Positions 1 through 64,000 of a DNA stretch of 64,000 nt are shown one piece after another. Location: assembly GCA_020848455.1 (NCBI GenBank), contig JADLAB010000446.1, forward strand, positions 1 through 64,000, written 5' to 3'. Both the position numbers and the translations under genes were made by a program. Position 1 is the stretch's first letter, and every line of letters begins with the position of its first letter. This stretch comes from Polyangiaceae bacterium. GTDB taxonomy: Bacteria; Myxococcota_A; Polyangia; Polyangiales; Polyangiaceae. The notes under the pieces were generated by a model, which saw nothing but the letters and a program-made list of their open reading frames with translations, searched no databases and was not told where the DNA came from.

Positions 1-575
1 CCGCCGCCGATGTCGACGTGCTTCGTGTCGGGCTTGCGCCCCTCGAGCGCGGCCGACACCTTGCGCCGCCCGGAGCTCACGGTGATCGGGCCGTCGAGTG
101 GGGCCTTGCCGACCGGGCTGTCGTCGACCGAGATCTCGGCGCCCGGGACGTTGACCGTGATCTCGAGGCGCGCGATGCGCCCCTTCAACGTTTCGACGTC
201 CTTCTGCGCCTGCTCCTTGTTGCCGGGCTTGAGCTTGTCGCCGCCCTCGCGCAGCACCTTCTCGAGCGTGTCGAGGGCCACCACGTAGTCCTGGAGCGAG
301 ATGTGGCACTGGCCGATGTTGAAGAGCACGTTCGGATCGGGCGACAGCTCGTAGGCGCGGCGGAACTCGATGAGCGCCGCACGCGCGTTGCCGTCGCGGA
401 ACAGGCTCACGCCGGCCTTGTAGCGCGCGAACGCCTCGACCGTGGGATCGGGCTGTTGCGCGTGCGCGTCGTGGGCGCCGGCGGCGAGCCCGAGCCCCAG
501 CACGGCGGCCGTCACGAGAGCGCGAAGGCCCCACCGACCGCGCGCGCGCCCCATGCCTCTACCTGCACCCATCAT
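1..575 (-). CDS. Secreted TPR and PEGA domain protein, 3' end outside window
   Basis: The gene reads leftward off the window edge; about 191 codons are visible. The N-terminus has a basic region, a hydrophobic stretch and a likely signal-peptidase site after A-H-A before Q-Q, so the protein is probably exported. Next comes a TPR-like unit (YKAGVSLFRDGNARAALIEF, then a RAYELSPDPNVLFNIG-type helix pair), then a PEGA-like beta unit (EITVNVPGAEISVDDSPVGK) that continues past the edge. The ATG at 575 overlaps the TGA of the upstream kinase gene (ATGATG), which suggests translational coupling and one operon. In-frame ATGs at 572 and 554 are alternatives; 554 has the purine-rich AGGTAGAGG just before it. 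Role unknown. The TPR unit resembles that of the protein at 50717-51784, which also sits beside a Ser/Thr kinase gene. Confidence 0.75.
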   Translation of the reverse strand, partial: MMGAGRGMGRARGRWGLRALVTAAVLGLGLAAGAHDAHAQQPDPTVEAFARYKAGVSLFRDGNARAALIEFRRAYELSPDPNVLFNIGQCHISLQDYVVALDTLEKVLREGGDKLKPGNKEQAQKDVETLKGRIARLEITVNVPGAEISVDDSPVGKAPLDGPITVSSGRRKVSAALEGRKPDTKHVDIGG

Positions 576-2425
576 TTCGGCTTCGCATACGGGTTGTCTT
601 CGTCGATCGTGCGCGTCGCGGTGCCGCCGGCCTTGAGGACCTCTTCCGGGGGCGGTGGCTGCGTCGGCGTCGCGGTCGGCGCGGTGGCCGTATCGGCGGA
701 GGCGGTCTTCGGAGGCTGCGGCACGCCGGTCCCCGGGCGCCACGGCTCGGAGCTCTTGACCTTGCCGTCCGCCTTCGTGAGCTCGAGGTCGAGCGTCCTG
801 CTGCGGTCGAGCGCCAGCTTGCGCGTCTTCGGCTCGTAGCCGTCGGCCTCGGCGCGGACCTCGTGCTCGCCGTCGGCCGCGCGCGTGCGGAACGTGGCCG
901 GGTTGCCGTCGAGGAGCTTGCCGTCGAGGTAGATCTTGGCGGCCGCCGGGGTCGCTTCGACGCGCAGCTCGATCTCGGCTCCGGGCGGGGCCGCGCTCGC
1001 CGCGGCGCTCGGCGCGGGGCGCTCGACCGGGGCCGGCGCCGTCGCGGGTGCGCTCGCGGCCGCGGCGGCCGTCGCGGGTGCCTCGCTCGCGGCGTCCGCC
1101 GGCGCGCGCGTGACGAAGTAGAGCACGCCCCCGGCCGCCACGGCGATGCCGGCCGCGAGGCCGAGGAGCGCGCGCCGCCCGCTCGGGGGCGCCCCGGGCC
1201 CGCCGGAGGGCATGCTGCGCGTGACGGCGCCGTCCGTCGCCGTGCCGAGCTCGCTGCGCGGCGGCGCGCTCGAATGGACCGGGACCGTGCGGACCACCTG
1301 GCCGCCATCGCTCAGCACGACCGCGCTGACGGGCGAGCCCTCGGGCCCGCTCGTCGAGATCGAGCCGCGCTCGTGCGGGTCGACGAGCAGCGGGATGCGC
1401 AGGTTCTTGTACTCGCCCGTGGACATGTCGCGGGCGCTGCGGATCTGCTCCTCGATGATGCCCTTGATCTTGCCGCGCTCGTCGGCGAACTCGCGCCCCA
1501 CGAGCTCGCCCGCCTCGCGCGTGCTGCCGCGCATGCCGAGCGCGTCCATGGCGTCCTCGAGGTCGCGCCCGAGCTCGAGCGCCGTCGGGTAGCGCCGGTC
1601 GCGGTCGCGCGCGAGCGCCCGCAGGCAGATCTCCTCGAGCCGCTTCGGCACGGGCCGGACGCTGCTCGGCGGCGGCACCTCGGCCGTCGGCGAGAGCAGC
1701 TGGTTCAGGACGACGATGTCGCTCTGGCCCTTCCACATGCGGCGCGCGGCGAGCGCCTCCCACAGGAGCACGCCGGCGGAGTAGACGTCGGCGCGGCGGT
1801 CCACCTTGTCGCCCTGCGCCTGCTCGGGCGACATGTAGGCGACCTTGCCCTTGAGGACGCCGGTGCGCGTCTCGGCGCTCGAGTTCATCGCCTTGGCGAT
1901 GCCGAAGTCGACGACCTTCACCTGGCCGTTGTAGGTGACGAAGGTGTTGTGCGGCGAGGTGTCGCGGTGCACGACGCCGAGGGGCGTGCCGTCGTAGTCG
2001 GTGAGCTCGTGGGCGTGGTGCAGGCCGGCGAGCGCCTCGACCAGGATGCGCAGGTGCGAGCCGAGCGGCAGCTGCTCGCGCCCGATGCGGTGCAGCACGC
2101 GGTTGAGGGGCTGGCCCTCGAGGTACTCCATCGCGATGAAGTAGCGGCCGTCGGCGTTGCCGACCTCGATGGTCTGGACGATGTTCGGGTGGTTCAGGCG
2201 CGCGGCGAGCCGCGCCTCGTCCAGGAACATCGCGAGGAAATCCGGGTCCTCGGCGAGGTGCAGGCGGATGCACTTGACGACCAGCAGCTTGTTGAAGCCC
2301 GCCGGTCCGGCGACGATCGCCAGGTAGACCTCGGCCATGCCTCCGCGCCCGAGCTCGGCGATGAGGCGGTACTTTCCGAGTGTGTTCGTCGACTGCCCTG
2401 CGTTCACGGCAACCCCCGGAAGCAT
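572..2425 (-). CDS. Membrane Ser/Thr protein kinase with extracytoplasmic PEGA domain
   Basis: A 617-residue Hanks-type kinase. It shows the Gly-rich loop (GRGGMAEVY, residues 26-34), the ATP-binding Lys51 in LLVVK, the catalytic HRD at 153-155, Asn160, DFG at 173-175 and SPEQ near 199-202. One transmembrane helix lies at about 418-437. A Pro/Ala-rich linker leads to a PEGA-type beta domain at about 484-551, and the tail is Pro/Thr-rich. The catalytic loop reads HRDTSPHN, so the usual Lys two residues after the catalytic Asp is Ser157. This variant recurs in myxobacterial kinases as I know the family; activity is unproven here. The gene overlaps the secreted TPR-PEGA gene downstream by a few bases. 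A promoter (TTGCGC, 17 bp, TAGCAT) precedes the ATG by about 34 bases. The substrate is not indicated. Confidence 0.92.
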   Translation of the reverse strand: MLPGVAVNAGQSTNTLGKYRLIAELGRGGMAEVYLAIVAGPAGFNKLLVVKCIRLHLAEDPDFLAMFLDEARLAARLNHPNIVQTIEVGNADGRYFIAMEYLEGQPLNRVLHRIGREQLPLGSHLRILVEALAGLHHAHELTDYDGTPLGVVHRDTSPHNTFVTYNGQVKVVDFGIAKAMNSSAETRTGVLKGKVAYMSPEQAQGDKVDRRADVYSAGVLLWEALAARRMWKGQSDIVVLNQLLSPTAEVPPPSSVRPVPKRLEEICLRALARDRDRRYPTALELGRDLEDAMDALGMRGSTREAGELVGREFADERGKIKGIIEEQIRSARDMSTGEYKNLRIPLLVDPHERGSISTSGPEGSPVSAVVLSDGGQVVRTVPVHSSAPPRSELGTATDGAVTRSMPSGGPGAPPSGRRALLGLAAGIAVAAGGVLYFVTRAPADAASEAPATAAAAASAPATAPAPVERPAPSAAASAAPPGAEIELRVEATPAAAKIYLDGKLLDGNPATFRTRAADGEHEVRAEADGYEPKTRKLALDRSRTLDLELTKADGKVKSSEPWRPGTGVPQPPKTASADTATAPTATPTQPPPPEEVLKAGGTATRTIDEDNPYAKPK

Positions 2426-2458
2426 GGCCCACCTGCGCAGGTACGTCCTGGGCTGTGC

Positions 2459-2487
2459 ATGCTAGCGGTCCTCACCGGGGAGCGCAA
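2459..2487 (-). promoter_or_regulatory. Promoter of the kinase gene starting at 2425
   Basis: On the minus strand, TTGCGC (2487-2482) and TAGCAT (2464-2459) are separated by exactly 17 bp. Transcription would start near 2452 and leave a leader of about 27 bases before the ATG at 2425. The -35 is identical to the one found for nuoJ. Assigned by motif and spacing only. Confidence 0.5.
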
Positions 2488-2535
2488 TCTGCCGGTCGGC
2501 GAGGGTCGGCGAGGGACGGCGGGCGCGGCGTGTCA

Positions 2536-3762
2536 TCACCGGATGAGCTTGAGCACCAGGATCGTCGCCAGGACGCCCACGATGACCGACACGATCGCGA
2601 CGAGCAGGAGCTTCGTCCCGCTCGCCGGCTTGCGCGGGGCGACCGCCGCCATCGGCACGGTGGCCGTGGCCGACCGCACCTGGGGAGGCTGGCCCTGCGG
2701 GTACGACCCCGTCGCAGCGGGCACGGCCGCCATCGCCGCGGTCGGGGGCAGCGCGCGCGCGCCGCCCTGCGAGGGCGGGGCCCCCGGGACGAGGGCGTTC
2801 GCCTCCACCGCCGAGGGTGGGGGGCCGGGCGGCGCGGCGGCGCGCGCGGCGGCCGAGGCGAGCTGGGCCGGCGTCGCCGGGGCGAAGGGTCGCAAGGCGT
2901 CGGCGAACTCGGTGGCGCTCGCGTACCGCGCGGCGGGGTCCTTGGCGAGCGCCCGGGCGATCACGGCGCCGAGCCCCGGGGGGAAGGTCTTGCCCGGGAC
3001 CCGCTCGTCGAGCGGGATCGGCTGCTTCATCACGTGCATCTGGATGTGCTCCATCGACGTCTTGGCATCGAAGGGCAACTTGCCCGTGAGCGCCTCGTAC
3101 AGGATGATCGCGAGCGAGTAGATGTCGCTGCGCGCGTCGAGGACGCGGCCCTGGGCCTGCTCCGGCGACATGAACTCGGGCGTGCCGAACACCATGCCCT
3201 CCTGCGTCAGCATGATGCTGCCCGGTCGCAGCTCGCGCTCGGTCACCTTCGCCAGGCCGAAGTCGAGCACCTTCGCGAAGTCCGTGAGCCCCGCCGAGTT
3301 CGTGAGGAAGATGTTCTCCGGCTTCAGGTCGCGGTGGATGATGCCGAGCTCGTGCGCCTCCTGCAGGGCGCCGCACACCTGGATGAGCACCGGGATCGCG
3401 CGCTCGACCGGCATGGGGCCGGTCTTGCGGACCACCTGGTTCAGGTTCCGCCCCTCGAGGAACTCCATCACGATGTAGAGCTCGCCCTGCTCGAGCTCGC
3501 CGTACATCATGACCTTGACCGTGTTCGGGTGGCTGAGGTGGCTCATCGCGCGCGCTTCGCGGCGGAAGCGCGACACGAGGTCCTTGCGAGCCTTCAGCTT
3601 GGAGTGGAGGATCTTGACCGCCACCATGCGGTTCATCTCGGGCTGCAGGGCCTGATAGACCGCGCCCATGCCGCCGGTGCCGATCTTCTTCAGGATCTTG
3701 AACTGCCCGTTCAAGATTTCCCGGCCGATGTAGCGGTCGGGCGCGGCGGCAGGCGACGTCAT
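2536..3762 (-). CDS. Tail-anchored Ser/Thr protein kinase
   Basis: A 408-residue Hanks-type kinase with all canonical elements: Gly loop GTGGMGAVY (28-36), Lys50 in VAVK, HRDLKPEN (catalytic Asp145, Lys147, Asn150), DFG at 167-169 and a TPEFMSPEQ activation segment end. A Pro/Ala-rich linker follows, then a hydrophobic segment at the extreme C-terminus (about 383-405, ending LVLKLIR) that looks like a tail anchor with nothing outside the membrane. The ATG at 3762 was chosen because the longer open frame upstream runs antisense to the pgeF-like gene, and because TAGCTT lies 10 bases before this ATG. The gene is separated from the next kinase (2425) by 110 bases that carry that kinase's own promoter, so the two are probably independent units. 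Confidence 0.93.
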   Translation of the reverse strand: MTSPAAAPDRYIGREILNGQFKILKKIGTGGMGAVYQALQPEMNRMVAVKILHSKLKARKDLVSRFRREARAMSHLSHPNTVKVMMYGELEQGELYIVMEFLEGRNLNQVVRKTGPMPVERAIPVLIQVCGALQEAHELGIIHRDLKPENIFLTNSAGLTDFAKVLDFGLAKVTERELRPGSIMLTQEGMVFGTPEFMSPEQAQGRVLDARSDIYSLAIILYEALTGKLPFDAKTSMEHIQMHVMKQPIPLDERVPGKTFPPGLGAVIARALAKDPAARYASATEFADALRPFAPATPAQLASAAARAAAPPGPPPSAVEANALVPGAPPSQGGARALPPTAAMAAVPAATGSYPQGQPPQVRSATATVPMAAVAPRKPASGTKLLLVAIVSVIVGVLATILVLKLIR

Positions 3763-3883
3763 GGGGAGCGTCAAGCTAGCACGCACCGCGAACGGTCGAT
3801 AAGAGCGGAGTTGAGACCGCGCGCCCGGCCGGGGAAGAACACGACGATTGCCGCCGGCGCCAGGCGGCCCAAGGTTCCGCGCC

Positions 3884-4657
3884 ATGGCCATCGCCCTCCA
3901 CAGCGAGCTGCTCGACGGAGCCGGGTTCCGGCACGCCTTCTTCACGCGGCAGGGCGGCACGAGCCCGGCGCCCTGGGAGAGCCTCAACTTCTCGACCGGC
4001 ACCGGCGACACCCTCGAGCGGGTGCGCGAGAACCTCGCGCGCGCGGCCCTCGTGCTCGCGGTCCCGCCGGAGCGCATCTACTTCCTCAGCCAGGTGCACG
4101 GCACCGCCGCGCGCGCGGTCACGCGCGGGGACGACGCCGCCCTCGTCCGGGCCGAAGAAGGAGACATCGTCCTCAGCCGGGCGCTCGGCCTGGCCTGCGC
4201 AGTGCGCATGGCCGACTGCGCCACGGTGCTCCTCGGGGACCGGGCGAGCGGCGCTGCGGCGGCCATCCACGCCGGGTGGCGCGGCGTCGTGCGCGGGGCG
4301 GTGCGCGCGGGCGTCGAGGCCCTCCGGAACCTGACCGGCTCCGCCGCGGGGGGGCTCGTGGCCGCGATCGGCCCCCACGTCGAGCGCTGCTGCTTCGAGG
4401 TCGGCTCGGACGTCGCCGCGTCGCTCGCGGCGGCGAGCACCCTCGGCGAGGCAGCCGTCGTGCCGCCCGCGGCCGAGGGCGCGCGACCGCACGTCGATCT
4501 GCGGGCCATCGTCACGGCGCAGCTCGAGGCCTGCGGCGTGCGCGCCGTCGATCAGGTGGCGGGCTGCACGGTGTGCGACGCCGTGCGCTTCCACTCCTAC
4601 CGGCGCGACGGGCAGGTGAGCGGCCGCATGCTCGCGGCCATCGTGCCGGCGGGCTGA
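3884..4657 (+). CDS. pgeF: PgeF/YfiH family protein (multicopper polyphenol oxidase-like fold)
   Basis: A 257-residue member of the YfiH/YlmD family (once called laccase domain). Family members are reported as purine nucleoside phosphorylases or adenosine deaminases and, in E. coli, as a peptidoglycan-editing factor. The family metal-site triad is visible: His72 in LSQVHG, Cys112 in MADCATVLL and His129 in AIHAGWRG. FFTRQGGTS and YRRDG near the ends are also typical. Length matches the family (about 240-260). The ATG at 3884 starts the conserved part; the upstream in-frame extension has no homologous look. It is divergent from the kinase starting at 3762, with a 121-base gap. The exact substrate cannot be told from sequence. 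Confidence 0.9.
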   Translation: MAIALHSELLDGAGFRHAFFTRQGGTSPAPWESLNFSTGTGDTLERVRENLARAALVLAVPPERIYFLSQVHGTAARAVTRGDDAALVRAEEGDIVLSRALGLACAVRMADCATVLLGDRASGAAAAIHAGWRGVVRGAVRAGVEALRNLTGSAAGGLVAAIGPHVERCCFEVGSDVAASLAAASTLGEAAVVPPAAEGARPHVDLRAIVTAQLEACGVRAVDQVAGCTVCDAVRFHSYRRDGQVSGRMLAAIVPAG

Positions 4658-4722
4658 GCGCCCGCGCGCGAGGTGCTGCGCGAGCGCAGGGCCGTGGTAT
4701 AGGTCGAAGGTCGGCACAATCG

Positions 4723-6795
4723 ATGGGCCTGTCGAGCGATATCGAGTTCTTCGCCGCCACGGACGTGGGGCGAAAGCGCGCCCACAACGAGGACAATTTC
4801 CTCGTCGACCGCGACATCGGGCTCTTCATGGTGTGCGACGGCATGGGGGGCCACGCCGCCGGCGAGGTGGCGAGCGCCATGGCCGTGCGCACCGTCCATC
4901 AGGAGCTGGCGCAGGAGCGCGAGGCGCTGCGCGATCGCGCCGAGAAGGGCACGCGCTCGGAGGTGTCGGTCAAGTACATCCTCTCGCTGCTCGATCACGC
5001 GGTGCAGTGCGCCTCGCAGAAAATCCACGCCGAGGCGCAGCTCGACGCGAGCCGGCGCGGCATGGGCACGACCCTGTCGGCGCTGCTCTTGCTCGACGCG
5101 TACGCCTTCGTGGCCCACGTCGGCGACAGCCGCATCTACCTCGACCGCCAGGGCTCGCTGCACCAGGTCACCGAGGACCACACGGTCGGCAACGAGCTCG
5201 TCCGCGCCGGGCTCGTGACGGCCACCGAGGTCGAGCGGGTCCCGCGGCGCAACGCCATCACGCGCGCCGTCGGCGTCTACGAGCGCGCCGAGGTCGACAC
5301 GCTGTCGCTCGAGATCCTGCCGGCCGACCAGTTCCTCCTCGCCTCGGACGGTCTCACCGGCTACTTCGGCGACCCCGACGCGGCCCGCGCGCTCCTGGCG
5401 GTGCCCGACGGCGAGGCGGCGGTGCGCGGCCTCATCGACTTCGCGAACGGCAAGGGCGGCAAGGACAACATCACCGCCATCCTGGTGCGGCTCGGGCGCG
5501 GCGACGCGCGCGACACGCTGCGCGCCCGGCAGCTCCGGCTCAAGCGCGAGGCGCTCGCGCACATGCCGCTCTTCCAGAAGCTCGACGACCGCGAGCTGCT
5601 CAACATCATGCAGCTCGCCGACGTGCGCCAGTTCGAGCCGGGCGAGGCCGTGGTGCGCGAGGGCGAGCAGGGCGACGAGCTCTTCATCGTGCTCACGGGG
5701 CGGCTCAACATCTCGCACGGCAGCTCGGTGCTCGGCTTCGTCGGCCCGGGCGACCACTTCGGCGAGATGGCGCTCCTGCGCAGCGGGGCGCGCTCGGCCA
5801 CCGTGACGGCGGTCGAGCCGAGCGAGCTCATCACCCTCAAGCGCGAGAGCTTCTTCGAGGTGATCCGCACGGACCCGCGGGTGGCGGTCAAGCTCCTGTG
5901 GCAGTTCGTCGGCGTGCTCGCGAACCGCCTCGAGGCCACGTCACGCGACCTGTCGCAGGCGCGCGAGGAGCTCGACGCCGAGTCGCTCAGCTCCGAGGTG
6001 CCGTCGGGCGAAGAGGCCGACCCGTTCGCGCAGCCGCCCTCCACGAGCGCGCTCCGCCTCGGGTTCCGCGGCGACGGCGATCGCGCGCCGGCCGTGCACC
6101 TCGGCGTGCTGTCGGCTCGCGGCGCCGCCATCACGGCGCAGGCCGACGCGATCGGCGGGCGCCACGACGACGAGGGCGTCCGCCACGACGCCGTCACCCG
6201 GCGCGACGGCTCGCGCCCGCAGGGCGACTCGACGCCCCCGGACGCCGACGCCGAGGACGCACCCCTGACGCCGCGGCTCGGCACGCGCGGCCCGCCCGGG
6301 GCAGGGCCCACACCGCCCATGGTGCCCCCGACCGAGCCACCCGCCGAGCCGCCGGGCCCGCTCGCCGACTCGGGGGCCGTCACCCTGCGTCGGCCCGATC
6401 CGCCGCCGGCGCGCTTCAACGAGACGCTGCGCAGTCGTCCCGATCAGCAGTCGCCCCTGCTCCGGCCCGCCGCGCAGATCCTCGGGGCGGCACCGCCGCT
6501 CGCGACCAAGGTGTCGCTCGGCGCGCCCTCGGCCCCGAAGCCGCCCGCGCCGCCTCCATCGCCGCCCGCGCCCCCCGCGCCGGGGCAGCCACCGGGACCG
6601 GCCGGCTCGCCGCCGACGCCCGCGCCGGTCGCGCACCGCACCGTTCCCATGGGCCCGGGGGCCGCTCCCGGCTTCCGCGGCATCCCGGTCACGGAGCCGG
6701 TCGAGCCCGGCGGAGACCTGCAGCAGGAGCTCGACAAGCTGCGCGAGGAGTACCGGCGCCGGCTCGAGGAAGCGGCCGCCAAGAAACGCCGGTGA
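4723..6795 (+). CDS. PP2C-type protein phosphatase fused to a cyclic nucleotide-binding domain
   Basis: A 690-residue fusion. Residues 1-260 are a PP2C/PPM phosphatase: metal-binding Asp in VCDGMGGHAAG (Asp39), AHVGDSRIY, LASDGLTGYF and GGKDNITAILV. Residues 281-400 form a cNMP-binding (CAP_ED) fold: EPGEAVVREGEQGDELFIV, then GDHFGEMALLRSGARSATV, which carries the family's Gly-Glu and Arg of the phosphate-binding cassette. A long Pro/Ala/Arg-rich linker (about 430-660) follows, and the last 25 residues (QELDKLREEYRRRLEE) should form a coiled coil. There is no signal peptide or membrane helix. The protein most likely dephosphorylates Ser/Thr-phosphoproteins under control of a cyclic nucleotide or related ligand. 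Two kinase genes lie 1-4 kb away. TATAGG at 4698-4703 is a weak -10 candidate. Confidence 0.92.
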   Translation: MGLSSDIEFFAATDVGRKRAHNEDNFLVDRDIGLFMVCDGMGGHAAGEVASAMAVRTVHQELAQEREALRDRAEKGTRSEVSVKYILSLLDHAVQCASQKIHAEAQLDASRRGMGTTLSALLLLDAYAFVAHVGDSRIYLDRQGSLHQVTEDHTVGNELVRAGLVTATEVERVPRRNAITRAVGVYERAEVDTLSLEILPADQFLLASDGLTGYFGDPDAARALLAVPDGEAAVRGLIDFANGKGGKDNITAILVRLGRGDARDTLRARQLRLKREALAHMPLFQKLDDRELLNIMQLADVRQFEPGEAVVREGEQGDELFIVLTGRLNISHGSSVLGFVGPGDHFGEMALLRSGARSATVTAVEPSELITLKRESFFEVIRTDPRVAVKLLWQFVGVLANRLEATSRDLSQAREELDAESLSSEVPSGEEADPFAQPPSTSALRLGFRGDGDRAPAVHLGVLSARGAAITAQADAIGGRHDDEGVRHDAVTRRDGSRPQGDSTPPDADAEDAPLTPRLGTRGPPGAGPTPPMVPPTEPPAEPPGPLADSGAVTLRRPDPPPARFNETLRSRPDQQSPLLRPAAQILGAAPPLATKVSLGAPSAPKPPAPPPSPPAPPAPGQPPGPAGSPPTPAPVAHRTVPMGPGAAPGFRGIPVTEPVEPGGDLQQELDKLREEYRRRLEEAAAKKRR

Positions 6796-6814
6796 CCCCG
6801 GGCGTCGACGCGCG

Positions 6815-6844
6815 TTGACAACGTGGGGCGGGGACCGCTAGCGT
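6815..6844 (+). promoter_or_regulatory. Promoter of the gene starting at 6859
   Basis: A perfect -35 TTGACA (6815-6820) and TAGCGT (6839-6844) are separated by 18 bp. Transcription would start only about 7-8 bases before the ATG at 6859, leaving no room for a normal ribosome-binding site. The same TAGCGT hexamer precedes the genes at 14881, 16841 (minus) and 44292. Confidence 0.55.
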
Positions 6845-6858
6845 CGCTTCACGGAATC

Positions 6859-8394
6859 ATGCGCAGTCGAAGACGCACGCTGGTCGCGACCCCGCTTGCG
6901 GCGCTCGCGGTCCTGCTCGCCGCCGCGCCCGCCCGCGCCGACGACGAGCGCCCGCGGATCATGCTCGAGCCGGGTGAGGTCGTCGATGTGGCCGACGCCT
7001 TCGACGGCGATGATCCTTACGATTTCTGGTTCACGCTCGGCTTCGAGTACGAGGCGAAGGAGGCGCGTCTCATGCGTGAGACCGCCATCTTCGAGCCGGG
7101 CCTGACGACCGGCGGCTTCACGAGCCGCCAGCTGCTCGTCGGCAAGTACAAGGAGCAGACCTCGCGCCTGACCCCGCGCCTCGATTTCGGCATCTACCAC
7201 GACTTCTCGTTCTACGCGCGGCTGCCGGTCATCCTGAACAACGCCCGGCGCATCGTCGACACGAACAACAGCGCGACGCGCGCCGACACCGCGCTCGCGG
7301 GCGCCCGCGGCGAGCAGCTCTTCACGCTGCCCTTCGAGGCTCCGGCGCGCAGCGGCATCGAGTTCGTGGCGCTCGGCCTCGACCTCGACATCTTCAACCA
7401 GCAACGCGACACGACCAAGCCCACCTGGCTGCTCGGCTTCGAGACGCGGCTCAACGCCGGCAAGGCGATGCGGCCCTGCACCAAGAGCCCGAAGGCCGGT
7501 CAGGTCGAGTGCGCCGACGCGATGGACATCAACCGCAACGGCCTGTTCGACGGCGGCCACGAGGGCATCGAGGCGGACAGCTCCCACACCCCGGGGGTCA
7601 GCCGCGGCACGGTCGGGCTCGAGATTCACACCTTGATGAGCAAGCGCATCAAGTACGTCGAGCCGTACGGTGGTTTCAACGCCCTGTTCGAGTTCCAGAT
7701 GGGCGACAACCTCTACGGGGCGACGGATCTCGAGGGCGCCATCGTCAATCACCCGCCCATCATGGGCGGCGTCACGCTCGGCATGATGATCCACCCCTGG
7801 GAGGATCGGGAGAACTTCGGCCGCCTCACGTTCAACGTGCGCTTCGACGGCCAGTACCGGTCCGAGGGGCGTGACTACTCCGAGCTCTTCGACGCGCTCG
7901 GCTCGAGCGACGCGGGGTCGTTGCGCAAGCCCACCTGGGCGCGCTTCACCGGGTGCACGAACGTCAACAGCCTCGCCACCTGCGACGGCGCCGAGACGGC
8001 GAGCGTCATCGACACCAACTCCGAGAAGACCTACTTCACCGGGTTGTCGGTCGTCGAGGCGCACGGTCGCTACAAGGTGAGCGGCTCGGTCAGCTGGCGC
8101 GCGGCCGAGCTCTTCCGCCTGAACCTCGGCCTCGGCTACCAGTTCGACCAGGCCCACGGCATCAGCCACGACCAGCCCTGCAACCCGGACCTCAACGGCA
8201 AGGGCGTGGGCGAAGCGGGCCCGTGCCACAGCGGCACCGCGCAGTACGACGCCAGCGGCAACCTCTTCGGCGTCAGCGCGAGCGGCCTGCCGAACCCGGC
8301 CTATCGCCCCTCCGTCAACGCCGTCGGGCGGCGCTTCTACGTCGACCAGGTCAACACCTTCTCGATCTTCACGTCCGCAGCCGTCATGTTCTGA
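6859..8394 (+). CDS. Probable outer-membrane beta-barrel protein of unknown function
   Basis: A 511-residue protein with a clear signal peptide (MRSRRRTL, a hydrophobic core, then AAPARA before DDE). The mature part has alternating polar and aromatic residues, many Gly and Asn, no internal membrane helix, and ends in Phe (SAAVMF), the usual C-terminal signature of outer-membrane barrels. A run of two Cys pairs (GCTNVNSLATCDG; PCNPDLNGKGVGEAGPC) could form extracellular disulfides. I do not recognise the family. The ATG at 6859 fits the signal peptide and the promoter just upstream. A GTG-started membrane protein follows five bases after the stop. Confidence 0.8.
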   Translation: MRSRRRTLVATPLAALAVLLAAAPARADDERPRIMLEPGEVVDVADAFDGDDPYDFWFTLGFEYEAKEARLMRETAIFEPGLTTGGFTSRQLLVGKYKEQTSRLTPRLDFGIYHDFSFYARLPVILNNARRIVDTNNSATRADTALAGARGEQLFTLPFEAPARSGIEFVALGLDLDIFNQQRDTTKPTWLLGFETRLNAGKAMRPCTKSPKAGQVECADAMDINRNGLFDGGHEGIEADSSHTPGVSRGTVGLEIHTLMSKRIKYVEPYGGFNALFEFQMGDNLYGATDLEGAIVNHPPIMGGVTLGMMIHPWEDRENFGRLTFNVRFDGQYRSEGRDYSELFDALGSSDAGSLRKPTWARFTGCTNVNSLATCDGAETASVIDTNSEKTYFTGLSVVEAHGRYKVSGSVSWRAAELFRLNLGLGYQFDQAHGISHDQPCNPDLNGKGVGEAGPCHSGTAQYDASGNLFGVSASGLPNPAYRPSVNAVGRRFYVDQVNTFSIFTSAAVMF

Positions 8395-8399
8395 GGACC

Positions 8400-10007
8400 G
8401 TGCACGCGCGAGCGGGCGAGAGGCGATCGCGAAGGCAGGCCTCGCGTGGGTCTCGCCGCCGCCCCGCTCGCCGGGCGCGCCGCGCGTGCGCCGCGGTGGC
8501 CGCCGTCCTGTGCGCATGCGCCGCGCTGCCCGCGCTCGCGCAGCCGGTCGCGCCCGACGAGCCGGGTGACGGCGCGGGCGGGCAAGCACCCGCGGAGCCC
8601 GCGTCACCGGCGGCACTGGACGCGCCCACGGCGCCCGCGTCACCGGCGGCGCAGGACTCGCCCGCGGCGACGCCGACCGAAGGCGTCGCGGCGCTCGTGC
8701 TGCCCGTGAAGCTCACCGGCAAGCGCTGGCATGGCGCCGACGCTCTGCGCCTCGCGCTCGACACGGAGCTCAGCGACACCGCGCAGGATCTCGGCCTGCT
8801 CGTCGACGTGGCCGAGGGCGCGGCCCTGCGCGAGCGCGAGATCGGCGAGCTCGACCTCGCGGACCTCGCGCGCGCGCGGAAGCTCCTCGTCATCCAGCCG
8901 CTGGTCGCGCTCGGGGCCGACCGCGGCGAGCCCGTGGAGCTGCGCCTCGTCGCGGCGCGTCCCGGCGCGCGCAACCTCGCCTACCGCATCGAGCGGGTGG
9001 CCTACGACGACGCCGTGGTGCGCGCCGCCTCGATGCTGCGCGACGTCGCGAGCGAGGCGCCGCCGCGGCCCGCCCCTCGCCCTCGCCCCGGCGCGGGCGA
9101 GCCGGAGGGCGAGCCCGAGAAGAGTCCCGGTCGCGCGGTGCTCGTCGCTCACGGCACGGCCCTCGGTGGCTTCATCGGCTACTCGATCCAGCGCTCGGCG
9201 CGCAGCGACGACCCGCGCCTGCTCTTCCCGCTGATGGCCGTCGGCGCCGGAGTCGGCCTCGGCTCCGCGGTCATCATCGCCGACGAGTGGGATCTCGGCG
9301 TCGGGGACGCCTGGTACCTGGCTGCCGGCGCGTGGTGGCCCGCGGTGGCCGGACACCTCATCTACGGCGGGCGCTTCGCGGGCCGCTCGGGCTCCGACGC
9401 GAGCGAGGCCTGGAGCTTCGGGCTCGTCGCGTCGACGACCGGCGTCACGCTCGCGGCCGTCGCCACGCTGCCCCACCCGATGCGCGAGGGCGGCGCCGTG
9501 CTCGCCCACTCGGGCGGCGCGCTCGGCACGCTCACCGGCGGCCTCGTGCAGGTCGCGGTCGATGGCTCGGTCGAGGCGATGCCGCTCGCCGGCATGGGCT
9601 ACGGCGCCGCCGCGGGCTGGCTCGTCGCCGCCACGAGCGCCATCCACGTGCCCGAGCTCCCGCCGCTCCGCATGCTCACGGTCGATCTCGGGATCGTGCT
9701 CGGCGGGCTCGCGGGCGCCTCGGCGGCGAGCCCCTTGCTCTTCGCCGAGCCGAGCAAGCTCGAGGTGCGGGGCTGGGTCGGCGCCACCGGCGCGGGCATG
9801 CTCGCCGGCGGGCTGCTCGCGGGCTTCCTCTCGGAGCCCGACGCGCCCACCGAGGGCGAGCCGACCGAGCCCGAGGCGGCCGAGGCCGCCCGGAGCGGGC
9901 CCGCGGACATCGTCGCGCGCCTTCAGCTGCCCGAGCCGACGGTGCTCGGCGAGTCGGCCGACGGGCGCCCCGTACCGGGAGTGGTGCTCCGTGGCGAGCT
10001 CTGGTAG
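8400..10007 (+). CDS. Membrane protein of unknown function with signal sequence
   Basis: A 535-residue protein with a GTG start at 8400, five bases after the preceding stop; GAGGA overlapping that stop can serve as ribosome-binding site. It has an Arg-rich N-terminus, a hydrophobic export segment ending LPALAQ, and a Pro/Ala linker. A soluble domain follows (about 85-215) with LRLALDTELSDTAQDLG and ARKLLVIQPLVALG motifs. The C-terminal half (about 240-480) is a series of Gly/Ala-rich hydrophobic segments such as GFIGYS and GLGSAVIIADEWDLG. The Gly-rich hydrophobic pattern may be several membrane helices. No family recognised. It is probably co-transcribed with the barrel protein upstream and overlaps the start of the pseudouridine synthase downstream. 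Confidence 0.75.
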   Translation: MHARAGERRSRRQASRGSRRRPARRARRACAAVAAVLCACAALPALAQPVAPDEPGDGAGGQAPAEPASPAALDAPTAPASPAAQDSPAATPTEGVAALVLPVKLTGKRWHGADALRLALDTELSDTAQDLGLLVDVAEGAALREREIGELDLADLARARKLLVIQPLVALGADRGEPVELRLVAARPGARNLAYRIERVAYDDAVVRAASMLRDVASEAPPRPAPRPRPGAGEPEGEPEKSPGRAVLVAHGTALGGFIGYSIQRSARSDDPRLLFPLMAVGAGVGLGSAVIIADEWDLGVGDAWYLAAGAWWPAVAGHLIYGGRFAGRSGSDASEAWSFGLVASTTGVTLAAVATLPHPMREGGAVLAHSGGALGTLTGGLVQVAVDGSVEAMPLAGMGYGAAAGWLVAATSAIHVPELPPLRMLTVDLGIVLGGLAGASAASPLLFAEPSKLEVRGWVGATGAGMLAGGLLAGFLSEPDAPTEGEPTEPEAAEAARSGPADIVARLQLPEPTVLGESADGRPVPGVVLRGELW

Positions 10008-10974
10008 CAGCCGCCGCGGCCCGGGCGACGTGACCTTCGCCGTCCTGCCGGCCGAGGACGGCGAGCGGCTCGACAAGCTCCTCGCGCGCGCGGTGCCGTG
10101 GCTCGGGCGGAGCGGCGCCCGCTCGCTCGTCGCGGCGGGGCAGATCGTCCTGACGCGCGACGGGCGCAGCCACCGCCCGCGCAAGGGCGACGCCTGCCGG
10201 GCCGGCGACGTCGTGCGCGCCGAGCTCGCGGCGCCGAGCCTCGCGGCCGTGCCCGAGCCCGCCCTGGCCCTCACGGTCGTCCACGAGACCGAGCTCCTCG
10301 TCGTCTGCGACAAGCCGGCGGGCCAGCCGACCGCTCCCTTGCGGCCGGGCGAGACGGGCACCCTCGCCAACGCGCTCGTGGCGCGCTACCCGGAGATGCA
10401 GGGCGTGGGCTTCTCGCCGCGCGAGCCCGGCCTCGTGCACCGGCTCGACACCGGCACCTCCGGCCTCGTGCTCGCGGCGCGCTCGGCGCAGGCCTTCGCG
10501 GCCCTGCGCGGCCTGCTCGAGGCGGGCGCGCTCGACAAGCGCTACCTGCTCGTGTGCCGCGCCGAGGGGCTCGCGGCCCGCGGTCGCATCGAGGTGCCGC
10601 TCTCGGCCGGCACCGGCAAGGACCGGGCCCGCACGCGCGCGTGGCCCGAGGGCCACCCGGGCCGTGAGCGCGACGTCGAGCTCCGCCCGGCGCGCACCGA
10701 CTACGAGGTGCGGCGGCGCGTCGGCGACTGGGCCCTCGTCGAGGCGCGCGCCGCGCGTGCGTTTCGCCACCAGATCCGCGCCCACTTCGCGGCCCTCGGT
10801 CACCCGATCGCCGGCGACGAGCTCTACGGCGGGGCGCGAGTCCCGGGCCTCACGCGCCAGGCCCTGCACGCGAGCCGGCTCGCCTACGCGGGCGACGCAC
10901 GCATCGAGGCCTTCGCGGTCGAGAGCGAGCTGCCGGACGACGTGGTGGCGCTTCTCGCCTCTGCCAGCCGCTGA
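9991..10974 (+). CDS. RluA-family RNA pseudouridine synthase
   Basis: A 327-residue protein. Residues 18-80 look like an S4-type RNA-binding domain (AEDGERLDKLLARAV, then GRSGARSLVAAGQIVL). The catalytic domain has the RluA signature HRLDTGTSGLVL with catalytic Asp153, followed by KRYL and a C-terminal RAFRHQIRAHFAALGHPIAGDELYG block. It isomerises uridine to pseudouridine in rRNA or tRNA; which position (RluC, RluD or another) cannot be assigned. The GTG at 9991 overlaps the upstream gene by 17 bases; a second GTG at 10030 would remove 13 residues and is also possible. It ends four bases from the convergent transglutaminase gene. Confidence 0.9.
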   Translation: MASSGSSRRGPGDVTFAVLPAEDGERLDKLLARAVPWLGRSGARSLVAAGQIVLTRDGRSHRPRKGDACRAGDVVRAELAAPSLAAVPEPALALTVVHETELLVVCDKPAGQPTAPLRPGETGTLANALVARYPEMQGVGFSPREPGLVHRLDTGTSGLVLAARSAQAFAALRGLLEAGALDKRYLLVCRAEGLAARGRIEVPLSAGTGKDRARTRAWPEGHPGRERDVELRPARTDYEVRRRVGDWALVEARAARAFRHQIRAHFAALGHPIAGDELYGGARVPGLTRQALHASRLAYAGDARIEAFAVESELPDDVVALLASASR

Positions 10975-10978
10975 CGGC

Positions 10979-13900
10979 CTAGCCCCTGTTCCCCTTGGGC
11001 ACGAAGCGCACCCCCCGCTGCATCATGCGGTCGATGCCCTGCAGCCACGCGCGCCAGGCCTTGTAGTCCGCGACCGGGATGCGGCCCTGCACGATGCCGA
11101 CCTCGCGCCGCAAGACGACCGTGTCCTTCTTCTTGCCGGGCTCGTACACGAGCTTCACCGTGCCGAAGGGCGAGATCTGCTCCGGCACGTCGGGCGGCAG
11201 CGGGGCGAGCTCGTAGCCGTCGGGCGGCACGATCTCGATCTCGCTCGCGTAGCGCCGCGGCGCGAGCTGCATCGGCAGGAGCACGGGCTGGGTGCGCTCG
11301 ACGAGCGGCGCGAGCCGCGTCGTGAACGGCATGGTGGACGCGGCCGTCACGATGAGCTCCTCACCCTCGCGCCGCGCGAGCGCCGCCACGTCCGCGTGGT
11401 AGCCGAGCAGGGCCGCACCCGCCGGCAGGCTCGTGTCGAAGCTCACGTCGGGCGCCACCTTGGCCGCCGGGAACCAGTCGGACACGAGGTGCTGCTCGAC
11501 CCACTGCGCGCGCGCGTCGGGCTGGCGCAGGGCGTTGCGCAGCATGAACGCGAGGTCGCCCGTGTGACGCTCGCTCGCGGTGAGGGTGCCGGCGCCGTCG
11601 GCGCGCAGCTCGATGCGCAGCCGCGACTCCGAGCCGTGCTCGCCGACGCCCGCCGCCGGCGTGTCGATCGGCCGCGCCGCGGCGGGCATCCCCGGGACGG
11701 GCTCGACGAACAGCGCCATGGCGCCGGAGTCCATCGACGGCAGGGGGCCGATGCGGCTCTCCGGGCTCGTCGCGTCGAGGTAGCGCCCGGGCGACTGGCC
11801 ATCTGCGTGCAGGTAGACGATGCCGTGGTCGAACATCGGGACCGCGACCGCCTCGCTGCGCAGGATCGACGGCTGGGAGGTGTGGCGCGTCTGCATCAGC
11901 ACCTCGGTGGCCTGGATGCCGACCGCCTTCAGCAGGCTGATGAGCAGCATCGCCTTGTCGTCGCAGTCGCCCTGGCGCCGCGCGAGCAGCTGCTGCGGGC
12001 GATTGGGCAGCCACCACTCGCCGGACACGAAGTTCACGTAGCGGATGTCGTCGGCCACGAAGTCGAACAGGCGCTCGACCTTGTCGGTGCGGCTCGTCGC
12101 GCCCGCGGTGAGCTTCTCGGCCAGGCGGCGGATCTGCTCGTCGGGCTCGGTGAAGCCCGCGGTGGCGCCGCGGTACCAGCCGAGGAAGACCTCCCAGCTC
12201 GGGAAGGCCGAGCCGACGACGACCGGCAGGCGCTCCGACAGGGGGGGCGCGAAGGGCTCGGCGGGCACGACCGGCGGCGCCTCCCAGACGAGCCGCGTGA
12301 CGCGCCGCCCGTTCTCCTCGTGGTCCTCGCGCTTGTCGGGCTTGCCCCCGAGCACGTCGAAGGGCAGGGGCTGACCGACGGGCGCGTCGATCACGACCTC
12401 GTTGTAGAGCACCGGGCGGTCGTCCGTCGAGCCCACGTAGTCGATGAAGTAGAAGGGCGCGTCGCCCCGGCGGCCGACCGGGCCGGGCGTCCAGGTGCGG
12501 ACGGCCACCTCGACCACGTCGCCCGCGTGGAGCTTCGGCCAGAGCACGCGCGGACCGCTCGCGTCCTGCTCCTGCGGGCCGACGACGCTGCCGTCCGTGC
12601 GGTGCACGCGCGCCAGGACGAGCTCGGTCTGCGGCCCGCGCGCCGGGAAGCGCTCGTAGCGTTCGCCCTCGGTGCGCGGCTCCACCACGATCTCGCGCGC
12701 GTAGTGCATGAGCTGCGAGACCCGCTTGTCCTCGTGGAAGGTCACGACCCGACGCCAGTGGAGCTCGCGCTCGAACTCGAGCCCCACCCGGGCCGGGCGC
12801 TGCTTGCCGCGCGCCAGGAACGTGGCGGCCGGCTCGAGGTACGCCTCGTCCCGCGGGCGCGGCCGTGCCCCGTCTTCGACCTCGGTCTTGCGGTAGTCGA
12901 GCTCGGCCGCCACGGCCGCGTCGCCTGGCTTCAGGGCCCGCGCCCGGTCGAGCGCCGCGCGGGCCCGCTCGTCGCCGTCGGGTGCGCCGAGGGCGTAGAG
13001 CGCGTGCCCGAGCCCGCGGTGCGCGTCGGCGAGGTTGGGCGACAGCACCGCCGCGAGCGCGTAGGCCTCGGCGGCGGCACGGCGTCGACCTGCGTCGAGC
13101 AGGCGCCCGGCGATCGACGCGACCTGGCGCGCGTCGCTCTGCAGGCAGAGCACGCGCCGGGCCGCGCGCTCGAGCTCCTCGCCGCCGAGCGGCTCGAAGG
13201 CCGCGACGTAGGCAGGATCGAGGGCGTCCGGCTGCAGCGCCGCGAGCCGCTGGCGGAGCGCCAGGTGCTGCATGGGGTCGCTGCGCTCGGTGAGCTGCGC
13301 GAGCGTGCGCCAGGTGGCCAGAGGCGTCCGGTCGCCCTGCTCCTCGGAGAGCGCCACGAGATCGCGCAGCGCCTGCTCGCGCAGCCCGCTGCCGCCGAGC
13401 CCGAGCAGCACGCGCGCCCGGAGCAGGCGCGCCTCGGGGTCGCGCGCGAGGCCGGGCGCCAGCTGTCCCAGCGTGGCGTGCGCCAGATCGGACAGCTGCG
13501 CGCCGAGGCGCGAGCGCGTCAGGGCGCGCAGGCTGAAGCTCACGGTGGCCTGGTCCCCCGCGTCGCGCGCGCGCTCGAGCGCCTGGTTGAGCCAGCCGCT
13601 GCGGTTGGCGCCGAACTGCGACAGGGTCGCGGCGAGCCCGAGCTCGTCCGCGGTCGTGTCGGCGGCCCCGGCGACGTGATCGAGCAGGCCCGGCGCCTGG
13701 GCGCTGCGCAGGTTCTCCGCGCCCCCGAGCGAGCGGACCACCGCCGCGGCCAGCCGTTGCGTGAGGCTCGGCGCGTCGCCGAGGGCGAGCGTCTGCTCGA
13801 GCAGGGTCGGTACGCGCTCGGCGCTCGTGGTCGGTGGTGCGCTCGCGCGCGCGGCCTGGAGCGCGGCGAGGTCGGAGCTCGTCGCGACCGCGGCCGGCCG

Positions 13901-14803
13901 CCCCTCGCCGTCGGCGAAGTGGACGCGCACGCGCCCGGCGTCGAGCAGGGCCGCCGTGCAGATCTTGAGCGTGAGCACGTGGGCCCCGGCGCCCGTCGCG
14001 AGGCGCACCGCGGCGCGATCGAGCACGAGCTTCGGCTGCACCTCCTCGCCCGTCACGACGTCCGCTCCGTCCCAGGTGGCGCGGAACGCGCCCGAGGCGG
14101 CGATGTAGAGCGTGAGCCCGCTCGTCGCCGAGGGCGGGACGGTGACGAGGCTCGACAGGTAGCTGCACGACTCCTTGCGGGGCGCGACGTAGAGATCGAG
14201 CGGCAGGCCACGCGCCGTCACCGAGGCCGGCAGGCTGCGGCGGTAGCGCACCTCGAAGGTACCCCACGAGAAGTCGGCCTTCGTGAAGTCGTGGTCGGCG
14301 CGCTCCGGGCCTTCGCGGCGGCCGAGGCCTCCGCCCGTGTCCTCGAAGGGCCCGAGAATCGCGTAGCTCGTGACCATGCCCCCGGGGTCGACGGGTCCGT
14401 CGCGCCCGAGCTCGAGGTCGCCGCGCCAGCTCTCGTCCGCCGCGGCCGGCTCGAGCACGCGCCCGAGCCAGCGCGCCTCGTGGGCGAGCGGCGAAGCGCC
14501 GGCGCCGATCGCGACGAGGCCCTCGCGGACCTTGCCTTGGCTCGCCTCCTGGTGCATCGCCGCGGCGAGGACCAGGCGCGCGAGCGCGTCCGGGCCTTGC
14601 TGGCGGGCCGCCTCGAGGGCCAGCTCCACCGTCTCGTCCACCGTCGCCCCGGTCCAGCGCGGCGCGGCCGCTGCCTCGCCCGCGCCGAGGCCGACGAGCG
14701 CCGCCGCGAGCGCGCCGAGCGCACGCACCGCGCCGGCGCGGCGGCAGAGCGGGCGCCGAGGCCGGGGAACGCGGGCGCGGCGGGGGTCCGAGATCGGATG
14801 CAT
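10979..14803 (-). CDS. DUF3857 and transglutaminase-like domain protein with TPR region
   Basis: A 1,274-residue exported protein. An Arg-rich, then Ala-rich N-terminus (ending GAGEAAAAP) suggests a signal peptide. A long helical, TPR-like region follows, then a DUF3857-type beta domain. The transglutaminase core has catalytic Cys947 in QGDCDDKAML, a His in FDHGIVYL and an Asp in YLDATSPES, so the Cys-His-Asp triad is intact. Family proteins with this architecture are common in Bacteroidetes and Myxococcota and are mostly uncharacterised; peptide cross-linking or protease activity is inference. The ATG at 14803 was preferred over the TTG at 14821 because TATGTA lies exactly six bases upstream, the spacing seen at other leaderless starts here. 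Divergent from the gene at 14881. Confidence 0.88.
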   Translation of the reverse strand: MHPISDPRRARVPRPRRPLCRRAGAVRALGALAAALVGLGAGEAAAAPRWTGATVDETVELALEAARQQGPDALARLVLAAAMHQEASQGKVREGLVAIGAGASPLAHEARWLGRVLEPAAADESWRGDLELGRDGPVDPGGMVTSYAILGPFEDTGGGLGRREGPERADHDFTKADFSWGTFEVRYRRSLPASVTARGLPLDLYVAPRKESCSYLSSLVTVPPSATSGLTLYIAASGAFRATWDGADVVTGEEVQPKLVLDRAAVRLATGAGAHVLTLKICTAALLDAGRVRVHFADGEGRPAAVATSSDLAALQAARASAPPTTSAERVPTLLEQTLALGDAPSLTQRLAAAVVRSLGGAENLRSAQAPGLLDHVAGAADTTADELGLAATLSQFGANRSGWLNQALERARDAGDQATVSFSLRALTRSRLGAQLSDLAHATLGQLAPGLARDPEARLLRARVLLGLGGSGLREQALRDLVALSEEQGDRTPLATWRTLAQLTERSDPMQHLALRQRLAALQPDALDPAYVAAFEPLGGEELERAARRVLCLQSDARQVASIAGRLLDAGRRRAAAEAYALAAVLSPNLADAHRGLGHALYALGAPDGDERARAALDRARALKPGDAAVAAELDYRKTEVEDGARPRPRDEAYLEPAATFLARGKQRPARVGLEFERELHWRRVVTFHEDKRVSQLMHYAREIVVEPRTEGERYERFPARGPQTELVLARVHRTDGSVVGPQEQDASGPRVLWPKLHAGDVVEVAVRTWTPGPVGRRGDAPFYFIDYVGSTDDRPVLYNEVVIDAPVGQPLPFDVLGGKPDKREDHEENGRRVTRLVWEAPPVVPAEPFAPPLSERLPVVVGSAFPSWEVFLGWYRGATAGFTEPDEQIRRLAEKLTAGATSRTDKVERLFDFVADDIRYVNFVSGEWWLPNRPQQLLARRQGDCDDKAMLLISLLKAVGIQATEVLMQTRHTSQPSILRSEAVAVPMFDHGIVYLHADGQSPGRYLDATSPESRIGPLPSMDSGAMALFVEPVPGMPAAARPIDTPAAGVGEHGSESRLRIELRADGAGTLTASERHTGDLAFMLRNALRQPDARAQWVEQHLVSDWFPAAKVAPDVSFDTSLPAGAALLGYHADVAALARREGEELIVTAASTMPFTTRLAPLVERTQPVLLPMQLAPRRYASEIEIVPPDGYELAPLPPDVPEQISPFGTVKLVYEPGKKKDTVVLRREVGIVQGRIPVADYKAWRAWLQGIDRMMQRGVRFVPKGNRG

Positions 14804-14844
14804 TCCCACTACATAGCGCAAAGGCCCGCGAGGGTGGCGGTTGC

Positions 14845-14874
14845 TTGGCCCGCGCGACCCACGCGGCGTAGCGT
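14845..14874 (+). promoter_or_regulatory. Leaderless promoter of the gene at 14881
   Basis: TTGGCC (14845-14850) and TAGCGT (14869-14874) are 18 bp apart. Only six bases separate the -10 from the GTG at 14881, so transcription should begin at the start codon itself. The arrangement TAGCGT-six bases-GTG recurs at 44280-44294. Confidence 0.5.
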
Positions 14875-14880
14875 GCCCAG

Positions 14881-15309
14881 GTGCACCCGGTACGCCTCGC
14901 CGTCTTTCTGCTCGCGCTGCTCGCGGGCGCGCTCGCGCCGCGGGTCGCCGCGGCCGAGTCGCGGGTGCTCTGGTCGAGCGTCGAGGTCCGCGCGGGGGAC
15001 GACGCGCAGCGCGTGGGCGAGCGCCTGCGCACGGCGCTGCGGCGCGCCAGCCGGCACGCCAAGTGGGGCAAGGGCCGGCACCTCGTCCTCAGCGCGCGCG
15101 TCACGCACTTCGACTGGGAGCGCGGCGACGGCGTCCTGCGGCTGAGCTGCACCGTCGTCGCGCGCATCGGCGGTGGCCAGGGCGCCCGCTCGCGCATCCG
15201 CATGGGCGGCCGGCCCGAGGAGCGCGCCAAGCTCGAGAAACAGGTCCTCGGGATCGTGGCCAACGGCCTCGTGACCCGGCTGTCCGAGCTCGCCCGCGCC
15301 GAGCGCTGA
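14881..15309 (+). CDS. Small secreted protein of unknown function
   Basis: A 142-residue protein with a GTG start, placed by the leaderless promoter. A textbook signal peptide (MHPVRLAVFLLALLAG, cleavage after RVAAA) precedes a compact Arg/Val-rich domain (LVLSARVTHFDWERGDGVLRLSCTVVARI). One Cys lies in the mature part. It resembles small periplasmic proteins that begin with a strand-rich half and end in a long helix (LEKQVLGIVANGLVTRLSELAR). No named family recognised. Followed immediately by a GC-rich hairpin. Confidence 0.75.
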   Translation: MHPVRLAVFLLALLAGALAPRVAAAESRVLWSSVEVRAGDDAQRVGERLRTALRRASRHAKWGKGRHLVLSARVTHFDWERGDGVLRLSCTVVARIGGGQGARSRIRMGGRPEERAKLEKQVLGIVANGLVTRLSELARAER

Positions 15310-15310
15310 G

Positions 15311-15331
15311 CCCCGCCGCCCGGGGGCGGGG
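15311..15331 (+). terminator. GC-rich hairpin after the gene ending 15309
   Basis: CCCCGCC (15311-15317) pairs perfectly with GGCGGGG (15325-15331) across a seven-base loop, starting two bases after the stop codon. No T-run follows, so its efficiency as an intrinsic terminator is uncertain. Confidence 0.4.
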
Positions 15332-15401
15332 CGGAGGCCGACCGGCCGCGTGCTTGACGGTGCGCATCGTGGTGCCTCTGGCTTCGTGCTAAGCGACGCC
15401 C

Positions 15402-15884
15402 ATGCCCGTCGAGTTCGACCGCATGCTGGCGGCGCTGTTCGAAGAGGAAGATCAGGCGCGCTCCATGGCGCGGACGCTGATGGACGAGGCGCGCACGAGC
15501 GTGCAGGCCGCCGCGGCCGAGCGCACGCGCCTGCTCGCGTTCATGCAGGGGCCGCTCGAGAGCCACATGGTCTACGAGGAGGACTTCATCTTCCCGCTGC
15601 TCAAGGACCACGGTCTCGAGGCGGAGGTGGCGGTGTGCGGCAAGCACCACCGCCGCCTGCGCGAGCTGCGCCAGGCGCTCGGCGCGACCGAGCGCCCCGA
15701 GGAGATCGCGCCCATCATCTTCGAGACGGCGCGGCTCATGCTGCACCACACGAACTTCGAGGGGGACTACATCTACCCCGAGCTGTCGCGCGATCAGTGG
15801 CGCGCCCTGATGCGTCAGACCCGTGAGCTCGAAAGGGAGCGGGCCTCGCAGGTGGGCCTCGCCGAGCCACCCACCGACGAGTGA
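15402..15884 (+). CDS. Hemerythrin-like HHE cation-binding protein
   Basis: A 160-residue all-helical protein with the HHE pattern: His55 with Glu59/Glu60 (SHMVYEEDFIFP), His82/His83 (GKHHRRL) and His116 with Glu120 (LHHTNFEGDYIYP). These ligands fit a di-iron hemerythrin-like bundle that may bind oxygen or sense iron, nitric oxide or oxygen. No signal peptide, so cytoplasmic. TAAGCG at 15390-15395 sits six bases before the ATG, like the other leaderless starts, but no -35 is visible. It converges on nuoK across the inverted-repeat element at 15887-16005. Confidence 0.85.
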   Translation: MPVEFDRMLAALFEEEDQARSMARTLMDEARTSVQAAAAERTRLLAFMQGPLESHMVYEEDFIFPLLKDHGLEAEVAVCGKHHRRLRELRQALGATERPEEIAPIIFETARLMLHHTNFEGDYIYPELSRDQWRALMRQTRELERERASQVGLAEPPTDE

Positions 15885-15886
15885 GC

Positions 15887-16005
15887 AACCACTGAGACAC
15901 GGAATCACGGAGAGCGGCTCGCAGCCGGCAGCGTTCGGAGATCCCTCCGTGTCACGCTCCGTGGCTCCGTGACTCCGTGGTTCTGCTGGTGCCGCTGCGA
16001 GCCGC
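15887..16005. repeat. Interleaved inverted-repeat element between convergent genes
   Basis: Two inverted repeats interleave. Repeat A: 15887-15914 matches the reverse complement of 15955-15982 at about 23 of 28 positions; its unit is a CACGGAG-type heptad repeated in the left arm and several times over 15945-15982. Repeat B: GCGGCTCGCAGC (15914-15925) is a perfect 12-base match to the reverse complement of 15994-16005. The order A-B-A'-B' gives a pseudoknot topology in RNA, or two alternative hairpins. It fills the gap between the hemerythrin and nuoK stop codons, so a bidirectional terminator role is plausible; the CACGGAG repeats look like a dispersed intergenic element. Confidence 0.6.
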
Positions 16006-16011
16006 GCCGCT

Positions 16012-16320
16012 TCAGTGCCGCAGCGAGGTCAGCTTGTCGGCCATGATGCTGCGGTAGTTCCGGTACACGTTGAGCACGATGGCGAGCGCGATGGCGGCCT
16101 CGCTCGCCGCCAGCACGATGATGAACACCGTGAACACCTGGCCGCTCACGCCGCCCACGACGAAGTGGTCGAAGGCGATGAAGTTGAGCGCCGCGGCGTT
16201 CAGGATGAGCTCGACGCCGAGCAGGATGCCCACGGTGTTGCGCCGCGTCATCACCGTGAGCAGGCCGAGGCCGAACAGCACGGCGGCGACGGTGAGGTAG
16301 TGGAACAGCCCGATCTCCAT
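16012..16320 (-). CDS. nuoK: NADH-quinone oxidoreductase subunit K
   Basis: A 102-residue integral membrane protein with three hydrophobic helices. LFGLGLLTVMTRRNTVGILLGVELILNAAALNF contains the conserved helix-2 Glu of NuoK (GVELILNA), and EAAIALAIV carries the helix-3 Glu. Length matches the family (about 100). It is a proton-pumping membrane subunit of complex I, next to NuoJ. The ATG at 16320 lies five bases after the nuoJ stop. The rest of the nuo operon is not here: the neighbours are a hemerythrin gene and a HEAT-repeat gene. Confidence 0.95.
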   Translation of the reverse strand: MEIGLFHYLTVAAVLFGLGLLTVMTRRNTVGILLGVELILNAAALNFIAFDHFVVGGVSGQVFTVFIIVLAASEAAIALAIVLNVYRNYRSIMADKLTSLRH

Positions 16321-16325
16321 CGATC

Positions 16326-16841
16326 CTACTCCCGCTCCCACTCGCGCCGGACGGCGCGCCGCGCCAGCACCACGGCGCCGATCATGGCCGCGAGCAGCAC
16401 CACGGAGCCCACCTCGAACGGCAAGAGGTAGTCGTCGAGAAACGCGTGGCCGAGCCGCGCCGTCGACGGGTTCGTGGTCGTCGCCGGCTGCCGGTCCACC
16501 CAGGTGGTGGCCGTGGTCGCGACCTTCCCGAGGATGAGGAGCACCCCGGTCACGAGCGCGAAGCCCGCGATGAGACCCTGGCTCGGGTTCGACACCTTCA
16601 TCTCCTCGATCTTCGCGGTCAGCATGACCGCGAAGAGGATGAGGGTGAGCGTGCCGCCGACGTAGACGAGCACCTGGGTCGCCGCGATGAAGTCGGCGCG
16701 CAGCATCACGTACAGGCCGGCGACGCCGAGGAAGGTGCCGAGCAGGGCGAGGGCCGAGTGGATGATGTTCTTCGAAAAGGCGACGACCGCGGCCGAGGCG
16801 AGGGCCAGCGCGGCGAGCCCGTAGAACGCAACGGTGCCCAT
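16326..16841 (-). CDS. nuoJ: NADH-quinone oxidoreductase subunit J
   Basis: A 171-residue membrane protein with five predicted helices. AFSKNIIHSALALLGTFLGVAGLYVMLRADFIAATQVLVYVGG is the hallmark NuoJ region, with the helix break that contributes to proton translocation in complex I. It ends in a basic tail (RRAVRREWERE). The ATG at 16841 is nine bases downstream of a TAGCGT -10 with a TTGCGC -35 at 17 bp, so nuoJ is first in a two-gene unit with nuoK. Standing alone as a JK pair is unusual, because the genes normally lie inside nuoA-N. Confidence 0.95.
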   Translation of the reverse strand: MGTVAFYGLAALALASAAVVAFSKNIIHSALALLGTFLGVAGLYVMLRADFIAATQVLVYVGGTLTLILFAVMLTAKIEEMKVSNPSQGLIAGFALVTGVLLILGKVATTATTWVDRQPATTTNPSTARLGHAFLDDYLLPFEVGSVVLLAAMIGAVVLARRAVRREWERE

Positions 16842-16850
16842 GGCGGCGCG

Positions 16851-16879
16851 ACGCTAGCCCAGTGGCCGCCGCTGCGCAA
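16851..16879 (-). promoter_or_regulatory. Promoter of nuoJK
   Basis: On the minus strand, TTGCGC (16879-16874) and TAGCGT (16856-16851) are separated by 17 bp, and the nuoJ ATG follows nine bases later. The leader would be about three bases. This supports nuoJK being an independent transcription unit. Confidence 0.55.
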
Positions 16880-16915
16880 ACGCCCCGGCTCGCCGTGGCG
16901 CGTCGTTCCGCAACG

Positions 16916-18577
16916 TCAGTCCTCGGAGCCGCCGGCGAGCTCGAGCTTGTTCCGCGCCATGCGGCCGATCTTGGCCCGGCCGGCACGCTCGACGACGAGC
17001 CGCAGCAGCGCGTTCCCCGTCGGCTCGCCCTGCTCGGCGAAGTGGAAGCCGAGGTAGTAGAGCGTGTCGAGGTCGGCGCTCCTGTCACGACGCAGCGCCG
17101 CGAGCACGTCGAAGCCGCGGCGCAGGAGGCCCGCGACGAGCGCCAGGGCCTCGTCTCCCTCGCGCGCCGCGCGCGCCACGTCCTTCGGGCTCCGCTCGAG
17201 CTCGCCCATGGCGAGCGCCCACCTGTCCGCATCGGTCGCGAGCTCACTCCGGCAGAGCAGGCGCAGGACCTGGCTCGCCCGCTCCGGCTTGCCGCGCCCG
17301 AGCTTGTGCGCGAGGTCGCGCAGCCGCTCGGCCGTGAGCGCCGGCGCGGCGTCGCGCGCCACCTCGAGCGCCGCCTCCCAGCCACGGTCGCCGCGCGTGA
17401 GGCGGTCGAGCGCGTGGTCGAGGAGCTTCTTCCCCGCGGCGGCCGAGAGCTTGCTCGCGAGCGGTCGGAGCAGATCCGCGATGAGCCGCGCGCGCTCCGC
17501 GTCCTCGCACGCGGCCAGGGCCGCCGCGAGCGCTCCGGCCGCGTCGTCGCGGTGCGCGAGCGCGTGCGCCGCGAGCGCCGCCCGGCGCGGCTCCGCCTCC
17601 GCGACGACCGCCACGAGGGCCTCCACGGACGCCTCGTCGTCGCGCCGCGCCAGCATCTCGGCCACCGCGGTCGCGCGCGCCTCCTCCGGGTGGCGGAGGA
17701 GCGCCGCGAGTCGGCCCGCAGCCCCGGGGGCCACGGACAGCCCCGAGAGCGTCATCAGCGCGGTCTGCGCCAGCGAGCGGTCCGGGTCCTCGGCCGCCTT
17801 GACCAGCGCGTCGACGACCTTGGCGTCCGCCTTCTTGCCGGCGCTCGCGAAGCGGAGCGCGATGAGCGCCTCCTGGCGCACGCCGGCCGGCAGCCCGGGG
17901 CGTGCGAACTCGAGCAGGAGCGGCGCCGCTCGCTCGTCCTCGAGGTAGCCCACCATCTTCAGCGCGGCGCGCACCGCGCCCGCCGTGCCGGCCCCCTTGT
18001 CGCGGCGCTCGGCCTCGCGCGCGGCCCTCGGCTCCTTGCCGCGCCGCGCGAGGAAGCGCTCGAGCTCGGCGAGGTAGGCGCCGCGGGTGCGCGCATCGGC
18101 CTCGCGGATCTGCGGTCGCATCGCGACGGCCGCCGCCACCGCCGCCTCCTCGTCGGTCTCGTCGAAGCTCGCGAGCAGGGCGCCGAGGGCCTGCTTGCCG
18201 CCGAGCCGCGCGAGCGCCGTCTCGAGCGCCCGATGCTCCTCCGGCGTGGCCTGCTTCATGCGCGCCTTCAGCGCCGGCAGCGCTGCCTTGCCGAGCCGGA
18301 CGAGCGCGGCGAGCGCGGCCTCGCGCACCCCGGCGTCGCGCGCGGTGCACGCCCCGACGACCACCTCGGCCGCGTCCGGAGCCCCGAGCTCGGCGAGGGC
18401 CTCGAGCGCGTGCCGCTGCACGAGCGGGCCGTCGGCCGGCACGACGGCGCACAGGGCCCGCACCACCTTGGGGCTCGCGTCGCCGAGCTCGCCGAGCACG
18501 ATGGCCGCGGCGGCGCGTCGCTCCGGCTCGGGGTGCGCGAGCAGCGCGGCGATGCGCTCGACGGCGTTCGCTGACAT
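16916..18577 (-). CDS. HEAT-repeat protein
   Basis: A 553-residue, Ala/Leu/Arg-rich, all-helical protein built of HEAT or HEAT-PBS-like repeats; units such as AAAIVLGELGDASPKVVRALCAVV and REAALAALVRLGKAALPAL recur every 30-40 residues. No signal peptide, membrane helix or catalytic motif is seen, so it is likely a cytoplasmic scaffold. The ATG at 18577 begins the repeat region; longer frames upstream are antisense to the kinase gene at 18684. The two genes are divergent with a gap of about 105 bases. Partner unknown. Confidence 0.85.
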   Translation of the reverse strand: MSANAVERIAALLAHPEPERRAAAAIVLGELGDASPKVVRALCAVVPADGPLVQRHALEALAELGAPDAAEVVVGACTARDAGVREAALAALVRLGKAALPALKARMKQATPEEHRALETALARLGGKQALGALLASFDETDEEAAVAAAVAMRPQIREADARTRGAYLAELERFLARRGKEPRAAREAERRDKGAGTAGAVRAALKMVGYLEDERAAPLLLEFARPGLPAGVRQEALIALRFASAGKKADAKVVDALVKAAEDPDRSLAQTALMTLSGLSVAPGAAGRLAALLRHPEEARATAVAEMLARRDDEASVEALVAVVAEAEPRRAALAAHALAHRDDAAGALAAALAACEDAERARLIADLLRPLASKLSAAAGKKLLDHALDRLTRGDRGWEAALEVARDAAPALTAERLRDLAHKLGRGKPERASQVLRLLCRSELATDADRWALAMGELERSPKDVARAAREGDEALALVAGLLRRGFDVLAALRRDRSADLDTLYYLGFHFAEQGEPTGNALLRLVVERAGRAKIGRMARNKLELAGGSED

Positions 18578-18683
18578 GGCGCGCGATTGTCGCCAATTTC
18601 GTCGGCCCGCGAAACGGGGAATCCGCGCATGGGTCCCCGGGCTTCCTCTCCGCACACCCGGCCCGTTGGGGTAGAGTTCCGCC

Positions 18684-19790
18684 GTGAGCCTCTCGGCCGG
18701 CGACCGCGTCGCAGACGATCTCGAGCTGCTCCGGCCCCTGGGCCGTGGCGGCATGGGAATGCTGTGGATCGCGCGTGACCTCGGCATGCAGCGCGAGGTC
18801 GTCGTGAAGTTCGTGTCCGACGAGGTCGGCGCCGAGCACAGCGAGGAGGCGCTGCACCGTTTCGAGCGCGAGGACCGCGCCATCCAGCGGGCGACCAGCC
18901 CGTACGTGGTTCAGGTGTACGGCTCGGGCCTCACCGCCGACGGCCTGCCGTACATCGTGATGGAGTACCTCGACGGCGAGAGCCTCGCCGATCGCATCGA
19001 CCACGGCGGCCCCATGGGCCTGCCGGAGGTGGCCGAGATCGTGAGCCAGGTCGCCAAGGGGCTCAGCGTCGCGCACGAGCGCGGCATCGTTCACCGCGAC
19101 GTCAAGCCCGACAACGTGTTTCTGGTGCGCAGCCAGGGCGAGCTGCGGGTGAAGCTCATCGATTTCGGCGTCGCCAAGGTCACGGGCGGGGGCTCCTTCG
19201 TCACCAAGGCCGGCGCGATGATTGGCACCATCGCCTACATGAGCCCCGAGGCGCTGCGCGACTCGAGCAGCGTGGACCACCGCTCCGATCTGTGGGCGCT
19301 CGGCGTCGTGGCCTACGAAATGGTGACGCGGCACCTGCCGTTCTACCGCAAGAACGACTACGAGCATTGCCTCGCGATCATGCGCGGCAAGTTCGTGATG
19401 GCGAGCGCGCTCGTGGCGGGCCTGCCCCCCGCGCTCGACGCCTGGTTCGCCCGGGCGCTCGCCGTCAAGCCCGAGGGGCGCTTCTCCTCGGCGCGCGAGC
19501 TCGCCGCCGAGCTGCAGGCCGCGGTGAATCCGACGTCGGTGGCCGTGATCCGGCAGCGCTTGGTGGCATTCACGCGCAGCACCTGGGCGGGCGGTGCGCA
19601 GCCCTGGGATCCGGTCGCGCTCACCCGGCACCTCGCCGGCTCGACGCCGCCGTACCCCGAGATCTGGCGCCCGGAGCACCTCGGCACGGCGAGCGAGCTC
19701 ATCGCGGACGCCATGCGCGCCGGCCTCGACCGAACCTCGATCGTGAAGGCCATCGTCTGGGGGTTCGCGACCCAGGCCGACCCGGGCTGA
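18684..19790 (+). CDS. Soluble Ser/Thr protein kinase
   Basis: A 368-residue Hanks-type kinase: Gly loop LGRGGMGMLW, Lys42 in VVVK, HRDVKPDN (Asp139, Lys141, Asn144), DFG at 160-162, GTIAYMSPEA. The kinase domain ends near 275. The remaining 90 residues (RLVAFTRSTWAGGAQPWDP and WRPEHLGTASELIADAMRAGLD) form no recognised domain, and there is no transmembrane helix. Start: the GTG at 18684 follows TAGAGT (18672-18677) by exactly six bases, the leaderless spacing seen elsewhere in the window; no -35 is evident. Divergent from the HEAT-repeat gene. Confidence 0.92.
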   Translation: MSLSAGDRVADDLELLRPLGRGGMGMLWIARDLGMQREVVVKFVSDEVGAEHSEEALHRFEREDRAIQRATSPYVVQVYGSGLTADGLPYIVMEYLDGESLADRIDHGGPMGLPEVAEIVSQVAKGLSVAHERGIVHRDVKPDNVFLVRSQGELRVKLIDFGVAKVTGGGSFVTKAGAMIGTIAYMSPEALRDSSSVDHRSDLWALGVVAYEMVTRHLPFYRKNDYEHCLAIMRGKFVMASALVAGLPPALDAWFARALAVKPEGRFSSARELAAELQAAVNPTSVAVIRQRLVAFTRSTWAGGAQPWDPVALTRHLAGSTPPYPEIWRPEHLGTASELIADAMRAGLDRTSIVKAIVWGFATQADPG

Positions 19791-19825
19791 TCGAGCCAAA
19801 ACGACGCCGCCATGTCGGTATGGGC

Positions 19826-19854
19826 TTGACCCGACCCGCAACCTTCCTTATTCG
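19826..19854 (+). promoter_or_regulatory. Promoter of the histone-like gene at 19896
   Basis: TTGACC (19826-19831) and TATTCG (19849-19854) are 17 bp apart. The downstream leader of about 35 bases is unusually AT-rich for this region and holds ACGGAGAAG, a plausible ribosome-binding site, 7-15 bases before the ATG. This looks like a conventional leadered, probably strong, promoter. Confidence 0.45.
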
Positions 19855-19895
19855 TGACTAGGCATTTGTTCACCTATCGCACGGAGAAGACAACG

Positions 19896-20444
19896 ATGGC
19901 AGGCAACGATCCATTCTTGGCGGGGTTGGTCAGCTACGTTCGCGGCATGTCGGACGAGGCGATTCTCGCGCTCGTACGCGACAAGGTCGGCGTGGGCACC
20001 CCGGCAAAGCCGGCGGCGGTCCGGCCGCCTGTCCGCAAGGCGCCCCGGCCCGTCGCCGCGCCGGCGCCGGCGCCCCGCCCCGCCGCCGCGCCTGCGCCCG
20101 CGGCCGCTGCACGGGCAGCTGCCCCGCGCAAGAAGGCCGCCGCGCCGCGCCCGGTGGCGCGCCGCGACTCCGCCGCCCGCGACCAGCTCCTCGACGTGGT
20201 CGAGAAGGCCGTCAAGGCCTCCAAGGGCCTGAGCGCGAGCGAGGTCGCCAAGGCGACGAGCACGCCGCAGGCCCGCGTGTCGACGGCGCTGCGCGAGCTC
20301 AAGCTCGCCAAGCGCATCTTCCAGGGCGGCGACCGGCGCTTCGCGCGCTATGCGGGCGACACGAAGACGGCCGTGACGGCGAGCGAGACGGCGCGCAAGA
20401 CCGCCGCGGGGCCGCTCGCCAAGGGCAAGGCTCGCAAGGGCTGA
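19896..20444 (+). CDS. Histone H1-like DNA-binding protein with winged-helix domain
   Basis: A 182-residue basic protein in three parts. Residues 1-32 are a short helical domain (DPFLAGLVSYVRGMSDEAIL). Residues 33-92 are a Pro/Ala/Lys/Arg-rich disordered stretch like histone H1 tails (RKAPRPVAAPAPAP and similar). Residues 93-153 form a winged-helix-like domain (RDQLLDVVEKAVKASKGLSASEVAKAT, then QARVSTALRELKLAKRIFQGGDRRFARY). The tail after 155 is Lys/Ala-rich. A nucleoid-associated or global regulator role is inference. The ATG at 19896 has a good ribosome-binding site. Monocistronic, flanked by its own promoter and hairpin terminators. Confidence 0.82.
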   Translation: MAGNDPFLAGLVSYVRGMSDEAILALVRDKVGVGTPAKPAAVRPPVRKAPRPVAAPAPAPRPAAAPAPAAAARAAAPRKKAAAPRPVARRDSAARDQLLDVVEKAVKASKGLSASEVAKATSTPQARVSTALRELKLAKRIFQGGDRRFARYAGDTKTAVTASETARKTAAGPLAKGKARKG

Positions 20445-20450
20445 GTCACC

Positions 20451-20483
20451 GGGAGCGCACCGGCTCGAGTCGAGTGCGCTCCC
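20451..20483 (+). terminator. Hairpin terminator after the histone-like gene
   Basis: GGGAGCGCAC (20451-20460) pairs perfectly over ten bases with GTGCGCTCCC (20474-20483), six bases after the stop codon. A short C-run rather than a T-run follows. Confidence 0.6.
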
Positions 20484-20497
20484 CCATTCCGCGGAGG

Positions 20498-20526
20498 GGC
20501 CGCCGTGTGCTGTGCGCACGGCGGCC
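20498..20526. terminator. Second hairpin in the convergent gap
   Basis: GGCCGCCGTG (20498-20507) and CACGGCGGCC (20517-20526) form a perfect ten-base stem, followed by the T-rich TCGTCTCGTTTGTC. Together with the previous hairpin this makes a tandem terminator for the plus-strand gene; it can also act on minus-strand transcripts. Confidence 0.55.
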
Positions 20527-20604
20527 TCGTCTCGTTTGTCGGTCTGGCCGGCTCATGCCGCGACCCACCGTAGCCTGAAGCCGGTAGCCCGAAGCCACGA
20601 GTGC

Positions 20605-20622
20605 TTCGCCCGAAAGGGCGAA
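20605..20622 (-). terminator. Small GNRA-loop hairpin after the lipoprotein gene ending 20632
   Basis: TTCGCCC (20605-20611) and GGGCGAA (20616-20622) form a seven-base stem closed by GAAA on the plus strand (TTTC on the minus). It lies ten bases beyond the minus-strand stop codon and is a likely end of that transcript. Confidence 0.4.
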
Positions 20623-20631
20623 ACGCGAGTC

Positions 20632-22116
20632 TCAGGGCGGCGCCCAGTTCTGCCCGGCGTCGTCGGACGCCAGCAGGAACCAGCCGCGCCGCGGGGTGCC
20701 GGCAATGTCGCCCGAGAGCAGCATGAGCGTCCGGGCGGGCAGACCGATGAGCGCGCCGAGCTGGATCCGACCCGCGCCGACGTTGCCCTCGCCGATGGTG
20801 CGCGACTGCTCGAAGCTCTGTCCGCCGTCGAGCGAGTGGCTCACGTAGAGGCCCCAGCGCGCGTTCGTGTGGATGTCCACGACGCCCACGCTGCCTTTGG
20901 GCGTGCCGACTGCGACCAGCTGGTGCTCCTTCGCCTCGGGCCAGATCTTGAAGGGCCGGTTGCGGGTCGCGACGCACTTGCCGTCGAAGGTGCAGGTGAC
21001 GACGGTCGGCGCCTTGGCTTTCTCGTCGAAGCTCTCGAGCACCACCGCCTGGTCGCTGCACCCGAGCCATTGGGCCGTGGCGGGTGCCTTGCCGATTTCG
21101 GCGGGCAGCGCGAAGCGCACGCTCTTCGCCGATGATATCGCGACGACCTGGAGCGAGGAGCCCGCGCCGAGGCGCTGGAAGGACCAGCCCATGAACTCGC
21201 AGCCGGGCGGCTGCGCCAGCGCGTCCCAGGTGTTCGCGTCGCCCTTCGGGCCCTCGACCTTGGTGCCGCTCGCGAGCTTCTCGCCCGGCCGCGGCCACGG
21301 GCGGACCACGATGTCCGAGCCCTGCACCGACACGAGCATCGGCGGGCGGCCGTAGGGGACGGAAACGAAACGCTCGCCCGAGGGCAGCGGCAGGTCGGCC
21401 GGGCGCGGTTGCGGCGGCGGCGCGGCGTACGCAATGGCCCCGGGCACCACCACCGCGGCGAGGTCCGCGGCGAGCACGGCGGGGATCACCGCCGGAGCGT
21501 CGATGCGCGCATTCTTGAGCGGCGCGTCCGGGCCCACGATGGGCACGGGTGGGGTGAGCTGCGTGCCGTCCGGCGTCGGGAACGCGAGCGACAGGCGATC
21601 CCAGCCGGTCGCCGCCGCGGGCGGCTTCTTCGGCGCCTTCGGCGAGGGCGGCGGTGCGGCGCTCGGCTTGTCGCGCGTCGCGAACGCCACGACCAGCGCT
21701 CCCTCCGCGCCGACACCCCAGCCGTTCCATTGCTCGGGCCGGGAGCGGAGCATCTGCCAAGCGCCGCCGCGCGCCGTGGTGCGCAGGGCGAGCGTCTCCT
21801 CGTCGGTGTGACCGATGAGGACGGCGCCGCCCTCCGCGAAGACGACGGCCCGGTCCCAGATCATGCTGGACGACACCGTCTGGCCCGCCGCCTCGTGGAG
21901 CGGAAGCGCCGCACCGATGTCCGTTCTCAGGCCCTCGAAGGTGGCGTCGCCGGCGCGCATGGGCGTGAAGGGCGGCGGCGGCTCCTCCTGCTTCTTGTCG
22001 CCGCACCCGACGGCGAGCAGCAGCGCCGCGGTCGCCGCGAGCGCGCCCCGCCTGGGCGGGCGCGCCTCCGCGCGCGCCGTGCCGCCTCCGGGGCTCGGCC
22101 TGCCCTCAGTCGCCAT
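20632..22116 (-). CDS. Lipoprotein with BNR/sialidase-like beta-propeller repeats
   Basis: A 494-residue protein. A basic N-terminus and hydrophobic stretch end in the lipobox LAVGC, with the lipidated Cys at 38, followed by GDKKQEEPPPP. The mature part is beta-rich with sialidase-type Asp-box elements (SHSLDGGQSFEQSRTIGE and LLASDDAGQNWAPP, the S-x-D-x-G-x-x-W/F pattern) and a Cys pair in VTCTFDGKCVA. This suggests a propeller fold on the periplasmic face; enzyme activity cannot be claimed. The ATG at 22116 overlaps the upstream SUMF1-like lipoprotein gene by 11 bases, so the two are one operon. Confidence 0.83.
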   Translation of the reverse strand: MATEGRPSPGGGTARAEARPPRRGALAATAALLLAVGCGDKKQEEPPPPFTPMRAGDATFEGLRTDIGAALPLHEAAGQTVSSSMIWDRAVVFAEGGAVLIGHTDEETLALRTTARGGAWQMLRSRPEQWNGWGVGAEGALVVAFATRDKPSAAPPPSPKAPKKPPAAATGWDRLSLAFPTPDGTQLTPPVPIVGPDAPLKNARIDAPAVIPAVLAADLAAVVVPGAIAYAAPPPQPRPADLPLPSGERFVSVPYGRPPMLVSVQGSDIVVRPWPRPGEKLASGTKVEGPKGDANTWDALAQPPGCEFMGWSFQRLGAGSSLQVVAISSAKSVRFALPAEIGKAPATAQWLGCSDQAVVLESFDEKAKAPTVVTCTFDGKCVATRNRPFKIWPEAKEHQLVAVGTPKGSVGVVDIHTNARWGLYVSHSLDGGQSFEQSRTIGEGNVGAGRIQLGALIGLPARTLMLLSGDIAGTPRRGWFLLASDDAGQNWAPP

Positions 22117-23230
22117 CGCGCGGGTCGAGGCAGCAGCGAAAGCCGGTCGAATAGTCGTGGTAGTCGAATGGATGAGCCGTGGTGGCATACTCGCAGCCGT
22201 CGCCGTTGATCTTCGTGTCCAGGTAGAAACCGCCGCGGAACGTGCCCGCGGGGTCGTCGACCCACTCATGGAGGTTGCCCACCATGTCGAAGGTCCCGTA
22301 CGCGTTGGTGCAGCCCGCGTGCTCGCCGGTCCGGGCCACGGTGTGGTCGAGCTGGTTGATGAGCGGGTTCTGCATGCCCTCGTACCACATGCGGTCGTCG
22401 GGCAAGCGCAGGCTCGCGAACGCCTGCTTGACCGGGTGCGCGGAGCGTCCGCCGTCGTTGCACACGCCGCGCTGCCGCTCGTCGCCGTACGGGAAGGTGG
22501 TGTCGTTGGGCCCGCGGCACGCGCGCTCCCACTCCTCGGGCTGGCACAGGCGCTTGCCTGCCGCGGCGCACGCCTCCGCGGCCTGTGCGCCGCTGAGGTA
22601 GCCCTGCGGGACGACCCCGGCCCGCGACACGGCGCGCAGCCGCGCGCCCTTCGGACCCACCGACACGCGCTCGGGTGGCGGGCTCTGGTAGGGCGACCAG
22701 GCCGTCTCCGCGCCGTCCGGCGCCACGACGACGAGCGAGGCCTCCCAGCGGTCGACGCACACCTGTCCGTCGACGAGCGCCATGTCCTCGGGGCACGGCG
22801 CCGCAGGGTGCGCGGCCGGCCCGCGCCCGCCCGTGTCGAGCGAGCTCGGCGCCGCGTCGCCGTGTGCGAGCGGCTCCGCGGCGCTCGGCGTCGCGCCCTG
22901 CGGGGACCCCGCGGCGGGTGGGCTGCTCGGCGGTGCCTCCTTGCCCCGGACGGTCGGGGTCGGTGCGGCCTCCACGGCGCCGGCGTGCCCGGCCGGGGTC
23001 TGCTCGCGCGCGACGCCGTCGGTCGCGCCGAGCTCCGCGGGACTCGTCGCGCCGCGACCGGCGCCCGCAGCGGGCGTGCACGCCGCCGTCGTGCCGAGCG
23101 CCGCGACGAGCGCGAGCGCGGCGCCGCCGCGACGCACCGCCGCCGCGCGCGGCGCGCACACCGCGACCGTCGGGCGCTGTGCCGGCCGTGCGCCGCTCAC
23201 GCCCCGAGCGGGCCCGTCGCCGAGTGGCAT
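22106..23230 (-). CDS. Lipoprotein with SUMF1/FGE-like domain
   Basis: A 374-residue protein. The signal peptide ends in a lipobox with Cys51 (GTTAAC), followed by a Pro/Ala/Thr-rich linker and a formylglycine-generating-enzyme-type domain at about 145-372. Family landmarks are DMALVDGQVCVDRWEAS, AGKRLCQPEEWERACRGP, GTFDMVGNLHEWVDD, RGGFYLD and the terminal TGFRCC. The paired active-site cysteines of true FGE (C-x4-C between RGGS and the last C) are absent, so it is more likely a binding or structural protein than a sulfatase activator. A promoter lies six bases upstream of the ATG. Co-transcribed with the propeller lipoprotein. Confidence 0.87.
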   Translation of the reverse strand: MPLGDGPARGVSGARPAQRPTVAVCAPRAAAVRRGGAALALVAALGTTAACTPAAGAGRGATSPAELGATDGVAREQTPAGHAGAVEAAPTPTVRGKEAPPSSPPAAGSPQGATPSAAEPLAHGDAAPSSLDTGGRGPAAHPAAPCPEDMALVDGQVCVDRWEASLVVVAPDGAETAWSPYQSPPPERVSVGPKGARLRAVSRAGVVPQGYLSGAQAAEACAAAGKRLCQPEEWERACRGPNDTTFPYGDERQRGVCNDGGRSAHPVKQAFASLRLPDDRMWYEGMQNPLINQLDHTVARTGEHAGCTNAYGTFDMVGNLHEWVDDPAGTFRGGFYLDTKINGDGCEYATTAHPFDYHDYSTGFRCCLDPRDGD

Positions 23231-23236
23231 CTCGCG

Positions 23237-23265
23237 AGCATCGCGCGCCCGCGCCGCATCACCAA
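23237..23265 (-). promoter_or_regulatory. Leaderless promoter of the SUMF1-like gene at 23230
   Basis: On the minus strand, TTGGTG (23265-23260), a 17-bp spacer and GATGCT (23242-23237) are followed by six bases and then the ATG. The -10 is weak, but the six-base distance matches the other leaderless starts. Confidence 0.4.
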
Positions 23266-23340
23266 GTGTTTTCTCGTGCGCCGGCCGGCGGCGGCGCGGG
23301 ATTCTTCCTTCCACCGCCCCGCTCTGACATCCTCGCTCCG

Positions 23341-26138
23341 GTGGCTCCAGGGAGACTGCGCAACGCTCACCCCGTGGCGGCGCGCTCGCCGCGGGCCCGG
23401 CCGCTCGCCGCCTGCCTCGGCAGCGCGCTCGCGGCGACGAGCTGCGCGCCGGACGCGCTCGCCCCGCTCGAGCCGCCCTACGAGCAGCCCCCGGCGCGCT
23501 GCGACGCCGCCGACCCCGCCGTGCCCGCCGAGCTCGTGTTCTGCAACAGCGGCCGCGGGGACTTCGGCAGCTGGGAGCTCGACGAGCAGGGGCTCCCCGC
23601 CTACGACTACGGCCTCGACCAGAACGCCGACCCGCGCGCGGCCTTCTTCAACACCGAGGCGCTCGACCGGCGCGACCACTGGGCGAGCTTCGGCAACGAC
23701 CGGATCGACGGCCTGTTCTACAACGACGGCTACGTCGAGCTCGTGACGCAGGACCGCGGCCCGAGCTACCTCAACAAGTTCGATGCCGCGGCGGGGCAGT
23801 GGGCCGGCGGCTTCTCGTACCTGCGCGAGGGCGACGACGCGTGGTGCACCGCCTACAAGTGGCGGCCCCCGGGTGCCCGACCCCGGCGTCGCTTCGGCGC
23901 GGGCTACGCCGAGAGCAGCCTCGAGCACGCGGGCATCGCCGTGCGCCGTCGGCTGCACGCGCCGGCCGGCGACGCCGCCGCGCTCGTCGCCGAGGTCGAG
24001 ATCGCGAACGCGAGCGCCGAGCCGCGCCGGCTCAGCCACTACGAGCTCTGGGATGTCGCGCGCCGCCCCATCGAGATCGACTGGATGGTCTCCGGGCTGC
24101 CCTTCGCGGGGGTGCCCGACGAGGTGCGTGCCGCCCGCGACGGGCGCAATGCGCTCTTCGAGGAGCGCGCCGAGTACGACCCCGCCGAGCGCCTGCTCGG
24201 CGTGCGGCGGCGTCACGTGGAGCCGCCTCCGCCGCGCGGCGCACCCGATCCGGTCGACCACTACCCGGGCGATCCCTACCTCGTGGCGCTCGTGGGCGAC
24301 GTGGCGGACGCCTACGTCGACGGCACGGCGTTCTTCGGCGCCGAAGGCGACCCCGAGGCGCGCGTGCGCGCGCCGGCCGCGGTCGTCGCGGGCGCGCCCG
24401 GCACGGGCCTCGCGCCCGGCCCGAAGGACGACTGGCGGAGCGCGCTCGGTCAGTCCCACGTGCTCGTCCTGCGGAGCGATCTCGAGCTGCCCGCCTACGG
24501 CCGCGCGGTGCTGCGCTACGCCTTCGGCTACGCCGAGCTCGGCGCGCCGTGGAGCGTGCCCGCCGCGTGGCGCGCGCGCCTGGCTACGACGGCGTCGGCG
24601 CGACCGCCGCGGCGCTCCGCCCCCACCTGCTGTACTTCGCGAGCGCGGACGCGCCCGCGCTCCAGCGCGAGCTCGCCTGGCACGCCCAGGCGCTCGAGAC
24701 GAGCGTCGCCTGGCGCGAGTACTGGCAGCGCCACGTGGTGCCGCAGGGCTCGGCCTACCTGTGGCTGCACGGAGCCGACGGCGCGGCGCGCGATCTCTCG
24801 CTCTTCGCCGTCCCGCTCGTCTTCACGCACGCCGCGCTCGCCCGTGACGAGCTCGCGCTCAACATGATGATGACGCACGCGGCCGACCATCGCATCGCCT
24901 ACGCCTTCCAGGGCCACGGCGTGCTCGACGACGCGCTCGGGCTGCACGCCCGCCCGAGCGATCTCACGCTGTTCCTGCTGTGGTCGCTCGGCGAGTACCT
25001 CGGCGCGACCGGCGACCTCGCCTTCCTCGACGCGCCCATGCCCTACCACCCGGTCGAGGCCGACCCGGGCGCCACGGTCTGGGACCACCTGGTCGCCGCG
25101 GTGCGCTACCTCGTCGATCGCGTGGGCCTCGGTCCCCACGGCCTCGTGCGCATCGGCGACGGCGACTGGAACGACGGCATCGTGCTCGCCGCCGCGGACC
25201 ACGATCTGGCGGTGGCCGACGGCGAGAGCGTGCCCAACACGCAGATGGCCATCGCGGTCCTGCCGCGCGTGGCCGAGCTCGTCGCGCCGCGCGACCCCGC
25301 GCTCGCGAGCGAGCTCGTCGCCTACGTCGCGGCCCTGCGCGCCGCCCTGCCGGTCGCGTGGACCGGGAGCTTCTTCGGGCGCGCCTTCTTCGGCGACGGC
25401 GTGCTCCACCACGCCGACCGGATCGACCTCGAGGCGCAGGTCTGGGCGCTCGTCGGCGACACCTTCGCGAGCCCCGCCGAGCGCGACGCCCTCGTCGCCG
25501 CGGTGGCGAGCGAGCTCGACGACCCTTCGCCCGCAGGCGCCACGCTCGTCCCGGGCGGCGAGGTCTGGCCGGCGGTGAGCGCCCTGCTCACCTGGGGCTA
25601 CGCCCGCAGCGACCCGACCCGCGCCTGGCGGCACCTGCTGCGCAACACCCTGGCCGCCCACGCGGACGCGTACCCGGACCTCTGGTACGGCATCTGGAGC
25701 GGCCCTGACGGGCTCGCCGGGCCCGGCGGCGCACGCCCGGGCGAGGCCTGGTACAGCCCGGTCACGCCGATGACCGACTTCCCGACGATGAACAACAACC
25801 AGCACGCGCTGCCGCTGCTCGCCGCGCTGCGCGTGGCGGGCGTCGAGGCGACCGCGGCCGGCCTGCTCGTCACGCCGCGCGTCCCCGAGCGCACGCTGTC
25901 GCTCCGCACGGAGCTCGTCGACCTGTCCGAGCGCCCCGACCACGTCGAGGGCAGCTACCGCCCGCGCGGCGGGGCGGACCGCGTGCTCGAGGTCGCCGCG
26001 CCCCCGGGCCGCGTGGTCGTGGCTGCGAGCGTCGCCGGGGTGGCCGTGCCGGTGCCGGCGAGCGCCGCGCGGGTGAGCCTGCCCGCGCCCGCGGGTCTCA
26101 CCACGACCTTCGCCGTCGACTTCGCGCCGGCACCCTGA
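23341..26138 (+). pseudogene. Frameshifted lipoprotein with GH94 (glycan phosphorylase)-like catalytic domain
   Basis: Two overlapping frames together encode one protein of about 930 residues. The first (from GTG 23341, or GTG 23374) gives a lipobox signal (ALAATSC, Cys35) and a beta-sandwich-like N-terminal domain; it runs past the break to a stop at 24867. From about 24582 the other frame continues the protein (GYDGVGATAAALRPHLLYF) to 26138 with an (alpha/alpha)6-type domain. That part holds IGDGDWNDGIVL, the motif bearing the family's acid Asp, and FPTMNNNQHA. The shift lies in or just after a CG-repeat at 24569-24580; one extra base in CTGGCTAC would restore the frame. It may be a real mutation or a sequencing error. 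Export of a GH94-type enzyme is unusual. Confidence 0.7.
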
Positions 26139-26201
26139 TCCGCCCTTCGGGCCTCGAAGGCGCGGCTGCCGTGCGCGCCCGCGGCTGCTACGCTCCACGC
26201 C

Positions 26202-26582
26202 TTGTCGCGCCCCCTGCCGCCCGAGCCCGCCGTCGAGGTCGCGGCGACCTCCCAGCGTCCGGCCGTCCCCGCTCTGCCGGGCGCCGACCGCGCGCTCGCG
26301 CGGCGCCGCTGGAAGCGCCATGCGCTCGCGCTCGCGCTCGAGGCGGTCGTCGTCGCCGCCGCGGTGCTCTTGGTCGGCGGCGGGGCGGGCGACGACCTCG
26401 CGGGCAGCGTCGTGGCGAGCGCGCTGCCGCCGTTCGCGGCCGCGGCGTTCCTGCTGCACGCGGCCATCACGAGCAGCTTCGTCGCGCTCGTCGAGGGCGT
26501 GTCGCTCGTGGCGATCCACGCCGGTACCCTCACGCCCCTCGGCCTGTGCCTCGGGGCCTGCGGGGCGCTCGCCGGGAGCTGA
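26202..26582 (+). CDS. Small membrane protein of unknown function
   Basis: A 126-residue frame starting at TTG 26202. Two hydrophobic segments (HALALALEAVVVAAAVLLVGG and LLHAAITSSFVALVEGVSLVAIHAG) follow a Pro-rich, then Arg-rich N-terminus, so a two- or three-helix membrane protein is likely. TACGCT lies seven bases before the TTG and CTGCCG 17 bp further up, which fits the promoter pattern of this window. No family recognised. It converges with the lipoprotein gene ending 26596. Short length and the rare start codon keep confidence moderate. Confidence 0.5.
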   Translation: MSRPLPPEPAVEVAATSQRPAVPALPGADRALARRRWKRHALALALEAVVVAAAVLLVGGGAGDDLAGSVVASALPPFAAAAFLLHAAITSSFVALVEGVSLVAIHAGTLTPLGLCLGACGALAGS

Positions 26583-26588
26583 GCGCCG

Positions 26589-26608
26589 CGTCGGCTCAGC
26601 CGCCGACG
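26589..26608. terminator. Hairpin at a convergent junction
   Basis: CGTCGGC (26589-26595) and GCCGACG (26602-26608) form a perfect seven-base stem with a six-base loop. It spans the 13-base gap and the last codons of the minus-strand gene. No T-run follows; candidate bidirectional terminator. Confidence 0.35.
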
Positions 26609-27297
26609 GCGGTCACGGTGTCGAAGCACGCGTCGAACGCGGGCTGGCACGCCACGGCGGGGTCGGTCCCGTTCACGCAGTCGATGATCTGGTTCACGCC
26701 GCTGACGCTGAAGACCTTGAGGGCCCACGAGCACTCCGCCACGTCGAACGGGTCGGCGCCGCACACGTCGGCGATGCCCTGGCACGTCTCGTCGATGAAC
26801 GGGTCCGCACACGCGTCGGCGTACACCTCGGACACGCAGTCCCCGACCAGCGCCTCGTCGCAGGTGCTCTCGACGCCGATGAGCGCGAGGCAGGCCGCGA
26901 AGTCCTCCGCCTGGCCGGCCCTGTAGATGTCGAACGCCCGGTGGCACGAGGCGTGCCCGAGCGGGTCCTGGTCGAAGCTCGGCCCGCACATGAACGCCGC
27001 ACCGCCGTGGTTCACCGGCGTGATGTTCATCGTGTCGCACACGGCCTCGGTCTCACCGGTGCCGGCGGCGGGCACGCAGCTGCCCCCCGAGCCGCCCTGG
27101 CCCGTCCCGCCACTGCCGGTGTCGCCGCCGGCGCCGCCCGTGGCGGTGGTGGTCGTGGTGGTGCTGCTGGTCGTCAGGTAGCCGCCGCCGGTGCCGTCGT
27201 CATGGCGCTTCGACCCGCCGGGGCCGACGATGATGCACGCCCCGAGCAGGGTCGCCGCCGAGCCGATACCGACCAGAGTGACGAGTCTTGAAGCCAT
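26596..27297 (-). CDS. Cys-rich lipoprotein with Thr/Gly low-complexity linker
   Basis: A 233-residue protein. The signal peptide ends in the lipobox LLGAC (Cys21). A run of Ser/Thr (TTSSTTTTTTATGG) and Gly repeats follows to about residue 85. The C-terminal domain has about 13 Cys, often in C-x4-7-C spacing (CLALIGVESTCDEALVGDC and CQPAFDACFDTV), suggesting a disulfide-knit extracellular fold. This layout is typical of myxobacterial surface lipoproteins; function unknown. The ATG at 27297 has AAAGGGTG upstream as ribosome-binding site. The 5' region holds the palindrome GGTAGCTACC at 27325-27334. Confidence 0.8.
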   Translation of the reverse strand: MASRLVTLVGIGSAATLLGACIIVGPGGSKRHDDGTGGGYLTTSSTTTTTTATGGAGGDTGSGGTGQGGSGGSCVPAAGTGETEAVCDTMNITPVNHGGAAFMCGPSFDQDPLGHASCHRAFDIYRAGQAEDFAACLALIGVESTCDEALVGDCVSEVYADACADPFIDETCQGIADVCGADPFDVAECSWALKVFSVSGVNQIIDCVNGTDPAVACQPAFDACFDTVTAVGG

Positions 27298-27769
27298 GGT
27301 GAACACCCTTTGCAGCAAATCCGAGGTAGCTACCAGGTGATACGGAGCCGTCCCGCATTCCATTCCATCTTGAGCATCCCGGTGCCCCGGAGATACTGAA
27401 CACGCGAACAGTTTTCGTCCGGGCCAGCGTTGCATCGCGTGCTGCGGCGCGGTGCCGAGCCGGGGCCCCGGCAGCGACCGACCTGAATCGAGCTTGCACG
27501 GCTCGACCACTGCTGCTAGAAAGCGCTCCCTTCGTCCGGTACCCACGTGGTGCCGACACGGAGCACGTAACGGCGCCCCGCGCGCCGCTCGCCTCGTCGC
27601 CACCGTTCCGGCGCTTCATGCGATCACCGGGCGGTCGTGCGGCGGGGGATTCTGGGAGCCGCACGGCTCCCTCGGGCGACACGGTCAGAGGCGTACGACG
27701 AGCCAAACGACGAGCTGTCACGCGGCCGTCCCGGACCAGCGCGGTTCGGACCGAAGAAGCGAGTTTCCC
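27298..27769. other. Divergent regulatory region between a lipoprotein gene and rplV
   Basis: Contains no gene; rpsS, the expected neighbour of rplV, was looked for and is absent in all frames. The left part (27300-27420) is AT-richer than its surroundings and includes the palindrome GGTAGCTACC (27325-27334). The right part holds the candidate rplV promoter and its long leader. Confidence 0.6.
27494..27522 (+). promoter_or_regulatory. Promoter of the rplV-rplQ ribosomal protein cluster
   Basis: TTGCAC (27494-27499) and TAGAAA (27517-27522) are exactly 17 bp apart, the kind of TTGCAC/TAGAAN pair seen at stable-RNA and ribosomal promoters of GC-rich proteobacteria. The start site would be near 27529, giving a leader of about 240 bases before rplV, long enough for autoregulatory structure. 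Confidence 0.5.
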
Positions 27770-28105
27770 ATGGTCAGCAAGGCCAGCGCCAGGTTCTCCA
27801 AGGTTGCGCCCCGCAAGGCGCGCGTGATCGTCAACCTCGTTCGCGGACGCGACGTCGGCGAGGCGATCCTCCTCTTGCAGTTCACGAAGAAGGGCGCCGC
27901 GAGCGTCATCCGTCAGCTGCTCGACAGCGCCATCGCCAACGCCCGCCAGGTCGGCGCCGACCCCGACGCCCTCTACGTGTCGCGCGCGTCGGTGGACAAG
28001 GCGGCCAACAAGTTCACGCGCCGCTGGCGGCCCCGCGCCATGGGTCGCGCCACGCGCATCACCAAGGGCGTCTCGCACATCGCCATCGAGCTCGACAAGC
28101 GCTGA
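27770..28105 (+). CDS. rplV: 50S ribosomal protein L22
   Basis: A 111-residue L22 with ARFSKVAPRKARVIVNLVRGRDVGEAI at the start and RWRPRAMGRATRITKGVSHIAI as the beta-hairpin that lines the exit tunnel. It binds 23S rRNA early in 50S assembly. The ATG at 27770 begins the conserved sequence. It is the first gene of this cluster; rpsS, which normally precedes it, is missing. rpsC follows after 30 bases. Confidence 0.97.
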   Translation: MVSKASARFSKVAPRKARVIVNLVRGRDVGEAILLLQFTKKGAASVIRQLLDSAIANARQVGADPDALYVSRASVDKAANKFTRRWRPRAMGRATRITKGVSHIAIELDKR

Positions 28106-28135
28106 GCGAGCCCTCCGACCTCCGAGAGATCAAGC

Positions 28136-28831
28136 ATGGGACAGAAAACCCACCCGTATGGTTTCCGGCTCGGCGTCATCAAGACGTGGAGCAGCAAGTG
28201 GTACCAGGCCGGTCCGAAGTACCGGGCCTGGCTCCATGAGGACATCCGCATCAAGCGCGCGATCAAGAAGTACCTCTACAACGCGTCGCTCGCCGGGGTC
28301 GAGATCGAGCGCGCTGCCAACCGCGCCAAGGTGATCGTGTACACCGCGCGGCCGGGCATGGTGATCGGCAAGGGCGGCAAGGGCATCGAGACCCTCAAGA
28401 CCGGCAACATCGGCACCGCCTCCAAGGACGAGCCGAAGTTCCCGGGCGTCGTGTCGTTCACCAACAACGAGGTCTTCATCGACGTCCAGGAGGTGCGCAA
28501 GGCCGAGACCAACGCGCAGCTCGTGGCCGAGAACGTCGCCGCCCAGCTCGAGCGCCGCATCGCGTTCCGCCGCGCCATGAAGAAGGCGGTGGCCATCGCG
28601 ATGAAGTTCGGCGCCAAGGGCATCCGCATCCGCTGCGCCGGCCGCCTCGGCGGCAGCGAGATGTCGCGCGTCGAGACCTACCGCGAGGGTCGGGTTCCGC
28701 TGCACACCCTACGCGCCGACATCGAGTTCGGCACCGCCGAGGCCAAGACCAAGGTCGGCATGATCGGCGTGAAGGTGTGGATCTTCAAGGGCGAAGTCCT
28801 GCAGCGCAAGGCGCGCCCCATCGGCGCCTGA
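28136..28831 (+). CDS. rpsC: 30S ribosomal protein S3
   Basis: A 231-residue S3 starting [13 protein letters not shown]. The KH domain motif [12 protein letters not shown] is intact, and the C-terminal domain holds [13 protein letters not shown]. It sits at the mRNA entry site of the 30S head. A small insertion-like stretch ([20 protein letters not shown]) enlarges the KH region compared with E. coli. GAGAGATCAAGC upstream is the ribosome-binding region. Confidence 0.97.
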
Positions 28832-28843
28832 AGGAGCATCGAC

Positions 28844-29257
28844 GTGCTGTCCCCGAAGAAAACCAAGTTCCGCAAGGCCCAGAAGGGGCACACCCGGGGC
28901 GTCGCCTACCGCGGCTCCGACGTGTCCTTCGGCGACTTCGGCCTGCAGGCTCGGGAACCGGGCCGCATCACGGCGCGCCAGATCGAGGCGGCCCGCATGG
29001 CCATCCAGCGCCACTGCAAGCGCGCCGGCAAGCTCTGGATCCGGGTCTTCCCGGACGTCCCCGTCACGAAGAAGCCGCTCGAGGTCCGCATGGGTGGGGG
29101 CAAGGGCGCGCCCGAGGAGTGGGTCGCGATCGTCCGCCCCGGCCGCGTGCTCTACGAGCTCGCCGGTGTCACCGAAGTCATGGCGCGCGAGGCATTCCGC
29201 ATCGCCGCGCACAAGCTCCCCATCGACTGCCGCCTCGCCGTGCGCGGCATCCTGTGA
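28844..29257 (+). CDS. rplP: 50S ribosomal protein L16
   Basis: A 137-residue L16 ([41 protein letters not shown]), of normal length. It lies near the A-site of the 50S. The start is GTG 28844 with AAGGAG ten bases upstream, an optimal Shine-Dalgarno that decides the start. Confidence 0.97.
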
Positions 29258-29270
29258 GCGAGGGCCGACC

Positions 29271-29489
29271 GTGAAGACCAAAGAGTTGCGCGAGTGCAAC
29301 GATGAGCGCCTCGAGGAGCTCGAGAAGACGCTGCGCCGTCAGATCTTCGAAGCGCGCATCAAGAACTTCACCAATCAGCTCGACGACACCGCGTCCATCG
29401 CGCGCGCCCGTCGCGAGCTGGCGCGGGTCAAGACCTTGAGGACCGAGCGCGCGCTCGCCGCGGTGCCGGCAGAGAACGAAGGGGCCTAG
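29271..29489 (+). CDS. rpmC: 50S ribosomal protein L29
   Basis: A 72-residue two-helix protein: MKTKELRECNDERLEELEKTLRRQIFEARIK with the typical F-N-x-x-x-x-Q-L (KNFTNQLDDT) then ARARRELARVKTL. It lies by the peptide exit tunnel and helps bind trigger factor and SRP. GTG start at 29271, 13 bases after rplP. Confidence 0.95.
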   Translation: MKTKELRECNDERLEELEKTLRRQIFEARIKNFTNQLDDTASIARARRELARVKTLRTERALAAVPAENEGA

Positions 29490-29491
29490 AC

Positions 29492-29926
29492 ATGGCGACC
29501 ACGAAGAAGAGCGAGCCCAAGGCTCCGAAGAGCGCCCCGAAGGCGCCCAAGAGCGAGCCCAAGGCCGAGAAGGCCGCGAAGGTGAAGGCCGCGCCCGAGG
29601 CACCGCCGGCCCCCGCGGCCGACGCCGCCGCCACGCCCGCCGCCACCGAGCGCGCGCACAGCTTCCGCCGCAAGCTCGTCGGGACGGTGACCAGCGACAA
29701 GATGCACAAGACCGTGACGGTCGAGGTGCAGCGCCGCTACCCCGACCCGGTCTACAAGAAGTACGTGCGCACGCGCGAGCGTTACAAGGCGCACGACGAG
29801 AACAACGAGTACCGCGTCGGCGACCGCGTCGAGATCCAGGAGCACCGTCCGATCTCGCGCACCAAGCGCTGGGCCGTGACCCGCCTCGTCGTGCGGGCGC
29901 TCGAGCACCCGGAAGCCGAAGCGTGA
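29492..29926 (+). CDS. rpsQ: 30S ribosomal protein S17 with long N-terminal extension
   Basis: The S17 core ([40 protein letters not shown]) occupies residues 57-140, but it is preceded by about 55 residues of Lys/Ala/Pro/Glu low complexity ([20 protein letters not shown] and on). Bacterial S17 is usually about 85 residues; this frame is 144. The ATG at 29492 is two bases after the rpmC stop with GAAGGGG upstream, and no better internal start exists. The extension is probably disordered and may contact rRNA or DNA-like polyanions. Confidence 0.95.
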
Positions 29927-29951
29927 CCGGCGCCCACGAAGGAGGTTCGAC

Positions 29952-30320
29952 GTGATTCAGGTCTCGACCGATCTCGAAGTCGCCGACAACTCGGGCGCCA
30001 AGGTGGTGCGTTGCATCAAGGTCCTCGGCGGCTCGCGGCGTCGCTACGCCGGCCTGGGCGACGTCATCGTCGTCAGCGTGCGCGAGGCCCTGCCCACCTC
30101 GAAGGTGAAGAAGGGCGAGGTGACGCGCGCCGTCGTGGTTCGCACCACGCGCGAGTACCGCCGCGCCGACGGCAGCTACATCAAGTTCGACGCCAACAGC
30201 GCCGTCCTCATCAACGCCCAGAAGGAGCCGGTCGGCACGCGCATCTTCGGGCCCGTGGCGCGCGAGCTGCGCGCCAAGCGCTTCATGCGCATCGTCTCGC
30301 TGGCGCCGGAGGTTCTGTGA
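29952..30320 (+). CDS. rplN: 50S ribosomal protein L14
   Basis: A 122-residue L14 ([45 protein letters not shown]), at the subunit interface. GTG start at 29952 with GGAGG at about ten bases. Its TGA overlaps the rplX ATG by one base (TGATG). Confidence 0.97.
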
Positions 30321-30637
30321 TGCGACGGCTCAAGGTGGGCGATCTCGTCAAGGTGATCGCCGGCAAGGACAAGGGCAAGGAAGGGCGCGTCACGCGCATC
30401 CTGCGCGACGACGACCGCGTGGTGGTCGAGGGCCTGAACAAGGTCGTCCGCCACACCAAGCCGAACCAGCGCGACCGCGAGGGCGGCAAGCGCGAGAAGG
30501 AGGCGCCGATGCACATCTCGAACGTGATGCCGCTCGACGCCTCGACGGGCAAGCCGACGCGCGTCACCTCCAAGGTCGCCGACGACGGCAAGCGCCAGCG
30601 TGTGGCACGCAAGACCGGCGCGGAGCTCAAGAGCTGA
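30320..30637 (+). CDS. rplX: 50S ribosomal protein L24
   Basis: A 105-residue L24 with the KOW motif KVGDLVKVIAGKDKGKEGRV and VEGLNKVVRHTKPNQ. It is an assembly initiator of the 50S. It starts inside the rplN stop codon, so translation is probably coupled. Confidence 0.96.
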   Translation: MRRLKVGDLVKVIAGKDKGKEGRVTRILRDDDRVVVEGLNKVVRHTKPNQRDREGGKREKEAPMHISNVMPLDASTGKPTRVTSKVADDGKRQRVARKTGAELKS

Positions 30638-30704
30638 GAAACGACGGCGCGCCTGAGGTCACGACCCCAGGCGCCGCCGGCCGCAACGTGGGAAACGAAG
30701 CACC

Positions 30705-31358
30705 ATGGCGAAAGAGAAAGCGGTCAAGGAGAAGGCCGGCAAGAAGCCTCAGGCCGAGCCTGCCGCGGCGGAGCCTGCTCCCGCACGCGATCCGAACTAC
30801 GTCCCGCGCCTCCTCCGGCGCTACCGCGACAAGGTCGTCCCGGCGATGAAGGACAAGTTCGGCTACACGAACGTGATGATGGTGCCGACGATCGAGAAGG
30901 TCGTCGTCAACATGGGCCTGGGCGCGGCCATCAGCAATCCGAAGCTCATCGAGACGGCGGTGTCCGATCTGCGCGTGATCACCGGCCAGCAGCCGGTGGT
31001 GCGCAAGGCCCGGAAGTCGATCGCCAGCTTCAAGCTGCGCCAGGGCCAGTCGATCGGCGTCAAGGTGACGCTGCGCGCCAGCCGCATGTGGGAGTTCGTG
31101 GACCGGCTCTTCAGCCTGGCCCTGCCGCGCGTGCGCGACTTCAAGGGCGTGAGTCCCAAGGGCTTCGACCAGCGTGGCAACTTCACGATGGGCGTGCGCG
31201 AGCAGACGATCTTCCCGGACATCGACTACGACAAGGTCGACGCGGTCAAGGGCATGAACATCTCGTTCGTGACCACGGCCCGCACGAACGAGGAGGGGCG
31301 CGAGCTGCTGCGTCAGCTCGGGATGCCGTTCCGCGGCTTGCCCGTCGAGGTGAACTGA
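30705..31358 (+). CDS. rplE: 50S ribosomal protein L5 with N-terminal extension
   Basis: A 217-residue L5. The conserved part starts near residue 30 ([19 protein letters not shown]) and contains [31 protein letters not shown] and [19 protein letters not shown]. The first 28 residues ([20 protein letters not shown]) are a Lys/Ala/Glu extension absent from the usual 179-residue protein. It binds 5S rRNA. The ATG at 30705 follows GGAAACGAAG. Confidence 0.96.
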
Positions 31359-31359
31359 A

Positions 31360-31545
31360 ATGGCCCGTGCACAGGCATACGCGAAGCTCAATCGCCCCCC
31401 GAAGTTTTCGGTGCGACACCGCAACCGCTGCAAGACCTGCGGACGGGCGCGCTCGTACTATCGCGACTTTCAGCTCTGCCGGATCTGCCTGCGGAATCTG
31501 GCGCTGAAGGGCGAGATCCCCGGAGTTATCAAGTCGAGTTGGTGA
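31360..31545 (+). CDS. rpsN: 30S ribosomal protein S14, zinc-binding (type Z)
   Basis: A 61-residue S14 of the short C+ type with two CxxC knuckles ([21 protein letters not shown]) that bind one zinc. Long zinc-free S14 is about 100 residues. It starts one base after the rplE stop codon ends. Confidence 0.97.
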
Positions 31546-31549
31546 TGGC

Positions 31550-31945
31550 ATGGTGACCGATCCCGTTTCCGATATGCTGGCGCGGCTGCGCAATGCGATT
31601 CGGGCGCGCCACGACCGGCTCGAGCTCCCGTCTAGCAAGCTCAAGAAGGGCGTGGCGGAGATTCTCAAGCAGACCGGCTACATTGCGGACGTGCGCGAGA
31701 ACGAGCAGCAGGGGCGCAAGTCCCTCATGCTCGTGCTCAAGTACGGTCGCAACCGCGAGGCGGCCATCGACGGCGTGCGGCGCATCTCGCGTCCGGGTCG
31801 TCGGGTGTACGTCGGCCACGACAAGATTCCGCCGGTGTTCTTCGGCCTCGGGATGTCGATTCTGTCGACCTCCCAGGGTCTGATGTCCGACGGCGAGGCG
31901 CGCCGCCGCAAGGTGGGCGGCGAGCTCTTGTGCGAGGTGTGGTGA
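31550..31945 (+). CDS. rpsH: 30S ribosomal protein S8
   Basis: A 131-residue S8: MVTDPVSDMLARLRNAIRAR, LKYGRNREAAIDGVRRISRPGRRVY and the STSQGLMSDGEARRRKVGGELLCEVW signature. In E. coli S8 represses the spc operon. It shares one base with rplF (TGATG). Confidence 0.97.
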   Translation: MVTDPVSDMLARLRNAIRARHDRLELPSSKLKKGVAEILKQTGYIADVRENEQQGRKSLMLVLKYGRNREAAIDGVRRISRPGRRVYVGHDKIPPVFFGLGMSILSTSQGLMSDGEARRRKVGGELLCEVW

Positions 31946-32520
31946 TGGCCACGAAGGACCAGACGACGGTACGCACGTCGCGCATCGGCAAGCGCCCCCT
32001 GCCGCTGCCCAAGGGCGTCACGGCGACGATCTCCGGCACGAAGATCGAGGTCAAGGGCCCCAAGGGCACCCTGGCTCGCTCCTTCCCGGAGAGCGTGGGC
32101 GTCACGCTCGATGCGGCCGCTTTGCACGTGACGTCGAGCGCGCCCGGGCGCGACGGCGCACGCCTCCAGGGCATGGCCCGAGCACTGCTCGGCAACATGG
32201 TCCAGGGCGTGACCGCGGGCTACGAGCGCACGCTCGAGCTGCACGGCACGGGCTATCGCTGCGAGCTGAAGGGCAAGGCCCTGCACTTCGCGCTCGGCTA
32301 CAGCCACCCCATCGTCTTCGACGTTCCGACCGGCGTGAGCGCGGTCGTGGCGCCAGAGTCGAAGGGCACGGTGCTCGTGCTCGCGAGCAACGACAAGGCG
32401 CTGCTCGGGCAGACGGCGGCCACCATCCGGGGTTTCCGCGAGCCGGAGCCCTACGGTGGCAAGGGCGTCCGCTACCGCGGCGAGCGCGTGCGCGAAAAGG
32501 CGGGCAAGACCGGCAAGTGA
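31945..32520 (+). CDS. rplF: 50S ribosomal protein L6
   Basis: A 191-residue L6 with a short extension (MATKDQTTVRTS) before the usual SRIGKRPLPLPKGV, and the second-domain motif FREPEPYGGKGVRYRGERVREKAGKTGK. It contacts the sarcin-ricin loop region. The ATG at 31945 overlaps the rpsH stop by one base; an upstream in-frame GTG would sit inside rpsH. Confidence 0.96.
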   Translation: MATKDQTTVRTSRIGKRPLPLPKGVTATISGTKIEVKGPKGTLARSFPESVGVTLDAAALHVTSSAPGRDGARLQGMARALLGNMVQGVTAGYERTLELHGTGYRCELKGKALHFALGYSHPIVFDVPTGVSAVVAPESKGTVLVLASNDKALLGQTAATIRGFREPEPYGGKGVRYRGERVREKAGKTGK

Positions 32521-32556
32521 CGCTCGGCCGCGCCTGGCGCGGCGAGGTGAAGGACT

Positions 32557-32925
32557 ATGGCTTCCACCATCAAGAAGAACGAAGGCCGCGAGCGCCGCAA
32601 GCTGCGCATCCGCAAGCGCGTGTCCGGGACGCCCGAGCGGCCCCGCATCACCGTCTTCCGCAGTGCCAAGCACATCTACGCCCAGGTCGTCGACGACACC
32701 CAGGGCGCGACGCTCGCGTACGTGTCGACGTTGTCGAAGGACTTGCGCGGGCAACTCGGCGAGGCCACGAAGGTGGACGCCGCCAAGAAGGTCGGCGCGC
32801 TCCTGGCCGAGATGTGCCGCTCCAAGAACATCACGAAGGTCGTTTTCGACCGCAACGGCTACCAGTTCCACGGCCGCATCAAGGCGCTGGCGCAGGCGGC
32901 GCGCGAGGCGGGCCTCGACTTCTGA
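32557..32925 (+). CDS. rplR: 50S ribosomal protein L18
   Basis: A 122-residue L18 (RRKLRIRKRVSGTPERPRITVFRSAKHIYAQVVDD, then DRNGYQFHGRIKALAQAAREAGLDF). It binds 5S rRNA with L5. GAGGTGAAG upstream is the ribosome-binding site. Confidence 0.97.
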   Translation: MASTIKKNEGRERRKLRIRKRVSGTPERPRITVFRSAKHIYAQVVDDTQGATLAYVSTLSKDLRGQLGEATKVDAAKKVGALLAEMCRSKNITKVVFDRNGYQFHGRIKALAQAAREAGLDF

Positions 32926-33061
32926 GGTCCACTCGGGTCGAGCGCGAGCTCGGCCGCACTCTCATTTTCGCAGACACCATCGCACCCGCGCCCGCGCGAG
33001 TGCCGACCGCGACCGGCCCGGCGGGTGAGCCCGCACCGGCGTCGCAACAGGGACCGAGAAC

Positions 33062-33658
33062 ATGGCGTTCGAACAGATCGACGACGAGCGGCTCAAGGAG
33101 CGCGTCATTCACATCAACCGCGTGGCCAAGGTGGTCAAGGGCGGGCGCCGCTTCAGCTTCTCTGCGCTGGTCGTGGTGGGCGACGAGGCCGGCCACGTCG
33201 GCGTGGGCCTCGGCAAGGCCAACGAGGTGCCCGAGGCGATCCGCAAGGGCAACGACCAGGCGCGCAAGAACATGTTCAAGGTGCCGCTCGACGGCGCCAC
33301 CATCCCGCACGACGTGATCGGTCACGCCGGCGCCGGGAAGGTGGTGCTGCGGCCCGCGAGCCCCGGCACCGGCGTCATCGCCGGCGGCGCGGTGCGCGCC
33401 GTGGTGGCCTCGGCCGGCATCCAGGACGTGCTCACGAAGTCGCTCGGCTCGAGCAACAAGCACAACGTCGTCAACGCCACGATCAAGGCCCTGAAGACGC
33501 TGCGCAGCCCGGATCAGTTCGCGAGCAAGCGCGATCTGCAACGCGGCGACATCCAGCACAAGTCGCGCGCGGTGGTGCCCCAGGCGTCGCCGTCGCAGGC
33601 AGGTGTGGTCCTCCCGCGGCCGTCGCAGGCCGCGGCGGTCACCGGAGGTGAGTCGTGA
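33062..33658 (+). CDS. rpsE: 30S ribosomal protein S5
   Basis: A 198-residue S5: [67 protein letters not shown]. It is a decoding-fidelity protein. The C-terminus after about residue 165 is a Pro/Gln/Ala tail ([20 protein letters not shown]), about 30 residues longer than usual. The 136-base gap before it carries no gene. Its stop overlaps the rpmD GTG. Confidence 0.97.
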
Positions 33659-33858
33659 ACCCCGCGCTGCGCGTCCGTCAGGTGAGGAGCGAGATCCACC
33701 ACGATGACCACACGCGGCGCGTGCTGCGCGGCCTCGGCCTGCGCGGCATCGGCAGCGAGGTGGTCGTGCAGAACACGCCCTCCTTTCGCGGCATGATCAA
33801 GCGCGTCATGCACCTGGTCAACGTGCAGGAGGAAGCGGCGCTTCCCAAGAAGAAGTAG
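33655..33858 (+). CDS. rpmD: 50S ribosomal protein L30
   Basis: A 67-residue L30: [54 protein letters not shown] start at 33655 inside the end of rpsE (GTGA overlap), with GGAGGTGA upstream. Confidence 0.95.
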
Positions 33859-33878
33859 GCCGCCTCGCGGAGCATCCC

Positions 33879-34340
33879 ATGGACATCCTGTCGAAATTGA
33901 AGCCCCCCGCGGGCGCGGTTCGCGAGCACATGCGCGTGGGCCGGGGCATCGGCTCGGGCAAGGGCAAGACCGCCGGTCGTGGCCAGAAGGGTCAGCGCGC
34001 GCGCAACTCGAACCGCCTCTCCTTCGAGGGCGGCCAGATGCCGATGCAGCGCCGCATCCCGAAGCGCGGCTTCCGCAATCCGTTCGAGAAGAACGTGGCC
34101 AACGTGAACGTCGGCGACCTCGACGTGTTCTCGGCGGGCGCCGAGGTCACGCTCGAGGCGCTGCGCGCCGAGCGCCTGGTGCGCGGCGCGTGCGACCTCT
34201 TGAAGGTGCTTGGCGACGGCGAGCTGTCGAAGGCACTCACGGTCGTGGCGCAGGCGTTCTCGCAGAGCGCGCGCGAGAAGATCGAGCGCGCCGGCGGCAA
34301 GGCCGTCGTGCTCGCGACCCCGACGAAGGCGGCAGGCTGA
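33879..34340 (+). CDS. rplO: 50S ribosomal protein L15
   Basis: A 153-residue L15 with the Gly-rich RVGRGIGSGKGKTAGRGQKGQRAR and GGQMPMQRRIPKRGFRNPF regions that thread through 23S rRNA, and a globular C-terminal domain. Normal length. It precedes secY, as in other spc operons. Confidence 0.97.
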   Translation: MDILSKLKPPAGAVREHMRVGRGIGSGKGKTAGRGQKGQRARNSNRLSFEGGQMPMQRRIPKRGFRNPFEKNVANVNVGDLDVFSAGAEVTLEALRAERLVRGACDLLKVLGDGELSKALTVVAQAFSQSAREKIERAGGKAVVLATPTKAAG

Positions 34341-34352
34341 GGCGGCGCACGC

Positions 34353-35684
34353 ATGGCGACGCTGGAAGGCATCGGCAACTGGTACCGGATCCCGGAGCTC
34401 CGGCGCCGGATCCTGTTCACGTTGGCGATGCTCGCGGTCTATCGCGTGGGCGTGTTCGTCACCGCACCCGGTGTCGATCGCAACGCGATGAGCCAGTACA
34501 TGAACACCCAGTCGGGCAACCTGCTGGGCTTCTTCAACCTCTTCTCCGGAGGAGCGCTGAAGAACCTCTCGATCTTCGCCCTGGGCGTGATGCCCTACAT
34601 CTCGGCGTCGATCATCATGCAGCTCATGGGCATGGTCTACAAGCCCATCGACGAGCTGCGCAAAGAGGGTGAGGCCGGCCGGCGCAAGATCGACCAGTAC
34701 ACGCGCTACGGCACGATCGCGCTCGCCGCGTTCCAGTCCTGGGGCATCGCGAAGTTCATCGAGGGGCTCAGCTCGCCCGAGCAGGGCGGCGGCGTCGTGA
34801 ACCACCCCGGTCTCGGGTTCGAGCTCATGACGGTGCTCACCCTGACGACGGGGACGGCGTTCCTGATGTGGCTCGGCGAGCAGATCACCGAGCGCGGCAT
34901 CGGCAACGGCATGTCGCTCATCATCATGGCCGGCATCATGGTCGGCGTGCCCGACTACATCGTCGGCTACATGCAGCAGAACGCGGGCGATCTGCGGCCG
35001 CTGACGGCAGCGGGGGTGGTCGCCCTGCTCGTCGGCTGCATCGCCATCGTGGCGTTCTTCGAAAATGCCCGGCGCAACATACCCATCGTGTACTCGCGCC
35101 GGCAGGTGGGCCGGCGGGTGTACGGCGGGCAAACGACGCACCTGCCGCTCAAGGTGAACGCCTCGGGCGTCATCCCGCCGATCTTCGCCAGCTCGCTCCT
35201 CATGTTCCCGGCCACGCTGGCCAACATGGGCCTGCCGGGCATGGACTACCTGCAGAGCCTGCTCAATCGCGGCGGCTGGATGTGGCACACCACCTACGCC
35301 GTGCTCATCGTCTTCTTCACGTTCTTCTACACCGGCATCGTGTTCCAGCCGGTGGACGTGGCCGAGAACCTGAAGAAGCAGCAGGCGAACATCCCGGGCA
35401 TCCGGCCGGGCAAGCAGACGGCCGACTTCATCGACCGCATCGTGCGGCGCATTACCGTCGCGGGTGCCGCCTACGTCGCGGCCATCTGCGTCATCCCGTC
35501 GATGATCGGCGACGCCATCCGGGTCCAGATCACCTTCGGCGGCACCTCGGTGATGATCGTCGTCGGCGTCGCGCTCGACACCATCACCCAGATCAACGGC
35601 CACCTCCTGCAGCGCAACTACGAGGGCATCACCGGGCCGGGCACGGGTCGCTTGCGCGGCCGCCGCGCCCCGGTGGCAACCTGA
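34353..35684 (+). CDS. secY: Protein translocase subunit SecY
   Basis: A 443-residue, ten-helix membrane protein forming the SecYEG channel. Family landmarks: PELRRRILFTLAMLAVYRVGVFVTAPGVD, FALGVMPYISASIIMQL, QYTRYGTIALA, ERGIGNGMSLIIMAGI, YVGG-type loop replaced by GGQTTHLPLKVNASGVIPPIFASSLL, and KKQQANIPGIRPGKQTADFIDRIV. Length and topology are normal. The gene lies between rplO and adk, the classic position. Confidence 0.97.
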   Translation: MATLEGIGNWYRIPELRRRILFTLAMLAVYRVGVFVTAPGVDRNAMSQYMNTQSGNLLGFFNLFSGGALKNLSIFALGVMPYISASIIMQLMGMVYKPIDELRKEGEAGRRKIDQYTRYGTIALAAFQSWGIAKFIEGLSSPEQGGGVVNHPGLGFELMTVLTLTTGTAFLMWLGEQITERGIGNGMSLIIMAGIMVGVPDYIVGYMQQNAGDLRPLTAAGVVALLVGCIAIVAFFENARRNIPIVYSRRQVGRRVYGGQTTHLPLKVNASGVIPPIFASSLLMFPATLANMGLPGMDYLQSLLNRGGWMWHTTYAVLIVFFTFFYTGIVFQPVDVAENLKKQQANIPGIRPGKQTADFIDRIVRRITVAGAAYVAAICVIPSMIGDAIRVQITFGGTSVMIVVGVALDTITQINGHLLQRNYEGITGPGTGRLRGRRAPVAT

Positions 35685-35699
35685 GCGAGGGAGCCAGCC

Positions 35700-36323
35700 A
35701 TGATCATCGTCCTCGTGGGTCCGCCCGGCTCGGGCAAGGGAACGCAGGCCAAGGTCCTGTGCCAGTCCCTCGGGATCCCGCACCTCTCGACGGGCGACAT
35801 GCTGCGCGCCGCGAAGAAGGCGGGGACCCTCGAGCCGGCGCTGGTCGCGCTGATGGACTCGGGCGGCCTCTTGCCCGACGCGGTCGTGGTGGGGCTCGTC
35901 GGGGCGCGCATCGCCGAGGCCGACTGCCAGCGGGGCTTTCTGCTCGACGGCTTCCCGCGCACGGTGCCGCAGGCCGAGGGGCTCGAGACCGTGCTGGCCC
36001 GCCGTGCGACGCCGCTCGACGTCGTGGTGCAGCTCGACGTCCCGGACAGCCTGCTCGAGGAGCGGCTCGTCCACCGGCGCGCCGACAAACGCACTGGACA
36101 GATCTACCATCTCGTATATAATCCCCCGCCCCCCGATGCGGACCTCGAGCACCGGGCCGACGACCGCCCCGAGGCCGTGCGGGAACGTCTCGCGAAATAC
36201 GCGAGCATGACCGCCGCCCTCTTGCCCTTCTACGAAGGGCGCGGGCTGCTTCGTCGGGTGGACGGAGCCGGCAAGCCCGAGGCGGTGCTGGCGCAAGTCC
36301 TGGCGGTGCTACCGAAGCGCTGA
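35700..36323 (+). CDS. adk: Adenylate kinase
   Basis: A 207-residue enzyme for AMP + ATP to 2 ADP. P-loop GPPGSGKGT (7-15), STGDMLRAA, GFLLDGFPRTVPQAEGLE and RADDRPEAVRERL (the R-x-DD motif) are present. The LID is shorter than in the long form (RTGQIYHLVYNPPPPDADLEHRADD) and lacks the zinc cysteines of Gram-positive enzymes. The LID codons contain a near-consensus promoter (36095-36122) that may serve infA and the genes after it. Confidence 0.96.
   Translation: MIIVLVGPPGSGKGTQAKVLCQSLGIPHLSTGDMLRAAKKAGTLEPALVALMDSGGLLPDAVVVGLVGARIAEADCQRGFLLDGFPRTVPQAEGLETVLARRATPLDVVVQLDVPDSLLEERLVHRRADKRTGQIYHLVYNPPPPDADLEHRADDRPEAVRERLAKYASMTAALLPFYEGRGLLRRVDGAGKPEAVLAQVLAVLPKR
36095..36122 (+). promoter_or_regulatory. 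Internal promoter inside adk
   Basis: TGGACA (36095-36100; one mismatch to the consensus -35), a 16-bp spacer and a perfect TATAAT (36117-36122). A TATATAAT stretch is a striking AT island in this GC-rich DNA. The transcript would begin near 36129, about 250 bases before infA, and could give infA to rplQ expression independent of the upstream promoter. Confidence 0.55.
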
Positions 36324-36381
36324 GGTCGAGGCCAGCACCCACCAACGATCGCGAACAGAGGATTGAGAGAAGCCGAACAAG

Positions 36382-36639
36382 ATGGCCAGTAGCCGAGCAC
36401 GGCGCGCCAAGGCGCCCAAAGAGCCCAAAGAGGGCAAGCTGACGTTCGACGGCGTCGTGGAAGAGGCGTTGCCGAACGCCATGTTCCGCGTGCTGGCGGA
36501 CAACGGTCTCGGTGTGCTCGCGACGATCAGCGGCCGGATGCGCCAGTTCTACATCAAGATTTTGCCGGGAGACCGCGTCACGGTCGAGGTCAGCCCGTAC
36601 GACCCGACCCGTGGTCGCATCACCTACCGGCACAAGTAG
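36382..36639 (+). CDS. infA: Translation initiation factor IF-1
   Basis: An 85-residue OB-fold protein: [69 protein letters not shown] 17-residue Arg/Lys/Pro extension ([17 protein letters not shown]) precedes the normal start of the 72-residue protein. It binds the 30S A-site. Alternatively a start farther in, but no internal Met/Val fits. Confidence 0.96.
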
Positions 36640-36678
36640 TTTTTGCATTCCGCGCCTGGCGCGGGAGGCGAGGGAACC

Positions 36679-36795
36679 ATGAAGGTCCGCCCGAGCGTGA
36701 AGAAGATCTGCGACAAGTGCAAAGTGGTGCGGCGCCGCGGCGTCGTGCGCGTCATCTGTGAAAACCCGCGCCACAAGCAACGTCAAGGGAGCTGA
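36679..36795 (+). CDS. rpmJ: 50S ribosomal protein L36, zinc-binding type
   Basis: A 38-residue protein: [20 protein letters not shown], ending [12 protein letters not shown]. The three Cys and one His (C11, C14, C27, H32) form the zinc site of C+ L36. ATG at 36679 with GGAGGCGAGGGAA upstream. Ends two bases before rpsM. Confidence 0.96.
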
Positions 36796-36797
36796 CG

Positions 36798-37214
36798 ATG
36801 GCCCGCATCGCTGGAGTCGATTTGCCGCGCAAGAAGCACTTGGTCTACGCGCTGCCGTACCTCTTCGGGGTCGGCCACGCGCTCGCCAAGGAGATCTGCC
36901 AGAAGGCCAAGGTGGCCGAGAACAAGCGGGTCGAGGAGCTGTCGGACGCCGAGGTCAAGACCATCCGCGAGGTCATCGACGCGGAGTACAAGGTCGAGGG
37001 TGACCTCCGCCGCGAGATCCAGCTCAACATCAAGCGCCTGATGGACCTCGGCTGCTATCGCGGCCTGCGTCATCGCCGCGGCCTGCCCGTTCACGGCCAG
37101 CGCACCCACACGAACTCGCGCACCCGCAAGGGTCCGCGCAAGCGCATGGTCGCGCGTCGCCCCACGGGCGCCGGTCCCGCGGCCGCCGGTGGCGCCCCGC
37201 GTCCGGCCAAGTGA
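36798..37214 (+). CDS. rpsM: 30S ribosomal protein S13
   Basis: A 138-residue S13: [33 protein letters not shown], then [28 protein letters not shown]. The C-terminus is longer by about 18 residues ([19 protein letters not shown]). It contacts the P-site tRNA and L5. The first gene of the alpha-operon part. Confidence 0.97.
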
Positions 37215-37252
37215 GCCTTCACCCCTCCGGAAGAATGTAGGGAGCAGCCGCA

Positions 37253-37648
37253 ATGGCAACCGCGAAAGCCAAGGGCAAGCAGAAGAAGCGCGTCAAGAAG
37301 AACGTGTCGGCGGGCATCGCCCACATTCGCTCGACGTTCAACAACACGATCGTCACGATCACCGACGTGAACGGCAACACGGTGGCGTGCTGCTCGGCCG
37401 GCGCGCGGGGCTTCAAGGGCTCGCGCACGTCGACGCCCTTCGCGGCCCAGGTGGCGGCGGAGGCGGCGGCGCGCTCGGCTCAGGACAACGGCATGCGCAC
37501 CGTGGCGGTGTTCGTGAAGGGTCCGGGCGCCGGGCGCGAGAGCGCGCTGCGCGCCCTGCAGTCGACCGGGCTCCGGGTCACCCTCATCCGTGACGTGACG
37601 TCGATTCCCCACAACGGTTGCCGTCCGCCCAAGCGGCGCCGGGTGTGA
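37253..37648 (+). CDS. rpsK: 30S ribosomal protein S11
   Basis: A 131-residue S11: [35 protein letters not shown]-type core here written [25 protein letters not shown], and the terminal [15 protein letters not shown]. On the platform of the 30S. GGAGCAGCC upstream is the ribosome-binding site. Confidence 0.97.
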
Positions 37649-37696
37649 GCACGCTGTTTTCCGTTCCCGTTTCCCAGCGCCCCTGAAGGTATCGTC

Positions 37697-38326
37697 ATGG
37701 CTCGTTACATTGGTCCGGTCTGCAAGCTCTGCCGCCGCGAGGGCATGAAGCTCTATCTGAAGGGCGACCGCTGCTACTCGGAGAAGTGCGCGCAGCAGCG
37801 CCGTCCCTACCCGCCGGGGCAGCACGGCCAGGGCCGCATCAAGCTCTCCGAGTACGCGCTGCGCCTGCGCGAGAAGCAGAAGGTGCGTCGCATCTACGGG
37901 GTGCTCGAGCAGCAGTTCCGCGGCTACTACCACACCGCCAGCCGCCGCAAGGGCCGGACGGGCGAGCAGATGCTGTCGCTGCTCGAGCGGCGCCTCGACA
38001 ACCTCGTGTATCGCATGGGCTTCGCGGGCTCGCGCAACGACGCCCGTCAGCTCCTGCGGCACGGGCACGTGCGCGTCAACGGCAAGCGCGTCGACATCCC
38101 CTCCTACGTGGCGCGCATCGGCGACACGGTCACGATCACCGACGCGGGCCGCAAGTTCAAGCGCGTCGAGGGCGCGGTGGCCGGCGCGGACCGCCGCCCG
38201 GTGCTGAGCTGGCTCGACGTCGACCGCGCCAACTTCACCGGCACCATCAAGGCCACGCCGCTGCGCGAGGAGCTGAACGAGCCCGACATCCGCGAGCAGC
38301 TGGTCGTGGAGTACTACTCGCGCTGA
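37697..38326 (+). CDS. rpsD: 30S ribosomal protein S4, zinc-binding type
   Basis: A 209-residue S4 ([20 protein letters not shown]). Four Cys (C9, C12, C26, C31) form the N-terminal zinc knuckle of C+ S4. The S4 RNA-binding domain [40 protein letters not shown] is intact. It starts 16S assembly; in E. coli it also represses this operon. CTGAAGG upstream serves as ribosome-binding site. Confidence 0.97.
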
Positions 38327-38501
38327 GAGATTCACGCGCCGGCGGGCGGGGCCAAGGCCCACCTTCCGGCGCTCGCGGGCAGGGGACGGCGTCCCTCACC
38401 GAGTGCGGTGGGCGACGCGGGCTCCCCGCGCGAAACGGCGGCCCGGGCGTCTCGCGACGCCGGACCGCGCCACACGCCGCCAAGGCAGGGAGAGAGCGAA
38501 C

Positions 38502-39533
38502 ATGACCCAGACCCACAGCCCCGAGCACGTCGCGCGCAACTGGCGCGAGCTCATCCGCCCGCGCGGTGTCACCGTGGACGCCGAGACGCAGACGGCCTCG
38601 TACGCGAAGTTCTCCTGCGAGCCGCTCGAGCGCGGCTTCGGCATCACGATGGGCAACTCGCTGCGGCGCGTGCTCCTGTCCTCGCTCCAGGGCGCGGCTT
38701 GCACGGCGATCCGCATCGATGGCGCGCTGCACGAGTTCACGACCCTGCCCGACGTGGTCGAGGACGTGAGCGACATCATCCTCAACATCAAGGAGGTGGT
38801 GTTCAAGGCGGCCACGGCCAAGACCTACACCGTGCGCATCGACAAGGAGGGTCCCGGGCCGGTGCTCGCGGGCGACATCCAGCTCGTCGACGGGCTCACG
38901 GTGCTCAACCCCGACCACCTCATCGCCGTGCTCGACAAGAAGGGCCCCTTCGTCGCGGAGCTCACCGTGGGGGTGAACCGCGGCTACGTCCCGGCCGAGC
39001 GCAACAAGAGCCCGACCATGGCGATCGGGACCATCCCGATCGACGCCCTGTTCTCGCCGGTGCGCAAGGTGAACTACGTGGTCCAGAACGCCCGCGTCGG
39101 CCAGGTGACGGACTACGACAAGCTGGCCCTCGAGCTGTGGACGAACGGCGCCGTGACGCCGGTCGACGCGGTGGCCTTCGCCGCCAAGATCCTGAAGGAG
39201 CAGCTCAACATCTGGATCAACTTCGAGGAGACCGAAGAGGTCTACCCGCAGCTCGGCGACCGCGAGGAGCCGCTCAACGAGAACCTCTTCCGCTCGGTGG
39301 AGGAGCTCGAGCTCAGCGTGCGCTCGGCGAACTGCCTGCAGAACGCCAACATCCAGCTCATCGGCGAGCTGGTGCAGCGCTCCGAGCAGGACATGCTCAA
39401 GACCAAGAACTTCGGCCGGAAGTCGCTCAAGGAGATCAAGGAGATCCTCGCGAGCATGGGCCTGAGCCTCGGCATGAAGATCGACAACTGGCCGCAGCTC
39501 CTGGAGCGGTGGAACAGCCAGAAGGCGCAGTGA
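38502..39533 (+). CDS. rpoA: RNA polymerase alpha subunit
   Basis: A 343-residue alpha subunit. N-terminal dimerisation domain: [44 protein letters not shown]-terminal domain: [51 protein letters not shown], which contacts UP elements and activators. Length is about 14 residues above E. coli because of the N-terminus ([20 protein letters not shown]). The ATG at 38502 has GGCAGGGAGAGAG upstream. A 175-base gap separates it from rpsD. Confidence 0.98.
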
Positions 39534-39580
39534 GAGACGGTAGGCCGCGCGTCGCGCGGGATCGAGATTGAGGACGAGCC

Positions 39581-40102
39581 ATGCGTCACCGCATTGATGG
39601 TAGGCAGTTCGGGCGCGACACTTCGCATCGCCGCGCCATGCTGCGCAACCTCGCAGCCAACCTGATCACGCACGAGCGCATCGTGACGACCGACGCCAAG
39701 GCGAAGGAGCTGCGGCGCGTCGCCGAGGGCCTCATCACCAAGGCCAAGCGTCTCGGCCCCGTGGCCTTCACCGGCCACGCGGAGCTGTCGGAGAAGGACC
39801 GCGCGCGGCGTCTGCACGTCGCGCGCCTCCTCGGCGCCTACTTGCCGCGCTGGGGCGTCCAGGCCGACGGCGTGAAGAAGGACCTCGTCGAGAAGGTGCT
39901 GACCGAGCTGGCCAAGCGCTTCACCGAGCGACCGGGCGGCTACACCCGCATCGTGAAGCTCGGCGCCCGGCGCGGCGACGCGGCCTCGATGAGCATCATC
40001 GAGTTCGTCGACACGCCGGAGTTCGAGCCGAAGGCCGTGCCGGAGAAGGCCGAGAGCGTCGCGGTGGGCGAGCCCGCCGCGGGCGCCGCCGCCGCCGGCT
40101 GA
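39581..40102 (+). CDS. rplQ: 50S ribosomal protein L17 with C-terminal extension
   Basis: A 173-residue L17: [49 protein letters not shown], then [26 protein letters not shown]. The usual protein is about 115-130 residues; here an insertion around 66-110 and a Glu/Ala-rich tail ([19 protein letters not shown]) lengthen it. Last gene of the cluster, followed by a strong terminator. Confidence 0.97.
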
Positions 40103-40123
40103 GCGCGCGGTCTCGGACCGGAG

Positions 40124-40158
40124 ACAGGGCCGCTGGCGCGCCGCGCCGGTGGCCCTGT
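40124..40158 (+). terminator. Terminator of the ribosomal protein cluster
   Basis: ACAGGGCC (40124-40131) pairs with GGCCCTGT (40151-40158), and the inner arms continue pairing (with two G-U pairs) to a three-base loop, giving a stem of about 16 bp. TGCATTT follows. It lies 21 bases after the rplQ stop and is the best intrinsic terminator in the window. Confidence 0.75.
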
Positions 40159-40216
40159 TGCATTTGGGGCCCCGGAGGCTCCGGTCGGCGTCGCGCAGGG
40201 GTTCGCCGTGGTCGGC

Positions 40217-42355
40217 TCAGGCGCCGCTCGGGCTCTCGTCGGGCGGAGTGGGGCGGGGCGCCGTCTGCGTCGTGGTGTCGAGCTCGGCCGCCTCGCCCTC
40301 GGCCGCGACGCGCGGCCGGTGCGGCACGAGGTTGGCCTGCGGCGGGCCCGAGAACGGAGCGGGCTCGGCGGCGACCGGGGGCAAGGGCAGCGTCGGGACG
40401 CTCGCGCTCGCGAGCGGCGTCGGGTCGCGGAGCACGGTCGGGGTGGCATCGCTCGGCTCGGGGCCCGCGATGGCCTCGGGACGCGAGGCCGCCGGCCCCG
40501 AAAGCGCGGCCTCGGCGAAGGCGCTGGCGCCGGACCAGGGAGCGGTGTGCTCGGTGGGCCCGCGGTCGGCGGCCCGGGCGCGCGCCATGTCGAGCGTCGG
40601 GGCGACGGGCGCCGGGCCCGGTGCGGGCGCGTGCGCGTCGGTGGCCGGCGCGCGCGTCGGCGCGGCGCGAGGCGCCGGCGCGTCGGTCGGTGCCTCCGAC
40701 GGCGACTCGCGCGGGCGCTCCCGCGCGGCGGTCTTGGCCGCGTCGCGGCGCCTGGGGCGCGGGCTGCGCGCGAGCAGGACGAGCGCCACGAGCGCGGTCA
40801 GGCCGACGCCGAGCGCGTAGACCGTGCGCATGGAGCGCGCTTCGCGCGCGACGGTCTTCTCGTCGAGCGAGGCGAGCAGGGCCCGCGGTGGCGCGTAGTC
40901 GGGATCGAGCTCGATGGCGCGCCGCAGGAGCGCGATGTCCGGTGTTCCGGCCTCGGCGAGCGCCTTGGCCTCGAGGAACGCGATGCGCGCCTCGGCCCGC
41001 GGCGCCTCGGCGCCCGCCGGCGCCAGGCGCAGCCCCTTGCGGTAGAGCTCGAGCGCCTCGCTCCGCTTGTCTTCCGCGAGCAACTGCTCGGCGCGACCGT
41101 GGTACGCCGGCGCCATCTCGGTGCGCCGCTCGAACAGCGGCAGGAACGCGAGCACCTTGTCGAAGGCCGCGACGGCATCCGCCCAGCTCTCCCTGGCCTG
41201 CGCGGCGACGCCTTCGTCCATGAGCCTGTAGACGTGGTCGAGCCGGCTCTTGTCGTAGAGGCGGAACAGCTCGCGCGCCGTCCGATCCCAGGTCCAGTCC
41301 TTCGGGGCCTTCTGCCCGGTGAGCGACTCGTAGGCGCTCTCGAGCTCCCACTCCGCGGGCTTGCCCACCGCGCCCACGGCCTCGCGCGCCGCCTGGCGCA
41401 GCGCGATGCGCTCGCTGTTGCAGAAGCTCAAGATCGGCCCGAGCGCCTCCACGTCGCGCACTCGTCCGAAGGCGCGCAGCACGTCGGCGAGCACCTCCGG
41501 GTCCGTGGTCTGCACCGCCTCGCCGGGGATCGCTCGGCCGAGGGCGTCGAGCTCTTGCCGAGCCCAGCGCGCCACCTTCTTCGCGTCGTGCTGCTTCGCC
41601 TCGATGAGCGCCGGGACCGCGCGGTCCTTGAGCCGCGCGAAGGCGCGCTGCAGATCGATGCGCACGAGCTCACCGAAGTAGCTGAAGGTCTCGATCATGA
41701 GGCGCGCGGCGGCCGTGGTGCCCACCGCCTCGAGCACGCGCAGCATGCCGTAGAGCTCGACGCTGCCTTGCCAGACCTCGCTGTTGCGCTTGCCGAGCGC
41801 GAGCAGGAACTGGAGCCAGTCGCCCTCTTCCTCGTCGCTGCCCTTGCGCTTGTGCTTCTTCAGGGCCTTCTTGCCGAGATCGCGCGCATCGCGCAGCAGA
41901 TCGACCGCCTTCTTGCCGTCGAAGTGCGCGCGCATCTCCTCGAGCCGGGCGGCGATCGCCGACACGAGGGCCGGGTCGGGGTCGGCGGTGAGGAAGCCGA
42001 GATCGAGCTTGGGCTCGACCGGGTCGCTCGCCTTCGTGCCGACGAGCTGGGACAGGCGCGCGTCGAGGCTCTGCACGGCACCCGGCGACGCGGCAGGGAG
42101 CTTGACGTCGGCGAGCTTCGGCAGCGGGGCGAGGGGCAGCTCGCCCGGGACCGTCGCGCTCGGTTCGGGTCGCGCGCTCGCGGCGGGCTGGGCCCACGCT
42201 CGCGCCGGGAGCGCGAGGCCGGCGGACAGAGCGAGCGCCAGGGCCGCGGCGCGGAGCCAGCCCGCATGGGCGCTCGGCGGGCGGCAGCCCGCGCCGCGAC
42301 GAGCGACCGCCTCGGCGACCTGGGTGAGGCGGATCCTGCGACTCCGAGGGGCCAT
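40217..42355 (-). CDS. Exported membrane protein with HEAT/TPR-like helical region
   Basis: A 712-residue protein. The N-terminus (basic, then WLRAAALALALSAGLALPARAWA) is a signal peptide with likely cleavage before QPAAS. A helical domain of HEAT/TPR type occupies about 85-500 (ARLMIETFSYFGELVRIDLQRAFARLKDRAVPALIEAK; later EARIAFLEAKALAEAGTPDIALLRRAIELDPDYAPP, a clear TPR unit). One transmembrane helix follows near 510-527 (YALGVGLTALVALVLLA). The rest is a Pro/Ala-rich, probably disordered tail of 180 residues. The topology would put the helical part in the periplasm and the tail in the cytoplasm. Function unknown. The stop is 58 bases from the rplQ terminator. Confidence 0.82.
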   Translation of the reverse strand: MAPRSRRIRLTQVAEAVARRGAGCRPPSAHAGWLRAAALALALSAGLALPARAWAQPAASARPEPSATVPGELPLAPLPKLADVKLPAASPGAVQSLDARLSQLVGTKASDPVEPKLDLGFLTADPDPALVSAIAARLEEMRAHFDGKKAVDLLRDARDLGKKALKKHKRKGSDEEEGDWLQFLLALGKRNSEVWQGSVELYGMLRVLEAVGTTAAARLMIETFSYFGELVRIDLQRAFARLKDRAVPALIEAKQHDAKKVARWARQELDALGRAIPGEAVQTTDPEVLADVLRAFGRVRDVEALGPILSFCNSERIALRQAAREAVGAVGKPAEWELESAYESLTGQKAPKDWTWDRTARELFRLYDKSRLDHVYRLMDEGVAAQARESWADAVAAFDKVLAFLPLFERRTEMAPAYHGRAEQLLAEDKRSEALELYRKGLRLAPAGAEAPRAEARIAFLEAKALAEAGTPDIALLRRAIELDPDYAPPRALLASLDEKTVAREARSMRTVYALGVGLTALVALVLLARSPRPRRRDAAKTAARERPRESPSEAPTDAPAPRAAPTRAPATDAHAPAPGPAPVAPTLDMARARAADRGPTEHTAPWSGASAFAEAALSGPAASRPEAIAGPEPSDATPTVLRDPTPLASASVPTLPLPPVAAEPAPFSGPPQANLVPHRPRVAAEGEAAELDTTTQTAPRPTPPDESPSGA

Positions 42356-42445
42356 GGCGTGCTCGACGAACGGTCGGCGGGACGGGCGCCTTCCCGGGAG
42401 GCGGGTCGAACGCAGCTCCGGCGGGTCGCGCCGCGCCCCGGCGTG

Positions 42446-42724
42446 TCACTCCAAGATGCGGAAATCGAAGAACTCGCCGGCGAAGCTGCGCCACTTGACG
42501 TCGACGCCCTCGACGCGTGCGGCGCTCGGCCCGTGGTGGGCCCATGCGATGAGGTCCTTGATGCCGGCCTCCTCGCCCTCGGCCAGGAGCTCGACCGACT
42601 GGTCCGGGCGGTTGCGCACCCAGCCGGTCAGGCCGAGACGGCGAGCCTCGCGCTGCGCCGAAGCGCGGAAGTACACGCCCTGGACGCGCCCGCGCACGCG
42701 GATCTGGATCTGTTTGAGGCCCAT
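42446..42724 (-). CDS. acyP: Acylphosphatase
   Basis: A 92-residue enzyme that hydrolyses acyl phosphates. The phosphate-binding loop GRVQGVYFR with Arg20 and the catalytic Asn38 in GWVRN are both present, and length is typical. It has a promoter with a 17-bp spacer, is divergent from the lipoprotein gene at 42836 and precedes the 40217-42355 gene by 90 bases. Confidence 0.94.
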
Positions 42725-42736
42725 GCGAGACGCCCC

Positions 42737-42765
42737 GTTGTAGTCCCTGCGTGCCGCAGCGGCAA
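42737..42765 (-). promoter_or_regulatory. Promoter of the acylphosphatase gene
   Basis: On the minus strand, TTGCCG (42765-42760) and TACAAC (42742-42737) are 17 bp apart, with the ATG 12 bases further on. The leader would be about five bases. Confidence 0.5.
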
Positions 42766-42800
42766 CTCGATGGGCGCCCGCCGGACGAAGCCGGGGCCGC

Positions 42801-42829
42801 TTGCGAGCGCCGGCCGGCGGTGACAGCGT
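42801..42829 (+). promoter_or_regulatory. Leaderless promoter of the lipoprotein gene at 42836
   Basis: TTGCGA (42801-42806), 17 bp, CAGCGT (42824-42829), then six bases and the ATG. It is back to back with the acylphosphatase promoter. Confidence 0.45.
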
Positions 42830-42835
42830 CGGGCC

Positions 42836-44242
42836 ATGTGGCGCTCGCGGGACCGGAGGCGCGTGGTCGAGGGCGGTGGGGCGGGCTCGGGCCCGCGCGG
42901 CGGCGGGGCCGCGACGGTGGCCGTGCTGCGTGCGGTCGCGCCGGCCGCGGCGCTCCTCACGTGGCTCGGGCCCCTGAGCGCCTGCGACAAGAGCGGCGAG
43001 GGCGCCGCGACGACGAGCGCCCCCGTGGCGAGCGCCCCCGTGCCGAGCGCCCCGAGCGCGTCGGCACCGACCGGGCCGGCCCCGACCGCTTCGGCGACCG
43101 CGACCGAGGGCACGGCGAGCGCCGCCCCCTCCGCCTCGGTCGCGCCGAGTGCCTCGGCGTCCGCCGGCGACGAGCGAGGCCCGACCCAGACCGTTCCGGC
43201 CGGTCGCCTCGTGGCGGGCAACCAGTGCGGCGCCGTGCCGCGCATCACGCCCGAGGAGCTCGCCGGCGAGAAGATCGAGCTCGGGGCCTTCGACATCGAC
43301 GTGTACCCGTACCCCAACGAGCCGGGGCGCGCGGCGAAGGTCGGCGTCGGCCGCGACGAGGCGGCGGCCTTGTGCCAGGCGCGCGGCGCGCGGCTATGCA
43401 CCGAGCTCGAGTGGGAGCGCGCCTGCAAGGGGCCGGACAGCACCCCGTACGAGACCGGCGCCGTGCCGCCCAAGGACCCATGCAAGGGCGAGCCGAACCT
43501 CATCGCGGGCAAGCGCTCGGGCTGCCGGAGCGCCTTCGGCGTGATGGATCTCCACGGTCTCGCGTTCGAGTGGACCTCGTCGATGTGGGGGCGCGGGACG
43601 AGTGGCGGAGCGGCCACCGTGCGGGGGAGCTCCTTCGAGAAGACCTCGCCGCTCGAGCTGCGCTGCGCCTACGGCCAGCCGCGCGCGGCGGGGCAGGGCC
43701 ACCCGGACGTCGGGTTCCGATGCTGCTCCGGACCCCAGAGCCCGGCCGAGGTGGCGCTCGAGCCGCGCAAGCGCGACACGCTCGAGGCGGCCCCGGGCAT
43801 CGACCAGGCGTTCGAGGCCTCGCTGCTCGCCGCCATGCCGCCCGACCACCGCACGGTCCCGGGCTACACGCTGCGCTTCGACAACGTCTACTACTGGCAC
43901 CCCGTGGCGAACGAGGAGCTGGTCCTCGCGCGCTGGAGCGGGGTGCAGCGCAACTCCAAGCCGTTCCGCGAGGTGGCGGTCTTCAAGATCTGCGGTGGTT
44001 ACGCGATCTTGCAGGCCCACATGCGCGGGCCTGTCGCCGAGCTCGAGCGCCCCGACGCGGGTCTGAGCCCGGCCGCCGTGAGCTACGAGGTGCGCACGGG
44101 CGCCGACCGCGGCGAGGTGAAGCTCCAGTACCAGCACGGCTGGGTCGGGCTGCAGCAGCCGGCCTGGGTGAAGGCGGGCAACAAGCTCGAGCTCGAGGGC
44201 GACAAGCCCCCGCGTCGCCCGCCCGTCCGCCGCGGCAAGTGA
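42836..44242 (+). CDS. Lipoprotein with SUMF1/FGE-like domain
   Basis: A 468-residue protein. The signal peptide ends in the lipobox PLSAC (Cys50). A Ser/Ala/Pro/Thr linker is followed by a SUMF1-like domain at about 130-300: [66 protein letters not shown] and DVGFRCC. Only one Cys lies where active FGE has its pair, so catalysis is doubtful. A further beta-rich C-terminal domain (300-455) has no recognised family. It resembles the lipoprotein at 22106-23230, but the two are not close copies. The ATG at 42836 is fixed by the leaderless promoter. Confidence 0.87.
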
Positions 44243-44291
44243 CCCGCCGGCGCACGCGCGCCGTCCCCGGGCCCTGTGGTAGCGTGGGCAG

Positions 44292-46265
44292 GTGGCGGTC
44301 CGTGACCCCGGCGCCCGTCTCGGTCCACGCCGCGCCCAACGCGCGACGGCGGCCGGGCTCACGGCGCCCGGTCGCGGTGGACGGCGCGTGTCGCCGGAGC
44401 ACCGCTCGGCGCTCGAGCGCGCGGAGCGCATCGGCGAGGCGCTGCGGGAGGTGGGCTCCGCGCTCGGCCGCGTCGGCGACCTCGACGTGCTCCTGCGCCT
44501 CATCCTGACGCGCGCGACCGAGGTTCTCGAGGCCGACCGCGCGACGCTCTACCTCGTCGAGGGCGACCGGCTCGTGTCGCGGATGCTGACCGGAGGCCGG
44601 CTGCGGACCATCACGCTCGGGCTCGGCGAGGGCATCGCCGGCCACGTGGCGCGCACGGGCCGGCCGGTGCGGGTGCGCGACGCCGAGCGCGACCCGCGCT
44701 TCGACCCGCGCTGGGATCGCGCGAGCGGCTATCGCACCCGCTCGATGCTCGCCGCGCCGCTCAAGAACCACCTCGGCCGGACGGTGGGGGTGCTGCAGGT
44801 GCTCAACAAGCGCGGCGTGCGCGGGGGCGTCGTGTCCTTCACCGCGCGCGACACCGAGCTCCTGTCCGCGCTCGCGGCGCAGGCGGCGCTGTCGCTCGAC
44901 CAGGCGGAGCTCATCGCCGAGCTCGTGCTCCGCAACCGCGAGCTCGCCGGGACGCACCAGCGTCTCGAGCGGAGCCTGCACCAGCTGTCGCTGCTGCTCG
45001 AGCTCGAGACGGCCATGAATCGGGCGACGACCTGGCGCGAGCTCGCAGAGTACGCCCTTGGCTGCGCCGTGCGCGCCTGCGACGCCGAGGGCGGCGCCCT
45101 GGCGGTCGAGACGACGGCCGGGCGCGTCACGCTGTTCGTGGTGAGCTCGGCCGAGCCGGGCACGGTGCGCGAGCTGCCGTTGCGGCCCGGCGAGGGCATC
45201 GCCGGCGAGGTCATGCTGTCGGGCGATCCGATGCGCCTCGTGTCGCGGCCGCGCGAGCCGCGGCGCGTGCGCGAGGCGCTCGGCCGCCCGCTGCGCTGCG
45301 CCCTGGCCACCGCGCTCGCCGGCGCGGGTGGGGCCACGCGCGATGCGAGCGACGCGGCCGGGGGCGGGGGCGTGTCGGTGGGGGCCATCGTGCTCTACAA
45401 CCGGGCGACCCCGTGCGGGCCCTTCGCCGCCGAGGACGGGGCTCTGCTCCGGCTCATCGCGGCCAACGTCGCGACCGAGCTGCGCCTGTTCCGGGCGCGC
45501 GCCGAGCGGGAGCGCAGCGAGCGCCTCGGCGCGATCGGCCAGCTGCTCTCGTCGGTGCTACACGACCTCACGACGCCCCTGACCGTGATCCGTGGCTACA
45601 CCGAGCTCATCGCCGCGGCCGGTGACCCGACCGCGCGGGCGCTGCTCGCGCGCACGGTGGACGAGCAGTTCGAGCTCATCGGCGCGATGCAGCGCGATCT
45701 GCTCGCCTACGCACGCGGCGAGAAGAGCGTCATCGTGCGCCACGTGGTCGTGTCCGAGCTCCTGTCGGCCTATGCCGAGCGCATCCGCCCCGAGGCCTCG
45801 GCGCGCCGCATCGAGGTCGTGCTCGACGTCGCGGACCGCGGAGCGGCGCTCTTCGACCGCGCCAAGATCGAGCGCGCCCTCGACAACCTGGTGCGCAACG
45901 CCATCGATGCCATGCCGCGCGGCGGCACGCTCACCCTGGGGGCCGACCGCACCGCCGCGGCGCTCTGCCTGTGGGTCCGCGACACCGGGCCCGGCGTGCC
46001 GCGCTCGGTGCGCGCGCGCATGTTCGAGCCCTTCGTCACCGTGGGCAAGCGCAGCGGCACCGGTCTCGGCCTGTCGATCGTCAAGGCGATCGCCGAGGAG
46101 CACGGTGGCGGGGTCGAGCTCGAAACCTCGCCCCGCGGCAGCACATTCACGCTAAGTCTGCCGCAGCGAGCGCCGGGCTCGGGCGCGGCCCTGGCGCGCC
46201 GCGCGCCCGTCGTCGCCACCCCGCGTCGGGCTCGAGCGCCCGCCCGCGAAGCCGCCGCGCCATGA
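44292..46265 (+). CDS. Soluble GAF-GAF sensor histidine kinase
   Basis: A 657-residue kinase without membrane helices. GAF1 spans about 60-200 (ATEVLEADRATLYLVEGD; LGEGIAGHVARTGRPVRV; APLKNHLGRTVGVLQVLNK) and a more divergent GAF2 spans about 232-400 (LRPGEGIAGEVMLSGDP). The kinase core follows: H-box SSVLHDLTTPLTVIRGY (phospho-acceptor His424), N-box DNLVRNAIDAM, DTGPGVP, and GTGLGLSIVKAIAEEHGG. The last 35 residues are Arg/Ala-rich. The GTG at 44292 lies six bases after TAGCGT (44280-44285), which favours it over the GTG at 44388. The stop overlaps the start of the Fe-S protein gene (ATGA), so the two are coupled. The GAF ligand is unknown. Confidence 0.92.
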   Translation: MAVRDPGARLGPRRAQRATAAGLTAPGRGGRRVSPEHRSALERAERIGEALREVGSALGRVGDLDVLLRLILTRATEVLEADRATLYLVEGDRLVSRMLTGGRLRTITLGLGEGIAGHVARTGRPVRVRDAERDPRFDPRWDRASGYRTRSMLAAPLKNHLGRTVGVLQVLNKRGVRGGVVSFTARDTELLSALAAQAALSLDQAELIAELVLRNRELAGTHQRLERSLHQLSLLLELETAMNRATTWRELAEYALGCAVRACDAEGGALAVETTAGRVTLFVVSSAEPGTVRELPLRPGEGIAGEVMLSGDPMRLVSRPREPRRVREALGRPLRCALATALAGAGGATRDASDAAGGGGVSVGAIVLYNRATPCGPFAAEDGALLRLIAANVATELRLFRARAERERSERLGAIGQLLSSVLHDLTTPLTVIRGYTELIAAAGDPTARALLARTVDEQFELIGAMQRDLLAYARGEKSVIVRHVVVSELLSAYAERIRPEASARRIEVVLDVADRGAALFDRAKIERALDNLVRNAIDAMPRGGTLTLGADRTAAALCLWVRDTGPGVPRSVRARMFEPFVTVGKRSGTGLGLSIVKAIAEEHGGGVELETSPRGSTFTLSLPQRAPGSGAALARRAPVVATPRRARAPAREAAAP

Positions 46266-47425
46266 AGAGCCGACTGAAGCTGCCGCTGCTCGCCGCCCGA
46301 GAGTCCGAGCTCGAGAAGTGCGTCTACTGCCCGAAGCTCTGCCGCGCCGTCTGTCCGGTGGGCAACGTGGAGGCCAGCGAGACCCTGACGCCGTGGGGCA
46401 AGATGTCGCTCGCCTACTTCGCGGCGCGCGGCGATTTCGACCTCGATCGGGCGCACGCGGACACGGCCTGGGCCTGCACCGGCTGTCTCGCGTGTCGCGA
46501 GCGCTGCGAGCACAAGAACGAGGTCGCCCAGGTGCTCGGCGCGGCGCGCGCCGAGTTCTTCGCCGCCGGTCTGGCCCCGGCCGGGGCGGTCGCCGTCGCG
46601 GCGAGCTGGCCCGAGCGTTCGAAGAAGCTCGCCGCGAGCGTCGCCGTCCTGTGTCGCGACACCGGGACCGCGCTCGCGCCGGCGGCACCGGGCGCCGGCG
46701 GAGCGGCCCGGCAGAGCCCGGCGCGCACGGCCCTGCTCGTCGGCTGCAGCTACGCGCGCCACGCGCTCGCGGAGGCGCGCGCCATCGTGGCGCTCGGGCG
46801 CCGCTTCGGGACTGGCGCCGGCCAGGCGGGCGCGTCGCACCCGCTCGCGCTGGTCCCGCTCTGCTGCGGGCTGCCGCTCCTGCAGGCGGGCGCGCGCGGC
46901 GCGTTCATGCAAGCCGCTGCCGCGCTGTCGGAGACCCTGCGGCGCTTCGACCGGGTGATCGTGGCCGACCCGGGCTGCGCGCTGGTGCTGCGTCGGGTGT
47001 ATCCCGAGGCGGGGATCCCGCTGCCGCCGGTGGAGCTGCTCGTCGACGTGCTCGTGGCGCGCATGGGGGCCCTGCCGGCGAACCGCCTCGCGGGACGCAA
47101 GCTGCGCTACGCCGACCCGTGCAAGCTCGGGCGCGGGCTCGGCCGCTACGACGAGCCACGCGCGATCCTGGCGCGCCTCTGCGGCGCGCCGCCGGCCGAG
47201 ATGCCGCGCGCGCGCGAGGCGGCCGAGTGCTCCGGTGCGGGTGGGCTCTTGCCGGCGACGCGCCCCGAGGCGTCCGCCGCGATTGCCGCCGAGCGTGTCG
47301 CCGAGCACCGCGAGCTTGGCGGCGGCACGCTCGTCACGGCGTGTGGCGGAAGCCTGCGGCGCCTGCGCGGTCTCGGCACCGAGGTGGCGGACCTCTACGC
47401 GCTCGTGGCGTCGGCTCTGGATTGA
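46262..47425 (+). CDS. Fe-S oxidoreductase of the GlpC/LldE/HdrD (CCG-domain) type
   Basis: A 387-residue protein. The N-terminal ferredoxin-like part has two [4Fe-4S] sites: Cys20, 23, 27, 31 (CVYCPKLCRAVCP) and Cys72, 75, 78, 82 (CTGCLACRERC). The C-terminal part has one full CCG motif (201-203, LVPLCCGLPLLQ) and a degenerate second one (AECSGAGG, Cys323), with ADPCKLGRGLGRYDEPR between. Relatives pass electrons from dehydrogenases to quinones or reduce disulfides; the exact donor here is unknown. It sits between two histidine kinases, with ATGA overlap to the first and a two-base gap to the second. It may act as redox input to the kinases (inference). Confidence 0.86.
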   Translation: MKSRLKLPLLAARESELEKCVYCPKLCRAVCPVGNVEASETLTPWGKMSLAYFAARGDFDLDRAHADTAWACTGCLACRERCEHKNEVAQVLGAARAEFFAAGLAPAGAVAVAASWPERSKKLAASVAVLCRDTGTALAPAAPGAGGAARQSPARTALLVGCSYARHALAEARAIVALGRRFGTGAGQAGASHPLALVPLCCGLPLLQAGARGAFMQAAAALSETLRRFDRVIVADPGCALVLRRVYPEAGIPLPPVELLVDVLVARMGALPANRLAGRKLRYADPCKLGRGLGRYDEPRAILARLCGAPPAEMPRAREAAECSGAGGLLPATRPEASAAIAAERVAEHRELGGGTLVTACGGSLRRLRGLGTEVADLYALVASALD

Positions 47426-48987
47426 GCATGGGCCGCGAGACCTCTCGGTCGGAGCCGGCGGCGCCGCCGTCCGACGCCCCGTCGGGCGGGGCGAGCGCGC
47501 CGGCGCCCGGCGGGCAGCGCGCGCGGCGCACCGTGGCCGGGCGGCTGCTCGCGTCGTACCTGTTCGTGCTCGTGGCCTTCGGTGTCACGCTCGGCTGGAG
47601 CTTCTTCGCCCTGCGCGACGCCGCGCGCGACGCCGGGTTGCTGCGCGGCGCCTACGTGCCGCTGCTCGGCTCCATCGGCGAGGCGCTCTCCGGCCAGAAC
47701 GTGATGAACACGCAGCTCAACCACGTCACGTCGGCCAAGAACCCGTCCGACGTGCGCGAGTGGATCGACACGGCGCGCCGCCTCCGACCCGCCACCTTGA
47801 AGCGCATCCGCGACGACGCTCGCGCGGGACTCGGCCACGCGCCGCTCGGCGAGCTCGTGGTGAGCGAGGCCGACGGTCTCGAGGTCCTGCTGAGCGACGA
47901 TCGGGGAAAATTCGAGCAGCTGTTCCGCGCGCTCGCCGGTGGGGAGGGCAAGGCGGCGGAGAAGCTGCGCGACGAGCTCGTCGCGCAGGAGGCCGAGGGA
48001 GCCCAGCGCCTGCGCTCGCTGCGCCAGCGCGTGGAAGACGAGATGAACCTGCTCATCGAGGCCGCCAAGCGCCGCGAGGCGCGCAGCGTCGCCCTGCTCG
48101 TGGGCCTGAGCGCGCTCACCCTCGCCGTCGGCGTGCTCCTGTCCCTGTACGCGCGGCGGGTCCTGCGCCCGCTCTCGGCCGTGACGGCGCGCGCCGCGGC
48201 CGTGGCCCAGGGCGACCTCGGGCCGCGCCCCATCCTCGCCACCGACGACGAGATCGGCGAGCTCGCGTCGACCTTCGAGTCCATGGTCGCCGCCATCCGC
48301 AAGGCGCGCAGCGAGCTCGTGCAGGCCGAGCGGCTCGCGACGATCGGCAAGATGGCGGCGCACATCACCCACGAGGTGCGCAACCCGCTGTCGTCGATCG
48401 GGCTCAACCTCGAGCTGCTCGAGGAGGAGCTCGCCAACGGTCCCGCCGCGCCCGAGGCCGCGCAGCTGCTCGCGGCCATCAAGGCCGAGGTCGAGCGCCT
48501 GGCGCAGATCGCCGAGCAGTACCTGGCCGCGGCTCGGGCGCCGCGGCTCGAGCTCGAGCTCGGGGACGCCGCCGCCGTGGTGCACGCCTGCCTGCGCTTC
48601 GTCGCGCCGGAGCTGCGGCGCGCGGGTGTGACGACCCGCCTCGAGGTGGAGGACGACCTGCCCCCGGTCGTGCTCGACGCCGCGCGGCTGCGCCAGGCGC
48701 TGCTCAACCTGATCCGCAACGCGCGCGAGGCCATGCCGCGCGGTGGCGAGCTCCGCCTCTACCTGTCGCGCACGGCCGAAGGCGTGGCGCTCGGCGTCGA
48801 GGACGAGGGCCCGGGTATCCCGGAGGAGCACCGGCGCACGATCTTCGACCCGTTCTTCACGACCAAGGAGCGCGGCACCGGCCTCGGCCTCGCCGTCACG
48901 CGCGCGGTGGTCGAGGCGCACGGCGGCACGATCCGCTGCGAGCCGGGCCGCGAGGGACGCGGCACGCGCTTCGTCCTGTCGCTCCGC

Positions 48988-50649
<1,662 letters not shown>

Positions 50650-50716
50650 GCCCCCCTTGGGAACCGCGTGGTGGTGCTGCGCCCGCACTCGGCAGCTCGG
50701 GCCGGCCGCGCCATCG

Positions 50717-51784
50717 CTAGAAGCGTGCGGTGACGAATGCCCCGCCGCCCGCCGCCTCGACGCTCGGCGCGATGACGTAGTCGACCCCGAAGCGCGGCGC
50801 GTCGCCGGCCTGCTCCGCGGGCTCGACCGGAACCTCCGGTCGCACCAGGAACAGGATGGTCGAGATGAGCACGGTGCCTCCCGCGAGGCCGAGCATGGCG
50901 TCGGCGATGACGTTCGCCTTCTTCACGTCGTCGCGCTTCTGGTTCTGCTCCTCGATGGGCGCGATGCCCTTGACGTTGTTCTCGTAGTCGTTGCGCACGA
51001 GCTTGGCGTTCACCGCGAGCCCGATCCACACGGGAATCGTGGCCCAGGAGATCGCGCCGACGGCCCACGCGTACGCCGGCACGGGCCGGTGCATCTCGAC
51101 GGTCTTGTCGTCGCCGTGCGGCTTGAGGTCGTCCGGCTTCAGGCCCTCGGCCGTGACCGGCGTGTCGGTGTCGAACAGGAACGAGTGGTTCTGCTTGCTG
51201 CCGTTCTCGAGCTTCACGTTCCAGCTCTGGTCCTTCTTGCCCGACAGCGTGGCGGTGAAGGAGTGCTGGCCCGGGTGGATCCCGAGCTTCGTGCCCTTGA
51301 TGCCGATGGTGTAGGTGTTCGTGACGGTGCTGCCCTTCGCGGGCGTGCGCACGTCGGTCAAGGTCACGTTGGTCTTGTCGGACTGCAGCGTGACCCACGA
51401 CACCGTGCTCTTCAGCGTCGACAGATCGCGCTCGACCTGCTCCCGCGCCCCGGCTTCGAGGCTGTCGCCCTTGCCGGCCAGGAACTTCTCGTAGTGGTCG
51501 ATGGCCTCGCCGTCGCGCTCGAGCTTCATGGCGCAGATCGCCATGTTCTGCAGAGCGTTGAGCGAGCCCGACAGCTCGTAGGCACGCTTGAACTCGGGGT
51601 ACGCTTCTTCGTAGCGGGCCCCGTCGGGGTCCTCCATGAGCGACACCCCGTTCTTCATGTGCACCTTGGCTTCTTCGATGTCCTTCGGACTCGGAGCCTG
51701 TGCCCACCCGACCGCGCTCGACAGGACGAGCGCACAACCCAGAGCCCAAGCGGCAGCGCCGCGAAGAGAGTGTTTCCCGCGCAT
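50717..51784 (-). CDS. Secreted TPR protein with C-terminal membrane helices
   Basis: A 355-residue protein. The signal peptide is MRGKHSLRGAAAWALGCALV with cleavage near VGWAQA. A TPR-like region follows (AKVHMKNGVSLMEDPDGARY, FKRAYELSGSLNALQNMAICAMKL), then a PEGA-like beta region (90-235) with GIHPGQHSFTATLSGKK. Two membrane helices come next (AYAWAVGAISWATIPVWIGL and IADAMLGLAGGTVLISTILFLV), and the protein ends in Phe (AFVTARF). TACGCT lies exactly six bases before the ATG at 51784, a leaderless start. The TPR unit parallels the one in the 1-575 gene, also next to a Ser/Thr kinase. Function unknown. Confidence 0.83.
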   Translation of the reverse strand: MRGKHSLRGAAAWALGCALVLSSAVGWAQAPSPKDIEEAKVHMKNGVSLMEDPDGARYEEAYPEFKRAYELSGSLNALQNMAICAMKLERDGEAIDHYEKFLAGKGDSLEAGAREQVERDLSTLKSTVSWVTLQSDKTNVTLTDVRTPAKGSTVTNTYTIGIKGTKLGIHPGQHSFTATLSGKKDQSWNVKLENGSKQNHSFLFDTDTPVTAEGLKPDDLKPHGDDKTVEMHRPVPAYAWAVGAISWATIPVWIGLAVNAKLVRNDYENNVKGIAPIEEQNQKRDDVKKANVIADAMLGLAGGTVLISTILFLVRPEVPVEPAEQAGDAPRFGVDYVIAPSVEAAGGGAFVTARF

Positions 51785-51968
51785 GGCCGAAGCGTAGCGC
51801 GACACCGGTGCCCGCGGGAAGCTTTGCTCCGGCGCCCCGTCCGGGCGCCCCGCCACGCAACGCGCGGTCAGTATCGCCCCCCCGGGGCGGCGCCGGCGCG
51901 CTACCCTGCGGGCCGCGGCGCCGGGCCCGCGAGCGCGCGCACGCCGGCGAGCAGGCGCGCGCGCGGGC

Positions 51969-53951
51969 TCACTCGTCCTCGGCGCGCAGCTTGGCGATGA
52001 CGCCGAAGTCCTCCAGCGTCGAGAGGTCGCCGCTCGTCTCCCGGCCGGCCGCGACGTCCTTCAGGAGCCGGCGCATGATCTTGCCGCTGCGCGTCTTCGG
52101 CAGCGCCTCGGCGAAGCGGATCTGGTCGGGGCGGGCGAATTTGCCGAGCTGCTCGCCCACGTGCTGCGCGAGCGTCTCGGCGAGCTCGGCGCTCGGGTGA
52201 TGGTTGCCCTTGATGGTGACGAACACGACGAGGGCCTGGCCCTTGAGCTCGTCGGCGCGACCCACGGCCGCCGCCTCGGCCACGGCGGGATGCGACACGA
52301 GCGCGCTCTCGATCTCGGCCGTGCCGATGCGGTGACCGGCCACGTTGAGCACGTCGTCGATGCGCCCGACGACCCAGTGGTAGCCGTCCTCGTCGCGGCG
52401 GGCGCCGTCGCCGGTGAAGTAGGCGCCCGGTATCGCGCTCCAGTACTGCTCGCGGTAGCGGGCATCGTCGCCCCACACCGTGCGCAGCATCGCCGGCCAC
52501 GGACGTCGGACGACGAGCTTGCCGCCGCTGCCCGGCGCCACGTCGACGCCCTGGTCGTCCACCACGGCGACCTCGACGCCGAAGAACGGCAGCCCGGCGG
52601 CGCCCGGCTTCGAGAAGGCGGCGCCCGGCAGGGTGGTCAGCATGATGGAGCCGGTCTCGGTTTGCCACCACGTGTCGACGACCGGGCAGCGGTCCCCGCC
52701 GATGAAATGATGGTACCACACCCATGCCTCGGGGTTGATGGGCTCTCCCACGGTACCCAGCAAGCGCAGGCTCGACAGGTCGCTCTTCTGCGGCCAGTCG
52801 CTGCCCTGCCGCATGAAGGCGCGGATGGCGGTCGGCGCGGTGTAGAGGATGGTGACCCCGTGCTTCTCGACGATGCGCCAGAAGCGCCCCCAGTCGGGGA
52901 AATTCGGCGCCCCCTCGTAGAGCAGGCAGGTGGCGCCGTTCGACAGCGGCCCGTAGACGATGTAGCTGTGCCCGGTGACCCAGCCGATGTCGGCGGTGCA
53001 CCAGTAGACGTCCTCGTCGCGCAGGTCGAAGACGTACTTCGACGTGACGTGTACTCCTACGAGGTATCCGGCGCTCGTGTGCAGCACACCCTTGGGACGT
53101 CCGGTAGAGCCCGACGTGTAGAGGATGAACAGCGGGTGCTCGGCGTCGACCGCCACCGCCCCGCCCCCCGGCAGCCGGTCGGCCTCGCTCATGAGCGCGT
53201 CCCACTCGTGGTCGCGGCCCGGTTGCATCGCGATGCGGCAGCCGTCCGGCCCGATGCGCCGGAACACCACCACGTTCTCGACCGAGCGCGCCTCGTGCTG
53301 GGCGAGGGCCCGGTCCACCATGTCCTTCAAGGGGACCACCGTGCCGCGCCGGTAGGCTCCGTCCTGGGTGATGAGCACCTTCGGCTGGCAGTCGTGGATG
53401 CGATCGCGCAGCGCGTCCGGCGCGAAGCCGCCGAACACGACCGTGTGGACGGCGCCGAGCCGCGCGCAGGCCAGCATCGCGATGACCGCCTCGGGCACCA
53501 TCCCCATGTAGATCGCGACCCGGTCGCCCTTCTGGACGCCGAGCTTCACGAGCGCGCGCGTCAGGCGCACCGTGTCGCGGTGGAGCTGCGCGTAGGTCCA
53601 CGTGCGCGTCTCGCCGGGCTCGCTCTCCCACACGAGCGCGGCCTTGTTCTTGCGCGGGCCGCGCAGGTGCCGGTCGAGGCAGCTCTCGGTGACGTTGAGC
53701 TCGGCGCCGACGAACCACTGTGCGTGGGGCGGCTGCCACACGAGCGTCGTGCGCCAGGGCTTGCGGAACACGAGCTCCTGCGCCTCGCGCTTCCAGAAGG
53801 CGTCGGGGGCCTCGAGGCTCTCGCGGTAGAGCTTGTCGTACTCCTCCCGCAGGCTCACGTGCGCCTGCTCGGCGAAGGACACCGGGGGCTCGAAGCGGCG
53901 CTCTTCTTTGAGCAGCGTGGCGATGGCATCGTCTGCGGGCTGTTGCGTCAT
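51969..53951 (-). CDS. acsA: Acetyl-CoA synthetase
   Basis: A 660-residue AMP-forming enzyme (acetate + CoA + ATP to acetyl-CoA). Motifs: [17 protein letters not shown] (P-loop-like A3), [35 protein letters not shown] and the A10 lysine in [11 protein letters not shown], the residue controlled by acetylation in this family. Length is normal. The ATG at 53951 begins the conserved N-terminus; the longer frame upstream lacks similarity. TATCGT (53992-53987, minus) may be its -10. The 3' end is 185 bases from the secreted TPR gene. Confidence 0.96.
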
Positions 53952-54385
53952 GGGGCTCCCCACCAGGGTGTGTGTGCGGGCTGGAGACGATAGCGAAGGC
54001 GGGCGCGGTGCGAAACCCTCGGCCCCGAGCCCGCCGCGCGGCCGGGGTCCGCCGCGCACGCTCGACCGGGCGGCGCGACCGATTCGCCCGCGCGCCGCGC
54101 GCGGCCGCGGCGTGGTCGCGAATTTGTCTTTTGATATCCAGGTATTGCGATGTTGTCCGCGCGCGCTCTCTGCGGCTTGAATCGCCCGCCGGTGCAGCCT
54201 AGAGTCGCCGCCCCTGCCGCGGGTGTGAGGCGTGAGACCTCGCGACGCGGCGGGTACGTGGAGTGCCTCGGCTCCGGTGGTGCGCGAGGCCTCCCGATGC
54301 CCGAGCGTATGCCTTCGACCGCGGTCGTCGCGAAGCTTCCCAGATCCGGGGTGCCTCCGACGGCTGCGGGCGGGCCGAGGTGGAG
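53952..54385. other. Divergent intergenic region between acsA and the giant TPR gene
   Basis: Holds no gene. It contains the likely acsA -10 (minus strand, 53992-53987), an unusually AT-rich patch at about 54119-54154 and the TTGAAT/TAGAGT promoter for the giant gene. The AT patch could be a regulator site or UP-like element. Confidence 0.5.
54177..54205 (+). promoter_or_regulatory. Promoter of the giant TPR gene
   Basis: TTGAAT (54177-54182) and TAGAGT (54200-54205) are exactly 17 bp apart. The leader would be about 175 bases, unlike the leaderless genes elsewhere. An AT-rich patch lies just upstream. Confidence 0.45.
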
Positions 54386-57300
54386 ATGAGTGCTGAGAAC
54401 ATTCGCAAGGCTCTCGCGTTGCTGGCCGAAGACCCCGACAGCGAAGAGGCCTGGTTGGGCATCGAGGAGGCCGTCACCGACCCGGGTGACGAGGCCGCGC
54501 AGGTCGAGCAGGCCATCGAGATGGCGCGCGCCGACGCGGAGCGCGCCCGCGAGTGGCGCACGGTGGCGCGCCTGCTCGCGCTCGAGACGGAGTTCGGGGG
54601 CGACTCCAAGATCCTCGTGCCGAAGCTGCTCGAGCTCGCCCGCATCCAGGACGAGGAGCTGTGCCTCGTCGACGCGGCGATCGCGACGTGGAAGAGCGTG
54701 CAGAAGGCCCGGCCGGGCGACAAGGCGGCGGCCGAGGCCATCCTGCGGCACGAGGCGGCGGCGGCGCGCTGGGCAGACGCTGTCGAGCGCTGCCTCGTCG
54801 AGGCGCTCGACACCGAGGACGCGACGGTTCGCAGCCGCTCGCTCGCGACCGCGGCGGAGACCGCGTTCCGCTACGGCAGCGGCACGCCGTCCGAGCTCGA
54901 CAAGATCGTCGACTACCTCGAGCAGGCGCTCGCGGCGCACAAGTCGAACTGGCGGGCCGCGGTGCTCGCGGAGCTCGTCTACACGCGCCGGGGCGACTGG
55001 CACAAGCTCGCCGTCGTGCTCCGCCACCAGGCCGCGGAGGGACCGCGCAAGGAGGACCGCGCGGCCGCGGCGCGGCGCCTGGCGCGCCTGTGCCTGCACA
55101 AGCTCGGCGACGAGGACGCGGCGCTCGACGCCTACCAGAGCGTGCTCGACTACGCGCCCGCCGACCGCGAGGCCTTCGGCTACCTCGTGCGCCACTTCTC
55201 GGAGACCGAGGCCTGGGACCACCTGGTCGCGCTCTACGAGGACCAGCTCCAGTCCGGCACCGTCAAGGGCGCCGACGAGCTCGGCATGTGGATGCAGATC
55301 GCGATGATCAACTGGAAGCGGCGCAACCAGCCGGACGCCGCCGAGGCCTACTTCGAGAAGGTGCGGCGCGCCGAGCCCACCAACCCGGGCATGCTCCAGT
55401 ACTTCCGCGAGCGCTTCGGGGCGAGCGGCGACACCACGCGCCTGTCGGCGATCCTCACCGATGCCTCGCGCGCCACCGAGGATGCGAAGATCAAGCGCGC
55501 CCTGCAGGAGGAGGTGGCCTCGCTCGCCGAGGGCCAGGAGAACGCGCGCGGCGCCATCGAGCAGTACAAGGCGATCCTGCGCACCGACCCGGACAACGAC
55601 GAGGCGCGCGACGCGCTCAAGCGCCTCTACCGCCAGACCGAGTCCTACACGGCCCTGGTGGAGCTCTTGCGCCAGGACCTGTCGCGCCTGCCCAAGGACG
55701 ACGCCGCGGGGCGCATCGCCGTGCTGCGCGAGATCGCGGGCATCTACGGCGAGCGGATGAAGAGCGACACGCAGCTGCTCACGGTGCTCACGCACATCCT
55801 GCAGCTCGACGAGAACGACATCGCCGCCCTGCGCGCGCTCACCACCGTGTACGAGTCGCTCGCGCGCTGGCGCGACCTCCTGCAGACGCAGCAGAAGCTC
55901 GCGCAGGTGACGCCGAGCACGATGGAGAAGGTGAGCCTCTACCGCTCCATCGCGCGGCGCTGGCTCGAGCAGTTCTCGAACGTCCAGAACGCCATCCAGA
56001 GCTACGAGTCGCTGCTCGAGGCTGCGCCCGAGGACGGCGAGGCGCGCGAGCAGCTGCGCGACCTCTACAAGAAGCGCCGCGCCTGGCCCAAGCTCTACGA
56101 TCTCTACGAGGCGCAGGTCGACAGCCTCGAGGGTGAGCGGCGCGTGGCGCTCATGATCGAGATGGCGCAGCTCGCGGCGGAGCGCCTCGATCGGGGTGCC
56201 GACGCCATCCGCCTGCTCAAGGAAGTGCTCGTCTTCGACCCGAAGGCCGAGGGGGTGCTCGACGCGCTCGAGAAGCAGGCCGAGCGGCAGAAGGACTTCC
56301 AGACGGTGGCCTACGTGCTCGAGCACCGCGTCGAGGAGGCCGGCGACGACGCCCAGCGGCTCACGCTGCTGCAGAAGCTCGGACAGCTCTACGCCGAGCG
56401 GCTCGAGGACCACGTCGCCGCGAGCCGGGCCTGGCGCCGCGTGCTCGATCTTTCGCCCGGCCACCAGCGCGCGCTGCGCGTGCTGCGCAAGAGCTACGTG
56501 GCGGTGGCCGACTGGGACGGCCTCGAGGAGCTCTACCGCTCGCAGAGCGACTGGGAAGGGCTGGCCGACTTCCTCTCGACCACGGCCGATCGCGCCGAGG
56601 TCGACGAGCACAAGGTCGAGCTGTCGTTCCGTGCGGCGCGCGTGTACGAGGGCGAGCTCGCGGCCCCGGAGCGCGCCGTCCGCTCCTACGAGCGCATCCT
56701 GTCGGTCGAGCCTCACAACGTGAAGGCTGCCCAGGCGCTCTTGCCGCTCTACGAGACGGAAGAGAAGTGGGCGCGCCTGCCCACCCTGTACGGCGTCTTG
56801 CTCGAGGCGAGCGACGACCTCGAGCGCAAGATCGACATCCTGCAGAAGGTGGCGGAGATCACCGGCGGGCCGCTCGCCAACAAGAGCGCCGCCTTGAGCT
56901 ACGCGCGCCGCGCCTACGAGCTGCGCCCCGACGGCGAGGGGCTCGAGCGGCTCGAGGCCTGGTCGCGGCAGTCGGGCGAGTGGACGGCGTTCATCGAGGC
57001 GGTGCAGCAGCGCCTGGCCAAGGGCGGCGATCTCGAGCCGGCGGCGGAGCGCGCGCTCAAGCAGAAGCTGGCGCGCGTCTACTCCGACGAGGTCGAGCGC
57101 ACCGACGACGCCATCGAGATGTACACCGAGCTCGTCAAGGCAGAGCCCGGCGACGCCGCCACCGTGGCGCTGCTCGAGGACCAGCTGCGCGCCGCCGACC
57201 GGCGCGAGGAGCTGCGCTGGCTGCTCGACCTCAAGGTCGGCGAGCTCGAGGGCGAGGACAAGTGTCGCGCCCTCGAGGAGTGGGCCTCAGTCGAGGAGGA

Positions 57301-60300
57301 GGCCTTCGGCGAGCCCGCGCGCGCCATCGCGCTCCTGCGCCGCGTGGTCGAGATCGACGGCTCGCGCACCGCCACCCTCGCGGCGCTGACGCGCTTGCTC
57401 GTGGCCGCGAAGGACTACGCGGGCGCCGTGGTCGTGATGGCGGCGCACCGCGACGTGGCCGAGGGCGACGTGCGCGCCGACCTCGAGATCGGGCTCGCGG
57501 AGCTCTACCTCGCCGAGCTCGGTGCGCCCGGCCTCGCCTTCGAGGCCGTGACGCGGGCGCTCGAGCTGCGCGCGAACCACCCGCCGGCGGTGCGCCTGCT
57601 CGAGCGGCTGCTGGTGGTCCCGGAGACGCGCCGGCGGGCCGCGGCCGTGCTCGTCGGCCTCTACGCCGCGAGCGGGCAGCCCCGCCAGCAGACCCACGCG
57701 CTGCGCGCCCTGCTCGAGAGCGAGCGCGACCCGGCCGAGCGCCTCGCGCTCTCGCGGCGCCTGGTGACGGTGCTCGAGAGCGAGCTCGCGGACGCCGCGT
57801 CGGCCTTCGACGCGGCGCTCGCGGCGCTCGCCGAGTTCCCCGATGACCTCGGTCTCTGGGACACCGCGCGCACGCTGGCTCGCGCGGCGGGTCGGCCCAC
57901 CGACATCGCCGAGGCCTACCGCACCCACCTGCAGCCGGCGCGCCCGCGGCGCGCGCGGGCCACCCTGCCGCTCGACGACCGCACCCACGACGGCGAGCAG
58001 GCCGCCGACGCCGAGGGGGTCGACAGCGCCCCGGCACCGGCGGCACCGAGCCCCATGCCCGTCGAGGTCATGTTCGAGCTGTGCCAGCGCGCCGCGGCGC
58101 TGCACGAGGACGAGCTCGGCGACGCCGAAGGCGCCATCCCGTACCTCGAGCGCGTGCTCGCCGCCGAGGCCACGAACCGACAGGCGCTCGAGCGCCTCAA
58201 GAACATCCTCATCGCGACCGAGCGCTGGAGCGAGCTCGAGCAGCTGTTCGAGCGCGCGGTGGAGGCGGCCGCCAGCGACGCCGAGCGCGTCGAGCTGCTC
58301 CACGCCGCGGCGGTCGCGGCCGAGGACATGATGGGCGACGACGCGAAGGCCATCGCCTACTTCGAGCGCGTGCTCGGCGTGGCCCCGGCCCACTCGCCCG
58401 CGCAGAAGTCGCTCGAGAAGCTGTACGCGCGCGAGGAGCGCTGGAGCGCGCTCGCCGCGCTGCTCGAGACGCGCCTGTCGACGGCCGAGGGGGCGGAGGC
58501 GCAGCGGGTCAGGCTGCGCCTGGTGGATCTCTACCTCCATCAGCTCGCCGCGCCCGGCAGCGTGATGGCACACCTGGCGGATGCGCTGGCGCGGAGCCCC
58601 GAGGACAACGAGGCGCGCGAGCTCGCCGAGGAGTGCCTCGGCGTGCCCGAGCTGCGCCAGCCGGCGGCCGAGCTGCTCGACGGTGTGTACCAGGCGCGCG
58701 ACGACATGCGCGACCTCGTGCGGATCCTCGGCGTGCGCCTCGAGGGCGCCGCCGAGCTCGCGGCGCGGCGCGAGCTGCTGCGCCGCATCGCCGAGCTGCG
58801 CGACGAGCGCCTGCGCGACGACGCCGGCGCCTTCGAGGCCATCGAGCTGCTCCTGCCGCTCGAGCCCGAGGACGCGGCCCTGCGCACCCGCATGCAGGAG
58901 ATCGGTCGCCGGCTCGGCGCCTGGTCGCGCATGGCCGACGCGCTCGTGCTGTCGGCGCAGGCGAGCGCCGTGGCCTCCACCCGTGGCGAGATCCTCATGG
59001 CGGCCGCGGCGCTGTTCCGCGGTGAGCTCGCGGACCCGACGCGCGCCGAGGCGGTCTACCGGCAGGTCATCGACATCGACCCGAACGACGCCACGCTGGT
59101 CATTCCGGCGGCGCGGGCGCTCGGCGAGCTCCACCTGGCGGCCGGCAAGCACGCCGAGCTCGCGGGGGCGCTCGGCATCGAGGTGCGCCTGGTTCAGGAC
59201 GCGGCCGAGAGCGCCGCGCTCTACCGGCGCATCGCCGAGCTCTACGAGGGCGTGCTCGACGACAAGCCGCGCGCCATCGAGGCCTGGAAGGGGCGGCTGG
59301 CGGAGAACGCCGCCGACGGCGAGGCGCTCGCCGCGCTCGAGCGGCTCTACGAGCGCAGCGAGCTGTGGCGCGAGCTCGTCGACACGCTGCGCCAGATCGA
59401 GCAGGGCACCGAGGCGGTCGAGGAGCGCAAGCGCTGCATGACCAAGGCGGCGAGCGTGCTCGCCGACCGGCTGGGCGACACGGGCGAGGCGATCATCGCG
59501 TGGCGCGCGGTGCTCGACGACTTCGGCCCCGAGCCCACCACCCTGAGCGCGCTCGCCGACCTCTACGAGGTGGCCGACCGCTGGGACGATCTGGCCGAGG
59601 TGCTCGACGTCTGGCTCACGCTGAGCGAGGGCGAGGCCGAGCGCATCGCGCTCTTCACGCGGCTCGGTGACGTGCGCCGCGCGCACCTCGCCGACCCGCA
59701 GGGCGCCCTCACGGCCTACCGCGAGGTGCTGGTGCTCGATCCCTCGCACGCCGGGGCGCGCGCCGGCCTCGAGGCGATGCTCGAGTCGCCCGAGCCCGAC
59801 ATCAAGCGCGAGGCGGCCGAGACCATCCGCCCACTCTACGAGGCCGACGGGGACGCGGCGCGCCTGCTCAAGGTGCTCGACATCGAGGTCGAGGCGACGC
59901 TCGACCCGCTGGCGCGGCTCGTCACGCTCAAGAACGCGCTCGTCACCGCCGAGGAGACGGTGCAGGACCCGGGACGGGCCTTCGACTACGCCGCGCGCGG
60001 CCTGCGCGAGGCGCTGGGCGATCCGAGCGTGCCGGAGTGGATCGCCACGTGCGAGCGGCTCGCTGCCGCCACCGAGCGCTGGCGCGAGCTGTGCGACCTG
60101 TACGAGTCCGTGGTCGAGGACATCCTCGACGCGGACGAGCAGCAGAAGGTGCGCCTGCGCGCCGGCGAGCTCGCGCGCGTCCGCCTCGAGGACCAGGCGC
60201 GCGCCATCCGACACTACCGGGCGGCGCTCGATGCCCGGGCCGAGGACACGCGCGCCATGCGCGCGCTCGAGGAGCTGTACGAGGCGACCGGGGACTCCGC

Positions 60301-63300
60301 GTCGCTGCTCGGCATCCTGAAGCTGCGCACCGAGGCGACCGAGGCCGACCCCGAGCGCATCGCCCTCTTGTACCGCACGGCCGAGCTCGAGGCGGGCCCG
60401 CTCGGCGATGCCCGGGCGGCCATCGACAGCTACGAGGCACTCATCGACATCGCGCTCGAGGACAAGGCCGTGACGGCCCTCGACGCGCTCTACCGAAAGG
60501 AGGCGCGCTTCGACAACCTCGTGACCCTCTACGAGCGGCAGCTCGAGAGCGCGGGCGTCGCGACCGCCGCGCAGCTGCGCGTCCAGATCGCCGCCGTGGC
60601 GCGCGAGAAGCTCGACGACGTGCCGCGCGCGCTCGACGAGCTCAGCGAGGCGCTCAACCTCGACCCGACCCACGCCGGGGCCGTGGCCGCGCTCGAGGCG
60701 TTCCTCGACGAGTCGCAGGACCCGGAGCACCGCGGCCAGGTGGCCGCCCTGCTCGAGCCCTACTACCTGCGCATGACCGACTGGCAGAAGCTCCACCGCG
60801 TGCTCGAGGCGCGCCTCGAGAGCTGCCAGGATCCGTCCGAGCGCGCCGACCTCCTGCGCCAGCTCGCGACCCTGTACGACGAGCAGCTCGAGGACTACCC
60901 GGCCGCGACCGAGACCGTCGCCAAGCTGCTCCGGGACGAGCCGGGCGACGAGAGCATCTGGAAGGAGCTCGAGCGGCTCAGCAAGGTGACCGGCAACTGG
61001 AAGCGGCTGGCCGAGATCTACGCCGAGTCGCTGAAGGAGGTCGGCGCCGACGACCCGAGCACCGCCAGGCTGTGCGAGCGCACCGGCGAGCTGTTCGCCC
61101 AGGTGGGGGCCGCCGAGGACGCCCTCGTCTGGTACCGGCGCGCCCACGAGTTCAGTCCCGACTCGCCGGAGCTGTTCGCGGCCATCGACGGCCTGCTCGT
61201 GAAGCTCGACCGCGCGGCCGAGCGCGTGGATCTGTACCGCGCGAGCCTCGACCACGCGGCCGACGACGCCGCCCGCGTCGCGGCCCTGCACATCATCGCG
61301 GCGCTCGAGCGCGACAAGCTCGGCCGCACCGACGACGCGATTCGCACCCTGAACGAGATCTGCGACATCGAGCCGCAGAACGAGGCCGCCCTCGAGGCGC
61401 TGACCGCGCTCTACCGCGGGCAGCAGAAGGAGGACGACCTCGCCGACCTCTACCTGCGGCGTGCCGAGCAGGCATCGGACGCAGCAAGCGCCGCGCCGCA
61501 TCGGCTCGACCTCGCGCGCCTGCTGCGCCCGAGCGACCCCGACCGCGCGCTCGACCAGCTCGAGACCATCGTCATCGATCTCCCGTCGCATGCCGAGGCC
61601 ATCGCCGAGCTCGAGTCGTTCATCGGCGACAAGGAGCACAAGGGACGCGTGCTCGAGATCCTGCGCCCGGTGTACGAGCGCGGCCAGGACTGGCGCGGCC
61701 TCGTGCGCCTCGGCGAGGAGCGGCTGACGCTGCTGGAAGAGCCGAGCGACAAGGTCGAGGTGTGGATGGAGATCGCCGGCCTGTGGGAGGTGCAGGGCGA
61801 GGATCCCAAGCGCGCCTGCGCCGTCGTGCGGCAGGCCTTCGAGCTCGTGCCGGCGGACGAGCCGGCGCGCGCCGCGCTCGAGCGGCTCACGGCAGCGCTC
61901 GGCGCCTGGCCGGCGCTCGCCGACAGCTACACCCGCGCCATCGCGGCCGTGGACGACGAGCTCGTCAAGCGGCAGCTGTGCGACGCGCTCGCCACGGTGT
62001 GCGACAAGCGCCTCGACGACCCGCGGCGCGCCCTCGACGCCCTCGCACGGCTCGCGGAGCTCGAGCCCGACGAGCTAGGCCCGCTCGAGCGCATGGAGCG
62101 CCTGTGCCTCCTGCTCTCCGACTGGACGCGCCTCGTCGCCGTGCTCGAGCGCCAGGCCGAGCTGACGCCCGACGTGCCCGCGCAGGCTGCCATCCTGCGC
62201 CGCATCGGCGGCGTGAAGCAGGAGATGCTGGAGGACGAGGCCGGCGCCGTCGCCACCTACGAGCGCGCGCTCGACCTCGAGCCCGACGCGCCCGTCACGC
62301 TGGATCGGCTCATCGCGCTCTACGAGCTGCGCGACGACAAGGAGCGGCTCGCCGAGCTCTACGAGCGCCGCGTCGAGCTCACCGCCCCCGACGACGCCCT
62401 GCGCTACGACCTCACGCTGCGCTGCGCCGAGCTGTTCGAGGGGCCGCTCCACAACGCCCAGGAGGCGATCCGCATGTACGGCCAGGCGCTCGACGTGCGC
62501 GCCGGCGACACCAAGGTGCTGGTGGCACTGCAGCGGCTCTACGCCGCCGAGGAGCAGTTCGAGGACCTGCTCGAGAACCTGAAGCTGCAGGCCAGCGCGG
62601 CCGAGACCCAGGCCGCGCGCCTGGCGCTGCGCAACCAGATCGGCGACCTGTACATCGAGCGCTTCGAGAACGTGGTCGACGCCCTCGAGCAGTACCGGCT
62701 GGTGCTCGACGAGGTCGGTGTGGACGAGCACGCGATCGGCTGCGTGCGCAAGATCGGCGAGCAGCACGCCGACATGCGCCTCGAGGTGGCGGCCCTGCTC
62801 GAGCCCGTGCTCGAGCGCGCCGGACGCCACGCCGAGCTCGTGGCCGTGATGGAGCTCAGGCTCGCGGCGCAGAGCGACGCGCCGGAGCGCGCGGCCACCC
62901 TGCGCAGCATGGCGCGCATCGAGGAGACGGAGCTCAAGAACACCGCGGCGGCGCGCGACGCGCTGTTGCGGGCGCTCGACGAGATCCCCGAGGAGCAGAG
63001 CCTGCACGACGACATCACGCGCCTGTGCGAGCTCACCGGCGACTGGACGCGCTACGCCGACGCCCTCGAGGCGCGCGGCGAGGCGGTGCTCGACGCCGAG
63101 GTGGCCGGCGGCCTGTTCCGTCGGCTCGGCTGGGTGTGCGAGGAGAAGCTCGCCGCCGTGGAGCGCGCGATCGCGGCCTACGGTCGCGCCGTGGAGCAGG
63201 CGGGCGACGAGCCCGAGTTGCTGACGGCGCTCGACCGACTCTACGTGCGGACGGGCGACCACGAGAAGCTCGCCGGCGTGCTCGAGCGTCGCGTGATGAG

Positions 63301-64000
63301 CGAGAACGACCCGGCCGTTCGCGCCGACCTCTACCAGCGCTTCGGCGATCTCCAGATCGAGCGGCACGGCGACAAGCAGCAGGGCGTCGCGATGCTGCGG
63401 CAGGCCGTCGAGATCGTTCCCGACCACGCTGGCGCCCGGAAGAGCCTCGAGGGCTTGACCGACGACGCCGAGCTCTTCGAGGAGGTGAGCGAGCTGCTCG
63501 AGGGCATCTACCGGGTCGCCGGCGACACGGCCGCGCTCGCGCGCCTGTACGAGAAGCGCATCGGTCACGCCCCGGGCGTGCCGGAGCGCGTGCGCATGCG
63601 CTTCGACCTCGCGCGCGTGCTCGAGGAGCAGGCCCGCGACCTGCCCGGCGCCCAGCGGGTGATGGAGAAGTCCTTCGCCGACGACTGCACGAACAACGAG
63701 ATCCTCGCGGAGCTCGAGCGCCTCGCCAAGGCGAGCGCGGCTGCCGGCGAGGGCGCGCAGGCGTGGCGGCGTGCGGCCGAGGCCGTGTCGACGTCGGTGG
63801 CCGCCGCGCTCGGCGCGGGCAAGGAGGAGGTCTCGCTCACGCCGGACCTGGCGCGCGACCTCTACCTGCGCGTGGCCGAGTGGTACAAGAGCGAGCTGTC
63901 GGACCCGGCGGCGGCCGAGGTGGCCCTGCGCCAGGCCCACCACCAGGATCCGCGCAGCGTGGACGCGCTGACGCGCCTCGAGGAGATCCAGCGGGCGCCG
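54386..64000 (+). CDS. Giant TPR-repeat protein, 3' end outside window
   Basis: One frame is open from the ATG at 54386 (GAGGTGGAG upstream) to the window edge: 3,205 codons with no stop. The protein starts [21 protein letters not shown] and consists of helical repeat units rich in Glu, Leu, Ala and Arg. Many show the TPR pattern, such as the sequences around [38 protein letters not shown] and [14 protein letters not shown]-type helix pairs. Units of about 35 residues are grouped into larger blocks that repeat LY-E-x-x-E-x-W-x-x-L. No signal peptide, membrane helix or enzyme motif is visible. A large scaffold for protein-protein contacts is the natural reading; I do not recognise a named family. 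Long open frames on the other strand here are codon-bias shadows. Confidence 0.9.

Follow-up and report, generated by a model that had tools for sequence, protein, structure and literature searches.

The window analyzed here, a 64,000-nucleotide stretch of DNA from a member of the Polyangiaceae, carries what on balance we take to be a single gene encoding an enzyme of the GH94 fold that is exported and probably lipid-anchored. The gene is broken at this place, and the intact form of the enzyme most likely acts as an inverting glycosidase or transglycosidase. The sequence does contain the frame break, and none of the relatives compared shares it. As judged from aligned sequences, the group of related proteins appears to have lost the phosphate site of GH94 phosphorylases, and with phosphate-binding residues missing from the whole group, a change of activity is likely. 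The protein is filed here in GH94 by its fold and sequence, but not as a phosphorylase.

One gene read in two frames

The coding sequence begins in one frame at a GTG codon (23341) and ends in another at a stop codon (26138). The two frames are out of register and switch at 24569-24590, which is where a sequence-only reading of this DNA had located the change. That claim is borne out by the two frames themselves and by a switch in the codon phase of substitutions relative to a sister sequence. The sister comes from G082, the one genome found in the genus of the window, which has the same gene at 98% protein identity; over 4,554 bases its locus is identical to L031, from a record titled Myxococcales groundwater MAG. 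Sister and window DNA are 93.5% identical over 4,350 bases. Sorted by position modulo three, substitutions number 14, 5, and 4 in the 400 bases before the site and 1, 2, and 13 in the 400 bases after it, which is the shifted phase. In the alignment with L031, the window has two bases at the site, one CG unit, that are missing from the sister, and one C/T difference adjoins. The earlier proposal that one inserted base would restore the protein had the phase right, because a gain of two bases shifts the frame as a loss of one does, but the sister alignment describes the event better as a gained two-base CG unit. The relevant features are as follows.

23341..24570 (+): N-terminal half, with a signal-like start, a weak lipobox, and the GH94 beta-supersandwich (translation; PF06165, E 1.4e-5)
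23443-23445 (+): Cys codon of the weak lipobox (translation from GTG 23341)
24570..24579 (+): alternating C/G tract at the frame change (alignment with L031; codon-phase switch)
24582..26138 (+): C-terminal half in the shifted frame, with a GH94-type (alpha/alpha)6 catalytic domain and a C-terminal beta domain (translation; PF17167, E 2.3e-15; fold of the sister protein)
24865..24867 (+): stop codon that closes the N-terminal frame in the sequence as it stands, ahead of the catalytic motifs (ORF 22675-24867)
25173..25175 (+): codon of the general acid Asp in the GDWND motif, Asp611 of L031 (kept in 25/25 family and 64/64 comparison proteins)
25554..25580 (+): GGEVWPAVS, where ordinary GH94 enzymes have ENGGxYxH; no His and no Glu-Asn
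25707..25709 (+): codon for the residue that is Asp789 in L031, present in 25/25 family members and a candidate catalytic base
25758..25808 (+): PVTPMTDFPTMNNNQHA, in the region of WYTG[SA] in ordinary GH94 enzymes

Because the N-terminal frame as written stops at 24865-24867, an exported product would end before the catalytic domain. Which codon starts the gene is uncertain, since the N-terminal frame is open upstream to 22597.

Relatives that encoded the two parts as separate genes would have spoken against a broken gene, and tblastn showed none. All 25 related loci (L002-L026) hold both halves in one frame, and only the window (L001), with its halves in frames 2 and 1, differs. Loci L031-L040 likewise have the halves in one frame, most of them being the same loci again. 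Programmed frameshifting and a pair of separate genes were considered as alternatives, and both were rejected on the ground of the frame that the two halves share in these 25 relatives.

The source genome is a draft of 742 contigs (9.2 Mb, 96.5% complete), in which the C-terminal half has a single match (E <= 0.001). Neither half matched in a search of NCBIfam, and a search of the window against Rfam matched nothing. Among the compared loci, most of which have short flanks, no conserved operon that might serve as a substrate clue was seen by eye. The sole repeated neighbor of note is an FGE-sulfatase-domain protein, whose gene adjoins in both the window and L004. In the window it has a lipoprotein-like start and lies divergently at 22109-23314 on the minus strand (PF03781, E 8e-11); in L004 it lies downstream from the GH94-like gene (PF03781, E 4.3e-8). 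Within the FGE-like gene of the window, ARAGORN places an antisense tRNA-Thr (cgt) at 22797-22894 (+), which is probably a false positive in GC-rich DNA because Rfam shows no tRNA in the window. Elsewhere, a stretch of about 110 bases at 15886-15996 has more than 20 matches on different G082 contigs at roughly 81-92% identity and is a dispersed repeat. It adjoins the end of a gene that, from its sequence, we take to be nuoK-like.

A distinct family with a predicted GH94 fold

Three lines of evidence confirm that the protein is GH94-like: Pfam, the PDB search with the family profile, and the fold predicted for the intact sister protein. Both halves in the window match GH94 domains of Pfam, PF06165 being the supersandwich and PF17167 the catalytic domain (E values above), and among 25 aligned family proteins the catalytic domain is matched by all 25 and the supersandwich by 19. 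Searched with a profile of these 25 proteins, the PDB yielded 21 distinct sequences at E <= 0.001, the best of them at E 1.9e-31. Their names are those of cellobiose phosphorylase or related phosphorylases, of cyclic glucan synthase, or, in the case of 5h3z, "uncharacterized protein", an entry that the fold-match list identifies as LpSOGP. The 25-member alignment leaves out L002, which is the same locus as L031; L011, L016, L018, and L027, which are cut by contig ends or are fragments; and L032-L036 and L040, which were judged to be repeat loci from near-identical match values.

The model of the intact sister protein (pLDDT 91.3, pTM 0.91) matches 3rrs in Foldseek at E 1.1e-33 and superimposes on the cellobiose phosphorylase 3qde with Z 28.4 and rmsd 3.2 over 729 residues at 17% identity. 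Fold matches ranking below GH94 are other (alpha/alpha)6 enzymes, many of them hydrolases, such as Rha-2 (Z 22.4). In the model, the break site falls on two short helices that follow the last strand of the supersandwich (residues 388-398) and precede the first long helix of the catalytic domain (438-453). A two-helix linker at the corresponding place is described for GH94 (PMC5667895).

In a FastTree phylogeny, a branch with support 1.0 separates the 25 family members from 64 other GH94-type proteins, and the separation held after four more comparison proteins were added. The comparison set was chosen by the presence of DWND and TG motifs, and comprises 64 of 72 loci; the other eight lack the selection motifs in one ORF, and all eight show the Glu-Asn and His motif on inspection. 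Another GH94-like branch was noted, formed by L055, L083, L094, and L096, which has AENGPxYxHG in place of ENGGxYTHA and keeps the His, and in which no YTG motif was found. These four were tried as proteins sharing the loss of the phosphate motif and were rejected, since they keep AENGPxYxHG and belong to that other branch.

Apparent loss of the phosphate site

For the cellobiose phosphorylase CgCBP, the literature names Asp490 as the general acid, Arg351, His666, Thr731, and Gly732 as phosphate residues, and Arg367, Asp368, Trp488, Glu659, and Asn660 among the sugar residues (PMC5501786). These were matched to motifs of the comparison proteins by spacing, CgCBP itself being outside the alignment. 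In the joint alignment, the family retains the general acid Asp in all 25 members, together with the Arg367-type (24/25), Asp368-type (25/25), and Trp488-type (24/25) residues. The phosphate His is present in none of the 25 and in all 64 comparison proteins, and the Thr731-type and Gly732-type residues are found in one and none of the family, respectively. At subsite -1, the Glu659-type residue is absent from every member and the Asn660-type residue is found in two, versus Glu and Asn in 64/64 of the comparison set. In the column tentatively taken for Arg351, a guess because CgCBP is not in the alignment, no member has Arg (Ser in 23, Gly in two). Full conservation of DWND and Thr-Gly in the comparison set is given by construction, because those motifs were used to choose it.

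An alignment-free search of the 25 proteins also found neither ENGG nor any TG-type motif. A GGxFxH-like match does occur in L039, at residue 490 and well before the region of the acid motif. In the Thr-Gly region, the placements by hhalign (global, E 3.8e-70) and by MAFFT lie a few residues apart. Three acidic residues of L031, Glu443, Glu697, and Asp789, are each present in 25/25 family members; among the 64 comparison proteins the Glu443 column is mostly Ala, Val, or Leu, the Glu697 column mostly Ile, Asn, or Leu, and the Asp789 column mostly a gap, with seven Asp.

Probable export of the group

The sequence-only reading also took the product to be exported and noted a lipobox in the N-terminal frame. 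The lipobox of the window itself is weak (ATSC, residues 32-35 counted from GTG 23341), and it is the relatives that lend it support. A lipobox-like match lies within the first 60 residues of 20 of the 25 family proteins under a loose pattern and of seven under a strict one, as scanned with simple patterns and start codons chosen by hand, and in L004 and L006 a Cys following a hydrophobic stretch is visible by eye. Signals in most members suggest that export characterizes a group rather than one odd gene. Of the 183 genomes searched in the order, 26 carry a relative at E <= 1e-40, counting the genome of the window.

Four of the 25 proteins, L023-L026, contain RR-x-F-L, which we take to be a Tat-signal motif. 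With a lipobox-like Cys in addition, they are apparent Tat lipoproteins, and they form a long branch of their own (support 1.0). The pattern scan found no lipobox in L037-L039, from records titled Chloroflexi, Bacteroidetes, and Candidatus Njordarchaeum.

Recent mutation or consensus error

Strong selection on the gene and the privacy of the break agree with the earlier opinion that the break is either recent or a sequencing error. Between window and sister, dN/dS is 0.073 for the C-terminal half, 0.216 for residues 71-411 of the N-terminal half, and 1.36 for the first 70 codons. Amino acid changes in the N-terminal half number four on the window side, seven on the sister side, and nine of unclear side; those in the C-terminal half number two, four, and four. 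The low dN/dS and the lack of any window-side excess of changes indicate that the gene was under selection until very recently, and strong selection on the catalytic half therefore makes the break either very recent or a consensus error. Over 30,175 aligned bases of the window, no other clear frame-changing indel was found within a gene, one case at 53978 near a gene start being unclear; the remaining frame-changing indels seem to fall in intergenic DNA, as placed by our own reading of ORF lists and codon phase. In two indel clusters, at 14.7 and 51.9 kb, the lengths add up to a multiple of three; these indels were placed as clusters rather than singly. One cluster, at 51844-51978, has lengths that sum to minus 18 relative to the sister, and adjoins the end of a minus-strand ORF.

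The choice between recent mutation and consensus error is about even. Close to an even chance attaches to a consensus or assembly error, with the gene intact in the organism: the assembly is a draft in 742 contigs, purifying selection on the gene is strong, the gene is the sole match in its genome, and the change sits in a very GC-rich alternating tract, but the lack of any other clear in-gene frame-changing indel in the 30,175 bases indicates that the stretch is not generally error-ridden. That same scarcity of frame changes nearby, the gain of a whole repeat unit, and the lack of excess amino acid changes on the window side, as expected for a very recent event, speak for a true loss-of-function mutation by gain of one CG unit, which we hold to be scarcely less plausible.

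It is very improbable, in contrast, that the tract acts as a phase-variable switch of the exported enzyme, as had also been suggested. The change in length by a whole dinucleotide unit fits such a switch, but the tract is short and CGCGCGCG is no commoner in the window than chance would have it (74 matches versus 94.6 +/- 9.7 in shuffles). Among alternating C/G tracts of at least 8 bases in the aligned part, 35 of 38 have the same length in the sister; of the three that differ, one is the break-site tract and the others belong to the indel-rich stretch at 51.9 kb. The break-site tract is an ordinary one, and the comparison with the sister gives no sign of length variation beyond background.

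Proposed activity of the intact enzyme

In the mechanism that we favor, a single gene would give rise to an exported, probably lipid-anchored enzyme of GH94 fold, and a two-base length change in the linker between the two main domains breaks this gene in the assembly. The intact enzyme of the relatives would be an inverting glycosidase or transglycosidase that acts outside the cytoplasm. By alignment, the general acid Asp is kept, and the phosphate columns and part of the subsite -1 columns are replaced. An inverting phosphorylase gets by with one catalytic residue, phosphate being the base, and an inverting hydrolase requires a second one (PMC8950772). That the family keeps the acid but not the phosphate site suggests attack by water or a sugar hydroxyl in place of phosphate, with an acidic residue to activate it. 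For this base, Glu443 and Asp789 of L031 come first among the candidates; Glu697 is a weaker one because Glu also occurs there in cellobiose phosphorylases aligned to the profile.

That the intact enzyme is still a phosphorylase, periplasmic or not exported and holding phosphate with other residues, seems to us unlikely, if worth serious attention. Its nearest neighbors in fold and sequence are GH94 phosphorylases, the Arg367-, Asp368-, and Trp488-type residues are kept, and phosphate contacts vary within GH94. In LpSOGP, a working GH94 phosphorylase, both Thr-Gly positions are Ser (PMC5309861), so loss of Thr-Gly alone would not exclude phosphorolysis. However, LpSOGP retains His924 and Glu917 by the same account, and the argument must therefore rest on His, Thr-Gly, and Glu-Asn being lost together, above all His and Glu, to which the export signals of most members can be added. 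A still less probable reading takes the family to be catalytically inactive sugar-binding lipoproteins. The phosphate residues appear lost and the replacement base is a candidate, but the general acid is present in 25/25 members, other acidic residues are invariant, and it is in the catalytic half that window and sister differ least. From the sequence comparisons, an exported inverting glycosidase or transglycosidase is the most likely description, rather than a phosphorylase.

Comparison with known systems

GH94 cellobiose phosphorylases (3qde, 2cqs, and others) share with the family the two-domain layout with a helical linker, the predicted fold, the general acid Asp, and the Arg-Asp and Trp of subsite -1. 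They differ in sequence (17% identity to 3qde) and in the phosphate His, Thr-Gly, and Glu-Asn, which the family has replaced. Cellobiose phosphorylase is called intracellular in PMC4061319, unlike the family, most of whose members have export signals. The GH94 domain of cyclic beta-1,2-glucan synthase (8rf0, 8rf9) is also similar (profile match E 1e-27, Z 24.5-25.4), but it is one domain of a protein of about 2,800 residues, whereas the family protein has about 930 residues and a signal of its own.

A parallel in mode of action is offered by the GH65 alpha-1,2-glucosidase FjGH65A, which is described as having lost the phosphate site and kept the acid, with Glu616 as base (PMC8626586). This hydrolase within a phosphorylase family is an analogy of working only (7fe3, Z 20.4, 9% identity): it belongs to another family and clan, and its base is proven whereas those of the GH94-like family are candidates. 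The beta-1,2-glucanases of clan GH-S (GH144, GH162, GH192-GH194) resemble the proposed enzyme in being anomer-inverting (alpha/alpha)6 hydrolases, several of them with signal peptides, as described in PMC12102758; they are not named among the profile matches or the fold matches listed. The same source treats clan GH-Q (GH94, GH149, GH161) as phosphorylases with conserved catalytic, phosphate, and subsite -1 residues. A search of titles and the beginnings of abstracts in open PMC, a collection that mostly leaves subscription papers outside, found no exported GH94-like family without the phosphate site.

The frameshift itself carries little weight beyond caution regarding the annotation of draft genomes. 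A branch that is exported and has retained the acid while losing the other residues would stand as an exception within clan GH-Q. We propose tentatively, at somewhat less than an even chance, that a monophyletic and mostly exported family has left phosphorolysis and is the first non-phosphorylase branch of GH-Q, with a new base and with export through Sec and, in one branch, apparently Tat. Within the order this family reaches 26/183 genomes (E <= 1e-40), and records titled Chloroflexi, Bacteroidetes, and Candidatus Njordarchaeum hold relatives. If the proposal is true, it would be another showing, after GH65, of a phosphorylase becoming a hydrolase or transglycosidase, and the "GH94 phosphorylase" names given to genes in such bacteria would be wrong.
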